This document shows, piece after piece, positions 1 through 56,769 of a DNA stretch of 56,769 nt (its first letter is position 1; every line of letters begins with the position of its first letter). The stretch is from Nitrospira sp. (lineage in GTDB: Bacteria > Nitrospirota > Nitrospiria > Nitrospirales > Nitrospiraceae): the NCBI GenBank assembly GCA_016873515.1, contig VGXB01000010.1, positions 1 through 56,769 on the forward strand. The letters run 5' to 3'. Made by a program: the position numbers and the translations under genes. The notes under the pieces were generated by a model. It had not been told where the DNA came from. It did not search any database and worked only from the letters and a program-made list of their open reading frames with translations.

Positions 1-17
1 CATGTCCCGATCAAGGT

Positions 18-140
18 TCAATGCGCCGATTCTCGCAGGCGCGGGGTCACTTCGACCCGACGATTTGCAAATAAATCAGTGCGTCCGTTAATAATAAAGT
101 GCCCCATGATTTGCGCGAACAGTGGCTTGCCCGTGTTCAT
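18..140 (-). pseudogene. IS4-type (DUF4372) transposase N-terminal remnant
   Basis: A 40-codon reading frame starts with MNTGKPLFAQIMG behind a GGAG ribosome site 7 bases upstream. That opening closely resembles the start of IS4-family transposases with a DUF4372 N-terminal domain, which I recall as MNTGKTLFAQ-. After about 13 residues the similarity is lost, the rest is not transposase-like, and the frame stops. I infer a deletion or junction remnant of an insertion sequence. The identification rests on a short stretch, so it is tentative. Confidence 0.4.
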
Positions 141-321
141 AGTTCATCTCCGAAGAAATCAATCTCTGGACGTTACTTAAACTGGAATACGGATAAATTG
201 ATTTCAAATCGGCACCACAATAAATCGTTCTCTAACCCGCCCCATACTCATTATTGAGACGGATAGCTGCAAGTTAACGGGACACTACTGATCAAACTCA
301 TGAGATCCCTATCTAGCGAAG
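141..321. other. Intergenic, no gene seen
   Basis: No convincing reading frame, RNA gene or repeat is visible here. It may contain the leader and terminal region of the transposase remnant that lies before it. Confidence 0.4.
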
Positions 322-606
322 TTACATTGCCTCATCGCTTGGCAAAGATCGTCCAGCAGGCTGGACCGTCATTGACTCTTGACGAATGCGGCGATTACGT
401 AAGATGACGGGATCGAGGATGTCACCACACTGGACGCATCGTGTTATGACACAATCCAACTCACCCGCGCTGTTCAGCAGATCTGTCGACATCTCCTTGA
501 CCATTAAACCGCCGCATCTCAGACAGGATGAGTGAGGCAGCGCCAACGACAGAGCTGATTCACTCGCCATCTGGCCGATTGTCTTTTTTTGCTCCGCTTT
601 TGCCAT
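322..606 (-). CDS. Small two-CxxC zinc-ribbon-like protein
   Basis: A 94-residue protein of unknown function. The start at 606 is chosen because GGAGG lies 6-7 bases before that ATG; a longer frame back to 633 lacks this. Two cysteine pairs, CLRC and CVQC about 29 residues apart, suggest one zinc-ribbon or rubredoxin-like knuckle. The gene is divergent from the first CarH-like regulator and has its own TTGACA-17-TATAAA promoter. A motif shared with the regulator promoter lies just after the expected transcription start, so the regulator probably controls it. Another small protein at 20285-20437 has the same two-CxxC plan. Function could be regulatory, redox or metal-related. Confidence 0.75.
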   Translation of the reverse strand: MAKAEQKKTIGQMASESALSLALPHSSCLRCGGLMVKEMSTDLLNSAGELDCVITRCVQCGDILDPVILRNRRIRQESMTVQPAGRSLPSDEAM

Positions 607-626
607 AATGACCTCCATTGGATCGT

Positions 627-640
627 AGTTCAATGTTTGT
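627..640 (-). promoter_or_regulatory. CarH-module operator candidate 1a
   Basis: Minus-strand sequence ACAAACATTGAACT. It is one of four copies of a motif approximated by ACAAACAnTGnACw in the window. It lies about +9 to +22 relative to the predicted start of the zinc-ribbon transcript, where a bound repressor would block elongation. Operator function is inferred. Confidence 0.5.
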
Positions 641-655
641 CATATGTATGTCTAA

Positions 656-684
656 TTTATAATCACAAATGTCCAATGTGTCAA
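656..684 (-). promoter_or_regulatory. Sigma-70 promoter of the zinc-ribbon gene
   Basis: On the minus strand TTGACA (679-684), a 17-base spacer and TATAAA (656-661) form a near-consensus promoter. It drives the gene ending at 322. Confidence 0.65.
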
Positions 685-701
685 GTGTCATTTATGATAT
701 T

Positions 702-730
702 TTGACAAACATTGAACATTATAATAGGAT
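702..730 (+). promoter_or_regulatory. Promoter of the first CarH-like regulator
   Basis: TTGACA (702-707), a 17-base spacer and TAGGAT (725-730). The start codon at 744 is only about 7 bases after the expected transcription start and has no Shine-Dalgarno sequence, so the mRNA is probably almost leaderless. The same layout occurs upstream of the second regulator. Confidence 0.65.
705..718 (+). promoter_or_regulatory. CarH-module operator candidate 1b
   Basis: ACAAACATTGAACA, overlapping the -35 box and spacer of the regulator promoter. It is inverted relative to copy 1a, 78 bases away. The position fits autorepression. Operator function is inferred from the four-fold recurrence. Confidence 0.5.
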
Positions 731-743
731 CTAGATATCGAAT

Positions 744-1661
744 ATGAATACTCATAGAATTCATAGAGTTGCAAAGCTTACGGGCCTCTCGCGAGATGTT
801 ATCCGCGTGTGGGAACGGCGGTTTGAAATCCTAAAACCGACTCGAGGATCCAATCGTTATCGCAATTATTCCGATGAAGATGTCGCGTTGCTGCGCTTCC
901 TGAAGGCGCAACTGGATACGGGAGCCTGGATCGGAGAGTTGTCGAAACTAGGACGTGAGGAATTGTTGCGGCGAGCACACGCCAGTGCGCCGCAAGTGTC
1001 ATTCGTCGACAATACCTTCAGCAGACTCTTGAAGGAACTGCTGTTCAGCTTGAATCCCTTCAATCGTCTGATCTTTGAGAAGCTTTTGAACAGTGCTGTG
1101 GCAATGATTCCCTTTGAAGAAGCGCTACATGGAATCTTGCTCCCGCTTCAGGAGCAAATTGGGCAGCTTTGGCACGACGGTCATCTGGACGTGGCCATCG
1201 AACATTACGTTACACGGCAAATCCAACAAAAGATTTTCTCCGCCATGAATCAGCTTCCAGTCGCTGAGTTTGGTGCCAAAGTGGTCGTGGCCTGCCCACC
1301 TCGCGAAGAACACGACATTGCCGCGTTTGCAGTGGCGTATCGATGTCGTATTCGCGGCTGCCGAGTTCACTATTTGGGAGCCAATGTGCCTCTCGTCTCA
1401 CTGGCCAGGCTCTGTGAGCAGGTGGAGCCGGATCTGACCATCATGTCATTTCCTGTCGCACTTCCTAAAGCCAATGCGACTGAGCTAGTTCAAGCTCTTG
1501 CCGATGAAGTGTGTCCCACTTCCGATCTAGCCGTCGGTGGACATGGCGCGCTCGCCATGCGTGACATTTTCATGACATACGATATTGCGGTTCTGGAGAA
1601 TTTCGCTGACTTGGATCACAGGCTGGATCGATTGATAAGACACCCCGTCTTTCGCAGATGA
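744..1661 (+). CDS. MerR-type regulator with B12-binding domain (CarH/LitR-like)
   Basis: 305 residues. Residues 4-75 form a MerR helix-turn-helix (RIHRVAKLTGLSRDVIRVWERR). Residues about 90-170 are the helical cobalamin cap, with the CarH signature W143-x9-E153-H154, which in CarH shields adenosylcobalamin and allows photolysis. Residues 178-300 form the Rossmann B12-binding domain. The lower-ligand motif ExHxxG reads E188-x-H190-x-x-A193, so the histidine is kept but the glycine is alanine. CarH-type proteins are tetrameric repressors released by light. Light or B12 sensing here is inferred. It is co-directional with the DCC gene at 1680 and divergent from the zinc-ribbon gene. It closely resembles the regulator at 5047, so the two are paralogues. 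Confidence 0.88.
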   Translation: MNTHRIHRVAKLTGLSRDVIRVWERRFEILKPTRGSNRYRNYSDEDVALLRFLKAQLDTGAWIGELSKLGREELLRRAHASAPQVSFVDNTFSRLLKELLFSLNPFNRLIFEKLLNSAVAMIPFEEALHGILLPLQEQIGQLWHDGHLDVAIEHYVTRQIQQKIFSAMNQLPVAEFGAKVVVACPPREEHDIAAFAVAYRCRIRGCRVHYLGANVPLVSLARLCEQVEPDLTIMSFPVALPKANATELVQALADEVCPTSDLAVGGHGALAMRDIFMTYDIAVLENFADLDHRLDRLIRHPVFRR

Positions 1662-1679
1662 CCAGGAGGGGCCGATCAG

Positions 1680-2087
1680 ATGGCATCTTACCCGCTCACA
1701 GTATTCTATGACGGAGCCTGCCCTCTTTGCGATCGAGAAATCGCCCTTATGAAGTACTTGGACAAGCGTGGGAGGTTGAAATTTTCCGACTTTTCACGGC
1801 CGGACTTTGCCCTAACATCAATAAACATATCTCCCGCTGAACTTGGGAGAATCATTCATGCCCATTGGGATGACGGGCCCGTCATCACCGGCGTCGATGT
1901 GTTCCGAGCTATGTGGGAAGCCGTCGGCCTAGGATTCTTGGCGAGGCTCAGCCGTCTTTCTTTCGTCGAGCCACTTCTCGTGAAGGCCTATACATGGTTC
2001 GCACGTAATCGATTGAGACTCACTGGTCGGCTGCACGCCTGCGGAGGAGACGCATGCACAGGTCCTGCAGGCCGGAACAGTCTGTAA
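1680..2087 (+). CDS. DCC-family thiol-disulfide oxidoreductase-like protein (DUF393)
   Basis: 135 residues with the family signature near the N-terminus, YDGACPLCDREI, containing the CxxC pair. The family is small, thioredoxin-like and poorly characterised. The length is normal for the family. An AGGAGG-type site precedes the ATG, and the gene begins 19 bases after the first CarH-like regulator, so the two are probably one transcript. DCC proteins accompany light- or B12-regulated genes in other bacteria in my recollection, but I cannot confirm that here. Two further cysteines near the C-terminus (CGGDAC) are a local feature. The substrate is unknown. Confidence 0.85.
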   Translation: MASYPLTVFYDGACPLCDREIALMKYLDKRGRLKFSDFSRPDFALTSINISPAELGRIIHAHWDDGPVITGVDVFRAMWEAVGLGFLARLSRLSFVEPLLVKAYTWFARNRLRLTGRLHACGGDACTGPAGRNSL

Positions 2088-2151
2088 ACGGGCAGGATGA
2101 TCGTCTCCTGCCCGCTCGTACATGTCAACCTTCGCTATAGACGTTCATCCA

Positions 2152-2538
2152 TTACTTGCCTTGAGAGAGATGAGTGACGGCATTTTCAGCGCGCCTCGTG
2201 GCCACGTCGGCATGACCAGCCTTACCATGCTCAATCGCCTCTTTTAGATGAGTAATCGCTTCTGCCAAATGCGGACTCTCGCCTCCTTTCAGGGCCAGCT
2301 GCAGCGACGCTTCGGCATGGGTCACAAGCTTCTCAGCATGGCCCTGTTTGCCGTGATTCACCGCTTCCGTCGCTTGCTCGATAGCATCCTTGATGTTTTG
2401 CTTTTCTTGACGCACGACATCACGTCGTGCCCCACCTTCTCCGAATGCTGACTGGATCGGCATACCTGTGGTGATCACCATGGTTAACAATCCCGTCAGC
2501 ACAGTGGCTAGTCGTAGACTATGTCCTGTCATATACAT
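2152..2538 (-). CDS. smbP: Small metal-binding periplasmic protein (SmbP-like)
   Basis: 128 residues. A signal peptide occupies about residues 1-33 (cleavage near AFG-EGG). The mature part is a charged four-helix-type sequence with repeated His-containing segments such as EAIEHGKAGHADVA and EAVNHGKQGHAEKL. SmbP from Nitrosomonas europaea is a small histidine-rich periplasmic copper-binding protein with this repeat style. The likely role is metal buffering in the periplasm. GGGGAG lies 4 bases before the first ATG; a second ATG two codons later is possible. A short reading frame with an early stop lies just upstream (2574-2735). Confidence 0.8.
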   Translation of the reverse strand: MYMTGHSLRLATVLTGLLTMVITTGMPIQSAFGEGGARRDVVRQEKQNIKDAIEQATEAVNHGKQGHAEKLVTHAEASLQLALKGGESPHLAEAITHLKEAIEHGKAGHADVATRRAENAVTHLSQGK

Positions 2539-2573
2539 ACAGCTCCCCTTTATTCAAAGACGTTAGATCACAC

Positions 2574-2735
2574 TTATTGAACTCGCGTCGTTAGGACCGG
2601 GCACCAGACCGCCATACTGGCCGCCTCTTCTGAAGCTGAGGATATCACGAGACCATCCTCAGTCAAATGACTTGCCGATGCAGTCAAATCCTGTCTCGGA
2701 ACATGACCGACGTCACTTTTTCACAGGAAACGCAT
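2574..2735 (-). other. Leader-like ORF MRFL-stop upstream of smbP, or nonsense-broken small gene
   Basis: A very strong ribosome site GAGGAGG (2742-2748) sits 6 bases before an ATG at 2735. The frame reads M-R-F-L and then TGA (2721-2723). The same frame then stays open for 48 more codons to TAA at 2574, 35 bases before smbP. It is either a four-codon leader peptide or a small gene killed by a stop. Other genes here use TGA as stop, so recoding is unlikely. Confidence 0.3.
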
Positions 2736-2983
2736 GGGATACCTCCTCGGTTTAATGTGAAAACAACGACAGCTATTAATAGTGTGCTCACTCGTGAGCG
2801 TTGGGAGCCCTCCCTGATCGGTCAGGCGCGGCATGTCAGTTGCCCCCTTTCTTCTCTCCTTCACAACCATCGTGTTCTACTCTGTACGAGCGCTGAGATG
2901 TATCTCTGAAACTTCCTTTGCCACCACGTCCTGGTGGTGATCAATGCACTCTCGACAGCAATGACAGAGCCACGACCTAAAAC
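2736..2983. other. Intergenic gap upstream of smbP
   Basis: Together with the leader-like frame this forms a gap of about 445 bases between the smbP and cytochrome-SUMF1 genes. It contains a CCACCA/TGGTGG hairpin near 2921-2937 without a U-run and a CTCAC/GTGAG inverted repeat near 2788-2799. I see no convincing gene. Confidence 0.4.
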
Positions 2984-4186
2984 CTACGGATTCCTTGCAC
3001 ATCTGAACCCGCTGTTAAAGTTGCGATACGCCGGTGAGTCGACGTCGGTCGTCGAGGGGGTGTTGAGGTCCCGGCGTGCAGAGCGCAGGCTCTCGGGGGC
3101 CATATCCCACGAGCCGCCCCGCATCACTTTGAATTTGCCGCTTTTCGGTCCCAGCGGGTTTCGTGCTGGGCTGGTCGCATAATAGTCAGGGTCATACCAG
3201 TCGTTTACCCATTCCCAGACATTACCCGCCATGTCATAGACCCCGTAGGGGCTCTTACCGCGTTTCAATTGCCCCACCAGTACCAGCGCATCATGCTTAT
3301 TCCACTTATCCTTCTCCTGCCCATAATTGGCTCGGCTTGGATCGGGTGGATCATTGCCCCATGGATAGATCCGCCCGTCCGTCCCCCGTGCCGCCTTCTC
3401 CCATTCTGCTTCTGTCGGCAGCCGTTTACCGGCCCACTTGCAATAGTTGTTCGCATCCTCCCAATCAACATTGACAACCGGGCGGTTCTGATGAGGGCGC
3501 TCGTCCATCGTCGACCACATCGGCGGAGGGTATGTACTGACAGCATCCAGAAACTTCGCATATTGCCCGACCGTTACTTCATAGACATCGATATAATAGG
3601 TATTGAGAAACACCTTGTGCTCGGGCTTTTCATTGTCACTACCTTCGTTGCTCCCCATGGTGAAATCCCCGGCGGGCACGAGCACCATAGGACTCACATT
3701 TTTGAGCTTAATCTTCTCCGGTCGCTTGTCCCCCGTATAATCTTTGTGTTCGACAGATTTTCCTCCATGTGAGAAGGTATGCATGAATGCGACAACTTGC
3801 CAGATCTGGTCTTCTGAGAGGAGCGATTTGTATGGCATCATTGGCGTCTTTGGAATCCCTTCAGCCACCCGCCAGAACCAATAGCTATCTGAGAAGCGTT
3901 TAATATGTTTCAGGCTGCGAACCCCCTCCCCACTTCTTACTGGTTCACCGTCCTCGCCATGGCAACCAGTGCAAGAGACCTTTGGGTTGGCTTCACCGAA
4001 ATAAATATCTTTTCCCTCCTTGATGATCTTTGGATTCGTCCACCAGCCAGCTGGCATTTTTTTCTTGGCATAAGCGGCTGACACTGGATCTAACGGCATA
4101 AGTTCGGCTGAAATGGCGATCCCTTCTGAGAGAGTCAGGACCGCTACCAACAGCATGATACATTGCGCGATTATCCTGTCACTCAT
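2984..4186 (-). CDS. Fusion of cytochrome c and SUMF1/formylglycine-enzyme-like domain
   Basis: 400 residues, with GGAG 8 bases before the start. Residues 1-27 are a signal peptide. Residues about 50-145 form a class I cytochrome c with one heme site, C72-x-x-C75-H76, and a methionine-rich distal-ligand region (TPMMPYKS). Residues about 165-398 are an FGE-sulfatase/SUMF1 domain with family stretches such as VPAGDFTMGSNEG, KRLPTEAEWEKAARG and the C-terminal GFRCARNP. SUMF1-type domains include formylglycine-generating enzymes and NirV-like nitrite-reductase accessories. The fusion suggests a periplasmic redox protein. It lies 108 bases behind the tetraheme cytochrome gene, so both may share the promoter near the second B12 regulator. 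Confidence 0.85.
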   Translation of the reverse strand: MSDRIIAQCIMLLVAVLTLSEGIAISAELMPLDPVSAAYAKKKMPAGWWTNPKIIKEGKDIYFGEANPKVSCTGCHGEDGEPVRSGEGVRSLKHIKRFSDSYWFWRVAEGIPKTPMMPYKSLLSEDQIWQVVAFMHTFSHGGKSVEHKDYTGDKRPEKIKLKNVSPMVLVPAGDFTMGSNEGSDNEKPEHKVFLNTYYIDVYEVTVGQYAKFLDAVSTYPPPMWSTMDERPHQNRPVVNVDWEDANNYCKWAGKRLPTEAEWEKAARGTDGRIYPWGNDPPDPSRANYGQEKDKWNKHDALVLVGQLKRGKSPYGVYDMAGNVWEWVNDWYDPDYYATSPARNPLGPKSGKFKVMRGGSWDMAPESLRSARRDLNTPSTTDVDSPAYRNFNSGFRCARNP

Positions 4187-4294
4187 GCAGGATCTCCTAT
4201 TGCCACCTCAACTTATTGCACAACTGATAGTGCTTTACTATCAATTGGATAATATCATGTTGACTTTGGATCAGGACAGGTCACAATAAATAGA

Positions 4295-4912
4295 CTAGTC
4301 CTTTTCATCCTCGTCTTTTGTTTCTTTTTGCACTTCTTTCAAGACCATCACACCCTGAACTCGGCTCGCATTGAGATCGCTCTCCGGGACTTTCTTATGG
4401 ACAAGATTCTGATGGCAATCGATGCAAGTGGCGCCTTCGGTTTCCATCTTTTTGTGTGCGGCTTTCGCGGAGGCCCCGGGTGGCTTAGTATTCTTATGGC
4501 ATTCTCGACAGGTGACGCTATCCCAGTTCTTTAAGGACATACGAGCGTAATGGGCCATAATTGGGCGACGCTCATTAAACTTTTCGATCGTCGAATAGTC
4601 ATACTTCATCTCCGCGAGGACTGCCCTTGTCCCATCATAGATGTGGGTCCAGAGAGCCAGATGGAAATTTCCTAATCCTTGCGGGACATGGCAGTCCTTG
4701 CAGCCTGGATCTGCCCCTAGCGCCCCATAGTGGGACGACTTTTTTAGCTCCTCATAGGGGTAAGTCTGGGAATGGCAGCTCACGCAGAACTCAGTTCTCG
4801 AGAGAGCATGCTCCCCGCCGAAGACCACGGCAATTCCTCCAACCATGAGAAAGGCGCCAACAAGCAGAGCGCCCCCCGATGCGCTTAAGTACTGGCGGAT
4901 TTTCCCTACCAT
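4295..4912 (-). CDS. NapC/NirT/NrfH-family tetraheme cytochrome c
   Basis: 205 residues. One N-terminal membrane helix (about residues 14-32) anchors a periplasmic domain with four heme sites: CVSCH (43-47), CKDCH (71-75), CRECH and CIDCH. This matches quinol-oxidising NapC/NirT/NrfH proteins, which pass electrons from the membrane quinol pool to periplasmic reductases. A charged tail ends the protein. GGAG lies 6 bases before the ATG. It is divergent from the second CarH-like regulator, with a TTGACA-type promoter and a shared operator motif in its leader. The partner is probably the downstream cytochrome-SUMF1 protein, by context only. Confidence 0.88.
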   Translation of the reverse strand: MVGKIRQYLSASGGALLVGAFLMVGGIAVVFGGEHALSRTEFCVSCHSQTYPYEELKKSSHYGALGADPGCKDCHVPQGLGNFHLALWTHIYDGTRAVLAEMKYDYSTIEKFNERRPIMAHYARMSLKNWDSVTCRECHKNTKPPGASAKAAHKKMETEGATCIDCHQNLVHKKVPESDLNASRVQGVMVLKEVQKETKDEDEKD

Positions 4913-4930
4913 AATGAACTCCTTATTGTA

Positions 4931-4944
4931 TGTTCACTGTTTGT
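4931..4944 (-). promoter_or_regulatory. CarH-module operator candidate 2a
   Basis: Minus-strand ACAAACAGTGAACA, in the 5' leader of the tetraheme cytochrome gene at about +10 to +22 from the predicted start. The placement is the same as copy 1a in the first module. Confidence 0.5.
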
Positions 4945-4959
4945 TTCTCCAATGTCTAA

Positions 4960-4987
4960 TGTATAGATCATTATGTCAGCGTGTCAA
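4960..4987 (-). promoter_or_regulatory. Promoter of the cytochrome operon
   Basis: On the minus strand TTGACA (4982-4987), a 16-base spacer and TATACA (4960-4965). It mirrors the zinc-ribbon promoter of the first module. Confidence 0.6.
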
Positions 4988-5006
4988 GCCTTATGGCAAT
5001 AAATCT

Positions 5007-5035
5007 TTGACAAACACTGTACATTATAATAGGAT
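5007..5035 (+). promoter_or_regulatory. Promoter of the second CarH-like regulator
   Basis: TTGACA (5007-5012), a 17-base spacer and TAGGAT (5030-5035), identical in layout to the promoter at 702-730. The ATG is 11 bases after the -10 box, so the transcript is nearly leaderless. Confidence 0.65.
5010..5023 (+). promoter_or_regulatory. CarH-module operator candidate 2b
   Basis: ACAAACACTGTACA, overlapping the -35 box and spacer of the regulator promoter. It is inverted relative to copy 2a and 79 bases away, against 78 in the first module. Confidence 0.5.
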
Positions 5036-5046
5036 TTGAATTATCA

Positions 5047-5964
5047 ATGTATAATCATAGAATTCATCGAGTTGCGAAGTTGACCGACCTCTCAAAAGCT
5101 GTAATACGGGTCTGGGAGAGGCGGTATGGACTTGTCAAACCTTTGCGGAGCGCCAACCGTTATCGGGAATATACCGATGAAGACGTAGCCCTGCTGCGGT
5201 TCCTTAAAGAAGAGCTGAATCGCGGTTACACGATTGGCGTACTGGCAGATGAGGGACGAGAGTCACTGCTTCAGCGAATGCGCATGACCCTAATTCCGAA
5301 GCAGGAAGAGCTTACCCCGCACAAGAATCTGCTCAACGAACTGGTTTGGTGCCTTGATCCCCTCGACAAAATCCGCTTTGAGCAAAAACTTAACGGAGCA
5401 GTTGCCGTCATTTCGTTTGATGAGGCGGTACAGCGCATTCTCCTTCCCTTACAACTCCGCGTTGGCGAGCTGTGGCATGAAGGCCGGCTGAATATAGCCA
5501 TTGAACATTACGTCACGAAAGTTATCCAGCAGAAACTCTTCTCCGCAATGAATCAGCTGCCGATCAACGAGTTTGGCCCCCGCGTGCTGATCGCCTGTCC
5601 GAACGGTGAGTTTCATGAAATCGGCGCACAAGCCGTGGCTTACCTCACTGCGGCGCGTGGCTGCCATGTGTATTACCTGGGGCCCAATCTCCCACTGGAG
5701 GATTTGGAGGCGCTGTGCGAACGTGTGCGTCCGGACTTGATTCTTCTGTCCTTGACTGAAACGAAATCGGACGAAGAAGCACACCGCTTGCTCCAAGACC
5801 TACAATTACTCTCTCATCGCTGGCATATCGCAGTAGGCGGTAAGGGCGCAGTCGCTATGGAGCAACTCTTGGAGAATACGAAGATTGCGCTACTTAATGA
5901 TCTCGCAGCACTTCACAACCATCTCGCGAGCCTTTTTTCAATACAGCAACGGGCATTTCACTAA
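5047..5964 (+). CDS. MerR-type regulator with B12-binding domain, second paralogue
   Basis: 305 residues, the same length as its paralogue at 744 and colinear with it. Residues 4-75 form the MerR helix-turn-helix with RVWERRYGLVKP. The cap domain carries W143-x9-E153-H154, the CarH photosensor signature. The B12 motif is complete here: E188-x-H190-x-x-G193. By family knowledge it should bind adenosylcobalamin and repress in the dark, with release on light or loss of B12. Its own promoter and that of the divergent cytochrome genes carry the shared motif, suggesting autoregulation and control of a periplasmic electron-transfer branch. The effector is inferred. Confidence 0.9.
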   Translation: MYNHRIHRVAKLTDLSKAVIRVWERRYGLVKPLRSANRYREYTDEDVALLRFLKEELNRGYTIGVLADEGRESLLQRMRMTLIPKQEELTPHKNLLNELVWCLDPLDKIRFEQKLNGAVAVISFDEAVQRILLPLQLRVGELWHEGRLNIAIEHYVTKVIQQKLFSAMNQLPINEFGPRVLIACPNGEFHEIGAQAVAYLTAARGCHVYYLGPNLPLEDLEALCERVRPDLILLSLTETKSDEEAHRLLQDLQLLSHRWHIAVGGKGAVAMEQLLENTKIALLNDLAALHNHLASLFSIQQRAFH

Positions 5965-6035
5965 CTCTTCACCATTCTACTTTCTACTTGTCACAGAATC
6001 AGCAGATCACCTGACCGTCCAGGGCCCCATGCAAC

Positions 6036-6149
6036 CTAGTTTTCTTCGTCGTTCAGTGTAAGTTCGTCGATCACCTTGCCGATCTTGCAATGCCAGGCTG
6101 GCTCCAAATTGGGATGAGCCTTAGCCCTACCTGCGCATTCATCAGCCAC
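6036..6149 (-). CDS. Possible 37-residue small protein
   Basis: A short minus-strand frame from GTG, beginning MADECAGRAKAHPN and containing EPAWHCKIGKVIDEL, ends in TAG. The composition is protein-like and it uses no rare runs. There is no clear ribosome site, and an in-frame stop lies just upstream, so it could be the tail of an eroded gene. I do not recognise it. The rest of 5965-6211 shows nothing. Confidence 0.25.
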   Translation of the reverse strand: MADECAGRAKAHPNLEPAWHCKIGKVIDELTLNDEEN

Positions 6150-6211
6150 CCGAAACCATCGTCACGCTGACAAAGTGAATGCTCTCCGAGCGGGAACACG
6201 TCACAACGGAC

Positions 6212-7129
6212 TTAAGATTGACGGAAAGCCTCTATCGAAGGAATCGAGACATTGAGATTCTCGTGCAGGACCGATTCCTCGTCCAACCAGACATCGCCTT
6301 CGGGTTGACCAGTTGCCGTTGACTCGAGAGATTTGAAATCGAACAGCCGGGGGTCCATCAAGAGCGAGGGGGCGACATTGGTCAAAGCGGCAGCCATACT
6401 GTCGGAGCAACCAGGTGACTCCCGTTCCCAGTCACGGAGCCAGGTCTTCACCTTTTTCCGCTTCAGATCTTCCTGTGATCCACAGAGGTCACAGGGGATG
6501 ATGGGGAATGTCCGCAACTCAGCATAGCGCGCTAGATCCGCCTCTTTCACAAAGGCCAGCGGACGAATGACCAGATGCCGCCCGTCCTTCGACCGCAGCT
6601 TGGGTGGGATCGCTTTGAGTTTTCCGGTGTAGAACAGGTTCAGAAAGAGCGTCTCAACGATATCGTTGCGATGATGGCCCAGGGCGATCTTGGTGGCGCC
6701 GAGTTCCGTCGCTATCCGATAGAGATGGCCTCGCCGTAATCGCGAGCACAGCGAGCAAGTTGTCTGTCCCTCCGGAATCAGCCGCTTCACAATCGAATAG
6801 GTATCACGTGTCTCGATGTGGAAAGGCACACCCCGGCTTGCCAGATACTCAGGCAGCACATGGACCGGGAAGCCCGGCTGCTTTTGATCGAGATTGACGG
6901 CTACCAAATCAAACTTCACTGGCGCGCGGCGTTGCAAAACGAGGAGGATATCCAGCAAGCCATAACTGTCTTTGCCTCCCGACAAGCACACCATCACCTT
7001 GTCGCCGTCTTCGATGAGACGGTAGCCGGCGATGGCCTGGCCCACCAGCCGGCATAGCCGCGTTTGCAGTTTTTCCGTTTCCTCGTCCAGCTTGTGAAGC
7101 GGGGCGAGTGATGTGTCGGGCACGTGCAT
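6212..7129 (-). CDS. ttcA: tRNA 2-thiocytidine(32) synthetase TtcA
   Basis: About 305 residues. The PP-loop ATP motif [11 protein letters not shown] is near the N-terminus, followed by CSLC and later CDLCG, cysteines that fit the TtcA iron-sulfur and catalytic set. [17 protein letters not shown] is typical of the family. TtcA adenylates and thiolates cytidine 32 of certain tRNAs in the cytoplasm. The start is uncertain: ATG at 7129 gives a length close to E. coli TtcA, while a GTG at 7153 adds eight residues. Neither has a clear ribosome site. The gene stands alone. Confidence 0.9.
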
Positions 7130-7340
7130 AGGCAGGATTGTACCCGCTCGCACGACAGCCTGTCGACCGTGAGTCTTACAACGAGTGTTGTCGTGCGGCC
7201 TTGACTCTTTCGGACTGTTTCTCTGCTTGCTGCGGCTTCATCCTCCTCAACGCCGACTCCATCCAGCAGTGTCTTACGTTGCGCGTGCTATATTTTCTTA
7301 TGAACAAACAATCACGGGAAGATCCGACTGTTGAGGCGGT

Positions 7341-7963
7341 ACGAAGAGATGGATATTCTCAAAACACCCACCACGGGACAAGAAGAACCGGCGTGAGCCT
7401 CGCGACCCGATGACGCACTTCTGAATTTGCCGATGTGCGATGTTCATGTCGAAATTCGTGGAGGGTTTCTCGATCAGCCAAATGTCAAACTGAACCATAA
7501 ATTGGAAGCACGAAGACTGCTCTTTCGTCCCCATTTTTGGCTCTCAAGCGAGTGGTTTACTCCCAATGGTGTCTCCGGCATCGCCGTGCCGTTCTACCTC
7601 GCCTATCCCTGTTTGGCGAAGCTTGGATAAGCCCAGATGTTGGAAGTGGAAGGAGATACGACGGACTGGTGCCTGCGCATCTTGCGCCATGAAGCCGGCC
7701 ACCCGATTGAAAACGCCTACAAGATCTGGCGCCGTAAAGTCCGTCAGCAGATCTTCGACAAATCGTCTCAACGCTATCCCCTGTACTATTCGCTCCGATC
7801 TTATAGCAGAAGCTTCGTCCGCCATCTGAATGTGTGGTGCGCACAAAATCATCCGGACGAAGACTTCGCCGATTCGGCCACAAAGACCGGCTACCAGTAT
7901 CAGGACCTGCTGCAGAATATTTTGAATGCCGGTCTTCGCTGGCAACCCGCCAAAGCCGCGTGA
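7341..7963 (+). pseudogene. Decayed zinc metallopeptidase (Peptidase_Mx-like)
   Basis: The conserved core is readable as one gene: LEARRLLFRPHFWLSSEWF, then TAA at 7628-7630 in the same frame, then MLEVEGDTTDWCLRILRHEAGH with the HExxH zinc motif, and RSYSRSFVRHL and HPDEDFAD. This matches my recollection of putative zinc-binding metallopeptidases (Peptidase_Mx). The 5' part, readable from an ACG codon at 7341 where an ATG would be expected, is joined through a frameshift near 7410. After DEDFAD the family C-terminus is lost. Several independent lesions indicate true decay. The intact domain would be a soluble protein of unknown substrate. Confidence 0.7.
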
Positions 7964-8093
7964 CTCCTCGCTCCCAAGCGTACATCACTCTCACTCGACA
8001 TCCACGATAACACAGCCCCTACTTGAGGAACGAGCAGGCCTTACAGTATTCTTGGACTCGCTGAACACACAGCAGACTGTTTGATCATCTGCC
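7964..8093. other. Short intergenic spacer
   Basis: Nothing recognisable between the decayed peptidase and the next gene. Confidence 0.4.
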
Positions 8094-8576
8094 ATGACTC
8101 CTGCACAAGCCGCATCTGCCTTGTTCAACGCCATGCCACAGCCAATCTCTCCGTCGCAGCTCGAAGAGTATGGGGTCACCGTCTCTGAATCTGATGCACA
8201 TGCAATTTCACGGGAAATCTTGTCATTGAATCTGTATTGGATCTCGGCCGCCATTGACGCTCATATCCCGGCGAAGTATCGCGAAGCGATCAGCTCCACA
8301 CTGCTGGAAACGATCCAAGCAATCTGGTGGCAACCGGGCCAACTTGGTACCGGCAGTTGGAAAGAGTACCGGGATGAATTGGACACACGACGAGCCGAAT
8401 ACGGACGGTTGGTAGATCAGGAAGGCATGAGCCACATGGCGATCAGCGCCGAAGCGGTATCACGGATCGAAGACCTAGGGCTCGTCCCTCCCGAAGACCG
8501 ACAGAAGTTGCTGGTGCTGTTGATCGACTATGCTCCGGCGGCGGAATACGGCCGACTGTTGGAAGAGGTGGGATAA
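8094..8576 (+). CDS. Conserved hypothetical protein, 160 residues
   Basis: A soluble, mostly helical and acidic protein with no signal peptide, membrane helix or known motif. Two Trp pairs and a long central charged helix (EYRDELDTRRAEYGRLVD) stand out. Codon use is like the neighbouring core genes and the frame is intact, which supports a real gene. No strong ribosome site is seen. It converges on gpmA with 7 bases between stops. I do not recognise the family. Confidence 0.7.
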   Translation: MTPAQAASALFNAMPQPISPSQLEEYGVTVSESDAHAISREILSLNLYWISAAIDAHIPAKYREAISSTLLETIQAIWWQPGQLGTGSWKEYRDELDTRRAEYGRLVDQEGMSHMAISAEAVSRIEDLGLVPPEDRQKLLVLLIDYAPAAEYGRLLEEVG

Positions 8577-8583
8577 TGTAGAA

Positions 8584-9207
8584 TTATGAGTTTTTAGTTG
8601 GTTGCAGAAATCGGTGTGCAAGCATCTTCCCGTTGTGATCCAGTTCGTAGAGCAACGGCACGCCGGTGGGGATGTTCAGTTCCAACACCTGCTCCTTCGT
8701 CAGCTGTTCCAACTGCATCGCCAGCGCTCGCAGGCTGTTACCGTGGGCGGCAATGAGAATCGTCTCGCCTTTGAGCAAATACGGTTTGATCTTGGCTTCG
8801 TAGTAAGGCAACACCCGCTCGGCTGTGTCTTTTAAACTTTCCCCGCCCGGCGGCTTCACGTCGTAGCTGCGTCGCCAGATCTTGACCTGGGCGTCGCCGT
8901 ACTTCTTTGCCGTCTCCTCTTTGTTCAATCCTTGCAGATCTCCGTACATCCGCTCGTTCAGCGCCTTGTTTTTTTCTATGGGAATGCCTGCCTGATCGAC
9001 GGCCTCCAAGATCAGCCTCAAGGTTTCATTGGCACGGCTCAACACAGAGGTAAATGCCCGGTCGAAGATAAACCCCTTCAGTTTGACTCCCGCATCCTTC
9101 GCTTCTTGAGTCCCACGTGGGGAGAGCGGCACGTCCACCCAACCGGTGAAACGATTTTCCAAATTCCATTGCGATTCACCGTGACGAACCAGAATCAACT
9201 GAGCCAT
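8584..9207 (-). CDS. gpmA: 2,3-bisphosphoglycerate-dependent phosphoglycerate mutase
   Basis: 207 residues. LVRHGESQWN carries the phospho-accepting histidine. ENRFTGWVDVPLS, NERMYGDLQGLNK and AAHGNSLRAL follow in the usual order, giving both catalytic histidines and the acid-base glutamate. The enzyme interconverts 3- and 2-phosphoglycerate in the cytoplasm in glycolysis and gluconeogenesis. It is slightly shorter than the E. coli protein (about 250), as in many bacteria. No operon partner is evident; the gene converges with the hypothetical gene before it. Confidence 0.93.
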   Translation of the reverse strand: MAQLILVRHGESQWNLENRFTGWVDVPLSPRGTQEAKDAGVKLKGFIFDRAFTSVLSRANETLRLILEAVDQAGIPIEKNKALNERMYGDLQGLNKEETAKKYGDAQVKIWRRSYDVKPPGGESLKDTAERVLPYYEAKIKPYLLKGETILIAAHGNSLRALAMQLEQLTKEQVLELNIPTGVPLLYELDHNGKMLAHRFLQPTKNS

Positions 9208-9311
9208 CGTCTGTTCCCCTCAAGCCGATGATAGTCCGCACGCCCAAAGAAAAATGGATCGCGACATCACGACGTGACGTGACTATCTCTCCGGAAAACC
9301 ACCAGATCCTG

Positions 9312-10004
9312 TCAGACTCCGGATGCCTTTATACTCGTTCTCGCCGCCAATCGCTCCGGTTTTGCTGGACGCAGATCCGGATCCGTCGGACCCTCCTGAA
9401 CCATTTTGGCAAGTGTGACGAGAAACATCAGATAAAACACGACACCGACCCAGATGACATACGATTGCACACCGCCTGATTCCTTGAGCGCGGTCTCTTG
9501 CTCAACCGGATTCAGTCCGCCGGGTTTTGTGATTTCTCCGATGTGCTCCCTGCAATGCCAGTAATAGAGATAGTTCGCCGTGGCGCCTGCCATGACACTC
9601 CAAATAAAGCCGGCGGTGAAATCGCCCGTGAGGTAGGTTGAAATCATGGGGCCGACCGCATAGACGAAGGCGTGGAGATACATCTTCCTGTACAGAAACC
9701 ACAGAAACGAAATAAACAAGAATGCCGGCCAATTCCAGGATAACGCGAATTTGGGGCGCCCATCCGATGAAAACTTTTTGAACGCCTTCAGATACCGGTC
9801 GGCATTGGGACCGATAAATTGGCGCCAGGCAGTCTCTTCATCCTGGATCGGTGGGGAAGCAGGATGTTCGGCGGATTCCTCCATCTGGGTGGCGGCGGAA
9901 CCATGGTCGCCAGTATCGGTGCCCGCGCCGAGCGCGGCGCCGCACTGATGACAAAAATTGGCATCTTCCGGATTCTGTTGGGTACACCGGTTGCACAACC
10001 TCAT
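9312..10004 (-). CDS. Zinc-ribbon membrane protein with DUF2628-like region
   Basis: About 230 residues from the ATG at 10004. The N-terminus is a zinc ribbon, CNRCTQQNPEDANFCHQCG. A low-complexity linker follows, then a region with several hydrophobic helices (FALSWNWPAFLFISFLWF, YAVGPMISTYL, FIWSVMAGATANYLYYWH, YVIWVGVVFYLMFLV). The FALSWNWPAF-type entry matches DUF2628 proteins. The role is unknown, probably inner-membrane. The start at 10004 is chosen because the zinc ribbon begins there; the frame runs on upstream to 10064 without typical sequence. It is divergent from argD. Confidence 0.75.
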   Translation of the reverse strand: MRLCNRCTQQNPEDANFCHQCGAALGAGTDTGDHGSAATQMEESAEHPASPPIQDEETAWRQFIGPNADRYLKAFKKFSSDGRPKFALSWNWPAFLFISFLWFLYRKMYLHAFVYAVGPMISTYLTGDFTAGFIWSVMAGATANYLYYWHCREHIGEITKPGGLNPVEQETALKESGGVQSYVIWVGVVFYLMFLVTLAKMVQEGPTDPDLRPAKPERLAARTSIKASGV

Positions 10005-10183
10005 CGTCCGCAGCTTAGCACACTCAGGGCTGAAGCAAATGACCGATCTTACAAACGCTGCCACTTCCCTTCAGAACAATCTGAAAATCGGGCTTCCCTC
10101 ACCTTCTCCGTCTCTTTCAGTCAGGTTGCTTTCATACCAGTCCTGTGCTAATTTTCCTGACTTTCCAATGCGGTACGTGTGCC

Positions 10184-11401
10184 ATGCCTACTGAAGAATT
10201 ACGAGAAGCCGCGGCCAAGTATTTAATGCAGACTTATGCTCGCCAGCCGATCTCGATCGTGCGGGGGCGGGGCTCGAAAGTCTACGACCTAGAAGGTCGG
10301 GAATATCTCGATTTCGTCGGTGGCATCGCCGTCAATGTCCTGGGGCATGGACATTCGGATCTGGTTCAGGCCATTCAACGCCAGGCCGCTCAGCTCATCC
10401 ATACCTCCAATCTCTATTACACAAAACCGCAAGTCGAATTGGCAAAAACCCTCGTTGAGCACTCCTTTGCCGACCGGGTGTTCTTCTGCAACAGCGGCGC
10501 AGAGGCCAACGAAGCCGCGATCAAACTGGCGCGCCGCTATGCGCACACCAAGTACGGCGAAGATCGGTTCGAAATCATCACGATGAAGAATTCGTTCCAT
10601 GGCCGGACACTCGCGACGATCACCGCCACTGGACAAGACAAAGTTCAAAGGGGCTTCGAACCGCTGATGCCAGGATTTGGCTACGCGTTCTTCAATGACT
10701 TTGCGACAATCGAGTCCCTGACCAACGAACGAACAGCCGGGATTATGCTCGAGCCTATCCAGGGTGAAGGCGGCGTTTACGTGGCCGACCGAGACTACCT
10801 CAAGCGCCTGCGTGAGTTCTGCACGAAGCGAGACATTCTGCTCATCTTCGACGAAGTCCAGACCGGCATGGGCCGGACCGGTACGCTCTTCGCATATCAG
10901 CAATTGGGGGTGACGCCCGATATTATGACGCTCGCCAAGGGGTTGGCCGGCGGGGTTCCAATCGGCGCGTGTTTGGCGAAAGAGTCGGTGGCCTCGGCTT
11001 TTGTGCCCGGAGCACATGCCTCGACCTTCGGGGGAAATCCCCTGGCTTGCGCCGCGGCGCTGGTCGTGTGCCGCGCACTGCTCGAAGGATCGATCTTGGA
11101 TCAGGTCAAGCGGATGGGGGAGTACCTGGCGAAAGGCTTAGCGAGCTGCAAGGAGCGTTATCGAGCCGTCCGCGATGTGCGCGGCATCGGCCTGCTCCAA
11201 GGCATGGAGCTGACCATCGACGCCAAAACCATCGTAGCCGACTGTTTGGCGCGTGGAGTGCTCATCAACGCGACAGGCGAGCACGTCGTGCGGTTCGTTC
11301 CGCCACTTATCATCACGCAACAGGAGATCGACAAACTTCTTGAGACGCTCACGACGATTCTCACGCGGAGGGCCGGGGAAGAAAAGGATCCGCATCATTG
11401 A
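10184..11401 (+). CDS. argD: Acetylornithine aminotransferase
   Basis: 405 residues from the ATG at 10184; a GTG at 10145 adds an unlikely leader. It is a class III PLP aminotransferase: FCNSGAEANEAAIKLARR binds cofactor phosphate, LIFDEVQTGMGRTG holds the aspartate, and TLAKGLAGGVPIGA contains the Schiff-base lysine. It converts N-acetylglutamate semialdehyde to N-acetylornithine and may also serve as succinyl-DAP aminotransferase, although a DapL-type gene is present in this window. It opens the arginine-lysine cluster, and its TGA overlaps the argF start. Confidence 0.93.
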   Translation: MPTEELREAAAKYLMQTYARQPISIVRGRGSKVYDLEGREYLDFVGGIAVNVLGHGHSDLVQAIQRQAAQLIHTSNLYYTKPQVELAKTLVEHSFADRVFFCNSGAEANEAAIKLARRYAHTKYGEDRFEIITMKNSFHGRTLATITATGQDKVQRGFEPLMPGFGYAFFNDFATIESLTNERTAGIMLEPIQGEGGVYVADRDYLKRLREFCTKRDILLIFDEVQTGMGRTGTLFAYQQLGVTPDIMTLAKGLAGGVPIGACLAKESVASAFVPGAHASTFGGNPLACAAALVVCRALLEGSILDQVKRMGEYLAKGLASCKERYRAVRDVRGIGLLQGMELTIDAKTIVADCLARGVLINATGEHVVRFVPPLIITQQEIDKLLETLTTILTRRAGEEKDPHH

Positions 11402-12375
11402 TGACGCATAAGTCCCGACAGCCGCGCCGCGCACCAGGCTACGCCAAGGATCTCTTGGACATCGCGGCGATGCCGCGCGTGCAGATCACCGACTTGCTGC
11501 GCTTAGCCGCTTCGCTCAAGATCAAACAGCAAAAAGGAATATCGCATCGGTTGCTGCCGGGGAAAACGCTGGGGCTGTTGTTTCAAAAACCCTCGACCCG
11601 CACCAGGGTGTCGTTCGAAGCCGGGATGAATCAACTGGGCGGTCACGCCTTGGTGCTTGCCATGGGAGACATCCACCTATCGCGCGGCGAGAGTGTGTCG
11701 GACACCGCGCGGGTGTTATCCCGCTATCTGGATGGCATCGTGATCCGGACCTATGACCATGCTAACATCGAAGAATGGGCGGCGGCATCCGATATGCCGG
11801 TCATCAACGGGCTGACCGACCATAGTCACCCCTGCCAAGCTCTGTCCGATCTGTTGACGATTCAAGAATTCAAGGGTCGGCTCAACGGCCTTACCGTGGC
11901 CTATGTGGGAGACGGAAACAATGTCGCCAATTCCCTGATCGAAGCTGGCGCCAAGATGGGCATGCGGATGGCGGTGGGATGCCCGGTCGGGTACCAGCCG
12001 GATCAGCATGTGATCGACCGGGCGCGGATCGAAGCAGAATCGACCAATGCCGCCATCGAAATCTTCGAGAATCCTCACGTTGCAGTAAAGGAGGCGGATG
12101 TGGTCTATACCGACGTGTGGATCAGCATGGGCCGCGAGCGGGAACAGGTCCGACGGCTGAAAGCCCTAGCCTCGTATCAACTGAATCACCGGCTGCTCCA
12201 ACGGGCCAAACCGGACGCCATCGTGATGCACTGCCTGCCGGCCCATCGCGGCAAAGAAATCACGGCAGATGTGCTCAATGGACCTCAATCGGTGGTAATC
12301 GATCAAGCGGAAAACCGGCTGCATATGCAGAAGGCAATTCTATCGCAGCTGCTCGGCAAACCAAACAACGCATAG
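11401..12375 (+). CDS. argF: Ornithine carbamoyltransferase
   Basis: 324 residues starting at the ATG that shares its A with the argD stop (TGATG), so translation is coupled. Family motifs are complete: FQKPSTRTRVSFE binds carbamoyl phosphate, DHSHPCQALSDLLT is the HPxQ site, and MHCLPAHRGKEI contains the ornithine-side Cys. It makes citrulline from ornithine in the cytoplasm. The next gene, argG, starts 12 bases later. Confidence 0.95.
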   Translation: MTHKSRQPRRAPGYAKDLLDIAAMPRVQITDLLRLAASLKIKQQKGISHRLLPGKTLGLLFQKPSTRTRVSFEAGMNQLGGHALVLAMGDIHLSRGESVSDTARVLSRYLDGIVIRTYDHANIEEWAAASDMPVINGLTDHSHPCQALSDLLTIQEFKGRLNGLTVAYVGDGNNVANSLIEAGAKMGMRMAVGCPVGYQPDQHVIDRARIEAESTNAAIEIFENPHVAVKEADVVYTDVWISMGREREQVRRLKALASYQLNHRLLQRAKPDAIVMHCLPAHRGKEITADVLNGPQSVVIDQAENRLHMQKAILSQLLGKPNNA

Positions 12376-12387
12376 GCAGAAACTGGC

Positions 12388-13602
12388 ATGAAACTCAAAC
12401 CGATCAAAAAGATTGTCCTCGCCTACTCAGGCGGGCTCGACACCTCGGTCATCTTGAAGTGGCTGCAAGAAACCTATGACGCGGAGGTCATCGCATTCTG
12501 CGCGGACCTCGGCCAGGGTGAAGACCTGAAAGCCATTAAAGCCAAGGCTCAGTCACTGGGCGTCAAGAAGGTCTACGTCGAAGATCTGCGTGAAACGTTC
12601 GTGAAAGATTATGTGTTCCCCATGCTGCGAGGAAACGCCACGTATGAAGGCTGTTATCTGCTCGGCACGTCGATCGCGCGCCCGCTGATCGCACGTCGGC
12701 AGGCCGAGATCGCCTTGAAGGAAGGGGCTGAGGCGGTGTCGCACGGCGCGACAGGCAAAGGCAACGACCAAGTGCGGTTTGAACTGACCTACACGGCGCT
12801 TGCACCGAGTTTAAAAATCATTGCGCCCTGGCGCGAGTGGACGATGAAATCGCGTCGCGAATTGATCGAGTACGCCGACCGGCACGGCATTCCGGTCACG
12901 GCGACGAAAGCCAAGCCCTACAGCATGGACTTGAATCTGTTTCATATCAGCTATGAGGGCGGCATTCTGGAGGATCCCTGGGAATCTCCGCCGGACGAAA
13001 TCTTCCAGATGACCGTGTCACCCGAAAAGGCCCCGGACAAGGCGCTGGAAATTGAAATCGACTATGAAGCGGGAAATCCTGTGGCGGTGGACGGCAAGAA
13101 GATGAGTCCAGCAGCCCTCTTGGCTCACCTCAACAAGCTAGGTGGGGCACACGGGATCGGTCGTGTCGACCTGGTCGAAAACCGCTATGTCGGCATGAAA
13201 TCGCGGGGCATCTATGAGACGCCGGGTGGGACCATTCTTCACGTGGCCCACCGGGGGCTCGAATCCTTGACCATGGACCGCGAAGTGCTCCATTTCCGGG
13301 ACAGTTTGATTCCGCGTTACGCAGGCCTCATCTATAACGGCTATTGGTTCAGCCCCGAGCGCGAGATGGTGCAGACGGCGATCGATGCCGCGCAGAAAGA
13401 CGTGAGCGGCACGGCCCGCGTCAAACTGTATAGAGGCCATTGCACCCTCGCTGGCCGCAAGTCGAAGCACTCGCTCTATCGCCTGGACATCGCCACGTTT
13501 GAAGAGGACGAAGTCTACAATCAAAAAGACGCCGAAGGGTTCATCCGGCTGAACGGCTTGCGGTTGAAAATCAGGGCCCAGCGGCGGAAGGCCTCGGCCT
13601 GA
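12388..13602 (+). CDS. argG: Argininosuccinate synthase
   Basis: 404 residues. The N-terminal [17 protein letters not shown] is the PP-loop ATP site. [13 protein letters not shown] and [17 protein letters not shown] are typical of the family. It joins citrulline and aspartate at the cost of ATP to AMP. The length is normal. It follows argF by 12 bases and its TGA overlaps the argH start, so it is part of the operon. Confidence 0.96.
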
Positions 13603-15014
13603 TGGCGCGCGCGAAACGGAACACCGGGACAATGGCCGCGGCCGGCAAAGCCTGGGGTGGACGGTTTCGCGAGAACACAAACAGGCTCGTCGAAGCCTTC
13701 ACTGTCTCGATCGCTGTCGATCAGCGGCTATATGCTCATGATATTCGGGGAAGCATCGCGCACTGCAAAGCGCTTGAAAAAGCACGCGTGTTGTCGCCTG
13801 GCGAGACGCGGATTCTCGTGCGCGGACTCGACTCGGTCAAAACAGAGCTGGACCGGGGACGGTTCACATTTAAGTCCCAGGACGAAGACATTCACATGGC
13901 AATTGAACGGCGGCTGACTGAACTGATTGGACCGTTGGGCGGCAAGCTCCACACAGGGCGCAGCCGAAACGACCAGGTGGCATTGGACATCCGGCTCTAT
14001 CTCCGCGACCAACTCGACCGGTTAATCGAGCACTGCACGGAGCTGCAACGAGTGCTGCTGGCCCAAGCGAAGGCCAATCTGTCAATCGCCATGCCCGGCT
14101 ATACCCACTTGCAACGCGCCCAACCTGTCCTATTCGCCCATCACCTCCTCGCCTATATCGAGATGCTCGAGCGAGATAAGGGACGGCTCCGCGATACCCG
14201 AACCAGGCTCAACGTCATGCCGCTCGGCTCAGGAGCCTTAGCCGGTACGAACTATCCGGTGGATCGGCGCTATACGGCTAAACTGCTGGGATTCCCCATG
14301 GTGACGGCTAACAGTATGGATGCCGTGTCTGACCGCGACTTCATGGTAGAAACGGCCTCGGCTCTGTCGCTCATCATGATGCATCTGTCCCGGCTCAGTG
14401 AAGAATTGATCATCTGGGCTTCGCAGGAATTCCAGTTCGTCGATCTTCCCGACGCCTTTTGCACCGGCAGCAGCATGATGCCTCAGAAAAAGAATCCCGA
14501 TGTGCCCGAATTGGTCCGCGGAAAAACCGGGCGGGTTTACGGACATCTGATCGGTCTGCTGACGACGCTGAAAGCCCTCCCCTTGAGTTACAATCGAGAC
14601 TTGCAGGAAGATAAGCCGGCGCTGTTCGACGCCCTGGATACAGTAACGGCTTCCCTGAACGTCATGACGGAATTGATGCGGCAGCTTAAGGTCAACCGCG
14701 CCGTGCTCGGCCGTGCGGTGCAGCGCGGCGGACTGCTCGCCACGGAATTGGCCGATTATTTGGTGGAACGGGGTGTGCCGTTTCGTGACGCCCACGGCAT
14801 CGCCGGACGGATCGTGCGGGTGGCGCTGGATCAAGGTCGTGAGTTGACGGATTTCTCATTGGCTGAGCTGCGATCCCTTTCTGATCGAATCGAAAAGAGC
14901 GTGTTCGCCCGATTGTCCGTCTCAGCGGCGATCGCGCACAAGCGCCAAATCGGAGGAACAGCCAGACACCAGGTGGAGCAACGGATTCACGCATTGGACC
15001 GGGTGCTTCGATGA
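13602..15014 (+). CDS. argH: Argininosuccinate lyase
   Basis: 470 residues. The fumarase-superfamily signature GSSMMPQKKNPDVPEL is present, as are TGRSRNDQVALDIRLY and GYTHLQRAQPV. It splits argininosuccinate to arginine and fumarate, the last step of arginine synthesis. The start at 13602 overlaps the argG stop as TGATG; a start at 13632 would be closer to the usual N-terminus (KAWGGRF). It overlaps the next gene by four bases. Confidence 0.95.
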   Translation: MARAKRNTGTMAAAGKAWGGRFRENTNRLVEAFTVSIAVDQRLYAHDIRGSIAHCKALEKARVLSPGETRILVRGLDSVKTELDRGRFTFKSQDEDIHMAIERRLTELIGPLGGKLHTGRSRNDQVALDIRLYLRDQLDRLIEHCTELQRVLLAQAKANLSIAMPGYTHLQRAQPVLFAHHLLAYIEMLERDKGRLRDTRTRLNVMPLGSGALAGTNYPVDRRYTAKLLGFPMVTANSMDAVSDRDFMVETASALSLIMMHLSRLSEELIIWASQEFQFVDLPDAFCTGSSMMPQKKNPDVPELVRGKTGRVYGHLIGLLTTLKALPLSYNRDLQEDKPALFDALDTVTASLNVMTELMRQLKVNRAVLGRAVQRGGLLATELADYLVERGVPFRDAHGIAGRIVRVALDQGRELTDFSLAELRSLSDRIEKSVFARLSVSAAIAHKRQIGGTARHQVEQRIHALDRVLR

Positions 15015-15247
15015 GAAGGCTCGCACTCATTGCTGCGATAGGGCTGTTGAGCGCATGCGGCGTGGCAGGCGGGCCGGTTGCCCCGGAGACCATCGGTGTT
15101 GCGCCGGTCATCGAACGACAGAAGAACATCCAGGAGGCCCACGAGGCGAATCAGCGCGACACCTCCACTGAGCCTGAGGAAAAGGATCCCGCGCTGTTAG
15201 GACAGGACGAAAACTTGCCCCCATTGCGTCCTGTCGGCACGAGATAA
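15011..15247 (+). CDS. Small lipoprotein between argH and lysA (LptM/YifL-like)
   Basis: 78 residues. The N-terminus MRRLALIAAIGLLSACG has a lipobox (LSAC), giving a very short lipoprotein. The rest is acidic and disordered. In enterobacteria the small lipoprotein YifL (LptM), which helps LptD maturation, also sits in the lysine-biosynthesis neighbourhood near dapF. The likeness here is by size, lipobox and position, not by sequence. It starts in an ATGA overlap with argH and may be expressed mainly through that coupling. Confidence 0.7.
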   Translation: MRRLALIAAIGLLSACGVAGGPVAPETIGVAPVIERQKNIQEAHEANQRDTSTEPEEKDPALLGQDENLPPLRPVGTR

Positions 15248-15309
15248 CACCCACTACCCGTCGTAATGCCAATGTCCAGGGAGTCGGCGACAGAGTGAGG
15301 ATTGACACC

Positions 15310-16572
15310 ATGAACAATTTTGAATATCGCCACGGCGAATTGCATTGCGAAGATGTGCCGGTCAGCCGGATCGCGAAAGAGGTTGGCACCCCCTGTTATG
15401 TGTACAGCCATGCAACGCTCCTCCGCCATTTCCAGGCGTACGACAGCGCCTTCAAGAATATCCCCCACGTGATCGCCTTTGCGATGAAAGCCAATTCCAA
15501 TTTGGCCATCTTGCGGTTGATGGCGAAGGAAGGGAGCGGCGCGGATATCGTCTCAGGGGGCGAGTTGTTCAGAGCCATGAAAGCTGGTGTGCCGGCTTCA
15601 AAAATTGTGTTCGCCGGCGTCGGTAAATCGCCGGAGGAAATCCGCGACGCGCTGAAGGCCGACATCCTCATGTTCAACGTCGAATCGTCTGCGGAAATTC
15701 ACGTCATCAACGAGGTGGCGGCCTCGATCGGGAAGAAGGCGCGGATCGCCCTCCGGATCAACCCGGACGTAGACCCCCAAACACATCCCTACATCTCTAC
15801 GGGCATGAAGAAGAGCAAGTTCGGGATCGCGGCGGATCGGGCGCTGGAGGAATACAAGATGGCGTCCTCCTTGGACCATACCGACGTCGTTGGTGTCCAT
15901 GCCCACATCGGCTCACAACTGACGGACGTAACCCCATTCGTCGATTCACTGAAGAAAGTCGTAACGCTCATCGATACCCTGAAAGCCCAGGGGATCAACA
16001 TTCGCTACCTGAACATCGGAGGCGGGCTCGGCATCACCTATTCGGAGGAGAAGCCGCCCTTGCCCCAAGATTTGGCCGACGCGATTTTGCCGCTCATCAA
16101 GGATTTGGGCTTGACACTGCTCATGGAGCCTGGCCGTGTGATCGTCGGCAATGCCGGCATTCTGGTGACTAAGGTACTGTACGAGAAGGCCGGGGAAACC
16201 AAGCATTTCGTGATTGTCAATGCGGCCATGAACGACTTGATCCGCCCCAGCCTCTATGGAGCGTACCACGAAATCCGGCCCCTCGATGAAGAAGCGGCCC
16301 ACCGGGCCAAGCGGCAAATGGACATCGTCGGGCCTGTGTGCGAATCTGGAGATTTCCTGGCCAAGGATCGATTACTGGCGGCCGTGAAGCCCGGAGAACT
16401 GCTAGCCGTGATGAGCGCGGGAGCCTATGGGTTCGTCATGTCCTCGAATTACAACTCACGCCCCCGTATCCCCGAAGTGCTGATCAAAGGCGGAGAGATT
16501 CACGTGATTCGCGAGCGAGAGACCTACGACGACTTGATCAAGGGCGAAACTATTCCGGCATTTTTAAACTGA
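15310..16572 (+). CDS. lysA: Diaminopimelate decarboxylase
   Basis: 420 residues from ATG 15310, chosen over a GTG at 15295 because GAGG lies 9 bases before the ATG. It is a fold III PLP enzyme: FAMKANSNLAILRLMAKEG holds the PLP lysine, HIGSQLTDVTPF and NIGGGLGITYS form the cofactor pocket, and GPVCESGDFLAKDR holds the catalytic cysteine. It converts meso-diaminopimelate to lysine. It lies between the small lipoprotein and dapA, 10 bases before dapA. Confidence 0.95.
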   Translation: MNNFEYRHGELHCEDVPVSRIAKEVGTPCYVYSHATLLRHFQAYDSAFKNIPHVIAFAMKANSNLAILRLMAKEGSGADIVSGGELFRAMKAGVPASKIVFAGVGKSPEEIRDALKADILMFNVESSAEIHVINEVAASIGKKARIALRINPDVDPQTHPYISTGMKKSKFGIAADRALEEYKMASSLDHTDVVGVHAHIGSQLTDVTPFVDSLKKVVTLIDTLKAQGINIRYLNIGGGLGITYSEEKPPLPQDLADAILPLIKDLGLTLLMEPGRVIVGNAGILVTKVLYEKAGETKHFVIVNAAMNDLIRPSLYGAYHEIRPLDEEAAHRAKRQMDIVGPVCESGDFLAKDRLLAAVKPGELLAVMSAGAYGFVMSSNYNSRPRIPEVLIKGGEIHVIRERETYDDLIKGETIPAFLN

Positions 16573-16582
16573 GAGACCCCGC

Positions 16583-17455
16583 ATGTTTACCGGTTCACTG
16601 GTCGCCATCGTCACGCCGTTTCGGAAAGGGAAAGTCGACGAGCGGGCGTTGGCAGAACTCATCGAGTGGCAGATCGCCAACGGCACAAACGGCATTGTCC
16701 CATGCGGCACCACCGGCGAATCCGCCACGCTGTCTTATGACGAGCACAATCGGGTCATCGAGCTGACGGTGGAAGTGGTGAACCGGCGCGTCCCGGTGAT
16801 CGCCGGCACCGGCTCGAACAGCACCGAAGAGGCCATGGCATTAACCACGCACGCAAAGCAGGTCGGAGCCGACGGCGCGTTGTTGATTACGCCCTACTAC
16901 AACAAGCCCACTCAAGAAGGGCTGTACCGTCATTATAAGGCAGTGGCAGAGGCCGTCGATCTGCCGTTGGTGCTGTACAATATTCCAGGACGGACCGGTG
17001 TCAACATGCTGCCGGCGACGATCGCTAGGCTTGCGGCGATCAATACGATCGTCGGCGTCAAAGAAGGTAGTGGTTCGGTGCAGCAGGCATCGGATGTTGT
17101 TCAGTTGTGCGGAGACCGCCTAACCGTGTTGGCCGGCGATGATTCCCTGACGCTGCCGATGATGGCGGTCGGAGCCCAAGGCGTCATTACTGTGACGGCC
17201 AACATTATGCCGACTGAGATGGCTGAACTCGTGAAAACCTTTGCCGATGGGCGGGTTGCAGAAGCTCGGCAAATTCACTTCAACCTGTCGCCGTTGTTTG
17301 CGGCGCTGTTCTTTGAAACCAATCCCATTCCGGTGAAAGAAGCGCTTGGCATGATGGGCAAGATCGATCCCGAATTGCGTTTGCCGCTCTGCCCGATGGC
17401 CCAAGATACGCGAGAGAAATTAACGCGCGCTCTGAAGGACGCCGGCTTGATCTAA
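16583..17455 (+). CDS. dapA: 4-hydroxy-tetrahydrodipicolinate synthase
   Basis: 290 residues. GTTGESATLSYDEH is the family signature; YNIPGRTGVNMLP contains the catalytic tyrosine region; VGVKEGSGSVQQASDV holds the Schiff-base lysine. It condenses pyruvate and aspartate semialdehyde, the first committed step to DAP and lysine, in the cytoplasm. It is co-directional with lysA and dapB. Confidence 0.95.
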   Translation: MFTGSLVAIVTPFRKGKVDERALAELIEWQIANGTNGIVPCGTTGESATLSYDEHNRVIELTVEVVNRRVPVIAGTGSNSTEEAMALTTHAKQVGADGALLITPYYNKPTQEGLYRHYKAVAEAVDLPLVLYNIPGRTGVNMLPATIARLAAINTIVGVKEGSGSVQQASDVVQLCGDRLTVLAGDDSLTLPMMAVGAQGVITVTANIMPTEMAELVKTFADGRVAEARQIHFNLSPLFAALFFETNPIPVKEALGMMGKIDPELRLPLCPMAQDTREKLTRALKDAGLI

Positions 17456-17483
17456 TTCTATACACACTACGGAGATGGATCCC

Positions 17484-18290
17484 ATGATCAAAGTCATTGT
17501 CGCAGGAGCCGCCGGACGCATGGGCTGCCAATTAGTGGCGCTGATCCATGACTCCACGGCGCTCGCCCTCTCCGGTGCGGTCGAGGGCAAGGGCCATCAC
17601 GCGCTTGGCGAAGACGCCGGCGAAACGGCCGCCTGCGGCCATTCCGGTGTCCCGATTACCGATGATCTCTCAGCCCTGCTCGATCGAGCCGAAGTGGTCA
17701 TCGATTTCTCCTCACCGACCGCAACCCTCGAACATCTGCGTGCCGTAGTGCACCACCGACGAGCCATGGTGATCGGGACGACGGGGTTCGAAGAGGTGCA
17801 ACTCGAGGAGCTCAAATCGCTGACCAAGCACATCCCCTGCGTCTTTTCTCCCAACATGAGCGTGGGCGTGAATCTCATCTATAAAGTTATCAGCGAGATG
17901 GCCAGGACGCTCGGGGACGAGTACGACATCGAAGTCATTGAGGCCCATCACCGACTTAAGAAAGATGCCCCCAGCGGCACGGCGCTCAAGATCGCCGAGA
18001 CCCTCGCACGTGCGGTCAATCGTGACTTGAATCAGGTCGGCGTGTATATGCGCAAAGGGTTGATTGGCGAGCGAAAGCAAAAAGAAATTGGGATTCAGAC
18101 CATTCGTGCCGGTGACATTGTCGGCGACCACACCATTTTATTCGGTGGCATGGGGGAACGGATCGAGGTGACGCATCGAGCCAGTAGTCGCGCCACCTTC
18201 GCCCGTGGTGCCCTCCGTGCAGCACGCTGGGTCGTCAGACAGCCTCCAGGCCTCTACGACATGATGGATGTGTTGGGACTGAAACAATAG
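17484..18290 (+). CDS. dapB: 4-hydroxy-tetrahydrodipicolinate reductase
   Basis: 268 residues. The start at 17484 is chosen because GGAG (17471-17474) is 9 bases upstream; an ATG at 17475 abuts the ribosome site. VIVAGAAGRMG is the NAD(P) Rossmann loop. EAHHRLKKDAPSGTALK is the family signature with the catalytic His and Lys. It reduces the DapA product in lysine and DAP synthesis. Its last codons (DMMDVLGLKQ) recur in diverged form at 20057-20086, so the 3' end may have been replaced by an insertion. It ends the cluster. Confidence 0.95.
   Translation: MIKVIVAGAAGRMGCQLVALIHDSTALALSGAVEGKGHHALGEDAGETAACGHSGVPITDDLSALLDRAEVVIDFSSPTATLEHLRAVVHHRRAMVIGTTGFEEVQLEELKSLTKHIPCVFSPNMSVGVNLIYKVISEMARTLGDEYDIEVIEAHHRLKKDAPSGTALKIAETLARAVNRDLNQVGVYMRKGLIGERKQKEIGIQTIRAGDIVGDHTILFGGMGERIEVTHRASSRATFARGALRAARWVVRQPPGLYDMMDVLGLKQ
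18258..18290 (+). repeat. dapB 3' end, left copy
   Basis: Last codons of dapB, encoding DMMDVLGLKQ-stop. They match 20057-20086 at nearly all first and second codon positions. The first 11 bases, GACATGATGGA, are identical, and most differences are at third positions. The copies are 1799 bases apart. Confidence 0.65.
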
Positions 18291-18507
18291 TTTACTTTTA
18301 CATTATATATCAATTACTTACTATTTACATATAAATGTGTGCGACGAATGTGTGTAAAAAGCGTAACTTCCCGAACCACTCACACACGTGTAGTAACTGC
18401 TACAGACCCAGCTCATCCTGCGAAGCAAATTCGTTCTAAAATCGTTCCGTAATGACTCCTAGGGACCCTCTTACTACTCGTGTCAGATGCGTCCTAGGCG
18501 GTCACAG
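18291..18507. other. AT-rich gap after dapB
   Basis: Much more AT-rich than the cluster before it, with no visible gene. It is probably the left flank of an acquired segment. Confidence 0.45.
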
Positions 18508-18533
18508 AAAGTTTACAAAAATAAACTTTTTTT
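18508..18533 (+). terminator. Intrinsic terminator candidate
   Basis: AAAGTTTA, loop CAAAAA, TAAACTTT, then a U-run, read on the plus strand. The stem is AT-only and weak but the hairpin plus U-run is textbook. It would end transcription reading in from dapB. Confidence 0.5.
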
Positions 18534-18545
18534 GTTCTTCCAAGT

Positions 18546-18767
18546 CTAACCTGCGAAAGACCCAGGAAACTCGCCTCGCGCCACCGCATTGACCACGATT
18601 TTCAAAGCATCCTTCGCTCTCCTCAAGTTCTGAATTGCCAACCGAGCATCGCTGTTGTTGATGTAATCCAACCGTTTTTCTTCTTCGGTTAGTGGAGTGA
18701 TCTTGCGGCGCGGTGTATAAGGCATTAGGACGCACCGTCTAGTTTCTGTATACTTGCCTCTGCTCAT
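18546..18767 (-). CDS. Small hypothetical protein, 73 residues
   Basis: Basic, soluble and mostly helical (EEEKRLDYINNSDARLAIQN), no known motif. It starts divergently from the Sel1 gene with 31 bases between starts; an internal ATG at 18725 is an alternative. No strong ribosome site. It lies in the putative insert after dapB and may belong with the Sel1 gene. Confidence 0.45.
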   Translation of the reverse strand: MSRGKYTETRRCVLMPYTPRRKITPLTEEEKRLDYINNSDARLAIQNLRRAKDALKIVVNAVARGEFPGSFAG

Positions 18768-18798
18768 TTTCTCGTAAACTCTTCTCGGAGGTTCAACT

Positions 18799-19935
18799 AT
18801 GAATCTTCGTTATCTCCTTCTCGTCAGTACTCTAGTCGCGGCGTGTGTCTTTCCGAGTCTCTCGTTGGCAGAAGAGTCTCAGGAAGTCAAAGAACTCAGA
18901 GCGCGATGCGACCAAGGCGATGCGGCAGGGTGTTTCAATCTGGGTCTGATGTACGACCTTGGCAAAGGTGTCACACAAGACTTTGTTGAGGCGGTCGCGT
19001 TGTATCATAAAGCGTGTGACAGGGGTGATGCGTCAGGGTGTGCCAGTCTGGGTTGGATGTATGAAAAAGGCACAGGCGTCATACAAGACTTTGTTCAAGC
19101 GGTCGCATTGTATCGTAATGCGTGTGACGGGGGAAATGCGATAGGGTGTTTCAATCTGGGTGTGATGTATAGAAATGGCACAGGCGTCACACAAGACTTT
19201 ACTCAGGCAGTAAAGTTCTATCGTAAAGCGTGTGACGGGGGATTTGCGGGAGGGTGTTTCAATCTGGGTGTGAAGTATTACGACGGCACAGGCGTCACAC
19301 AAGACTTTGTTGAGGCGGTTGCGTTGTATCGTAAAGCGTGTGATGGGGGTTATGCGGCAGGGTGTTTCAATCTGGGTCTGATGTACGACCTTGGCAAAGG
19401 CGTCACACAAGACTTTGTTGAGGCGGTTGCGTTGTATCGTAAAGCGTGTGACGGGAGTTATGCGACAGGGTGTTACAATCTGGGTTGGATGTATGAAAAA
19501 GGCACAGGCGTCACACAAGACTTTGTTCAAGCGGTCACATTGTATCGTAATGCGTGTGACGGGGGAAATGCGATAGGGTGTTTCAATCTGGGTGTGATGT
19601 ATAGAAATGGCACAGGCGTCACACAAGACTTTACTCAGGCAGTTAAGTTCTATCGTAAAGCATGTAATGGGGGAAGTGCGGGAGGGTGTAACAATCTGGG
19701 TCTGATGTATGACAAAGGCACAGGCGTCACACAAGACTTCTTTCAGGCAGTAAAGTTCTATCGTAAAGCGTGTGACGGGGGATTTGCAGGAGGGTGTTAC
19801 AATCTGGGTCTGATGTATTACTACGGCGCGGGCGTGAAACAAAGCAACGCCGACGCACTGAACTATTTCGGGAAAGCGTGCGATCTGAAAGACGAGGATG
19901 GGTGCGAGAACTACGCAAAAGTGAAGAAGAAGTGA
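18799..19935 (+). CDS. Secreted Sel1-repeat protein with nine near-identical repeats
   Basis: 378 residues, GGAGG 7 bases before the ATG. A signal peptide covers about residues 1-24 (ending SLSLA-EE). From residue 44 there are nine Sel1 repeats of exactly 36 residues, with consensus GCFNLGxMYxxGxGVTQDF. Each carries two conserved cysteines, one in GC and one in KAC or NAC, so a periplasmic disulfide ladder like HcpA/HcpB-type Sel1 proteins is likely. Repeats 1-3 match 5-7 most closely, so the array grew by duplicating a 4-repeat block. Sel1 proteins act as protein-binding scaffolds; the partner is unknown. The gene sits in an AT-richer segment bounded by dapB-end copies and is probably acquired. 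Confidence 0.9.
   Translation: MNLRYLLLVSTLVAACVFPSLSLAEESQEVKELRARCDQGDAAGCFNLGLMYDLGKGVTQDFVEAVALYHKACDRGDASGCASLGWMYEKGTGVIQDFVQAVALYRNACDGGNAIGCFNLGVMYRNGTGVTQDFTQAVKFYRKACDGGFAGGCFNLGVKYYDGTGVTQDFVEAVALYRKACDGGYAAGCFNLGLMYDLGKGVTQDFVEAVALYRKACDGSYATGCYNLGWMYEKGTGVTQDFVQAVTLYRNACDGGNAIGCFNLGVMYRNGTGVTQDFTQAVKFYRKACNGGSAGGCNNLGLMYDKGTGVTQDFFQAVKFYRKACDGGFAGGCYNLGLMYYYGAGVKQSNADALNYFGKACDLKDEDGCENYAKVKKK
18928..19899 (+). repeat. Tandem 108-bp repeats, nine units in a 432-bp super-repeat
   Basis: Nine 108-base units encode the Sel1 repeats. The sequence around 19131 recurs at 19563, exactly 432 bases later. Over about 100 bases there I see a single mismatch (GTAAAG versus GTTAAG). This points to recent block duplication and possible copy-number instability. 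Confidence 0.85.
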
Positions 19936-20056
19936 CTTACTGAGAACTAGGTTCTATTTGTGCCAATGGGTTTATCCATTTTTGACGGTATCTGTCAGTC
20001 ATACGAACCAAACGGAACTGACCCTAAGTGAATACGGGAGATTATATATGCGTTCC

Positions 20057-20086
20057 GACATGATGGACGTGTTGGGGCTAAAGTAA
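20057..20086 (+). repeat. Displaced second copy of the dapB 3' end
   Basis: Reads GAC ATG ATG GAC GTG TTG, then GGG CTA AAG TAA, encoding DMMDVLGLK-stop. Compared with the true dapB end it differs mainly at wobble positions and lacks the last Gln. It is probably the original chromosome end of dapB, displaced by the segment 18291-20056. A GC-rich hairpin follows at 20093-20113, which could be the old dapB terminator stem. Confidence 0.6.
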
Positions 20087-20284
20087 CCGTCTGTGGCCGC
20101 ACTTGCGGCGCACACGGCTTCCTCTCAGGTCTCTCGCCAATGCAGCTGACACCTCGTCATTAATTTGGACAAGGTCCGAATCCGATAACCGGACTGACTC
20201 AGCTAGTTCGAGCTAGCTGGTGCAGGATCGAGAGGCGGCGTTCCGTTTCTCACAGATCAGCAGCTGTGGGTGGCTATCCAGCAG
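20087..20284. other. Gap with a perfect 7-bp palindrome
   Basis: No gene seen. It contains CAGCTAG-TTCGAG-CTAGCTG at 20200-20219, a perfect 7-base stem with a 6-base loop, and a GTCCG/CGGAC inverted repeat near 20174-20194. The function is unknown. Confidence 0.4.
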
Positions 20285-20437
20285 TCAATGTCGGGCCGTG
20301 ATGGGACGAGGTTCTTGATCCGCTGCTTTCCGGCGACCGCAATTCAAACACGCGAATACTGCGATCGCAAGTCCAGCATCCAAATCAACTGCCCGTTCCA
20401 GCAACATCGTGCCATGGCATTTATCACATGTCTTCAT
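20285..20437 (-). CDS. 50-residue two-CxxC zinc-ribbon protein
   Basis: A short intact frame, start MKTCDKCHGTMLLERAV, later VFACLNCGRR, stop TGA. The CDKC and CLNC pairs, 23 residues apart, suggest a zinc knuckle, the same layout as the protein at 322-606. An AGGAGG lies about 40 bases upstream, so a longer original form with extra N-terminal residues is possible but not in an open frame with a normal start. The function is unknown. Confidence 0.6.
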   Translation of the reverse strand: MKTCDKCHGTMLLERAVDLDAGLAIAVFACLNCGRRKAADQEPRPITARH

Positions 20438-20589
20438 GGACCAGACTGTACCATTTTCTCTCAGTGCAGCATATCCTCCTGAAGTACTGGATGGAGAGAT
20501 GAAAGGGTTCCCGTATACACCTAGTTGCCCCTAGTCCTTTTGGGTATGTGGGTTTGCGCATTTTCATGAAGAGAACCAGCTGGTCTGGC
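20438..20589. other. Intergenic region
   Basis: Between two divergent small genes. No further gene is recognised. Confidence 0.3.
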
Positions 20590-20618
20590 TTGACAGGTCT
20601 CACCCCCTCCCATAGGAT
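20590..20618 (+). promoter_or_regulatory. Promoter of the YHS-like gene
   Basis: TTGACA (20590-20595), a 17-base spacer and TAGGAT (20613-20618). The unusual -10 TAGGAT is the same as in both CarH-like regulator promoters, but no operator-like motif is present here. Confidence 0.55.
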
Positions 20619-20644
20619 TGTAGCCAGATCCATGGTAAGCCACA

Positions 20645-20899
20645 ATGTATAGATTTTTGCTCATTTCCGCACTCCTCGTCATTCTATATTTCTTGCTACG
20701 GCAGGCGGTTCGAGGATTCAGAAACAATGCGGTGGGGGATCGGGGAACATCTCTGGATCAAGATCAGATGGTTGAAGACCCGGTGTGTCATACATTCGTC
20801 CCACGGCGAAACGCGGTGACTGAGACGGTCAGCGGCCAAACCTACTGTTTTTGCAGCAAGCGATGTGCGGACGCATTTAAGAACCGACAATCCAGTTAA
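20645..20899 (+). CDS. Membrane-anchored YHS/TRASH-like metal-site protein
   Basis: 84 residues. One N-terminal membrane helix (residues 3-19, FLLISALLVILYFLL) is followed by a short linker and a cysteine motif, MVEDPVCHTFVPRRNAV, then QTYCFCSKRCADAFK. That order, DPVC then YxFCSxxCxxxF, is typical of YHS/TRASH-type domains, which bind metals. PP0621-type proteins have the same anchor plus domain plan. A role in metal handling at the membrane is inferred. It overlaps the convergent lipoprotein gene by four bases. Confidence 0.75.
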   Translation: MYRFLLISALLVILYFLLRQAVRGFRNNAVGDRGTSLDQDQMVEDPVCHTFVPRRNAVTETVSGQTYCFCSKRCADAFKNRQSS

Positions 20900-21207
20900 C
20901 AGCCGAAATAACTCGAGTCGGACAGCTTATCTTCCTTGTCAAATTTCAGTGTGATCTGGCATTGGTACGGTGAGAAGTTGAACAGCAGTGGGCCGAACTT
21001 TCCTCCGCCAATACGGTAGTAAGTCCAGGTCTCGCCGCCAAAGAAGCGCATCGTTTTACCGTCAGGAGTGCCCCAGTTCTTTTCAAACCAAGCCTTGTCT
21101 TTTCCCTGAAGCTCTACCGGTTTGAGTGACGCGTCAAGATACGGGTTGCCGCCTCCGCAGGCGGTGAGCAGCACAGTCAGGAACAAGAGCCATGCAGATC
21201 GTCGCAT
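20896..21207 (-). CDS. Small lipoprotein
   Basis: 103 residues. The N-terminus MRRSAWLLFLTVLLTACGGG has a lipobox (LTAC). The mature part includes KAWFEKNWGTPDGK and a strand-rich end with a terminal Cys. The WGTPD followed by aromatic strands resembles SmpA/OmlA-style outer-membrane lipoproteins, but the match is weak. The function is unknown. Confidence 0.7.
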   Translation of the reverse strand: MRRSAWLLFLTVLLTACGGGNPYLDASLKPVELQGKDKAWFEKNWGTPDGKTMRFFGGETWTYYRIGGGKFGPLLFNFSPYQCQITLKFDKEDKLSDSSYFGC

Positions 21208-21385
21208 TGTACAATCTCCAGCTTGATGATCCCATGGAAGGCCGACGAAATTGTATTCCCCGCTCAGAAGCCCGCCAAACTACTGTGCAGACCTATGGCA
21301 AAAATATCAAGTTCTTCTTATAATGACCGATACCGAATTGGCCGCATGTGAAACCGCATCGGGCATGACATGAAAGGAGCCCACA

Positions 21386-22033
21386 ATGAAGTTTTTTCTT
21401 GATACAGCTAACGTGAAAGAGATTTATGAGGCTGCCAGTTTCGGCGTTTTGGACGGTGTGACCACAAATCCATCGCTGGTGGCCAAAGAAGGCCGCAGCT
21501 TCAAGGAAATGCTCCAGGAAATCTGCAAGATCGTGGACGGCCCGATTAGCGCCGAAGTCGTCAGCGTGGAAGCGGACGCCATGGTGAAGGAAGGCAGAGA
21601 ACTCGCCAATATCCACAAAAACATCGTGGTCAAATGTCCGCTGATTCCGGAAGGTATCAAGGCAACGAGCAAACTCGCGGCGGAAGGCATTCGCGTGAAT
21701 GTGACGCTCTGCTTTTCTCCAACACAGGCCCTTCTCGCCGCCAAAGCGGGCGCCTGGTGCATTTCGCCGTTCATCGGCCGATTGGACGATGTCAGCTCGG
21801 ACGGCATGGCGCTGATTCGTCAAATCGTCACCATCTACAAGAATTACGACTACAAGACATTAGTCCTTGTGGCCAGCGTCCGCCATCCGCAGCATGTCGT
21901 GGAATCAGCACTGGCAGGTGGCCACATCTGCACGATGCCCTACAACATATTCCAGTCACTCTTCAAGCACCCGCTGACCGATGTCGGATTGAAGAAGTTC
22001 CTCGACGACTGGAAAGCAAAAGGGCAGCAGTAA
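21386..22033 (+). CDS. tal: Transaldolase, fructose-6-phosphate-aldolase-type
   Basis: 215 residues, AAGGAG 7 bases before [19 protein letters not shown] starts a TIM barrel; [13 protein letters not shown] and [12 protein letters not shown] (catalytic lysine) are diagnostic of the short transaldolase subfamily. It transfers dihydroxyacetone units in the non-oxidative pentose phosphate pathway. Without an assay it cannot be told from an F6P aldolase. Confidence 0.92.
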
Positions 22034-22233
22034 GACTCGCGGAGGCAAGCCCGGGTAATCCCCTGTGCTCGCCGAGCGCGCACGCACGATTGAATTGAAC
22101 GTAGCCCGAAGTGGGCGCTGCTCACTCAGTGTACGCAGTTCAGGGATCACCCTGGCTCGCCTCCGCTCCAGAAAATCGAAAAGAGAACAGAGCACGGCTG
22201 CTTTATCGCGCATTCCGGATCAATTGCTTACCG
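22034..22233. other. Intergenic, short hairpin
   Basis: Contains a GCCC/GGGC hairpin near 22106-22118 without a U-run. No gene recognised. Confidence 0.3.
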
Positions 22234-22920
22234 CTATTCTCCGTCAATGATCGTCCGGGCTTTCCAGAACACCGAGTGGAACATCGGGCGAGTGAGAAAA
22301 CCGGTCTGCGTGTTGCGCTGGCTAGGATGGTAGGACCCGATCAGGGTAATGCCCCAGGGCAGGTGGTACATCTTACCATGGCCGAATTTCGGAACGGGCG
22401 CCGGGAGTATGTGGCCGAGATCTCGGCAAGCTTTCAGATAGTGATCGAAGGCGATCTTTCCCAACGTAATCACTACCTGCACATATTTGAACAGCTGAAG
22501 CTCACTCACTAAATAAGGCCGGCAGGCGGCAAATTCTCTCGGCAACGGCTTGTTATCCGGTGGAGCACAGCGCACGACCGACGCGATGTAGCAGTTGCTC
22601 AGACGCAAGCCGTCTTCCTTGTGCGTTGAGGTCGGCTGATTGGCAAAACCAAATACATGCAACGCTTCGTAGAGCCAGTCGCCGCTGCAATCACCCGTGA
22701 AAACACGCCCGGTTCGATTGCCGCCATGGGCAGCCGGCGCCAGTCCCACAATAAACACGCGCGCCTGCGAATCACCAAAACCAGGGACCGGTCTCCCCCA
22801 ATAGGTCCACTCTAGAAATTGGCGCCGCTTTGTCCTCGCGATCTTGTGCCGATAGATCACCAACCTAGCGCAGGCCTCACAATTTGTAATGGTCTCGTTC
22901 AGAATGGACAGGGTCTTCAT
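22234..22920 (-). CDS. Uracil-DNA glycosylase, family 5 (UDGb)
   Basis: About 228 residues from the ATG at 22920; a longer frame to 22953 lacks family similarity. Iron-sulfur ligands are visible: CEAC near the N-terminus and the Cys pair in RCAPPDNKPLPREFAACR. The catalytic loop GLAPAAHGGNRTGRVFTGD and the C-terminal GSYHPSQRNTQTG fit type 5 enzymes, which remove uracil and other deaminated bases. Its role is base-excision repair in the cytoplasm. Confidence 0.88.
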   Translation of the reverse strand: MKTLSILNETITNCEACARLVIYRHKIARTKRRQFLEWTYWGRPVPGFGDSQARVFIVGLAPAAHGGNRTGRVFTGDCSGDWLYEALHVFGFANQPTSTHKEDGLRLSNCYIASVVRCAPPDNKPLPREFAACRPYLVSELQLFKYVQVVITLGKIAFDHYLKACRDLGHILPAPVPKFGHGKMYHLPWGITLIGSYHPSQRNTQTGFLTRPMFHSVFWKARTIIDGE

Positions 22921-23035
22921 TGCGCGGCAGTGTAGCATGAACGGAAACATCATTCTGCTTGCCGGTCAGATGGCTCACTGTTAGCATGCCCGATCGTAAT
23001 CGTATCTGCTATGCTTATACTCAAGGAGTTACTGC

Positions 23036-24064
23036 ATGACCGCTAGGAACATGGGGATGGTGTTGTTCGCATTGACATTGGTGAGCTTTGCTCCCTCAGC
23101 TGTTGCATTTCCACAGCCCCATTCGGAACAAATGGAAAACGACAAAGATCTCATGCTTCCTGATCCGATGGACAGGCTGACAGAACCGGAAGATCGGTTG
23201 ATCATTCTGCCGGAAATCAAGCGAGAAGGTGAACGGTTCTTTTTAAGCTCGTTCAAACTGCCCAATAAGCTCACGTTTGCCGGCCTCACGGTGCCTCTCG
23301 ACAATTGGCAAGTCAGAGAACGTATCGAGTATGAGTTCTATCAATTCTTGGAAGATCAGGGTGAGAGCATCATCCTCGCCAAACGCACCGGCCGTTGTTT
23401 TCCACCAGCCGAGAAGCAACTGGCCGAGGCGGGCCTGCCGGACGATCTGAAATATATGCTACTGGTCGAAAGTAAGTGTATTTCGGCAGCCTACTCCAAA
23501 GCCAAAGCGTCCGGCCCCTGGCAGTTCATCCCGTCCACTGGCCGGCGCTACCAACTCAAAAGCGATGCTGTCCTGGACGAACGCCGCAATCTCGAAATGT
23601 CCACCGAAGCAGCAATCAAATACCTCAAGTACTTGAAAGACTTTCGGCAGAATGATTGGTTCCTGGCCATGGCTTCTTATAACGCCGGCGAAGAACGAGT
23701 CCGCAAGCTGATCAAAGACCAGAAGATTAATGACTACTGGAAAATGCACGGCCCTCGCGAGACCATGCGCTATGTCCCGAGGATCATTGCGGCGAAGGAA
23801 ATCTATTCCCAGCCAGAGAAATATCTGGGGCTAAGCAAGAAGGATCTCTACATCCCGCTGGAAACAGAAACCGTCACGGTTACGGTGAAGGAGTCACAAC
23901 GGGCGCTGACCTCCATCGCCGAGGAATTCGGCACCTACTTTCTCGAATTGAAAATGCTCAATCCCGAGTTTAAGAAAGATGTCCTGCCCCAAGGGACCTA
24001 CTACATCAGAATCCCACGTCAAACCTGTCAAAGCCGCTGTTTCAAACAAGACAAGATGCCATAA
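23036..24064 (+). CDS. Lytic transglycosylase with LysM, MltD-like
   Basis: 342 residues, AAGGAG 6 bases before ATG. A signal peptide occupies about 1-24 (SAVAF). The transglycosylase core runs about 120-270: DDLKYMLLVESKC contains the catalytic Glu, then SGPWQFIPSTGRRY and MASYNAGEERV. A short LysM-type region near the end (ALTSIAEEFGTYFLELKML) would bind peptidoglycan. The enzyme cleaves glycan strands in the periplasm. Confidence 0.87.
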   Translation: MTARNMGMVLFALTLVSFAPSAVAFPQPHSEQMENDKDLMLPDPMDRLTEPEDRLIILPEIKREGERFFLSSFKLPNKLTFAGLTVPLDNWQVRERIEYEFYQFLEDQGESIILAKRTGRCFPPAEKQLAEAGLPDDLKYMLLVESKCISAAYSKAKASGPWQFIPSTGRRYQLKSDAVLDERRNLEMSTEAAIKYLKYLKDFRQNDWFLAMASYNAGEERVRKLIKDQKINDYWKMHGPRETMRYVPRIIAAKEIYSQPEKYLGLSKKDLYIPLETETVTVTVKESQRALTSIAEEFGTYFLELKMLNPEFKKDVLPQGTYYIRIPRQTCQSRCFKQDKMP

Positions 24065-24076
24065 CTTCTTTCGTTC

Positions 24077-25414
24077 ATGCCGCCTCGCATCCCCAGATCC
24101 CCTGCTCAATCATTGCTTCGGAAGTTGATTGTCACGGGGTTAGCAGCAGCCGACCCCTACCACGCCCTACTGAAATCCATGTCGTGCGATGGGCACCTGC
24201 TGCAAGTGGGCCGCCGAACCTATAACCTTGATCACATCGACCGAATCGTCGCAGTGGGCGCCGGCAAAGCGTCCGCTCGGATGGCCCAGGCGATCGAACA
24301 CATCTTGGAGACCAAATTGGAACAGGGACTCGTTGTGGTTCGGCCCGGTCACAGGGTCCAGACAAGACAGATTGCCGTCGTCGAGGCCAGCCACCCGATT
24401 CCAGATCGTGCGGGACGGCACGCCGCTCAACGTATCCAGATCTTGGCTCACGATCTCACGCCTCGCGACCTCCTCATTGTCCTGTTGTCGGGAGGGGCAT
24501 CAAGCCTCTTGCCCGCTCCGGCTCCGGGCATCACTCTGGCGACCAAACAACGGACTACGCGTCTACTGTTGAGAAGCGGTGCAAGGATCGAGGAAATAAA
24601 TACCGTTCGCAAACATCTGTCCCAGCTGAAAGGCGGAGGACTCGCGCTTTCCACACAGGCCACTATTGTGACCCTCATTCTTTCCGATGTCATCGGAGAC
24701 GACATCGGCACGATCGGATCGGGCCCGACTGCTCCAGATCCCACCACCTTCGCTGATGCCATCTCTGTGCTGCGCCGATACAAGATATGGCTTACTGTGC
24801 CTCTCGCTGTGCGCCGTCATCTGCTCCAAGGGAACAGAGGGGCCGTTCCTGAGACACTGAAACCAGGCTCACAGCGGCTGCGCTCAGTGCACCATGTGAT
24901 CATCGGCAATAATCGCGAGATGCTCGACGCGGTTGCCCAGGCTGCAGAACGGGCAGGGCTCTATCCCCACTGCCTTTCAGATCCCATCGTGGGAGAAGCC
25001 CGAGTGGAGGCAAAGCGATTTGTCGGACAGGCGTTACGCCTCCTAGAGCAACACGGAAAACTGAGACGCCCTTCATGTATCATTGCCGGAGGTGAACCGA
25101 CCGTGACAGTCACAGGACACGGCAAAGGAGGACGCGCACAGGAATTTGCAGCCGCAGCAGCCCTCCACCTTACCGGGGTCTCTCATGTCTGGCTCGCGGC
25201 GCTGGGAACGGATGGGACCGACGGGCCAACCGATGTCGCTGGTGCGGTGATCAGCGGAGCAACCGCTGCACAAGCTGAAAAAATAGGCGTCGACCTCCGC
25301 TCCGCATTGAAGCGGCATGACACCTACCAGGCCTTTCAGGCCTTGCGGTGCCATATCCGCACCGGCTTAACCGGAACCAACGTCAATGATCTTTACCTCC
25401 TCCTTCTGCTGTAG
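24077..25414 (+). CDS. Glycerate 2-kinase, MOFRL family
   Basis: 445 residues. VAVGAGKASARMAQA, HPIPDRAGRHAAQRI and LLSGGASSLLPAP define the DUF4147 N-terminal domain. The C-terminal MOFRL region has GGEPTVTVTGHGKGGRAQE and ALGTDGTDGPTDVAG. It phosphorylates glycerate to 2-phosphoglycerate, feeding lower glycolysis. The decayed PEP-synthase-like gene starts 10 bases later, so the two may once have formed a carbon-salvage pair. Confidence 0.9.
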   Translation: MPPRIPRSPAQSLLRKLIVTGLAAADPYHALLKSMSCDGHLLQVGRRTYNLDHIDRIVAVGAGKASARMAQAIEHILETKLEQGLVVVRPGHRVQTRQIAVVEASHPIPDRAGRHAAQRIQILAHDLTPRDLLIVLLSGGASSLLPAPAPGITLATKQRTTRLLLRSGARIEEINTVRKHLSQLKGGGLALSTQATIVTLILSDVIGDDIGTIGSGPTAPDPTTFADAISVLRRYKIWLTVPLAVRRHLLQGNRGAVPETLKPGSQRLRSVHHVIIGNNREMLDAVAQAAERAGLYPHCLSDPIVGEARVEAKRFVGQALRLLEQHGKLRRPSCIIAGGEPTVTVTGHGKGGRAQEFAAAAALHLTGVSHVWLAALGTDGTDGPTDVAGAVISGATAAQAEKIGVDLRSALKRHDTYQAFQALRCHIRTGLTGTNVNDLYLLLLL

Positions 25415-25423
25415 ATACTATCC

Positions 25424-27301
25424 GTGCCGATGGCGGATTTCAGCGTCCTTCCCTTGGTACGATGCAACAAGCTCAAACTGGTCGGAAGCAAAGCCCTTGG
25501 TTTGGCTCGACTCATGGCGGCTGGATTTCCTGTGCCTCCCGGCATCTGCGTGACGACTGAAGCCTACCGGCAAAGCTTGCTTGCATTGGGATTTACTCCA
25601 GCAGGCGCGCCCTATCATCGGGGTTTCCCCCTCCTCCCAGCTGACTGACGACGATTGCGAGTGGTCGCGCGCGAACTTTAAAGAAACGATGCCGGAATTG
25701 CCGAGTCCTGTGGGGAATTCCTTTCTTGAACTGTTCATGAACCAGTACATCATCGAACCCTATCGGCGGCTCGGCTGCCACATTCCCAATGACCTGACGT
25801 CAACACGCATCTTCCATGGACGTCCCTACCTGAACGTCACCTTGTTCCATATGCTCGTCACGCAACTACGTGGCGACCCAGCCCAGCTGCCGAAACAGAT
25901 GGACGGAGAACCGATCGCAGCTGCTCCGGTGGTGCATCCACTCGGCTGGCTCGCCTTCATCCGCACAGGAATCGTGCTGTCGAAGGAAATGCGACGCGCG
26001 GCCGCCCATGGCCCGGTGTGGTTCGCCGAGATGAAAACCATGGCCAAACACTTCGGATCGGAACAGATCGAAGTGCTGTCATTTGACGAGACGGTCAGGA
26101 AGCTCGATGAACTTGAGCGCACGGTTTCACCGGCACGAGCTCACGTTTGACATCGTGGACGGAGTGGCCCAATGCCTGCAAGCACTGGGCTTTCTGTTAT
26201 CACGCTGGCTGGGATCGGACTGGAGAGTCCTCTCAAACGAGGCCCTGCCTGGCTAAGGCACAGTCATTAGCGCGCAACAGATCCTGCGCCTCGCGGAAAT
26301 CATGGACATCGCACGGCGTGAACCGGCGGCAGAGGTGTTCTTCAACGCGGAGCCCTGGCTCCCCCCACACTTCCGCACGGCGCTGAAAGAAACGGCGTGC
26401 TTGCGCGCCTTCGACGCCTACATGGAAGACTATGGTCATCGCGGCATTGGTGAATCCGATGTCATGTCGTCACGCCTGGCCGACAAGCCTCAAGCGATTT
26501 TATCTGTACTGCGACTCCAGCTTGGAGCCACACCATTCGGCCGGAAAGAGGTGCTGTCGCGCCAGGAGCGCACCAGCGTGGAAGTGCTGGCAGAAATCAA
26601 ACGGCGTCTGGCCCGGCGGCTAGACCGATGGTTCATGTACCGCTGGTGGTATCGACGGTTATGCCGGTTTTTCGCCCTGCGGGAAGTCAACCGGCACCAT
26701 CTGATGTACTTTTCGACTGCAACGCACACCCTGCTGCTGCACCTCGGCGATCTGCTGGTCACACAAGGGAAGTGTGAAGCACGCGACGATATCTTCTTTC
26801 TCACCGTACAAGATCGAACCGATCTGGTATCCCAAAAGAACCGGAATTGGCGAGAAATCATTCGTGAACGCCGAGCTGAGCGAAACCGCAATGCCGCCAT
26901 CGAAATCCCCGACACCATCCGCGATTGGGAAACTGCCACGACCAGCAGCGTTTTCAATCGCTCCCATGGAACCGGACCATTGGTCGGCCTTCCCATCAGC
27001 GCTGGATCCGCAACTGGGCCGGTGCGGCTGCTCCGTTCTTTGACCGATTGGAGCAACGTGAAGTCGGGAGACATTCTCGTGGCTCCCGTGATCGACCCTG
27101 GCATGGCACCGCTCTTCGACATCGCCGGCGGTTTGTATCGTGGAAATGGGCGGCACACTGTCTCATGGCACGATCATCGCCTGCGAATACGGCCTTCCGA
27201 CCGTGGTCAATATCGAAGCCGTGATGACGCGCTTGGAAGAGGGACCGCGGGTGCGCCTGAATGCGGCTGCCGGCACCATTCATGTGGATCCCGGCCCCTG
27301 A
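25424..27301 (+). pseudogene. Decayed PEP synthase / PEP-utilising enzyme
   Basis: The N-terminus (VGSKALGLARLMAAGFPVPPG) is an ATP-grasp PEP/pyruvate-binding domain. It joins near 25600, through an apparent large internal deletion and frame change, directly to the end of that domain (QARPI). Further lesions are a frameshift near 26130, an in-frame TAA at 26254-26256, and a one-base frameshift near 27137. The C-terminal phosphohistidine motif GGTLSHGTIIACEYGLP is still readable in another frame up to TGA at 27301. Intact relatives interconvert pyruvate and PEP or phosphorylate other acceptors. At least four lesions mean no functional product is expected. Confidence 0.8.
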
Positions 27302-27465
27302 CACTCATTCCTTCGCAGCCGCTTCGATACCCGACTGATCCGGGTCGTGCGTGCCTTGACCTTTTACGATGGTTTACGTAGGCTCCGCTCACAAGATGAG
27401 ACGCCGTCTCATGATTCACGACTACGGACTGAACTGCCTTGCTGTTCGGGTGGAGTACCGAGCTC

Positions 27466-28827
27466 ATGAGTGACCTCTTGCTACCCGCCATGGGCCTCCT
27501 CGTCGGCCTGCTACTCGGCGGTCTGTTCGCCGGACTGTGGGTCTGGGGACGTCTGCGCATTCAATCGCAGCGGGCGGAAGCGACCACCGATGAGCTGAGG
27601 AAGCAGCTGGCGCTCGATCGGCAGGACAGAACCGTTCTCGGAAAAGAGCTGGCCGCCGCGCAGCAAGCACGAGCCGCCGCGGAAGCAAGAATCGAGGGCG
27701 TCACGAAGCAACTCGACGATCAACAATCGTTGCTCGATCAAGCCCGTCAAGAACTCCTGCATGCTTTCCAAGGCCTGTCCGGCGAGGCGTTGAAACAGAA
27801 CAACGAGGCATTTCTGAAACTGGCTTCGGTGTCGTTCGAGGCGCTGCACGCCAAAGCAGACGGCGCGTTGCAACAACGGCAAGCGGCAATCGACGGCCTG
27901 GTGCGTCCGCTGCAAGAATCCCTGCAACGGTATGATGAACACATGCGACAGCTGGAACACTCGCGCCAGTCGGCCTACGGCGGGCTGGATCAGCACCTCA
28001 AATCGCTGGCGGAATCGCACCAGCGGTTGCAGCAGGAAACAGGCAACCTGGTCAAAGCCTTGCGCGCACCCGCAGTGCGTGGGCAATGGGGTGAAATTAC
28101 GCTGAAGCGTGTGGCTGAACTCGCAGGCATGGTTGAACATTGTGATTTTGTGGAGCAGCAATCCATCACTGCCGAGGACGGCCGGTTTCGGCCCGATATG
28201 GTCGTACAACTCCCCGGCAGCCGGCGGATCATCGTCGACGCCAAAACTGTACTCTCAGCCTACCTCGATGCGCATGACGCACGCGACGATACGCAGCGGG
28301 CAGAAGCCCTGCGCCGGCACGCCGAGCAGGTGCGGAAGCGGATGGATGACTTATCATTGAAGGCCTACTGGTCGCAGTTCGACCGTGCACCGGAATTCGT
28401 CGTGCTTTTTCTCCCGGGCGAGCAGTTCCTCGGAGCCGCCCTGGATCAAGACCCTCGCCTCATCGAAGAAGGCTTCGCGCGCGGGGTGGTGTTGGCCACT
28501 CCGGCGACGCTCGTGGCCTTGCTCAGGGCCGTCGCCTACGGCTGGCGCCAAGAACGATTGAACGCCCATGCGGAGGAGGCCGGTCGGCTGGGCAAGGACC
28601 TCTATGAACGAATGGCCTTGCTGGCCGAACATTTCAACGACGTCGGTCATGCCCTGGGAAAGAGCGTGTCGGCCTACAACCGCGCCGTGGGATCCCTGGA
28701 AACCCGTATCTTGCCGGCCGCGCGCCGGTTCAAAGAATTGGGGGTCTCGTCAGACAAGGAGATTCCACTCCTCGAACCGGCGGAGCTTGTGCCGAGAAAA
28801 TCCCTACCGCTTGACACCGAACACTAA
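27466..28827 (+). CDS. rmuC: DNA recombination protein RmuC-like
   Basis: 453 residues from the ATG at 27466, with GGAG about 10 bases upstream. An N-terminal membrane helix (LLLPAMGLLVGLLLGGLFAG) is followed by a long coiled coil (about residues 30-200), then the RmuC nuclease-like domain with RGQWGEITLKRVAELAGM, RRIIVDAKTVLSAYLDA and PATLVALLRAVAYGW. RmuC proteins limit inversions at short repeats. A MazG-like gene follows 10 bases later. Confidence 0.9.
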   Translation: MSDLLLPAMGLLVGLLLGGLFAGLWVWGRLRIQSQRAEATTDELRKQLALDRQDRTVLGKELAAAQQARAAAEARIEGVTKQLDDQQSLLDQARQELLHAFQGLSGEALKQNNEAFLKLASVSFEALHAKADGALQQRQAAIDGLVRPLQESLQRYDEHMRQLEHSRQSAYGGLDQHLKSLAESHQRLQQETGNLVKALRAPAVRGQWGEITLKRVAELAGMVEHCDFVEQQSITAEDGRFRPDMVVQLPGSRRIIVDAKTVLSAYLDAHDARDDTQRAEALRRHAEQVRKRMDDLSLKAYWSQFDRAPEFVVLFLPGEQFLGAALDQDPRLIEEGFARGVVLATPATLVALLRAVAYGWRQERLNAHAEEAGRLGKDLYERMALLAEHFNDVGHALGKSVSAYNRAVGSLETRILPAARRFKELGVSSDKEIPLLEPAELVPRKSLPLDTEH

Positions 28828-28837
28828 AGGAGGCGGC

Positions 28838-29257
28838 ATGACCGACGAGCAGCAAATGGTCGAGGACTTTCATCGGAAATTTGAGATTGCGATTCAGTCG
28901 ACTCCCGCTGACCCAGCTGATGACACGAAACAGCTTCGCATCCGTCTCATCCAAGAAGAGTTCGACGAACTGAAAGAATCGATGGCCAACGGGAATTTGG
29001 CAGCGGTCGCCAAGGAAATGGCTGACTTACTGTATGTGGTCTACGGCACCGCCGTCTCCTATGGAATCGACATGAAGCCAGTTTTCCAGGAAGTCCACCG
29101 GTCAAATCTAAGCAAGGTAGGCGGCTACAAACGGGTCGATGGAAAGTGGGTGAAACCTCCGACCTACTCGCCAGCCAGACTCGAACCGATTCTCAACGCA
29201 CAAATGGAATTTGGAGCAGGAACAGGCTCCCCCCTGCGCACCACGCCGATGTCATGA
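28838..29257 (+). CDS. MazG-like nucleotide pyrophosphohydrolase
   Basis: 139 residues, AAAGGAGG 4 bases before ATG. The all-alpha NTP-PPase metal site is visible as RLIQEEFDELKESM followed by KEMADLLYVVYGTAV, with two acidic pairs. The C-terminal GKWVKPPTYSPA is common in phage-like phosphoribosyl-ATP-pyrophosphohydrolase-type members. It probably hydrolyses nucleoside triphosphates or related substrates. It lies in one unit with rmuC and the PilZ pseudogene, whose ATG overlaps its TGA. Confidence 0.8.
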   Translation: MTDEQQMVEDFHRKFEIAIQSTPADPADDTKQLRIRLIQEEFDELKESMANGNLAAVAKEMADLLYVVYGTAVSYGIDMKPVFQEVHRSNLSKVGGYKRVDGKWVKPPTYSPARLEPILNAQMEFGAGTGSPLRTTPMS

Positions 29258-29749
29258 TCAAACTCATGAAAGTACTCCACTGCCCAAGCTGTGGAACACC
29301 GGTTGTTCGTGCCACCTATAATGAAGGAACGGTTGAGAAGCTGCTCGGCCGCTTCAGCATGCACCCATTTCGTTATCAACTGTGCACGGGACGATTTCAT
29401 TCCTTTGGACCGGATTCCCGGACGCTAGCCACGCAATCGACTGCCGGCAATACAAGCGCTTGCCGGTCTCGTTCACGCCGAAACGTTCGCCGATACCGCG
29501 CACGGAGTTTGGGACCGCATTACGGATATTTCCGTGGACAGTTGCACGGTCGAAACCGCTGCGATTCTACCGTTTGGGACTTTCATGGGCCTCATGATTA
29601 CGCCTGCCTCCGACGAAGAAGCGATCACAGTCGAGACTGCTGCGATGTGTTCCGTGCGGAGCGAGTCGATGAGAGTCCATTTTCTAGAATTGCCCTCAGC
29701 CGACAAGGTCCGTCTCAGCCAAGTCATCCTCAGCTTGCTCGTCAACTAG
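29254..29749 (+). pseudogene. PilZ-domain protein broken by two frameshifts
   Basis: Three reading frames must be joined. The first begins MIKLMKVLHCPSCGTPVVRA. The second carries the PilZ-type stretch CRQYKRLPVSF (around 29450-29470). The third carries DISVDSCTVETAAILPFG and ends VILSLLVN. R-xxx-R and D-x-S-xx-C in this order match the c-di-GMP-binding PilZ fold. The ATG overlaps the previous stop. Intact relatives would sense c-di-GMP. Confidence 0.6.
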
Positions 29750-29803
29750 AGCGTCCCTCCTCCAACCTCTTTTTCTAATCCAATGGCTTGGCGGAAAGGC
29801 CGG

Positions 29804-30664
29804 CTAGCGGTACCCAGAAGGCTTTGCGACCGTGAGATTATCGATGAGTCTAACAGAGCCGAGACGGAGGGCACCGAGCAGAACGGCCTTGGACGTCACA
29901 ACAGAAAGCGGCTCCAATGTCCAGGGGTTGCACACCGCAAAGTAATCGACTGTCAACTTCGATTCGTGCCTGACTACCGTGGCCATCGCAGATTGAACCA
30001 CCGATGCATCCGTCGTCCCGTTGCGAATTGCTTTAGCCCCTACCAGCAGACTCTTGTAGAGCGCGGGCGCGGCGATCCGTTCCTCCGGTGAGAGATATAC
30101 ATTGCGTGAACTCATCGCCAAGCCGTCCGGTTCACGCACGGTAGGACAAACCATGATCTCCACACCCATGTTTAGATCCTCGACGAGCTGCCGCACCAGG
30201 GCCACTTGTTGATAATCCTTTTGACCAAACAGGGCGAGATGAGGCCGAACGATGCCGAAGAGTTTCGTCATCACAAGTGCGACGCCGGCGAAATGGTGCG
30301 GCCGCGCTTCCCCCTCCCATCGTGCGGCAATCGCCGGAACGGCCACAACTGTCTGACATCCCACTGGGTACATAGCCGACGCAGAAGGTTCGAAACAGAC
30401 ATCTACGCCTTCCTGTCGGCATAACTCACGATCCTTCCCAATCGGGCGAGGATACTTGGCTAAATCTTCAGCCGGTCCGAACTGCGTCGGATTGACGAAG
30501 ATGCTGACGACCAGCGCGTCGCATCGTAGACGCGCAGCCCGAATGAGGGCCCGATGGCCACCGTGCAGAGCGCCCATCGTCGGGACAAACCCGATTATAA
30601 CCCCTTCGCGGCGAAGCCCTTCACTCCAAGTTGTCATGAAATCAACGCTACGGATGGTCTTCAT
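29804..30664 (-). CDS. panC: Pantoate--beta-alanine ligase
   Basis: 286 residues from the ATG at 30664, which overlaps the folK stop as ATGA. FVPTMGALHGGHRALIRAA holds the ATP HIGH-like motif; SIFVNPTQFGPAEDL and FGQKDYQQVALVRQL and MSSRNVYLSPEER complete the set. It makes pantothenate from pantoate and beta-alanine with ATP. It follows folK in a two-gene unit. Confidence 0.93.
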   Translation of the reverse strand: MKTIRSVDFMTTWSEGLRREGVIIGFVPTMGALHGGHRALIRAARLRCDALVVSIFVNPTQFGPAEDLAKYPRPIGKDRELCRQEGVDVCFEPSASAMYPVGCQTVVAVPAIAARWEGEARPHHFAGVALVMTKLFGIVRPHLALFGQKDYQQVALVRQLVEDLNMGVEIMVCPTVREPDGLAMSSRNVYLSPEERIAAPALYKSLLVGAKAIRNGTTDASVVQSAMATVVRHESKLTVDYFAVCNPWTLEPLSVVTSKAVLLGALRLGSVRLIDNLTVAKPSGYR

Positions 30665-31218
30665 GGGGTCTGACCAGAACTGCACGTCGGACGCAAGCCG
30701 TAGTGGGTTGAGGGCTGAGGAAAGAGCAACCGGACTTCGGAAGTGTCCGTGTTTTCCGCCAGCAGCTGAGTGATGGTTCGCTGGAGCGTCGGGTGCACGA
30801 ACAATGGATCGAGCTCACTCATCGGAATGAGCACAAAGCGGCGCTGGTGCAACCGTGGATGCGGCACCACCACGTCTGGATCGTTGATCATCTGATCGCC
30901 GTAAAACAACAGATCGAGATCGATCGTCCTGGGGCCGGACCGGTGATCTTGGTCACGCCCCAGCGACCGTTCTATTTCTCGCAACACCATGAGGAGGCTC
31001 CTGGGCATGACATCGGTTTCGAGTTGCACGACGCCGTTGAGAAACCAGCTGTCGCCCGGATCAGTCCCATCGTGGACCGGTTCCGTTTCATACAGGAGGG
31101 AGATACCCGCTACCCGTGAATGGGGCAACAGGCCAAGTAACGTGATTGCCCGGTTGCATAAATCGATCCGATCGCCAGCGTTCGATCCGAAACCAATGTA
31201 GGCGGTCTCACGGGACAT
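30661..31218 (-). CDS. folK: 2-amino-4-hydroxy-6-hydroxymethyldihydropteridine pyrophosphokinase
   Basis: 185 residues from the ATG at 31218; two TTG codons upstream are unlikely starts. YIGFGSNAGDR and GPRTIDLDLLFYGD are the HPPK signature, and VPHPRLHQRRFVL follows. It pyrophosphorylates the pterin precursor in folate synthesis. It is translationally coupled to panC. Confidence 0.92.
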   Translation of the reverse strand: MSRETAYIGFGSNAGDRIDLCNRAITLLGLLPHSRVAGISLLYETEPVHDGTDPGDSWFLNGVVQLETDVMPRSLLMVLREIERSLGRDQDHRSGPRTIDLDLLFYGDQMINDPDVVVPHPRLHQRRFVLIPMSELDPLFVHPTLQRTITQLLAENTDTSEVRLLFPQPSTHYGLRPTCSSGQTP

Positions 31219-31316
31219 GGTGCTCAACAATGATGAATGTTCAATGGTGAATGTTGAGTTTCAATGCGCAGCCACTTGGCAATTCAACATTAAACGCTAA
31301 ACATTCAACACTCGCA
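31219..31316. repeat. Intergenic imperfect inverted word repeat
   Basis: Short words such as TGAATGTTGA and TCAACATT recur in opposite orientations around 31230-31315, giving a long imperfect hairpin between dapL and folK. It could stabilise or end mRNA. Confidence 0.45.
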
Positions 31317-32492
31317 TTAAAAGCCAGCGCGCTTGATTCGTTCCACCGCTTCGACCAATCGCTCTTTCGACGTACAGACCGTCATGCGGATATAGCCTTC
31401 ACCCGGCGCGCCGAATCCGTTGCCTGGCGTCGTCACGATGCCGGTCTTTTCCAGTAAATGCGCGGTAAAGGATGTGGACGTATAGCCCTTCGGCACCCTC
31501 ACCCATATGTAGAAAGCCGCGAGTGGCGCATCGACTTCGAGCCCGAGTTGTTTCAGGCCCGGCACGAGCGTGTCGCGCCGTTCTTGATAAATTTTGCGGA
31601 TACCGTCGGTCACCGAATCAGGGAGGCCCAGCGCCGTGACACCAGCTTTTTGCACGGCTTCGAACACTCCGGAGTCCAAGTTGCTCTTCACTTTGCCGAG
31701 GCCGGCCAACACGTCCTTATTTCCGACTGCGAAACCGAGCCGCCAACCGGTCATGTTGTATGTCTTCGACAGGGAATGGAATTCGATTCCCACATCCTTG
31801 GCGCCTTCAACCTCGAGAAAGCTGGCCGGCCGTTTTCCATCGTAATAGATTTCCGAATAGGCTGCATCGTGACAGACGATGACTTGATGTTCCTGTGCAA
31901 ACTCCACCACGCGCTTGAAGTAGTCCTTGCTCATGATGACTGACGTAGGGTTATTGGGGGAATTCAGCCACATCAACTTGGCTTTTTGAGCCACGCCCTT
32001 CGGAATTGCCTCAAGGTCCGGCAAAAACCCGTTGGCTTTGGTCAGTGGCATGATGTGCGATACGCCGCCAGAAAAACTCGTTCCGACCGGGTAGACCGGA
32101 TAGCCAGGGCTCGGCACCAGCACCACATCGCCGGGATCCACGAACGCCAGATGGATATGGCCGATGCCTTCTTTCGAGCCGATCAAGGTCAGCACTTCGT
32201 TGGCCGGATCAAGCGTCACATTGAACCGGCGCTTGTACCAATCGGCTACGGCTTTCCTAAAGCATAACATCCCTTCATAGGACGGATACTGGTGATGCTT
32301 GGCATCCTGAGCTGCCTTGGCAAGGCTGTCGATAATGGATGCCGGTGTCGGCAGATCGGGGTCACCGATACCGAGGTTAATAATATCTACGCCCTTTGCA
32401 ATCGCCGCCTGTTTCATTTTATCGATGGCGGCAAACAAATACGGAGGGAGTGTCTTAATTCGAGTTGCAATCTGGATCGGGAAACCTGCCAT
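31317..32492 (-). CDS. dapL: LL-diaminopimelate aminotransferase (DapL-like)
   Basis: 391 residues. It is a fold I PLP aminotransferase: NLGIGDPDLPTP, PSPGYPVYPVG, WLNSPNNPTSV, and HSLSKTYNMTGWRLGFAVG with the PLP lysine. GIGDPD with KTYNMTGWR fits the LL-DAP aminotransferase / ALD1 group, which converts tetrahydrodipicolinate to LL-DAP in one step. With dapA, dapB and lysA in this window that gives a short lysine route needing only DapF elsewhere. An alternative is a general aspartate/alanine aminotransferase. Confidence 0.85.
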   Translation of the reverse strand: MAGFPIQIATRIKTLPPYLFAAIDKMKQAAIAKGVDIINLGIGDPDLPTPASIIDSLAKAAQDAKHHQYPSYEGMLCFRKAVADWYKRRFNVTLDPANEVLTLIGSKEGIGHIHLAFVDPGDVVLVPSPGYPVYPVGTSFSGGVSHIMPLTKANGFLPDLEAIPKGVAQKAKLMWLNSPNNPTSVIMSKDYFKRVVEFAQEHQVIVCHDAAYSEIYYDGKRPASFLEVEGAKDVGIEFHSLSKTYNMTGWRLGFAVGNKDVLAGLGKVKSNLDSGVFEAVQKAGVTALGLPDSVTDGIRKIYQERRDTLVPGLKQLGLEVDAPLAAFYIWVRVPKGYTSTSFTAHLLEKTGIVTTPGNGFGAPGEGYIRMTVCTSKERLVEAVERIKRAGF

Positions 32493-32573
32493 GATGCCAT
32501 CCGCTCCTTTGCTAGGTAATGGGCTCCGAGATTGAGACGAAGGTCTTAGGCTACTTCAGGATGGAGACAGTAA

Positions 32574-33257
32574 TCAACGACTGGATCGAAGCACATGGCC
32601 GATGAGCTGATCAGCCGCTTGATGGAGTTGGGGAAGTTTAGGCAAAGCCGTCGTTTTCACGGCCTGCGTGGTGAGGCACGCTTTCATCAAATCTGGCGCA
32701 CACTCACGACACAACGCATCGATGCCAGCCTGTTCCATTTCCAGATGGAACAAGAGCCCATACGCACGAGAACCATAACGGAATGCCTGCAGAGGCGCGA
32801 TCTCAGAAGCCACCAACGGTACGCACTCGTTCGGCAAGTCGAAAATTTCCCCGTGCCACTCGAAGACCTCGAAGGATTCAGGCCATGTGCCAAACACAGG
32901 ATCCTGCTTGGCTTCAGCAGTCAGCTGGACTTGCGTCATCCCGATTTCGAGCGCCTTCCCGGACCGCACGGTCGCGCCGAGCGCCTTCGCCATGAACTGA
33001 CTGCCAAGGCAAACCCCAATCACCGGCGTTCCGGATTTCAGTACCGACCGGATGAACGCCGTCTCGTCGGCAATCCATGACTCGGAATCATTCACCGACA
33101 TCGGCCCGCCCATCACAATCAGCAGGTCTCCTGGATCTTTGGGTAGGCCGTCCTTTGGCACGAGATGATAGTCAAGCTGAACATCCCGCCTGGCCAGTGA
33201 GGCCGCAAAGGCCCCTGGGCCTTCAAAGGGAACATGCTGGAGACAAACCGCGCGCAT
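32574..33257 (-). CDS. Class I glutamine amidotransferase-like protein
   Basis: 227 residues, GGAG 5 bases before ATG. GVCLGSQFMAKALG holds the nucleophile Cys; FEWHGEIFDLP and LLFHLEMEQ give the His and Glu of the triad. It lacks a synthetase domain, like GuaA-type stand-alone amidotransferases. The acceptor is unknown. Confidence 0.85.
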   Translation of the reverse strand: MRAVCLQHVPFEGPGAFAASLARRDVQLDYHLVPKDGLPKDPGDLLIVMGGPMSVNDSESWIADETAFIRSVLKSGTPVIGVCLGSQFMAKALGATVRSGKALEIGMTQVQLTAEAKQDPVFGTWPESFEVFEWHGEIFDLPNECVPLVASEIAPLQAFRYGSRAYGLLFHLEMEQAGIDALCRECAPDLMKACLTTQAVKTTALPKLPQLHQAADQLIGHVLRSSR

Positions 33258-33446
33258 CGATACTCCGATGAGTCTTCAATACCCTTCGCCCCCGGGTCGT
33301 ACTGATACACGGTTTCATGATACGCCGCAAGCCTGAATCAGACTGGAGGTGATCCATAACACACAGTGGGCATTCTATGGTATCGGCCCCGGTGAGATCG
33401 CCTTCTTTCCTAGCCCTTTCCGCTTGCTCTACGCTACAATCTCACC

Positions 33447-33951
33447 ATGCAGCATCAGATCAAAACCACCGAAGACCTTCGTTGGCTGATTGCCCACACA
33501 GGCGGATTCCGTTCTGGCTATGTGACCGATGTGCAGATGTCGAAGCGCCGCCTCTTCGACGAAGAATCAGGACGGGAAGTGCCAGCAGGCACGACGGTAT
33601 CCGTAACGATCCGTTACCAAGTGCGCGAACTCGTGTGCGTGGCCAGGTTACTGATGACCAGCGACGATTCAGTGGGAAGGCGATCTCATTCCCACCGGCG
33701 ATGGGTGGTCTACCCAGACCAACATGGTCCACGTGATGGCGTACAGCTTGGCGGAGAGTCAAGGCTTCGGGCTGGTGTTGCAAGTCCTCGGCACTAAAGA
33801 TCGGCAGATCTGCCGCATCCTGGAAGTGCTCGCCGACCACATAACCCAGTATTTTCCAGGGAATTGCCTGGTCGGAACGATCATTATCCCAGGACGTGAA
33901 TGGGAAAGCTGGCTCGCGCAAGAGGGCCGGACGGCACTCGGAGGCAAATGA
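33447..33951 (+). pseudogene. Frameshifted hypothetical gene
   Basis: The first frame, MQHQIKTTEDLRWLIAHTGG onward, includes GREVPAGTTVSVTIRYQV and looks protein-like to about 33660. The same protein appears to continue one frame over as WEGDLIPTGDGWSTQTN, then MAYSLAESQGFGLVLQVLG to LGGK at 33951. A single-base indel near 33665 explains this. The family is not recognised. Confidence 0.5.
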
Positions 33952-33987
33952 CGGGACCAGACGCTGGACGTTGAAGATGCGCGTGAA

Positions 33988-34725
33988 TTAGTGGGCAGGT
34001 TCGTGGGAATAGCATCCATTCCCGTTGGAATAGCTCGCCACCCCGTTGTCGTGTGCATATCCGGTGGTATTGTGTTCCGCACCGGCGCAATCCACTTGGC
34101 TGCAAGCATTCTTTCTGTTCTCACACTCCACCAGCGCCCACAACCGAAGCGGGTTGACCTTTTGATTTCTGGTGACGTGCAACGAAGTGCCTTCCAGCAC
34201 CGTATTCAATGAGAGATCGGTTCTCCAACCCAAGTGTTTGGTTAGCGGCGAGAGGACCCGTTCCACCGCGTTGATGACCTTGTTCCCATTGCTGAAGTGA
34301 TTCAACATGATGATACGGCCGCCGGACCGGCAGACACGAATCATTTCGTTGACAACCTTCCGATAATCCGGCACCGCCGTGACGACATAAGCGGCAACAA
34401 CCGTATCAAAGCTATCATCGTCGAATTCCATCGCTCCGGCATCCATGATCTGGAGTTGCACATGCGAGAGCTGTTGGGCTTGAGCCCGTTCCCTCGCCTT
34501 CGTCAGCATACCTTCCGAGAGATCAATTCCAACGATGCGGCAATGATTGGGATACATAGGAAGAGCGATGCCGGTTCCCACCCCGACTTCCAAGACATGT
34601 TCGCCAGGCTGGACATTCAGATTGCGAATGGCCGATTCGCGCCCCTCCTGAAACACTTTTCCAAAGACCTGATCGTAGAAGCCCGCGTAAGTCGTATACA
34701 CTCGTTCGATCTTGTCGCGATCCAT
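33988..34725 (-). CDS. Class I SAM-dependent methyltransferase
   Basis: 245 residues from the ATG at 34725. VLEVGVGTGIALPMYP is the SAM-binding motif I, VGIDLSEGMLTKAR motif II, and FDTVVAAYVVTAVPDYRKVV follows. It resembles phosphatidylethanolamine N-methyltransferase (PmtA)-like enzymes. The last 40 residues are an odd Asn/Gly/His-rich tail (SYSNGNGCYSHEPAH). The substrate is not certain. Confidence 0.85.
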   Translation of the reverse strand: MDRDKIERVYTTYAGFYDQVFGKVFQEGRESAIRNLNVQPGEHVLEVGVGTGIALPMYPNHCRIVGIDLSEGMLTKARERAQAQQLSHVQLQIMDAGAMEFDDDSFDTVVAAYVVTAVPDYRKVVNEMIRVCRSGGRIIMLNHFSNGNKVINAVERVLSPLTKHLGWRTDLSLNTVLEGTSLHVTRNQKVNPLRLWALVECENRKNACSQVDCAGAEHNTTGYAHDNGVASYSNGNGCYSHEPAH

Positions 34726-34737
34726 GATCTTCCCCAC

Positions 34738-34984
34738 ACCTCAAGCGACCTGTACCCTGCAGAGCGGCGACACAGTGCCGAAGACCGCTAAATCGATACA
34801 AGATGAACGCTACTAAGCAGAATGTCCGCGCAGTGTGCAGACCTACTCAAGCCCCAAGCGGAGGCTACTGTAGCCAAGTCCCTCCACTGAGTCAACCAAC
34901 TTCTACGGCATTCTGTGCCTGTCCACTCTCGATCTCACACTGCAGCTTGATTCACGTTGGGCCCCTGTGGGATAGGTACCTGGC
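34738..34984. other. Intergenic, nothing recognised
   Basis: Separates divergent genes. No reading frame, repeat or promoter is clear. Confidence 0.3.
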
Positions 34985-35635
34985 ATGGTGTTAGCGGGAC
35001 TGCTTGCCAGCGTGTTGTTCAGTGGGCTGATCCTGGGCGATTGGCTCTACTTTGTCCGGTTCACACCCGATGCCGTCCGCTATGGCTGTCGTGTTGCCAG
35101 AAGCCAGGATCGGTGGACGGCCAGTACCATTGAAACGGTCCACCGCCGATTTTCTCCCGATGGCGTGCTCATGCTGCCACATGGAATCGCGCGATTTTAT
35201 CCAGATCTCTCCCAAATCGCGATTCGCCCCAAATACCGCTTCTTTTCGATTGGATTCCGCTCGGCCTGGCCGGTCAAGGGGCTCATTCACCTCTCAGCCG
35301 GAGGTCAGGCTGGAGACCAAGCATTGGACGCACTTTGGGTTAAGCGCATTCCCTGGTCGTCGACGCTGATGACGTTACTCTGGTTCGGTATGGTCGTGAT
35401 CGGCTCGCTGGTGTTTATCGTCACCTATGCATGGGACGGAGGATTTGCTTCACTGGAAGGAGTCTTCATGGGAGTGGGCCTCGTCGCCGGCGCCCTACTC
35501 GTTCTGGCGGCTGGATTGGTAACCGTGACGATATCCTACCGGTTAGAACACAACCGCCTCATGAAAGTTTATGAGGAGCTGCTTGACGCGCTCGAAGGAA
35601 CAGTTCCTCCCAGCTCCAATCCCGTTACGCCGTGA
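34985..35635 (+). CDS. Membrane protein of unknown function
   Basis: 216 residues with an N-terminal hydrophobic segment (MVLAGLLASVLFSGLILGDW), a soluble middle, and two further membrane helices about 130-180 (LMTLLWFGMVVIGSLVFIV and VFMGVGLVAGALLVLAAGLV). No known motif. It converges with the next gene, overlapping by 11 bases. Confidence 0.65.
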   Translation: MVLAGLLASVLFSGLILGDWLYFVRFTPDAVRYGCRVARSQDRWTASTIETVHRRFSPDGVLMLPHGIARFYPDLSQIAIRPKYRFFSIGFRSAWPVKGLIHLSAGGQAGDQALDALWVKRIPWSSTLMTLLWFGMVVIGSLVFIVTYAWDGGFASLEGVFMGVGLVAGALLVLAAGLVTVTISYRLEHNRLMKVYEELLDALEGTVPPSSNPVTP

Positions 35636-35975
35636 ACAGGTTCAAGAAATGATCGTAGTCGGCTGGCAAATCCAGCGCCGGCCGATTACGTGCCAGGCCG
35701 GCAATGATTCCCCGATGCTTCTTGACCAAGCCTGACGTGTGAAAGGCCAGCGCAAACTGCTCCCATCGCGCAGCGGAATCAGCTATGATTCGGGCCTGTT
35801 CTTCTTTGGGCAGCGCATGCACTGCCGTCGTCAAGGCGCGAAGGGCTTTCTCCACGCTTTCATACGGCGGCGCAAGCTTAAGCCGGGCGTAGAAGATTTC
35901 GAGGTGACGGCGAAACTCGTCTTTGAGCATCTGGAGCGGATCGGACTGGGTCGGGTTCGTAGTTGGCATAGCCAT
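35625..35975 (-). CDS. Small soluble hypothetical protein
   Basis: About 116 residues from an ATG near 35975; a start at 36020 is also possible. Helical, with ESVEKALRALTTAVHALP and KKHRGIIAGLARNRPALDL. No family recognised. It is divergent from the Spy-like lipoprotein gene. Confidence 0.6.
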   Translation of the reverse strand: MAMPTTNPTQSDPLQMLKDEFRRHLEIFYARLKLAPPYESVEKALRALTTAVHALPKEEQARIIADSAARWEQFALAFHTSGLVKKHRGIIAGLARNRPALDLPADYDHFLNLFTA

Positions 35976-36032
35976 ATCGGGAATCATACGGTAGAGACTG
36001 GAACCATCACAACTCTTCAATGGAGGTCGAAT

Positions 36033-36521
36033 ATGACTCGGATGTTCAGTGGAGTACTCAGCGTGGTCGCAGTGGCGTTGTTAGCCGGCTGCTCGTCCTA
36101 TCATTCCCATCATCATGGAATGATGGGCGGCACGGCCGGAGACGCCTATTGGCAAAAGGGCCGGCAAGATATGTCGGCATTGATCGATCGGACGGTTAAG
36201 GATTCTGACAAGGCAAAACAGGTCAATGAGATCGTCGGCGAGATCGTCGAGCAATTGAAGGCGGGCCGAGAGCAGGAACGGGCCAACCACCGGCAACTGT
36301 ACACCTTGAACGGCAGCTATTCGGCGACGCCCGAGGACTTCACCAAGATACTGAACGAGGCGGTCCAACAACGAACGGCGATCTCGACAAGGATCCTCAC
36401 TTTGCGGTTCAGGATGAAGAACCTCATGACTGAGGATGAGTGGAAAGCCTTAACTGATCAAATGCTGTCCTACAGCGGCAAGTACCAGCATGGGGGTGCA
36501 GGGGTGAAGTCGGGATATTAG
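36033..36521 (+). CDS. Spy/CpxP-like periplasmic lipoprotein
   Basis: 162 residues, GGAGG 6 bases before ATG. The lipobox LLAGCSS is followed by a His/Met stretch (HSHHHGMMGG), then a helical body about 40-150 that resembles Spy/ZraP-type proteins: repeated charged helices and ending MTEDEWKAL. It may bind metal or act as a chaperone at the outer membrane; this is inferred from composition only. Confidence 0.65.
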   Translation: MTRMFSGVLSVVAVALLAGCSSYHSHHHGMMGGTAGDAYWQKGRQDMSALIDRTVKDSDKAKQVNEIVGEIVEQLKAGREQERANHRQLYTLNGSYSATPEDFTKILNEAVQQRTAISTRILTLRFRMKNLMTEDEWKALTDQMLSYSGKYQHGGAGVKSGY

Positions 36522-36526
36522 GGAGT

Positions 36527-36618
36527 CATTGTCAAGCGTCATGCGTCAACAGCAAAAGACAGAAGAGGTAAAACTTGTCTTGGACCATTTCCTATAAATG
36601 ACAGCTGACGTATGACGG
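36527..36618. repeat. Intergenic inverted word repeat
   Basis: GTCATGCGTCA at about 36538 and AGCTGACGTATGACG at about 36602 are imperfect reverse complements, forming a potential hairpin between two convergent genes, with no U-run. Confidence 0.4.
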
Positions 36619-36624
36619 GCTTCA

Positions 36625-37659
36625 TCATTGATCTATTGCCGATTTGAGCGGCATCGGCGCCCACGTGGCACCGGCGTCGCTGGAGCAGTAGAGGCCGCTG
36701 CCGTTGGTGCCGGCGTAGAGGATTTGGGAATTCGTCGGCGCCATGGCCAGAACTCTGATGTTGAGCGTTGTCAATCCTTTATTCATGGCCTGCCAGGTCT
36801 TGCCACCGTCTAAGCTTTTCCAGACTCCGGCAGGACCCCCCAGGTAGAGCTGCGATGCATCTATTGGATGGAGTACCACGCTGCTGACAAACGGATCGGT
36901 CACGGACTCACCGATCCGTTTCCAATGCTCGCCCTTGTCAACCGTGCGAAAGAGTCCTTTCGTCGTACCTGCGTAGACGACCTCCGGCCTGGTCTGCTCG
37001 ATCTCGATAGCATTGACCCCTAAGGCCATGGCCGCCATCAGCTCCGTCTCGGGGATCAACCCGCTATTAATTTTCTTCCAGGTTGCCGCCGCATCGTCAG
37101 ATCGATAGACACCGCCGGTTGTTCCGCCATAGAGCACCGACGGGTTTTGGAGGTTGATTGCAATTGACGTCACGATGTGAACTTCCTTCATCCCGTTCAT
37201 CCGCTCAATCCATTCACGGCCTGCGTCTTTCGTATAAAAGGCACCGACCGTCGTGGCTGCATAAATCTGCTCACTAGCCGCTGGGTGAAAGACAAACTGA
37301 TTGATGAACGACACGTGCTCCTTCAAGCCCACATTATGTGGCAACCAATGCTGCCCGCCGTCCGAACTCTTGTAAACCGCATCCCCCATCGTTCCGGCAT
37401 AGATGGTGGCCGGCAGGAGCGGATCGATCGCAAGCGTTGTCACGCGCCGCGCACTAAAGCTCGGAAACTTCTCCCAGGTCCCTCCCCCGTCACGAGATTT
37501 ATACACCGCGTCGTTCGTCGATACGTAGAGGATGTCAGGATTCTTGGGATGCAGCGCGATTGAAACGACTGATTTGCTTTCTTTTTGACAGGCGAGACTG
37601 AACAAAACAAATGGCACGAGTGCCAATCGAGCAAGGGAGCAGAGGGAATTGGTCAGCAT
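36625..37659 (-). CDS. BNR/YCF48-like beta-propeller lipoprotein
   Basis: 344 residues. The N-terminus has a lipobox (FSLACQ). The rest is a run of about seven repeats of the kind DGGKTWQAMNKGL and DDAAATWKKI, alternating with IYAGT-type strands, a sialidase/BNR or Ycf48-like propeller. Such proteins assemble complexes or bind partners at the envelope. The partner is unknown. Confidence 0.8.
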   Translation of the reverse strand: MLTNSLCSLARLALVPFVLFSLACQKESKSVVSIALHPKNPDILYVSTNDAVYKSRDGGGTWEKFPSFSARRVTTLAIDPLLPATIYAGTMGDAVYKSSDGGQHWLPHNVGLKEHVSFINQFVFHPAASEQIYAATTVGAFYTKDAGREWIERMNGMKEVHIVTSIAINLQNPSVLYGGTTGGVYRSDDAAATWKKINSGLIPETELMAAMALGVNAIEIEQTRPEVVYAGTTKGLFRTVDKGEHWKRIGESVTDPFVSSVVLHPIDASQLYLGGPAGVWKSLDGGKTWQAMNKGLTTLNIRVLAMAPTNSQILYAGTNGSGLYCSSDAGATWAPMPLKSAIDQ

Positions 37660-37743
37660 GACGTGATGAGAGGTGACTCAACCACAGCGATCGGCGAGGA
37701 GTCAAGGACGAGGTCGTGACTTCTCACGACAAAAAGCATCGCG

Positions 37744-37977
37744 ATGCTGATGCAGCGCACGGAAGAAGAGCGGCTGATCATGGGGTGCGCCATGCGCAAC
37801 ACGGCTCGCAAGCTGGTGGAAGCGTCCTTGATGGAGCAGAATCTGCTGGCCACGGAGGCGAAGATTCGCAAAGGCGTGTTCTTGCGTTTCTTATGGCCAC
37901 GAATTCGACGCCCCGACACACGACAAGATTCTCGCCGCGATCGAGCACACGATCTCCAAGCGAAACAATAGTTCCTG
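37744..37977 (+). pseudogene. Frameshifted small hypothetical gene
   Basis: MLMQRTEEERLIMGCAM continues to FLRF, after which the natural continuation YGHEFDAPTHDKILAAIEH lies one frame over. An indel near 37890 is the simplest explanation. The family is one I recall as small unnamed proteins; no function assigned. Confidence 0.5.
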
Positions 37978-38235
37978 GCACCGTTTTCATCCACGGTGCG
38001 AAATCGCGCGTGAAACTCGTCTTTGTCGCTGCGCACTGAGGACACCGACCTCAAACCATGTGCGCTTCCCATGCATTCCATTGATGAGCCAGATGATTAC
38101 CCCCGCCTTGACGGGGGCCGGGAAATCTCGGCTGCGTACCTTGCGCCAGAGCGTGAAGGCGCTAAAAGGCACCAAACGCCAAGCCCAGAGAGCCGAGAGC
38201 CGCAGGAGCGCCTCGTTAGGGAGGTCCATGCGACT

Positions 38236-38553
38236 ATGGGCGGTGCGGTTCTTGAGGCGATTGACTCCCACAACATTGTCCTCGCTCTGGCCGGTAGCCT
38301 TGGCAATTCAAAACGAACCGTTCGTGAAGTCGCGGTAGAGGTCCTCACAGAGATGGGGTCCAAGGCCGCTCCGGCGATTCCAGCACTGACGAAAGCCATG
38401 GACCCAAAAGGAACGTACCTGTCGATGTTGGCCGGAAGTGCGTTCCAGGCCATCAGGACCCCTGAAGCGTTGGCGGAAGTGAAGAAACGGGACACCACCT
38501 CGGGGTCAGCGGACAGTAACAAAGACGGAGACACAACGGACATGTTCCAGTGA
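38236..38553 (+). CDS. HEAT-like repeat fragment
   Basis: About 105 residues with HEAT-like helices (NSKRTVREVAVEVLTEMG, SKAAPAIPALTKAM). It could be the tail of an eroded HEAT gene: upstream the frame runs on to 38023 but from a TTG with unrelated residues. Possibly a pseudogene. Confidence 0.4.
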   Translation: MGGAVLEAIDSHNIVLALAGSLGNSKRTVREVAVEVLTEMGSKAAPAIPALTKAMDPKGTYLSMLAGSAFQAIRTPEALAEVKKRDTTSGSADSNKDGDTTDMFQ

Positions 38554-38575
38554 CTTCTCAATAATCTACCCACCC

Positions 38576-39748
38576 TTACATTTTCTGCATAATCCGCTCC
38601 GCATAGCCGGTCAGCTCTACATAGCCCTGGCCTTTCACCGAGCGACCGTGCTTGATGCCTGAGACGGAAACGGCTCCTTCCCAGTAGGTGACCTGCGTAC
38701 TGCGCGACGTGCGCAGCTCCTGATCCGCGAGCAATGGCATAACATCCAGAACAAGATCCATCGAGGGCACCACAATCTGCCACGCACTGGGATATACCGC
38801 CTTGCTCTCTTGGCTAGTCCATGTGCGGGTGGATTCGATTCGGATATCCGAGACTGAGAGATGCCGAGTCTTGCCGTCAGGCGACACGGCAGTGCCGCTG
38901 GATTCGAGATCGGATCCTCCATCCTTTCGGCGAAGACGATACAGCATCAGCTCACTCTGATCCTCCAATTGAATACTAAACCAGTCCCATCCGGACAAAC
39001 TGGAGCCGAGATCGGTCGAGCCAAATTCATGGTCCATCCAACTAGTGCCGATGACTTCGAAACGTTCCGTGCCGATCGTGACGTTGCCGGTGGTCGCCAG
39101 ACGCGTGAATGAATAATAATGGGTCGCGTTCCCTTCACCCGCTCCTTTCCGGCTGATGCCGTCGTGCCCATGGATGACCAAGGGTTTGGCCGGCTGCAGC
39201 TGCAAATTAAGAGTCACCGTCCCGTCGCGCGCAAACAACGTGTGTATCCCGTTCGAAGCGGGCTCTGCATCCGCCCGCCAATCGTCGATCCAGGCATGAA
39301 GCCGAGACTCCTCCGCGCCAGCTTTTCCCAATCCGGCCCTGCTGAGCTTCTCCGAAAAATGAAACCGCCGGCCCTCGACATCCGTCACCGCAAAATGCCC
39401 CAGATACAAGTGGCTGGCCGACCACTGCGACGGCTGCGTCTTGATGTCCTCCGGTGAAACCGCACGACGGAAGAATGTCAACTCATACCCGAAGAGCCGA
39501 CCGGCTTTGGCCCGAAGATGGCCCGTGTAGTACCACCATTCCGTCCGATACGACGGATGCGATCCATGGTCTCTCGGGAACTCATACCGATAGCCGGCTG
39601 TCGCCTGTTCAAACGACGATGGCGGGACAGGCTCACTCAATGCAATTGAGAAAATTCCGATCATCCCGGAGGCACACAGCATGATGACGCGCACGCCGCG
39701 GTACACGGCTTGAGGGAAGGGGTTGATTTGGACAGAGCTGATCGGCAT
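38576..39748 (-). CDS. AttH/CrtC-like lipocalin-fold protein
   Basis: 390 residues. A hydrophobic leader (VIMLCASGMIGIFSIAL) suggests export. HPSYRTEWWYYTGHLRA opens the AttH/CrtC domain; WMDHEFGS and GWDWFSIQLEDQSELMLY follow in family order. CrtC-type proteins hydrate carotenoids; AttH-like proteins often adjoin exporter genes and their substrate is not known. No carotenoid genes lie in this window. Confidence 0.75.
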   Translation of the reverse strand: MPISSVQINPFPQAVYRGVRVIMLCASGMIGIFSIALSEPVPPSSFEQATAGYRYEFPRDHGSHPSYRTEWWYYTGHLRAKAGRLFGYELTFFRRAVSPEDIKTQPSQWSASHLYLGHFAVTDVEGRRFHFSEKLSRAGLGKAGAEESRLHAWIDDWRADAEPASNGIHTLFARDGTVTLNLQLQPAKPLVIHGHDGISRKGAGEGNATHYYSFTRLATTGNVTIGTERFEVIGTSWMDHEFGSTDLGSSLSGWDWFSIQLEDQSELMLYRLRRKDGGSDLESSGTAVSPDGKTRHLSVSDIRIESTRTWTSQESKAVYPSAWQIVVPSMDLVLDVMPLLADQELRTSRSTQVTYWEGAVSVSGIKHGRSVKGQGYVELTGYAERIMQKM

Positions 39749-39896
39749 CGGCCATCCTCTCAGTCAACGCTTATAGCACGGGGATCCAAGGCCACACAAA
39801 TCGCCTGTGCTGGAGAGGTTTTTTCGTGCTCACTCAGTTGGAGCATGTGCAGAAATGAGCGTTGACAATTTTCACGACTCTCGGCTATCGTGAGTC

Positions 39897-40586
39897 ATGC
39901 AGATGCATCAAGAGCACGCGCCTCTCGGCCACACACCGGCCGAGCGAATGGGGCCGGTCGCGATCCCAAATCGCTTGCCGGTGTTCCCATTGCCCAATAT
40001 CGTTTTTTTCCCTAAGATGTATTTGCCGCTGTACATTTTCGAATCCCGCTACCGTTCAATGATCGCCGATGCCTCGAATGGAAGCCGCCATATCGCCATG
40101 GCCTTGCTCAAAGAAGGATGGGAAACGGATTACTATGGCAATCCGGCGATCTTTCCGACGCTCTGCATCGGACGGATCATGAGCGTGCAACCCTTGCCGG
40201 ACGGCCGTTCGAATATTCTGCTCCAGGGACTCGATCGCTGCGAGATCCAGGAAGAGCATTTTGAGAAACCCTATCGCGAAGCAACCATCCACCTCAAACC
40301 CAGGATCGAGAAAGAACGGCTGCCGGCGGACGTCCGGCGTGCGCTGGTCGAAATGCTCGGACGATATTTGCAATCGAGAGAGGACAGCACCACCTGGCAA
40401 GGGTTCTTCCGTGACGAAGTCGGCGACGAGGTGCTCGTGAACACCCTCTCGACCTATCTGGAGTGTACGCCGTTGGAAAAACAATTCTTGTTGGAGGCAG
40501 ACGGGTTGCGCCAGCGGGCCGGCCGGCTGAACGATCTGATCCAATTCATGCTGTTCGACCCGCACCGCACAAAGGATTGGGAGTAA
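39897..40586 (+). CDS. LON N-terminal-domain protein
   Basis: 229 residues. LPVFPLPNIVFFPKMYLPLY and IFESRYRSMI are the LON substrate-binding domain, without ATPase or protease domains. It is slightly longer than minimal family members. Stand-alone LON-domain proteins have unclear function. Its TAA overlaps the next ATG (TAATG), so translation is coupled. Confidence 0.8.
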   Translation: MQMHQEHAPLGHTPAERMGPVAIPNRLPVFPLPNIVFFPKMYLPLYIFESRYRSMIADASNGSRHIAMALLKEGWETDYYGNPAIFPTLCIGRIMSVQPLPDGRSNILLQGLDRCEIQEEHFEKPYREATIHLKPRIEKERLPADVRRALVEMLGRYLQSREDSTTWQGFFRDEVGDEVLVNTLSTYLECTPLEKQFLLEADGLRQRAGRLNDLIQFMLFDPHRTKDWE

Positions 40587-41557
40587 TGGACCGTGCAATC
40601 GCCATTGACGTCAAACAGTTGTGCAAGTCTTATGAACGCCACAAGGCCGTCGATGACATCTCGTTCCAGGTCTATGCAGGCGAGATTTTCGGTCTGTTAG
40701 GCCCCAATGGCGCCGGAAAGAGTACCACCCTCCGCACGCTCATTACTCTCTTGCACCCGACCTCCGGCAGTGCGGCCGTCTTCGGCCACGACACTGTGCG
40801 CGAGGCCGACACCGTGCGAATGCTTATCGGCTATGTGCCGCAGGAACGGGCCATCGACCGGTTTCTCACGGGCCGCGAACATCTTGAGCTGCTCGGCGCG
40901 CTCTACCATCTGTCGAAAACAGAAGCAGCCAAGCGTATCGACGAACTGTTGACGCTGGTTGAATTAAACGCCCATGCGGATCGTCCGGCCAAAACCTACT
41001 CCGGCGGCATGAAACGCAAGCTCGATATCGCCTGTGGCTTGCTACCCAATCCGAAAATTCTCTTCCTCGATGAGCCGACCCTCGGTCTCGACGTGCAAAG
41101 CCGGCTCAGGATCTGGGAGTACGTGCGGATGCTGAAGACCCGCGGCCTCACGGTGGTCATGACGACCAATTATCTGGATGAAGCGGACCAGCTGTGTGAC
41201 CGGCTGGCCATCATCGACGGCGGTAAAATCAAAACGCTCGGCTCGCCGGCTGAACTCAAGATCGCACTTGGCGGTGACATCGTATCGCTGACGCTCAAGG
41301 AGACGGATCGAACGGCAGGCTTGGAAGCCGTGTTGAAAGACCAGCCTGCGATTACATCGGTCCGGACGACGGACAAAGGGCTCGACATCCGCGTGGAATC
41401 ACCGGAGAAGGCCCTACCCGCCATTTTAGATTCGGCCAATCGGCTGGGATGCAATATCGAGTTCATTCAGTACAATAGGCCCCGATTGGACGATGTGTTC
41501 ATCGCCCATACGGGGCGGGCCATCACCGAATCGGTTCCCGAAACCGGGTCCACGTAA
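40586..41557 (+). CDS. ABC transporter ATPase, DrrA/CcmA-type
   Basis: 323 residues. Walker A GLLGPNGAGKSTTLRTL, signature YSGGMKRKLDIACG, Walker B KILFLDEPTLGLD. The C-terminal region fits DrrA-like drug or polysaccharide exporters. It forms an exporter with the permease gene 9 bases downstream. The substrate is unknown. Confidence 0.9.
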   Translation: MDRAIAIDVKQLCKSYERHKAVDDISFQVYAGEIFGLLGPNGAGKSTTLRTLITLLHPTSGSAAVFGHDTVREADTVRMLIGYVPQERAIDRFLTGREHLELLGALYHLSKTEAAKRIDELLTLVELNAHADRPAKTYSGGMKRKLDIACGLLPNPKILFLDEPTLGLDVQSRLRIWEYVRMLKTRGLTVVMTTNYLDEADQLCDRLAIIDGGKIKTLGSPAELKIALGGDIVSLTLKETDRTAGLEAVLKDQPAITSVRTTDKGLDIRVESPEKALPAILDSANRLGCNIEFIQYNRPRLDDVFIAHTGRAITESVPETGST

Positions 41558-41566
41558 AGGAGTGCT

Positions 41567-42346
41567 GTGGAACATTATTGGCAAGAAATCGGCGCGTTGA
41601 CCATGCGGTGGGTAAAGCGGCTGAGTCGAGAGAAGTTCAGCATGTTGTTCACGCTGGTGCAGCCCATGCTGTTTTGGTTGATCTTCTTCGGCAACCTGTT
41701 TCAGCGGGCGGCAGATACCCAGGTGACGCAAGCGCCCAATTACATCAGCTTTCTCGCCGCCGGAGTCGTCGTCATGACGGTACTCAACAATGGCCTGGCT
41801 GGCGGGGTCGATCTGCTATTCGACAAGGAAAATGGGTTCTTGGAGCGGCTGATGTCCACGCCGATCCACCGCAGCTCCGTCATTTTGAGTCGCTTTCTCT
41901 TCGTCATGACGATCACCTCGCTGCAAGTGCTCGTGATCCTCGGCGTCGCCTTCCTCTTCGACGTCCATCCAGCGACAGGCTTGCTTGGGGTGGCAACGAT
42001 TCTCCTGATCGGCATGATGTTCGGCGTAGGATTAACCGCCATCTCTATGGCCATGGCCTTTTCCGTGAAAAGCCACGGTGATTTCTTTTCCGTGCTGGGA
42101 TTTTTGTCTTTGCCAATGATTTTTTTAAGCTCCGCGCTCGTGCCGCTAGTAGCCATGCCAGGGTGGATGAGCTTTCTCGCTAAGTTCAACCCCATGACCT
42201 GGGTCATCGACGCCGTGCGGCCCTTGATCCTGTCCGGATGGAGCGAAGCCTTGCCGCATGTCGGCATGGTGGTGATCGTGATGCTGGTATTCGACGCGTT
42301 GTGCTTGTACGGAGGCGCCAAGGCGTTCCGACGGGCCATGGGCTGA
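41567..42346 (+). CDS. ABC-2-type transporter permease
   Basis: 259 residues, GTG start with AAAGGAG 4 bases upstream. About six hydrophobic segments are visible, and the DrrB/NodJ-like region includes FDKENGFLERLMSTPIHR. It is the partner of the ATPase gene before it and probably forms its channel. Confidence 0.87.
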   Translation: MEHYWQEIGALTMRWVKRLSREKFSMLFTLVQPMLFWLIFFGNLFQRAADTQVTQAPNYISFLAAGVVVMTVLNNGLAGGVDLLFDKENGFLERLMSTPIHRSSVILSRFLFVMTITSLQVLVILGVAFLFDVHPATGLLGVATILLIGMMFGVGLTAISMAMAFSVKSHGDFFSVLGFLSLPMIFLSSALVPLVAMPGWMSFLAKFNPMTWVIDAVRPLILSGWSEALPHVGMVVIVMLVFDALCLYGGAKAFRRAMG

Positions 42347-42359
42347 TACGCAGGAGACC

Positions 42360-43220
42360 ATGATTAATCCTGAAAGCCAAATCCGGGCGCTGATTCGCTT
42401 GCTCTCCGACGAGAATGACTGGGTTGTTCGCACCATCAGCGGACAACTGATCACCATCGGACCACCGGCGGTTCCCCTCCTGCAGGAAGCTGAGATCGAG
42501 CAGCCGGAGATGGCCGACCGGATCGCCTCTGTGCTGGAAGAAATCCACTGGGGCAAGCTGGAAGAAGAGCTGGTGGAACTGGCCGCACAGCCGGATCAGA
42601 CCATGAACCTAGAAGCCGGAGCGTTCATGATTGCCCGCCACGCCTATCCGGCGCTCGATGTCGGGCAGTACCTATCACAGCTAGATCGCATGGCCCAAGA
42701 AGTGCGAGCGCGCATCGGCCTCCGGTCGTCCGGAGAGGAAACGGTCAATGCGCTCAACCGCTATTTATTCGTCGAACAAGGGTTCAAGGGCAATACCACG
42801 AACTACTATGAAACGGACAACAGCTACCTCAACCGTGTCATGGACCGGCGAGTTGGCATTCCAATCAGCCTGTCCGTGGTCTACCTGCTGATTGGGCACC
42901 GGCTGAATCTGCCGGTATTGGGCATTGGTATGCCCGGGCATTTTCTTGTGAAATACGAGTCCGACCGTTACAAGATATTTGTCGACTGCTTTAACAGCGG
43001 CGCACTGCTAACCGAGAAGAATTGCGCGCGGTTTCTGACGGAAGCGGGCTACGGATTCGACGACACCTATCTGCAACCGAGTCCGGTTCGTGTAATCCTT
43101 TCCCGAATGGTGAAAAATCTGTTGGCGATTTACGCGAAAACCAACGAGCCCGCGAAGACCACTAGCCTGACCAAGTATATTAAAATTCTAGGCGGTGAAC
43201 CGCGCGAAGAAGGATTGTAA
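42360..43220 (+). CDS. SirB1/transglutaminase-like protein with HEAT-like N-terminus
   Basis: 286 residues, AGGAG close before ATG. Residues about 80-250 match the SirB1/YchA region with RRVGIPISLSVVYLLIGH and GIGMPGHFLVKYE, a transglutaminase-like fold. The N-terminus resembles a HEAT-like scaffold (LIRLLSDENDWVVRTIS). The function is unknown; it may be in one unit with the exporter. It ends one base before the convergent MBL-fold gene. Confidence 0.8.
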   Translation: MINPESQIRALIRLLSDENDWVVRTISGQLITIGPPAVPLLQEAEIEQPEMADRIASVLEEIHWGKLEEELVELAAQPDQTMNLEAGAFMIARHAYPALDVGQYLSQLDRMAQEVRARIGLRSSGEETVNALNRYLFVEQGFKGNTTNYYETDNSYLNRVMDRRVGIPISLSVVYLLIGHRLNLPVLGIGMPGHFLVKYESDRYKIFVDCFNSGALLTEKNCARFLTEAGYGFDDTYLQPSPVRVILSRMVKNLLAIYAKTNEPAKTTSLTKYIKILGGEPREEGL

Positions 43221-43221
43221 G

Positions 43222-43977
43222 TTACAGCCTGATCGTCAATAAGTCTCTTCCCTTCCTGATCTTACCTCCATACCGTTCTCCAGCCTGAGCTTTCACGTCG
43301 TACTGATCCGCGATCGGATAGAAATGTGACAGGATGAGCTGGCCGACGCCGGCCTCTTGTGCAACTTGGCCGCATTGTCCGGCATGCAGATGAACCGGCC
43401 CCGGCTTATTGGCTGGAAACGAGCAATCGAGGACGGCCAGGTCCGTGTTGCCGCAGAGACGCACGAGGCTGTCGCAATATTGCGTATCGCCGGAATAGAC
43501 CATCGATTTCCCCTGGTACTCGATCCGATAACCAACACTTGCAAGATCCGGAACATGGACCAAGGGTTTCGGAACGACGCGTGTGTCCCCAATCGTGAAC
43601 GCCTTCGTGGAGACTTCTTTGAGCGTTACTTTGAATGGTGCCTGGGAAAAACTAGGGAACGAGCGCATGATCGCCTGCAGCAACCGTATCGTCCCCCACG
43701 GGCCGATCAATTTCATGTCGGGGCGGCACCCTCCTTCGTGCTTGGCATAGATCACCGCGTCGAAGAAAAACGTGATGAAATCGGAAAAGTGGTCCGTGTG
43801 AAAATGGGAGAAAAGAATATGCGTGATCTGGTGCCGGTTGACGCCGGTCTTGATCAGATTCATGAGAGTACGCGGTCCAAAATCGAGGAGAATCTGTTGA
43901 TCCGTACACACCAGATACCCAGCCGCGGCACGCGTGGGATGGACATTGGTACCGGAACCCAGAATGGTGAGCTGCAT
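43222..43977 (-). CDS. MBL-fold metallohydrolase (RNase Z-like)
   Basis: 251 residues. FSHFHTDHFSDF is the metal-binding HxHxDH motif; VYSGDTQYCD and ILSHFYP give further ligands. The overall architecture fits the ribonuclease Z / arylsulfatase-type group. Whether it acts on RNA or small molecules is not clear. Confidence 0.83.
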   Translation of the reverse strand: MQLTILGSGTNVHPTRAAAGYLVCTDQQILLDFGPRTLMNLIKTGVNRHQITHILFSHFHTDHFSDFITFFFDAVIYAKHEGGCRPDMKLIGPWGTIRLLQAIMRSFPSFSQAPFKVTLKEVSTKAFTIGDTRVVPKPLVHVPDLASVGYRIEYQGKSMVYSGDTQYCDSLVRLCGNTDLAVLDCSFPANKPGPVHLHAGQCGQVAQEAGVGQLILSHFYPIADQYDVKAQAGERYGGKIRKGRDLLTIRL

Positions 43978-44003
43978 ATCTTCAGCTTGCAGGTTCTCGA
44001 AAA

Positions 44004-44549
44004 CTATCTCGGAGAAGTCATAGTGACAGACAGATCTGATCCACTTCTTGCAGGCTCAAGACCCGCGCAAAAAAACGAGCCCAAGAACGCGATGTGCGCA
44101 GCGAACGTCTTCCGGAAAGAAGCCTCCTCTTTCGCAGTCAGCAAGATCCTCGTCGAGCAGCGATCACCACGTATCGTCTCCCGCCTGACTAGGCCATTTG
44201 ATACCAATCGATCAAGCACTCCGGTCAGCGTATCTTTCGTAACAAGGGTCTGCTCCGATAACTCCGAACAGGTCATGCCGTGGGTATCGCCCAGTATCAC
44301 CAGCACGTCGAACTGGGGAGGAGTCAACTTCATCAATTTGATGTTTCGATTGCCTGTACGCCAGAAGGCAAGATAGGCCTCGACCAATGGCCGAACAAGC
44401 TTGAAGTGGAGATCGTCCTTCAGATGAGGTAGTTCCACGAGGCCAGAGTAGTCCGCACTTGAAGCGAGCGTCAAGTCCGGTGTCTGAGAAAGGGGTCGGT
44501 ATGAAGTGCGTCGCACCCGATTCGTTGACAGCTGAGCGATCGTGCCCAT
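44004..44549 (-). CDS. MarR-family regulator
   Basis: 181 residues. LTPPQFDVLVILGDTHGM and TCSELSEQTLVTKDTLTGVL form the winged helix, with RLVSNGLVRRETIRGDRC as wing. An extra 40-residue N-terminus may mean the start lies further in. The ATG is only 8 bases from the divergent start at 44558, so promoters must lie inside genes or one start is wrong. Confidence 0.85.
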   Translation of the reverse strand: MGTIAQLSTNRVRRTSYRPLSQTPDLTLASSADYSGLVELPHLKDDLHFKLVRPLVEAYLAFWRTGNRNIKLMKLTPPQFDVLVILGDTHGMTCSELSEQTLVTKDTLTGVLDRLVSNGLVRRETIRGDRCSTRILLTAKEEASFRKTFAAHIAFLGSFFCAGLEPARSGSDLSVTMTSPR

Positions 44550-44557
44550 AAGATCCG

Positions 44558-45199
44558 ATGCCTATGGTAAAACGGGGCACACGAGGGCACGCCAATCTGA
44601 CATCGATCATCGTCCTGGTCGGCCTTCTCGTGGCCGGAGTGTGGATTTGGAAAAAATTGCCTCCTGACACCCAAGACTATGTGGTCGACCAGATAGTGCC
44701 GATGGCAGTAGGTGGAGCGGTGTTCGGATCGATCGTGTTGCTCATGACCCGGAGCCTCACACTCCGAGCCACACGACGACGTGAACGTAATCGACTGATC
44801 ACTGCGTTTCAACGGGAAACGATCCTCAGCAAGAAATTGGACCTGTCCTTCGCGCTCATGGAGGGCAATGCCTACCAGACCGAAGGACTGGATACGGTAG
44901 GACCGGACCTAAAAGACCTCTGGTGCACCACACTGCAGCGAGCCGTGGGGAATGAGCAGCATCGCGTCAGAGGCATGGCGGCGAGTCACTTGGGCGCCCT
45001 GCAGGACCAGTCGGTCGTGCCACTGCTTCTCAAGGCGCTGGAGGACGATCACCCCTATGTACGCGCCTGCGCGGCCTTAGGATTGGGACGGCTGAGAGCC
45101 ATTGACGCATGTGAACACCTCAAGACCGTCATGGAACACGATTGGGATCAGACTGTACGGGGCCGGGCTAGAGAAGCGCTGGAACGGATCCGAAGGTGA
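44558..45199 (+). CDS. Membrane-anchored HEAT-repeat protein
   Basis: 213 residues with two hydrophobic helices (residues about 15-33 and 48-65), then about three HEAT-like repeats: HRVRGMAASHLGALQDQSVV, DDHPYVRACAALGLGRL and WDQTVRGRAREALERI. It probably binds a protein partner at the membrane. Divergent from the MarR gene. Confidence 0.75.
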   Translation: MPMVKRGTRGHANLTSIIVLVGLLVAGVWIWKKLPPDTQDYVVDQIVPMAVGGAVFGSIVLLMTRSLTLRATRRRERNRLITAFQRETILSKKLDLSFALMEGNAYQTEGLDTVGPDLKDLWCTTLQRAVGNEQHRVRGMAASHLGALQDQSVVPLLLKALEDDHPYVRACAALGLGRLRAIDACEHLKTVMEHDWDQTVRGRAREALERIRR

Positions 45200-45329
45200 A
45201 GATTATGCATCTTGAGACTTGATCTCTTCCGAAACCCACTCAAGTAGAACAATCTCTGGCTAGCAGTTCAAACAAAATGAGAGGAATGATCACCCTAACC
45301 CACGGTTGACCTAGGGCCTGTGTCGGCCG

Positions 45330-46066
45330 GATTCGTGCCAATCGCCCACACGGCCATTACATCCGGAAGGAAGCCAGAAGATGAGAATGCTCGGCACTCT
45401 TCACTGGCCGCCGTGGCTGTGCCCGCACAGAATCAAGTCGATGTCATGATGCGCTTCTACGTCGTCCAGAATGTTCTGGGCGTGGGCAGCAAGAGAATAA
45501 ACCGGCGGTCGGCACGTGCAGGCCCACATCTGAGATCGGCCCGATGCAGAGAGAGATCATCGACTCCCACAACGATCAATTCTGCCGTTCCTACCAAAAG
45601 CCTAGCGCTTTGGTTCATCAACAAGATAACCTTGCGATGGTCAGTCGACTCGGCAAATTGCGCGACGCCCACGCCGCTATCTATAATGGTCGTGATTTCC
45701 TAACGTCATGTAAGCAGGCGCACTGGCGTGCAGCCGCTCGAGGAATCGGAAGAGGTAAGGTAGGCCTTCAGGGATGTTCGGCAAATCCCCCGTGATGAAA
45801 ATCCAATCAGGGTGCAGTTCCCTCATGGTTTCGATAATCCGATCATGCCGTGGATAATACCGGTCCAAGTGCAAATCCGTCAGATGGACAGCGCGGCGTC
45901 CGGTGAGAGAGGGATGAGTATGGGTCAGCACGGAGACATCGTGTTCGGACAAACCCCATACCCAGTGCGGCACAAGAGTGAATGCCCGATTGAGCGGTTC
46001 GCTGAGACAAGAGCCGATACGCGATCGCACACAATCAGGCCATGACACCGGAAGTCGTCGACTCAT
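45330..46066 (-). pseudogene. Metallophosphoesterase broken by frameshifts
   Basis: The first frame carries HLTDLHLDRY, FITGDLPN and TLGNHDHYR, the calcineurin-type metal sites, then stops at 45677. The next segment lies in another frame (HRKVILLMNQSARLLVGTAE and VVGVDDLSLHRADL), and a third frame carries AHHDIDLILCGHSHGGQ. Intact homologues may be lipid or nucleotide phosphatases. At least two frameshifts are needed to read it. Confidence 0.7.
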
Positions 46067-46193
46067 TCTCCAGCCCGTGATTGACCTGGTCGTTTCACCA
46101 TGGACAGAAAAAGTATACCATAGGCATGTTTTTGAACAGTTTTGATGGTTTCGATACGCGGGGGGCTGTCATTTTAAGAAGTCAAGAAGAGTA
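46067..46193. other. Intergenic, nothing recognised
   Basis: Short spacer between the phosphoesterase pseudogene and truD. Confidence 0.3.
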
Positions 46194-47237
46194 ATGCTAC
46201 CGCTCCATCCCTTTCTTACCAGCAACCTCCCCGGAATCGGTGGCTACATCCGCACGGTCCCTGAAGATTTTCAGGTCGAAGAACGGCCGCTGTACTTGCC
46301 GTGCGGTGAAGGGGAGCATCTTTATATCAAAGTCACCAAACGGCTGCTGTCCACGCCGAATCTCGTCAAGATGATTTCCACCGCTGTTGGCGTAAAGGCG
46401 CAGGGCATCGGAGTAGCGGGGCTCAAAGACGCACGGGCAGTGACCACCCAAATGCTTTCACTGCATTTCGTGACACCCGAACAGCTCAGTCGCCTGAGGA
46501 CCGACGATCGAATCTTATCCATCGACATTCTTGGTCGCCATCGCAATCGGCTGCGGCCTGGACACCATGCGGGAAACCGGTTCCATTTGGTCATCCGGGA
46601 TATTGCCGATCATGCGTGGACGACCGTGCCTGCCGTGTTGACAATCCTTCAGCGGCGGGGCGTGCCTCATTACTTCGGTCCGCAGCGGCAAGGTAAGAAA
46701 GGTGAGAACTATCTCGTCGGCGCGGCACTCCTGGCCGACACAGCCAAACGGGCACAGCTGAGCCGGGCCAAGCGGATGTGGTACCTCAATGCGTTCCAAT
46801 CGCATCTCTTCAACCACATCCTGGCTCAGCGAATCGATTCGATCGACCGTGTCTTTGTCGGAGATTGGGCCATCAAGATAGACAACGGCGCCTGTTTTCA
46901 CGTCGAGAATGCCGAGCAAGAACAATCGCGCGCGGATCGTTTCGAAATCAGTCCGACGGGAATTTTGTTTGGCTCTCGCGTTTCGTGGTCTGATGGTGAA
47001 CCAGGGCAGATCGAAGAGGCCGTGATGACGGACGCGGGAACCACGAAAGACGCCCTTATCGCCGCAGCAAAGACCTGTGGGTTTCGGGGAGAGCGGCGCG
47101 CGTTGCGGATTCCCTTAGCTGATCTCGACTGGTCCCTGGATGGGTCCGCCCTCACCCTGTCATTTGTGTTGCCCCCCGGCGCCTATGCCACAAGTGTGCT
47201 CCGAGAGCTGATGAAAACTGATACGATCAACTCATAA
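46194..47237 (+). CDS. truD: tRNA pseudouridine(13) synthase TruD
   Basis: 347 residues. PEDFQVEERPLYLPCGEGEH opens the protein; GVAGLKDARAVTTQ contains the catalytic Asp; PHYFGPQRQGKKGENY and YLNAFQSHLFNHIL complete the family set. It isomerises U13 of certain tRNAs. It stands alone on the strand. Confidence 0.92.
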   Translation: MLPLHPFLTSNLPGIGGYIRTVPEDFQVEERPLYLPCGEGEHLYIKVTKRLLSTPNLVKMISTAVGVKAQGIGVAGLKDARAVTTQMLSLHFVTPEQLSRLRTDDRILSIDILGRHRNRLRPGHHAGNRFHLVIRDIADHAWTTVPAVLTILQRRGVPHYFGPQRQGKKGENYLVGAALLADTAKRAQLSRAKRMWYLNAFQSHLFNHILAQRIDSIDRVFVGDWAIKIDNGACFHVENAEQEQSRADRFEISPTGILFGSRVSWSDGEPGQIEEAVMTDAGTTKDALIAAAKTCGFRGERRALRIPLADLDWSLDGSALTLSFVLPPGAYATSVLRELMKTDTINS

Positions 47238-47309
47238 CAATTTCGAGTGCTATCGGACCCTCTAGGGCATCAGTGCTAGAATGGCTGTTTGACCTGAATA
47301 TGTGCACCC

Positions 47310-47369
47310 ATGAACCTCCAACAAGAAATTGTCCTCGTCAGCGGGCACATCATCAATTCGCCGACTTGA
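47310..47369 (+). pseudogene. 5' fragment of a LOR/SDH-type gene
   Basis: A 19-residue frame MNLQQEIVLVSGHIINSPT and then stop. The opening resembles the N-terminus of TIGR00300/LOR-SDH conserved-region proteins as I recall them (VSGHIIDSLTLPKVLDEIL). The match ends abruptly 30 bases before the IS3 remnant, so the gene was probably truncated by the insertion or a later deletion. Tentative. Confidence 0.4.
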
Positions 47370-47399
47370 GTTCTGCTCCATTTTCAGGGACACCTAACG

Positions 47400-48545
47400 A
47401 AGGCTCATAATGGGTCAGGAGGGTGTCACGGCACAGTGACGCAAGTTGTCAGCGGAGTCTACGCGTGAGGCGATGGCGATGCTGGAGGTCGCGAGGGTGA
47501 CGGTACAGCCAGTTGCCACGGAGTTGGGAATTGGGGCGGGGGTGCTGAGACGCTGGCGGCGGAAACCTCACCAAGAGACACTCCGTACGTTTCTGGGCCA
47601 AGGCCGACCGCGTGAAGAGGAGGTCGTATAGCTCAACCGAGAACTGACCCGGGTCACGAAGGAGCGAAATTATTCGCGAGCAACGGCAGCGTTCTTCGCG
47701 AGAACATCGCGATGACGTACCGGATGATTAAACGGTGCCACGAAGCGTTTCCCATCCGATTGCAGTGCCACGGCTTGCGAGGCTCGCCCAGCGGATATTA
47801 TGGCTAGGTGAGGCGACCACTGAGTGTCCGTGCGCAGGAGAATGTCCGGCTAGTGCGCCGCGTGCGTGAGCTGCATCTCGAGCACGATGGCGTGCTCGGC
47901 AGTCCGTGGATGTGGAGGGAACTGCGCTATGCTGGGGAGCGCTGTAACCACCATCGGGTCGCCCGCTTGATGCGTCGAGACCGATTATCGGGTATGCCTC
48001 AGCGACGGCGCTGGCGCCGGAAGACTTCTGGCCTCCCTCCGACTGGGACACAGAACCATTTGGAGCGTGACTTCACCGTCACGGTTCCCAACACCAAATG
48101 GGACACCGAGATCACGTACAGACGCACTGCCGAATACTAGCTCTATCTCTGCATCGTGCTGGATTTGTATTTGCGGTGGTCGTGGGCTGGTTGATGAGTC
48201 CACGACAGAACCCCGGCACCTCGTCATGCAGGCGGTGTTGATGGCAATGTAGCAGCGACCGAGTCGGACACCGGTCATTCGCTATTACAGCCGCGGCTGC
48301 CAATATACGTCGGATGAGTAGCAGCCCTTCTTAGCGGCGCACCACATCACCTGCAGCATGAGCGCGGTGGGGAGTTGTGCCGACAATGCGGCGGCCGACA
48401 GTTTCTTCGGGGTCCTCAAACAGGAATGGGTGAACCGACGGCAGTACCGAACACGGGCAGAAGCCTGAGCGGATATCTTTGGCTCCATCGAACGCTGACA
48501 CAATCCTCTCCAGCGGCGCAGACTGGCCGTGCAGTAAGAGAAAGA
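47400..48545 (+). mobile_element. Decayed IS3-family insertion sequence
   Basis: OrfA begins near GTG 47436 with a frameshift soon after, then AMLEVARVTVQPVATELGIG and VLRRWRRKP, an HTH_Tnp_1 segment, and stops at 47631. OrfB is readable in several frames: CHGLRGSPSGYYG-stop where Trp is expected, then RRVRELHLEHDGVLGSPWMW, then NTKWDTEITY, SRGCQYTSDE and AAADSFFGVLKQEWVN. The expected D of HSDRG and the E of AAAESFF are missing (YYSRG, AAADS). The element is inactive. Terminal inverted repeats were not resolved. Confidence 0.8.
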
Positions 48546-48615
48546 CACGCTCTTACCTCCACTGTCCGTGCAGATAGAGCAGAACCCCTGCTGTCCCTGT
48601 AATCAGAAATTCATT

Positions 48616-48870
48616 TCAAACTGTTCTCAAGTGCTCTGAGGTAATCGCCCTATCGACAAAAGTGAGTTGAGATAAAAGATTTTCAAATAACTCCGCTATC
48701 TCAATCTCAGGATTATGGATGATAAATGCAATTAGCTCCAATCGCTCTCTATCCGTCAGTGACTCGTGGCCCTTCCCAAACTCCCCTCGAAGAAGATCGA
48801 TGCGCTTTCGACACCTATCATCTTCTTCATTACGAATTCCCTTCAGGATATCTCCCGTCTCATCTCGCAT
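48616..48870 (-). CDS. Small hypothetical protein
   Basis: About 84 residues; AGGGG is 8 bases before the ATG at 48870, and an ATG two codons upstream also exists. Acidic and basic segments alternate (RNEEDDRCRKRIDLLRGE), ending in a helical tail. No family recognised. Confidence 0.5.
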   Translation of the reverse strand: MRDETGDILKGIRNEEDDRCRKRIDLLRGEFGKGHESLTDRERLELIAFIIHNPEIEIAELFENLLSQLTFVDRAITSEHLRTV

Positions 48871-49027
48871 CGACATATCCCCTGGTGGAAGCGATGGGCA
48901 TGAAGACGTTCGCCATCGCGTCGCGGAGGGTCAACAGTTCTGACCGATAGCGCACGATGATATTGCGACGCTGCGTCGCAGCCTTAGGGGAGTGCGCGAT
49001 GAAATAAGGAATCACTTCAGTTGCCAT
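48860..49027 (-). CDS. Doubtful small ORF
   Basis: A 55-residue frame starting MATEVIPYFIAHSPKAATQ overlaps the start of the hypothetical gene before it. Protein-like composition but no ribosome site; may be a fragment of a larger lost gene. Confidence 0.2.
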   Translation of the reverse strand: MATEVIPYFIAHSPKAATQRRNIIVRYRSELLTLRDAMANVFMPIASTRGYVDAR

Positions 49028-49089
49028 GCAATTCCATCGCAAGATGGCAACGACGGAGCTGCCCACGCTTCACGAGCCGAGAAATCTCT

Positions 49090-50538
49090 TCATTCCTCCG
49101 GCTGCAACCTGATTTCTTTAACCTCGCCGAACGTTGAAAGGACACCCGGAATGGTCTTCCCTGATCCAACCGCGATAATCTTGAGACGATCAGGATGGAG
49201 GTGTTTCTTGGCCGCCGCCAGGATGTCTTCCTTGGTCAGTTTTACGACCTTGTCGCGCAGCTGCTGCAGAAAATTCTTCGGCAGGCCATCGTATTCCAGC
49301 TTCACTAGACGATCGACGATCGCCGACGGGCTGGAGAAGGAAAAAATGAAGGAGTTCACATAGGCCTCTTTAGCCTCCGCCAACTCTGCATCGCTGACAA
49401 GCTCGGAACGCATGCGTTCGATATTCACGATGAATCGTTCAATAACCTCCTGCGTAGACACCGACTTGGTCTCAGCTCGCATGAGCCAGACTCCCTGATC
49501 GTGCATTCCGGCATTCAGCCGGCTGCCGACGGAATAGGCCAGGCCTCGTTTCGTCCGCACATCGTTGAAGAGCCGGCTGCGGAACGAACTGCCGCCCAAA
49601 ATGTCGTTGGCAATCGCCACGGGGACATAATCGGCATCGTTTTCCTTGATCGACAAATGCCCCAGGCGAAGATGCGTCTGCGTCGTGTCCTTAGCGACGA
49701 ACCGAATCGCCGGTATCATCGCGTCGCCCTCCGGCACATCAGTGATCGTCAGTTGAGGCACCGCACCTTTCGCCCAGTCCCCAAACGCGTCGCGCAGGGA
49801 CGCCAGCATATCCGATTTCTTAAAGTCGCCGGTGACGCCCAAGATCATGCCGTTCGGATGGAGCGACGCGCGGTGAAAGGCGGCCAGATCGTCCCGATTG
49901 ATGCGCCGCACCGACTCAATCGTGCTCTCGCGTGCGGTCGGATGATCGGCCCCATAGAGCATTTTGACGAATTCTCGGCCAACGACAGAACCTGGATTGT
50001 CCTGGCGGCGACGGATGCCCTCAATGGCCTGCAACTTGGCTAGTTCGACGCGAGCCGGATCGAACGCCGGCGTTCGGATGAGACCGGCGAATATTTGGAG
50101 CCCCCGAGTGAAATCTTTGCTCAACACGTCGAGTGACGCGGACCCCGATTGCCGACCGAGCCCGATGCTGATGTCTCCCGCAAAATGTTCCAGCTCTTCA
50201 TCGACCTGCTCCGCAGATAGATCGCCGCCGCCGCCGGTGCGCATTACTAAGCCAGTCAGCCCCGCGAGACCGATCTTGCCAGCCGGATCGAGCCAGCTCC
50301 CGGCCTTGATCGTGGCTGTCAGGGTAATGAGGGGCAATTCATGGTCTTCCAGCAGATAGACGACCATGCCGTTCTCGAATACGACTCGTTCCGGCTCCGG
50401 CGGCAAAAACTCGACGGGAGCAAAGGTCATGGTCCGAGGGTCGCCGAGTCCAGCCTCTCCCGCGCAAGCGGTCGTCAGAGGAACCGCCACCAGCATAGCC
50501 AGTAGCCCCAGTGTGGCGCCATGCTTCACGTTCATCAT
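49090..50538 (-). CDS. M16-family peptidase-like protein, inactive subunit
   Basis: 482 residues with a signal peptide. The family start ERVVFENGMVVYLLEDHELP is followed by GLAGLTGLVMRTGGGG where active members have HxxEH, so the zinc site is absent. The later M16 C-domain is normal (FNDVRTKRGLAYSVGSRL). It is coupled by an ATGA overlap to the active gene 50535-52151, the usual active/inactive pair of bacterial M16B heterodimers. Confidence 0.87.
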   Translation of the reverse strand: MMNVKHGATLGLLAMLVAVPLTTACAGEAGLGDPRTMTFAPVEFLPPEPERVVFENGMVVYLLEDHELPLITLTATIKAGSWLDPAGKIGLAGLTGLVMRTGGGGDLSAEQVDEELEHFAGDISIGLGRQSGSASLDVLSKDFTRGLQIFAGLIRTPAFDPARVELAKLQAIEGIRRRQDNPGSVVGREFVKMLYGADHPTARESTIESVRRINRDDLAAFHRASLHPNGMILGVTGDFKKSDMLASLRDAFGDWAKGAVPQLTITDVPEGDAMIPAIRFVAKDTTQTHLRLGHLSIKENDADYVPVAIANDILGGSSFRSRLFNDVRTKRGLAYSVGSRLNAGMHDQGVWLMRAETKSVSTQEVIERFIVNIERMRSELVSDAELAEAKEAYVNSFIFSFSSPSAIVDRLVKLEYDGLPKNFLQQLRDKVVKLTKEDILAAAKKHLHPDRLKIIAVGSGKTIPGVLSTFGEVKEIRLQPEE

Positions 50539-52151
50539 GGCGCCACCTCACCGCCCTGAACCGCAGCCACCGTCTTGCCCTGGCTCTTTTTTACCAAGAG
50601 GCCGACTGTGCGATTCGATTTGGTGAAATACTGAGACGCGACCCGCTGCACATCGGCGGCGGTGACCGCCGCCACTTTGTCACGCAACGTCAACACATAC
50701 CGCCAATCGCCCGCCAGCGCCTGATACATGGCAAGCTGGGAGGCCAGTCCACTATTGGATTGCAACGCTCGCACCATGTCGGCATCTAAATTATTGATGA
50801 CCCGTTCCAGCTCCTTGGGCGAGACTGGTTCCTGCTTCAGCCGTTCCACCTCTTCGTACATCGCCGCTTCCAACTCAGCCGTTGTATGGGGAGCCAGGGG
50901 GGTCGCTGTCAGGATGAACAGATTGGGCGCGCGTACACCGGGATGGTTCGCGTCTGAGCCGACTGACGCCGCCAGCCGCCGCTCCCGCACAAGTTTTCGC
51001 TGCAGCCTGGACGTATGCCCCTCCGAGAGCACCGCATCGATGACTTCAAACACATCGTCGTCGGGGTGGCCCAGCCCCGGCTTGTGATAGCCGATCACAA
51101 GTGCCGGTTCCGCATCAAATTCCACCTCCACCCGCCGCTCCCCCCGCTGTTCAGGCTCCACCGGCATTCGTGCAAATGATGGAGGAGCCGCAGGGATCTT
51201 CCCAAACGTCTGCTCGATCAAGGCGATCACGTCTTTGGAGTTGAAATCGCCAACCAGGGCAATAGTCGCACGATTCGGCACATAATGAGCTTTGAAAAAT
51301 GCTTCCGTTTCCGCCGGGGTCAGCGACAGAATATCCGATTCCCACCCGATCGTCGGCACGCCGTATCCGTGCGCACGAAACGCTGCCGAGGTGAACGTTT
51401 CAAACAACAGCCCGCTTGGACTATCGTCGTTTCGCAAGCGGCGCTCTTCCATCACCACGCCGCGCTCTTTGTAGAATTCGCGAAAGACCGGATGAGCCAT
51501 GCGGTCGGATTCGACCGCCGCCCATAACGGAAGCCGATTGGCCGGCAGGCTGATCGTATAGCGTGTCAGGTCTTTGCCGGTTGAGGCGTTGAACCCAATA
51601 CCTCCGTGCCGTTGGTAGAGTAACGCCAGTTCGTTTCCGACCACGTAGTGAGATGCCTGCGTCTGCAGTTCTGCGAACCGCTCCTGGAGAGACGCGACGG
51701 CAGCCTGCTCATCCGCCGTTCCTCCCCCACTCTTTATCGCCAGCTCGCGTTGACGATGGTCTAGTTCAGTTCCTACCAATGCCAGCTCATCGAGAATCGG
51801 TTGCTCTTTTTCGTAATCCTTTGTGCCGACGGTGCGCGTCCCCTTGAACGCCATGTGCTCATAGAAATGGGCGATGCCTGTTTGCCCAACCTGTTCGTTG
51901 ATGCCGCCCACCGCGAACGTAATGTTGATGGATACAATCGGCGTCTGATGGCGCTCAACCATCAGGACCGTCAAGCCGTTGACCAGCTTGTGCTCGATGA
52001 CGCGATCAGCGAGACTCGGCGGCGCCGCAGAAACAAGGTCTAGGTTCAGGCTGAGGCTCAGGAAGAAGCCCGTGCAAACAGCCAAGACTGCACCGTGCCT
52101 ATGGACATAACCTTCACTCAATTTCAATCTGGACCTTGACCTGGATTTCAT
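50535..52151 (-). CDS. M16-family zinc peptidase, active subunit
   Basis: 538 residues. A signal/anchor region runs to about residue 43 (ending LVSAA). HKLVNGLTVLMVERHQTP leads to the inverted zinc motif in IAHFYEHMAFKGT. The C-terminal domain follows after about 260 residues. It would degrade peptides in the periplasm together with the inactive partner. ATGA overlaps link it to the upstream HAD and downstream partner genes. Confidence 0.9.
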   Translation of the reverse strand: MKSRSRSRLKLSEGYVHRHGAVLAVCTGFFLSLSLNLDLVSAAPPSLADRVIEHKLVNGLTVLMVERHQTPIVSINITFAVGGINEQVGQTGIAHFYEHMAFKGTRTVGTKDYEKEQPILDELALVGTELDHRQRELAIKSGGGTADEQAAVASLQERFAELQTQASHYVVGNELALLYQRHGGIGFNASTGKDLTRYTISLPANRLPLWAAVESDRMAHPVFREFYKERGVVMEERRLRNDDSPSGLLFETFTSAAFRAHGYGVPTIGWESDILSLTPAETEAFFKAHYVPNRATIALVGDFNSKDVIALIEQTFGKIPAAPPSFARMPVEPEQRGERRVEVEFDAEPALVIGYHKPGLGHPDDDVFEVIDAVLSEGHTSRLQRKLVRERRLAASVGSDANHPGVRAPNLFILTATPLAPHTTAELEAAMYEEVERLKQEPVSPKELERVINNLDADMVRALQSNSGLASQLAMYQALAGDWRYVLTLRDKVAAVTAADVQRVASQYFTKSNRTVGLLVKKSQGKTVAAVQGGEVAP

Positions 52152-52798
52152 ACGAAGATCTCCATCAGTTCCTCTGGCCGTTCAATGAACCAATCAGGCT
52201 GACACGCCGCCATCTTTTCACGGTTACCCATGCCATAACCGACGGCACAGACACGGATACCGGCGTTGTGCCCACCATTGATATCGTTGGTACTGTCGCC
52301 CACCAGTACCGCGCGGTCCTTCGCCACGTTCAATTTCTCCAGAATATGCAGCAGCATACCGGGCTCCGGCTTGAGCCCGAATCCATCATCGCCGCCGACC
52401 ATATAGACAAAATCGGATGGCCCCAAACTGTTCATGATCACGCGAGTGTAGTCGATCGATTTGTTGGTCGCAATTGCTTTCTGCTTATGGGCGAAGTGCT
52501 GCAACATCGGGATAATGCCGGGGGAATAGGCTGTTTGATCCAAGCAATGGTCGAGATAGTATCTGCGAAACACTTTCAAGGCCTCTTCGAATCGGGCCTG
52601 ATTCCCTTCGCCCACCGCCAGACGTAGCAATTTTTTCACTCCGTCTCCGACGTATCCGAAAATTTCCTCGATCGGGCGTGTTGGCAGCCCCAGCTCAGCC
52701 AGCGTGAAATTCACGGATTTGGCGATATCCCATTTCGACTCGATCAGCGTGCCATCAAGATCGAAGATCAGGAGATCCACGGAGATCGGAGCCTTCAT
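52148..52798 (-). CDS. HAD hydrolase, phosphoglycolate-phosphatase-like
   Basis: 216 residues from the ATG at 52798, chosen because it overlaps the previous stop as ATGA; a frame up to 52942 is the tail of that gene. LLIFDLDGTLIES is motif I, AIATNKS motif II, GLKPEPGM motif III and VLVGDSTNDINGGHNAG motif IV. Gph-type enzymes dephosphorylate 2-phosphoglycolate. The substrate is unproven. Confidence 0.88.
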   Translation of the reverse strand: MKAPISVDLLIFDLDGTLIESKWDIAKSVNFTLAELGLPTRPIEEIFGYVGDGVKKLLRLAVGEGNQARFEEALKVFRRYYLDHCLDQTAYSPGIIPMLQHFAHKQKAIATNKSIDYTRVIMNSLGPSDFVYMVGGDDGFGLKPEPGMLLHILEKLNVAKDRAVLVGDSTNDINGGHNAGIRVCAVGYGMGNREKMAACQPDWFIERPEELMEIFV

Positions 52799-53460
52799 TT
52801 CGCCCTTCTCAACGAACTGGTGAGCGCCGCGAGGGCGCTGCGTTGCTTCTCGTCCTTTTCGTGCAATTCGGCCTCGCGCACGGCGTTCACCATTCGTGCG
52901 ACGCTGACATGGGGAGGAATCATTGGCTCGACGATACGCCACTGGTTCCCTACCGCCTTCACGTGAAAACGGATTTCTTCGGTCTTCTCCTCCGCCACGA
53001 AATCTGCCGTCTTTAGCGAGACCACCCCGCGCACCCGAAAGGTGACTGGAATCACAACATCCAGATTATCGAGAATGTCCCATTTCCGATAGTCCTCGGG
53101 AACTTTGGCATCCTGAATCACCACGATCTGGTCCCAGGCCGGCTCTTCCTTCCACTCGACATAGGGCGACAGTACATCGAAGGCCATGGCGTCCAGGCGG
53201 GCACCTTTCTGATCCAACCGGACGTATCGTTTGACAATCTCGGCGGGAGATTGCTTGAGAGAGCCACTCTGAGCGAATCCAGTCTGGGCCCACCCCAAAT
53301 TCACTGGCAGGGTGAGCCAGATACATACGACTGTCAGCGCGCACGCAACCAGCCATCCACCTGAATTCGCCGCGCTCTTATGGGTATTGGAAGTATTGGA
53401 CACAGCGCGAAGTTTCTGGGAAACGATTGCCTGTTGCCTTGCCCGATTCACTTCGGACAC
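52795..53460 (-). CDS. Hypothetical exported protein
   Basis: About 221 residues from a GTG at 53460; other starts are possible. One hydrophobic helix about residues 36-57 (WLVACALTVVCIWLTLPVNL) is followed by a periplasmic part with SPAEIVKRYVRLDQKGARLD and IRFHVKAVGNQWRIVEP, an NTF2-like or SnoaL-type flavour, not assigned. It heads a coupled four-gene operon with HAD and M16 genes. Confidence 0.65.
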   Translation of the reverse strand: MSEVNRARQQAIVSQKLRAVSNTSNTHKSAANSGGWLVACALTVVCIWLTLPVNLGWAQTGFAQSGSLKQSPAEIVKRYVRLDQKGARLDAMAFDVLSPYVEWKEEPAWDQIVVIQDAKVPEDYRKWDILDNLDVVIPVTFRVRGVVSLKTADFVAEEKTEEIRFHVKAVGNQWRIVEPMIPPHVSVARMVNAVREAELHEKDEKQRSALAALTSSLRRAK

Positions 53461-53463
53461 CAA

Positions 53464-53682
53464 TCTTTATCTGACCCATTCTAGCAAACCGTGGCAAAGA
53501 CATCCAAGCAAGTGGACGAAATAGTTTACTCATCGAGACAAAAAAAGTGGTGTTCACCTTCTCGCAGCTGAAGAAATCGCTGGCTCTTGCGATCGAGGGG
53601 ACTTACGGCGCGCAAATCAGAATACACAGGGGAGCTGCGGTCTTCGTTTAGTTGAACATACCCTCAAAGCTTGCGTGGATCC
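53464..53682. other. Gap with a short unexplained frame
   Basis: On the plus strand 53547-53651 reads from GTG as a frame containing TFSQLKKSLALAIEGTYGAQ and ending at TAG. It is protein-like but short and without a ribosome site, so it may be a remnant. Confidence 0.25.
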
Positions 53683-54048
53683 TCAAGATGAATCAGGGCC
53701 GTGTTGCCAACCATCGAACATGTGTTGCCAGTAGCCGCGGACACCCCGAAGCCCTTCTTCCATAATCCTTCGAGTTGAAAACGGTGAGGTTTGCAGATCC
53801 CATGCGTTTCCCGTGGATCGTCCAAGGGAATCTTCTCCCCAACCAGGTCGACACCCCCTGTTCATCGACACCAAGAACAGATGATTTTCATAATCGGCCT
53901 TGCTCGTGAAGGTTCCAAAGACAACAAGAATTAGACCGTATGGCGATCGAGCCCGTCGCAAGTGATTCCCAACGGAAACGGCCGATTCCAGGCAAAACCT
54001 TTTCCTACTCTCGACGCAAAAAATGTCGCGGGTGAGGCGCTGTGTCAC
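53683..54048 (-). CDS. Hypothetical protein, possibly a fragment
   Basis: A frame of 121 residues. The stretch [20 protein letters not shown] and the later [20 protein letters not shown] look genuinely coding, but the N-terminal 30 residues are not. No family recognised. The start is uncertain. Confidence 0.35.
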
Positions 54049-54162
54049 CAGGTGTATCTTCGTCAGCTGTATCTCTTGTATTTATCTAATGACGATCCGG
54101 TGGCTTTTCACCATGGTTTTCTTGACCGCCTCTTTCCCAACATGATAGGGTGCGCCTCCGTT

Positions 54163-55446
54163 ATGAACACGTCTCGATCCGCCAAGCTCTTCTCCGAAGC
54201 CCAACAGCTGATTCCCGGCGGTGTGAACAGCCCCGTCCGAGCGTTTCGATCCGTTGGTGGACAACCGCGTTTTATTAAACGAGCGAAGGGCCCGCGGTTG
54301 TACGATGTCGATGGCAACAGCTATCTCGACTACGTCCTGTCCTGGGGTCCGATGATTCTCGGACATGCGCCGACTTCAGTGATCAGCGCTATCAAAAAGG
54401 CTGCTGGCAACGGAACCAGTTACGGTGCTCCGACCGAGCTGGAGGTCATGCTGGGGAAGGAGATCTGTCACGCCTTCCCCTCCATGCAAAAGATCCGGCT
54501 CGTCAGTTCTGGAACAGAAGCCGTGATGAGCGCCATTCGCGTGGCGCGCGGATTTACCAAACGGGACACTATCCTGAAATTCGAGGGCTGCTATCACGGC
54601 CACAGTGACTATCTGCTAGCGAAAGCTGGCTCCGGATTGGCGACGCTCGGAATCCCCGATTCACCAGGCGTCCCGAATGACTTTGCCAAACATACTCTGA
54701 CGGCTACCTATAACGACATTCGCGCCCTCCAGCAGCTCATCAAAGAACACCGGGAAAGGCTTGCCTGCGTCATCCTCGAACCCATCGCGGGCAATATGGG
54801 CGTCGTTCCTCCCGACCCCAGTTTTCTAGCGGCGCTTCGGCAGGCGACCGCCGACAACGGTATCGTGTTGATTTTCGACGAAGTGATCTCCGGCTTTCGC
54901 GTGCACTACGGAGGCGCGCAGGCCTTGTATGGGATCAAGCCAGACCTCACCGTGTTGGGGAAAATCATCGGCGGCGGATTGCCGGTAGGCGCCTACGGAG
55001 GCCGCAAAGAGATCATGGATCTTATCGCTCCCTCGGGACCGGTCTATCAAGCCGGAACATTATCTGGAAATCCGCTGGCAGTGACTGCGGGATTAGCCAC
55101 ACTCAAACAGTTGAACGCGCGTGGAATCTACAAGAAGCTGGAAGAAAAATCAGCCGCGCTGGCAAAAGGGATCGGTGAAGCGGCCAGGAAAGCGGGCATC
55201 CCCGTAACCCAGACGCGGGTCGGATCGATGCTCACCACGTTCTTTACGTCAGGACCTGTTGTCGATTGGAATACGGCGAAAAAATCGGACACGAAGCGTT
55301 ACGGCCAATTCTTTCATTACATGCTAGAACAGGGCGTCTACCTTGCTCCATCTCAGTTCGAAGCAGCCTTTCTCTCCACCACCCATACCTCAGCGGACAT
55401 CGAGAAAACCATCAAGGCAGCACACAAGGCTTTTAAGAGCTTATAG
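54163..55446 (+). CDS. hemL: Glutamate-1-semialdehyde 2,1-aminomutase
   Basis: 427 residues from ATG 54163, chosen because the family starts [19 protein letters not shown]; the open frame extends 67 codons upstream without similarity. [17 protein letters not shown] binds [20 protein letters not shown] holds the PLP lysine; [14 protein letters not shown] also fits. It makes 5-aminolevulinate from glutamate 1-semialdehyde for heme synthesis, consistent with the many cytochromes in this organism. Confidence 0.94.
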
Positions 55447-55614
55447 CGTATAGCTGATAGCAAGAAGAGCCGACGGACAAGACGCGACCAGGAAGATACA
55501 GCCGTATCGGTTTCGACACCGATTACCAGTCGATCTGTACCATTTTACAATCAGCTTGTTTAACTGCCCCAGTCTCGTCCATAAACCGTACGCTATTCGC
55601 CATCAGCTCTTCTG
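55447..55614. repeat. Intergenic word repeats near hemL
   Basis: GCGTATAGCTGATAGC at 55447 and CCGTACGCTATTCGCCATCAGC near 55587 are imperfect inverted copies. A short hairpin ATCGGT/ACCGAT lies at 55506-55523. Similar words recur at 55880-55960. Confidence 0.4.
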
Positions 55615-55845
55615 CTATTCATCGTCCTCGTCATCCGCTTCCATTGCCTCCTGCCGCTTCTGTTCCTCCATGGCATTGTGGAGCAACATGCGGATAAACA
55701 TCGAATAGAGCGAACCTTTTTCCAGGGTGCCGCCTGGAGGAATCGCGATCTTTCCTTCCTTGATCATGCGATCCATCCAGGCTTTCTGATCGGGAGCGAT
55801 CAAGACAGGAATCTCGACCAGCCCCACTCGTCCCATCATATCCAT
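55615..55845 (-). CDS. Small conserved hypothetical protein
   Basis: 76 residues, GGAGG 8 bases before ATG. The N-terminus EIPVLIAPDQKAWMDRMI and the acidic tail EADDEDDE are notable. It may be a small helical DNA- or protein-binding protein; the family is not recognised by name. Confidence 0.65.
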   Translation of the reverse strand: MDMMGRVGLVEIPVLIAPDQKAWMDRMIKEGKIAIPPGGTLEKGSLYSMFIRMLLHNAMEEQKRQEAMEADDEDDE

Positions 55846-56044
55846 GAGCTAAACCTCCATAAGCTTCCTACGAAGAGCGTAGAGCTGATAGTCCAAACAG
55901 ATCGAAAGCAACTCAGCCTTCTTCGTTTCTGCCATAAGCCATACGCCATTGGCCATACGCTCTTCTTGCGGTTATTCCAGCACGCCATTTTCGTCATTGT
56001 CAATCGAACGGTACCTGGCATGGCCTGTGCGTATTCGCCTGGGC
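55846..56044. repeat. Intergenic word repeats
   Basis: CCATAAGCCATACGCCATTGG and GCCATACGCTCTTC near 55932-55967 echo the words before and after hemL on the opposite strand. No gene seen. Confidence 0.35.
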
Positions 56045-56179
56045 ATGAAAATCCGAACCGTCACTTTATGCATGACGTTGCTCTCGTGCTTCTTCCTATC
56101 CTCATTTCTCAATAACGCCGTTTTACGTAAGCTCCCCGTAGATCGAGACAGGCATAAGGAGAACTTTCTGGCACAATAG
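56045..56179 (+). CDS. Possible small exported ORF
   Basis: 44 residues starting MKIRTVTLCMTLLSCFF, a signal-like hydrophobic stretch, and ending HKENFLAQ, 12 bases before the IS3 element's ribosome site. It may be a real small protein or a gene start cut off by the element. Confidence 0.3.
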   Translation: MKIRTVTLCMTLLSCFFLSSFLNNAVLRKLPVDRDRHKENFLAQ

Positions 56180-56201
56180 CCACCCTAGCCAGGAGGTTTC
56201 C

Positions 56202-56769
56202 CTACGTCAATCGAAATTCGCCGAGACTCAAATTGGCTCGATCCTACAAGTGGCCGACGCCGGTTGGCCCGTCAACAAGCTCTGGCGGCACTACGGCATT
56301 AGTTCCGCGACGTACGACAAGTGGAAAGCTCAGTATGGAGAGGGGCTGGAGGCCTCCGATGTGAAGCGGTTGAAGGAATTGGAATACGGGAACAGTCGCC
56401 TGAAGCGGATGTATGAGGAGCTGTCGCTGAAGAACGCCGCGCTGAAGGATGTCCTCGCAAAAAAACTCTAGGGCCTGTTGAGCGACGGGAGGTCGTGACG
56501 CACCTGGTTATAGTGAACGGCCTTCTGGTTCAGCGGGCCTGCTACACGGGGGGCTCGGCTGGGCGACATATTCCCGGCCTCTCAGGAACTGAGCCCGGCA
56601 CGATGCTCCAGTGATCGCAGCGGTGACGACCCTCGTCGCAGCCCAGCGTCGTTGGGGCTGCGGGAAGTGTTGTGATCGGCTCCGACTCGACAGGCATTCC
56701 TGAAATCACAACCGGCGGTGGCGCGAGGATTGCCCGCTGCGCTTAAACTTGCCGCGACGGACCAAGAGG
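56202..56769 (+). mobile_element. IS3-family element, decayed and cut by the window end
   Basis: OrfA is readable from a CTA codon at 56202, where ATG would be expected 5 bases after AGGAGG, to TAG at 56471: RQSKFAETQIGSILQVADAG, then RHYGISSATYDKWKAQYG and KNAALKDVLAKKL, a classical IS3 OrfA. OrfB follows in broken frames: VTHLVIVNGLLVQRACY near 56494, CGKCCDRLRLDRHS then a stop, and finally LRLNLPRRTKR at the last bases. The start codon is lost and OrfB is interrupted, so it is inactive. The rest of the element lies beyond the window. Confidence 0.8.

Follow-up and report, generated by a model that had tools for sequence, protein, structure and literature searches.

Islander-type tDNA islands insert themselves at a gene's 3′ end, and the targeted gene is restored in the process (PMC4383910). 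In Dehalococcoides, the ssrA islands target tmRNA by means of a serine recombinase, and some of them are without an integration module of their own (PMC3146451). A cis-mobilizable element (CIME) is one in which attL and attR are kept and the genes for integration and transfer are absent, and which is mobilised in cis once a related ICE or IME has accreted to it (PMC5704250). One review counts tycheposons as marine phage satellites (PMC11389934). Here we analyse a locus at the 3′ end of dapB in a Nitrospira sp. genome of 1.98 Mb (G000), whose closest named relatives are Nitrospira MAGs. The window, that is the whole stretch of DNA that was analysed, is a contig of this genome of 56,769 nucleotides. 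We conclude, with a probability of roughly 0.86, that positions 18269-20067 are the CIME-like relic of an integrative element, which came in when its attP recombined site-specifically with an attB within the last dapB codons, and that its integrase has since been lost.

The target gene, dapB (4-hydroxy-tetrahydrodipicolinate reductase), is an open frame at 17475-18290 on the forward strand. The gene turned up at 80 loci among the genome contigs and in 58 of 59 related genomes. Homology to DapB begins at residue 4, and the start codon may therefore be the ATG at 17484. The end of dapB recurs 1799 bases downstream, as the initial annotation had noted, in a direct repeat of 18257-18283 and 20056-20082 in which 24 of 27 bases match. 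When a 34-nt probe from the dapB end was compared with the next 8 kb, the best ungapped match reached 27 bases, whereas 60 mononucleotide shuffles of that stretch gave 20 at most. The in-place codons read DMMDVLGLKQ and stop, the displaced codons DMMDVLGLK and stop; the extra Q codon is present in the in-place end only, and the ten recurring codons first described are in the displaced copy nine codons and a stop. Ahead of the stop every difference between the two ends is synonymous (GAT/GAC, GGA/GGG, CTG/CTA, AAA/AAG), where the initial annotation had claimed mostly synonymous changes, and the displaced copy, which lacks a start and is not a gene, does end in its own stop. Both copies contain the identical 12-bp core CGACATGATGGA, at 18257-18268 in the putative attL and at 20056-20067 in the putative attR (both on the forward strand), and the first mismatch between them is the base right after this core. 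On this pattern, the crossover must fall within the 12 bp common to both copies. Behind the two cores lie, on the forward strand, the in-place end (18269-18290; codons V-L-G-L-K-Q-stop) and the displaced end with its stop (20068-20086).

An empty site, it had been predicted, should show the dapB end joined directly to the right flank. This is what we find in two close relatives (L032 and L033), in which the end of dapB is directly followed by a homologue of window positions 20056-25579. Joining the flanks of the window at CGACATGATGGA restores a 270-residue DapB ending DMMDVLGLK and gives a single unbroken 1.8-kb alignment with both relatives, compared with only 624-626 bp for the unjoined window. 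Identity with these relatives runs up to the 12-bp core and restarts right behind it. The grouping of the dapB ends was compared across six sequences. In the 22 bases after the 12-bp block, the displaced end matches L032 and L033 at 17, the displaced copy of the sister genome G071 at 20 and the in-place end at 15. For the in-place end, the match is 18/22 with the in-place end of G071, and 11/22 and 13/22 with the native ends of L032 and L033. Because of these shared bases we read the displaced copy (20068 onwards) as the inherited native end and the in-place end as the replacement that arrived with the element. A strong hairpin is predicted behind the displaced stop (20089-20118, forward strand; region z-score -2.5) and is probably the original dapB terminator, from which 1.8 kb now separate the end of the gene in use; no Rfam family was found in the region.

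The empty sites and the grouping of the ends together support the proposal that DNA integrated at the dapB 3′ end, supplied a replacement end and displaced the original. The initial annotation had left open two versions of events, a minimal or decayed integrative element and a homologous replacement. In the latter, ordinary recombination would have swapped the 3′ portion of dapB, with the second end as a by-product. The homology that strains show in dapB and its ends speaks for such an exchange, but it would leave behind no displaced native end with its native flank. Moreover, it explains neither a junction that lies within one 12-bp block, with empty-site identity flush on both sides, nor the rigid left end common to three lineages that is described below. 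We reject homologous replacement as extremely unlikely, and the empty sites and the anatomy of the att sites favour the integrative element.

The left arm of this element (18304-18355, forward strand) was recognised in an ungapped alignment of four dapB loci. It comprises a TTATATTTCAATGACTTA-like block (TATATCAATTACTTA, 18306-18320), a 16-base spacer and two tandem GTGTG-type repeats on the forward strand (GTGTGCGA at 18337-18344 and ATGTGTGT at about 18348-18355), the latter resembling the arm-type sites of integrases; the general form of the arm motif is TTATATTTCAAYGACTTA-N16-GTGTGCRA. The window, its counterpart in G071 (L031), Nitrospira sp. 337R (L060) and Baikal-G1 (L066) have this left end in common, ungapped over about 90 bases and with fixed spacing, in the order replacement dapB codons, TTATATTTCAATGACTTA, 16-base spacer and GTGTGCGA.GA.TGTG repeat pair. 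The L060 contig stops inside the left arm. The left end was absent after dapB from the other 77 loci, all of which had more than two mismatches to TTCAATGACTTA throughout the 110 bases that were screened. On the dapB tree the window and L031 are sisters (100/94), with L032 and L033 as their sister pair, and well-supported branches force three separate changes to account for the four carriers. In L066 the native flank restarts only about 277 bases past the stop, compared with within about 20 in its relative L075. Because the four carriers need three changes on the tree, and because of the difference between L066 and L075, the site has seen repeated use, or the element repeated loss; in formal terms one gain early on, followed by many losses, would also serve, at the cost of far more events. 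The same attB occurs with the same att architecture in independent insertions (four loci, three changes), and the dapB 3′ end appears to be a repeatedly used attachment site in Nitrospira.

This recurrence also bears on a local duplication of the dapB 3′ end, after which a Sel1 gene would have been inserted between the two copies. Whilst the dispersal of Sel1 genes of the same family in the genome is in keeping with such an insertion, the in-place end differs in a direction that is common to three lineages with the same arms, which a duplication would not give, and we find this account barely credible.

Two further observations concern dapB loci elsewhere. The Nitrospirae Baikal-G1 locus (L066:8810-9087) has an insertion leftover of ~260 bp after dapB, with the same left arm, that is absent in L075. 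In Nitrospira CG24E (L052:8760-8840) the dapB frame is joined to unrelated DNA right after DMMDVL and the usual downstream genes are absent from the next 8 kb; this could be a rearrangement, a large insertion or an assembly join.

In G071 the element is split over two contigs, with the in-place end, left arm and Sel1 gene on C47, and the displaced end and native flank on C55. Because identity between the window and G071 is about 75% in the Sel1 part compared with about 88-90% in the flanks, the interior has changed faster than the flanks or was exchanged in part. The right ends differ as well, the displaced end of G071 directly following a truncated Sel1 repeat. Since the Sel1 repeats of the element's family contain GCGACA, a deletion through the microhomology CGACA would be the simplest, albeit unproved, account of this right end. 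A true second dapB end was found only in G000 and G071 amongst 79 Nitrospira genomes and 395 genomes of the phylum. The initial annotation had regarded relatives with both copies around a vertically conserved interior, or a lack of empty sites, as counting against integration; G071 is the only relative with both dapB ends, its interior is diverged and rearranged, and empty sites exist. Second dapB fragments in G015 and G027 proved to be exact 141-bp assembly overlaps at contig ends and not further copies, and the second pattern matches in G003, G013 and G020 trace to a TPR-like gene that is unrelated. The G027 (C107/C197) and G015 (C47/C232) assemblies break just past dapB, as if there were two alternative continuations in the population.

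The segment between the repeats is AT-richer than the window, as had been described, with a GC content of 47.5% compared with 55.4% (its left non-coding part has 43.9% and its right tail 41.3%). It also carries the Sel1 array and small gene that had been reported, as ORFs of 378 and 73 aa, and no integrase: the ORF list and Pfam gave no recombinase, integration or transfer gene in 18291-20055, and no phage-satellite gene was found in the segment. The cargo gene at 18799-19935 (forward strand) encodes a Sel1-repeat protein of 378 aa in an array with a 108-bp repeat unit (Pfam Sel1 E=3e-87); by inspection it has an apparent signal peptide, and the protein is probably secreted. Paralogues of this gene lie on contigs C1, C56, C22 and C6 of G000, dispersed and in tandem (C1:2017-3823, C22:270-1160, C6:25575-26165 and C56:9606-10214). 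Upstream of several of them, a conserved stretch codes for a resolvase-like helix-turn-helix tail (IREIASQLRIGCGTVYRALG). A serine resolvase gene accompanying the Sel1 genes is unsupported, the tail being only 30 aa with an HTH_7 match at E=0.15. Behind the cargo gene, the right end of the element (19936-20055) is AT-rich, non-coding and absent from the empty-site relatives.

The 73-aa ORF lies on the reverse strand at 18546-18767, is likely translated from the M at about 18722 and belongs to no known family, with no matches in Pfam, PHROG, phages or plasmids. It has a paralogue on contig C1 of G000 (L121:1764-2018, reverse strand), the proteins ranging in size from 73 to 84 aa. Between the two, 16 codon differences are synonymous and 6 nonsynonymous (2/5/17 by codon position). 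Because these differences are mostly at third positions, the ORF has been retained as a protein, under purifying selection between two loci of G000. Nearer to the left arm is a candidate C-terminal remnant (ESLRNDFRT...) of a longer gene reading towards attL (18426-18464, reverse strand; profile match E=0.009). The peptide had no plasmid matches, and it is the stump of a longer coding-like stretch at G000:C1, G071:C47 and G071:C6. It is perhaps the C-terminus of the lost integrase, although nothing proves that identity.

Left-module copies were found at other sites, namely G000:C1:1510-1800 (L121), G000:C31:24041-24106 (L221) and G071:C6:70580-70669 (L164), and these show that the DNA of the element has also moved within the genome. 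The C1 and C6 copies have arm-like repeats in common, unlike those at dapB. That all such copies mark gene 3′ ends fails at G071:C6, where the copy splits a lipoprotein gene whose counterparts in G005 and G111 are intact; because of this interruption, no one targeting rule holds for every copy. The presence of the left module at other sites of the same and the sister genome also speaks for a live non-autonomous element, whose attL and attR would be functional and which would be excised or moved by an integrase supplied in trans from another element. The arms and core are intact in the window and the small ORF is under purifying selection by comparison with its paralogue, both in line with such an element. 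However, the core copies diverge from the first base past the 12-bp block, the 1.8-kb form is confined to a close pair (the window and G071) and L066 shows a decaying site. Moreover, the surroundings of the tyrosine recombinases in G000 and G071 yielded no integrase recognisable as a match, and there is no third dapB-like core in either genome. We consider a live element unlikely and, because the integrase is absent, class the segment as a relic rather than an active element. It is quite doubtful, too, that freshwater Nitrospira harbour a family of non-autonomous integrative cassettes made up of left module, small ORF and Sel1 gene, with att sites kept and integrases encoded elsewhere. If that were true, Sel1-repeat genes would spread as cargo to dapB and several other sites with no recombinase of their own.

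A recombinase gene was found in none of the elements at the dapB site. Tyrosine recombinases are present in G000, G071 and G005; the stretches examined showed none that was recognisably accompanied by this core or these arms. Scans of viral contigs for the core and arm motifs gave no integrase-carrying relative: the strict dapB-end pattern had 0 matches and a looser one 4 candidate matches, the strict arm motif had 0, and relatives of neither dapB nor the Sel1 protein were found in the viral contigs. The single match of the loose arm motif in a viral contig falls inside a large viral coding gene and was discarded.

Because a short identical core lies at a gene 3′ end, the gene is restored and arm-like repeats stand at a fixed distance, the enzyme responsible would, from the anatomy of the site only, have been a tyrosine-type integrase. 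Tandem arm-type repeats with fixed spacing are typical of tyrosine integrases. The class of enzyme is not to be taken for granted, because the Dehalococcoides ssrA islands use a serine recombinase, which shows that such an enzyme can make islands at gene 3′ ends (PMC3146451). The short resolvase-like tail upstream of several Sel1 genes, a very weak Pfam match (E=0.15), also points towards integration by a serine recombinase or some other enzyme, yet no serine recombinase domain was found in G000 and the tandem arm-like repeats at fixed spacing argue against it, making it very unlikely.

We therefore return to the relic of a tyrosine-type system and propose the following course. The attP of the element would have recombined site-specifically with the attB formed by the last dapB codons, the crossover falling inside CGACATGATGGA, such that the end of the element replaced that of dapB and the native end was moved 1.8 kb away. 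The integrase and most of the element would have been deleted later, leaving attL, attR, the conserved small ORF and the probably secreted Sel1 gene, a member of a family dispersed in the genome. Because dapB still reads through into a complete end, synthesis of lysine and cell-wall precursors should be unharmed.

The kind of element is already known and the mechanism ordinary, whereas the landing site in dapB is apparently unreported, a limited literature search confined to open-access papers having turned up nothing that describes integration at dapB. With its defined core and arms, the dapB 3′ end gives a starting point for tracking down the missing integrase and for inserting DNA site-specifically in nitrifiers, where genetic tools are few. 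Moreover, this locus illustrates that integration relics can be confirmed by empty sites even without an integrase.

As in Islander-type islands, the target is regenerated on one side and a fragment displaced on the other, empty sites are exact and one site is reused; unlike there, a protein gene (dapB) is targeted, a remnant of 1.8 kb is left and there is no integrase gene. The low-GC segment between a gene 3′ end and its direct repeat is reminiscent of the ssrA islands, although here the target is dapB instead of tmRNA and the enzyme is gone, where those islands use a serine recombinase. Tycheposons target tRNA. The locus resembles them and other phage-satellite islands in being a small island at a fixed site with hitchhiking cargo, and differs in having no phage-satellite gene. 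Unlike a CIME, it has no tandem ICE or IME partner at the site in the window, and what we describe is for now just a relic of that build. Like a CIME, with integration and transfer genes absent from 18291-20055, the segment keeps both attL and attR, with the 12-bp core on both sides and the left arm.
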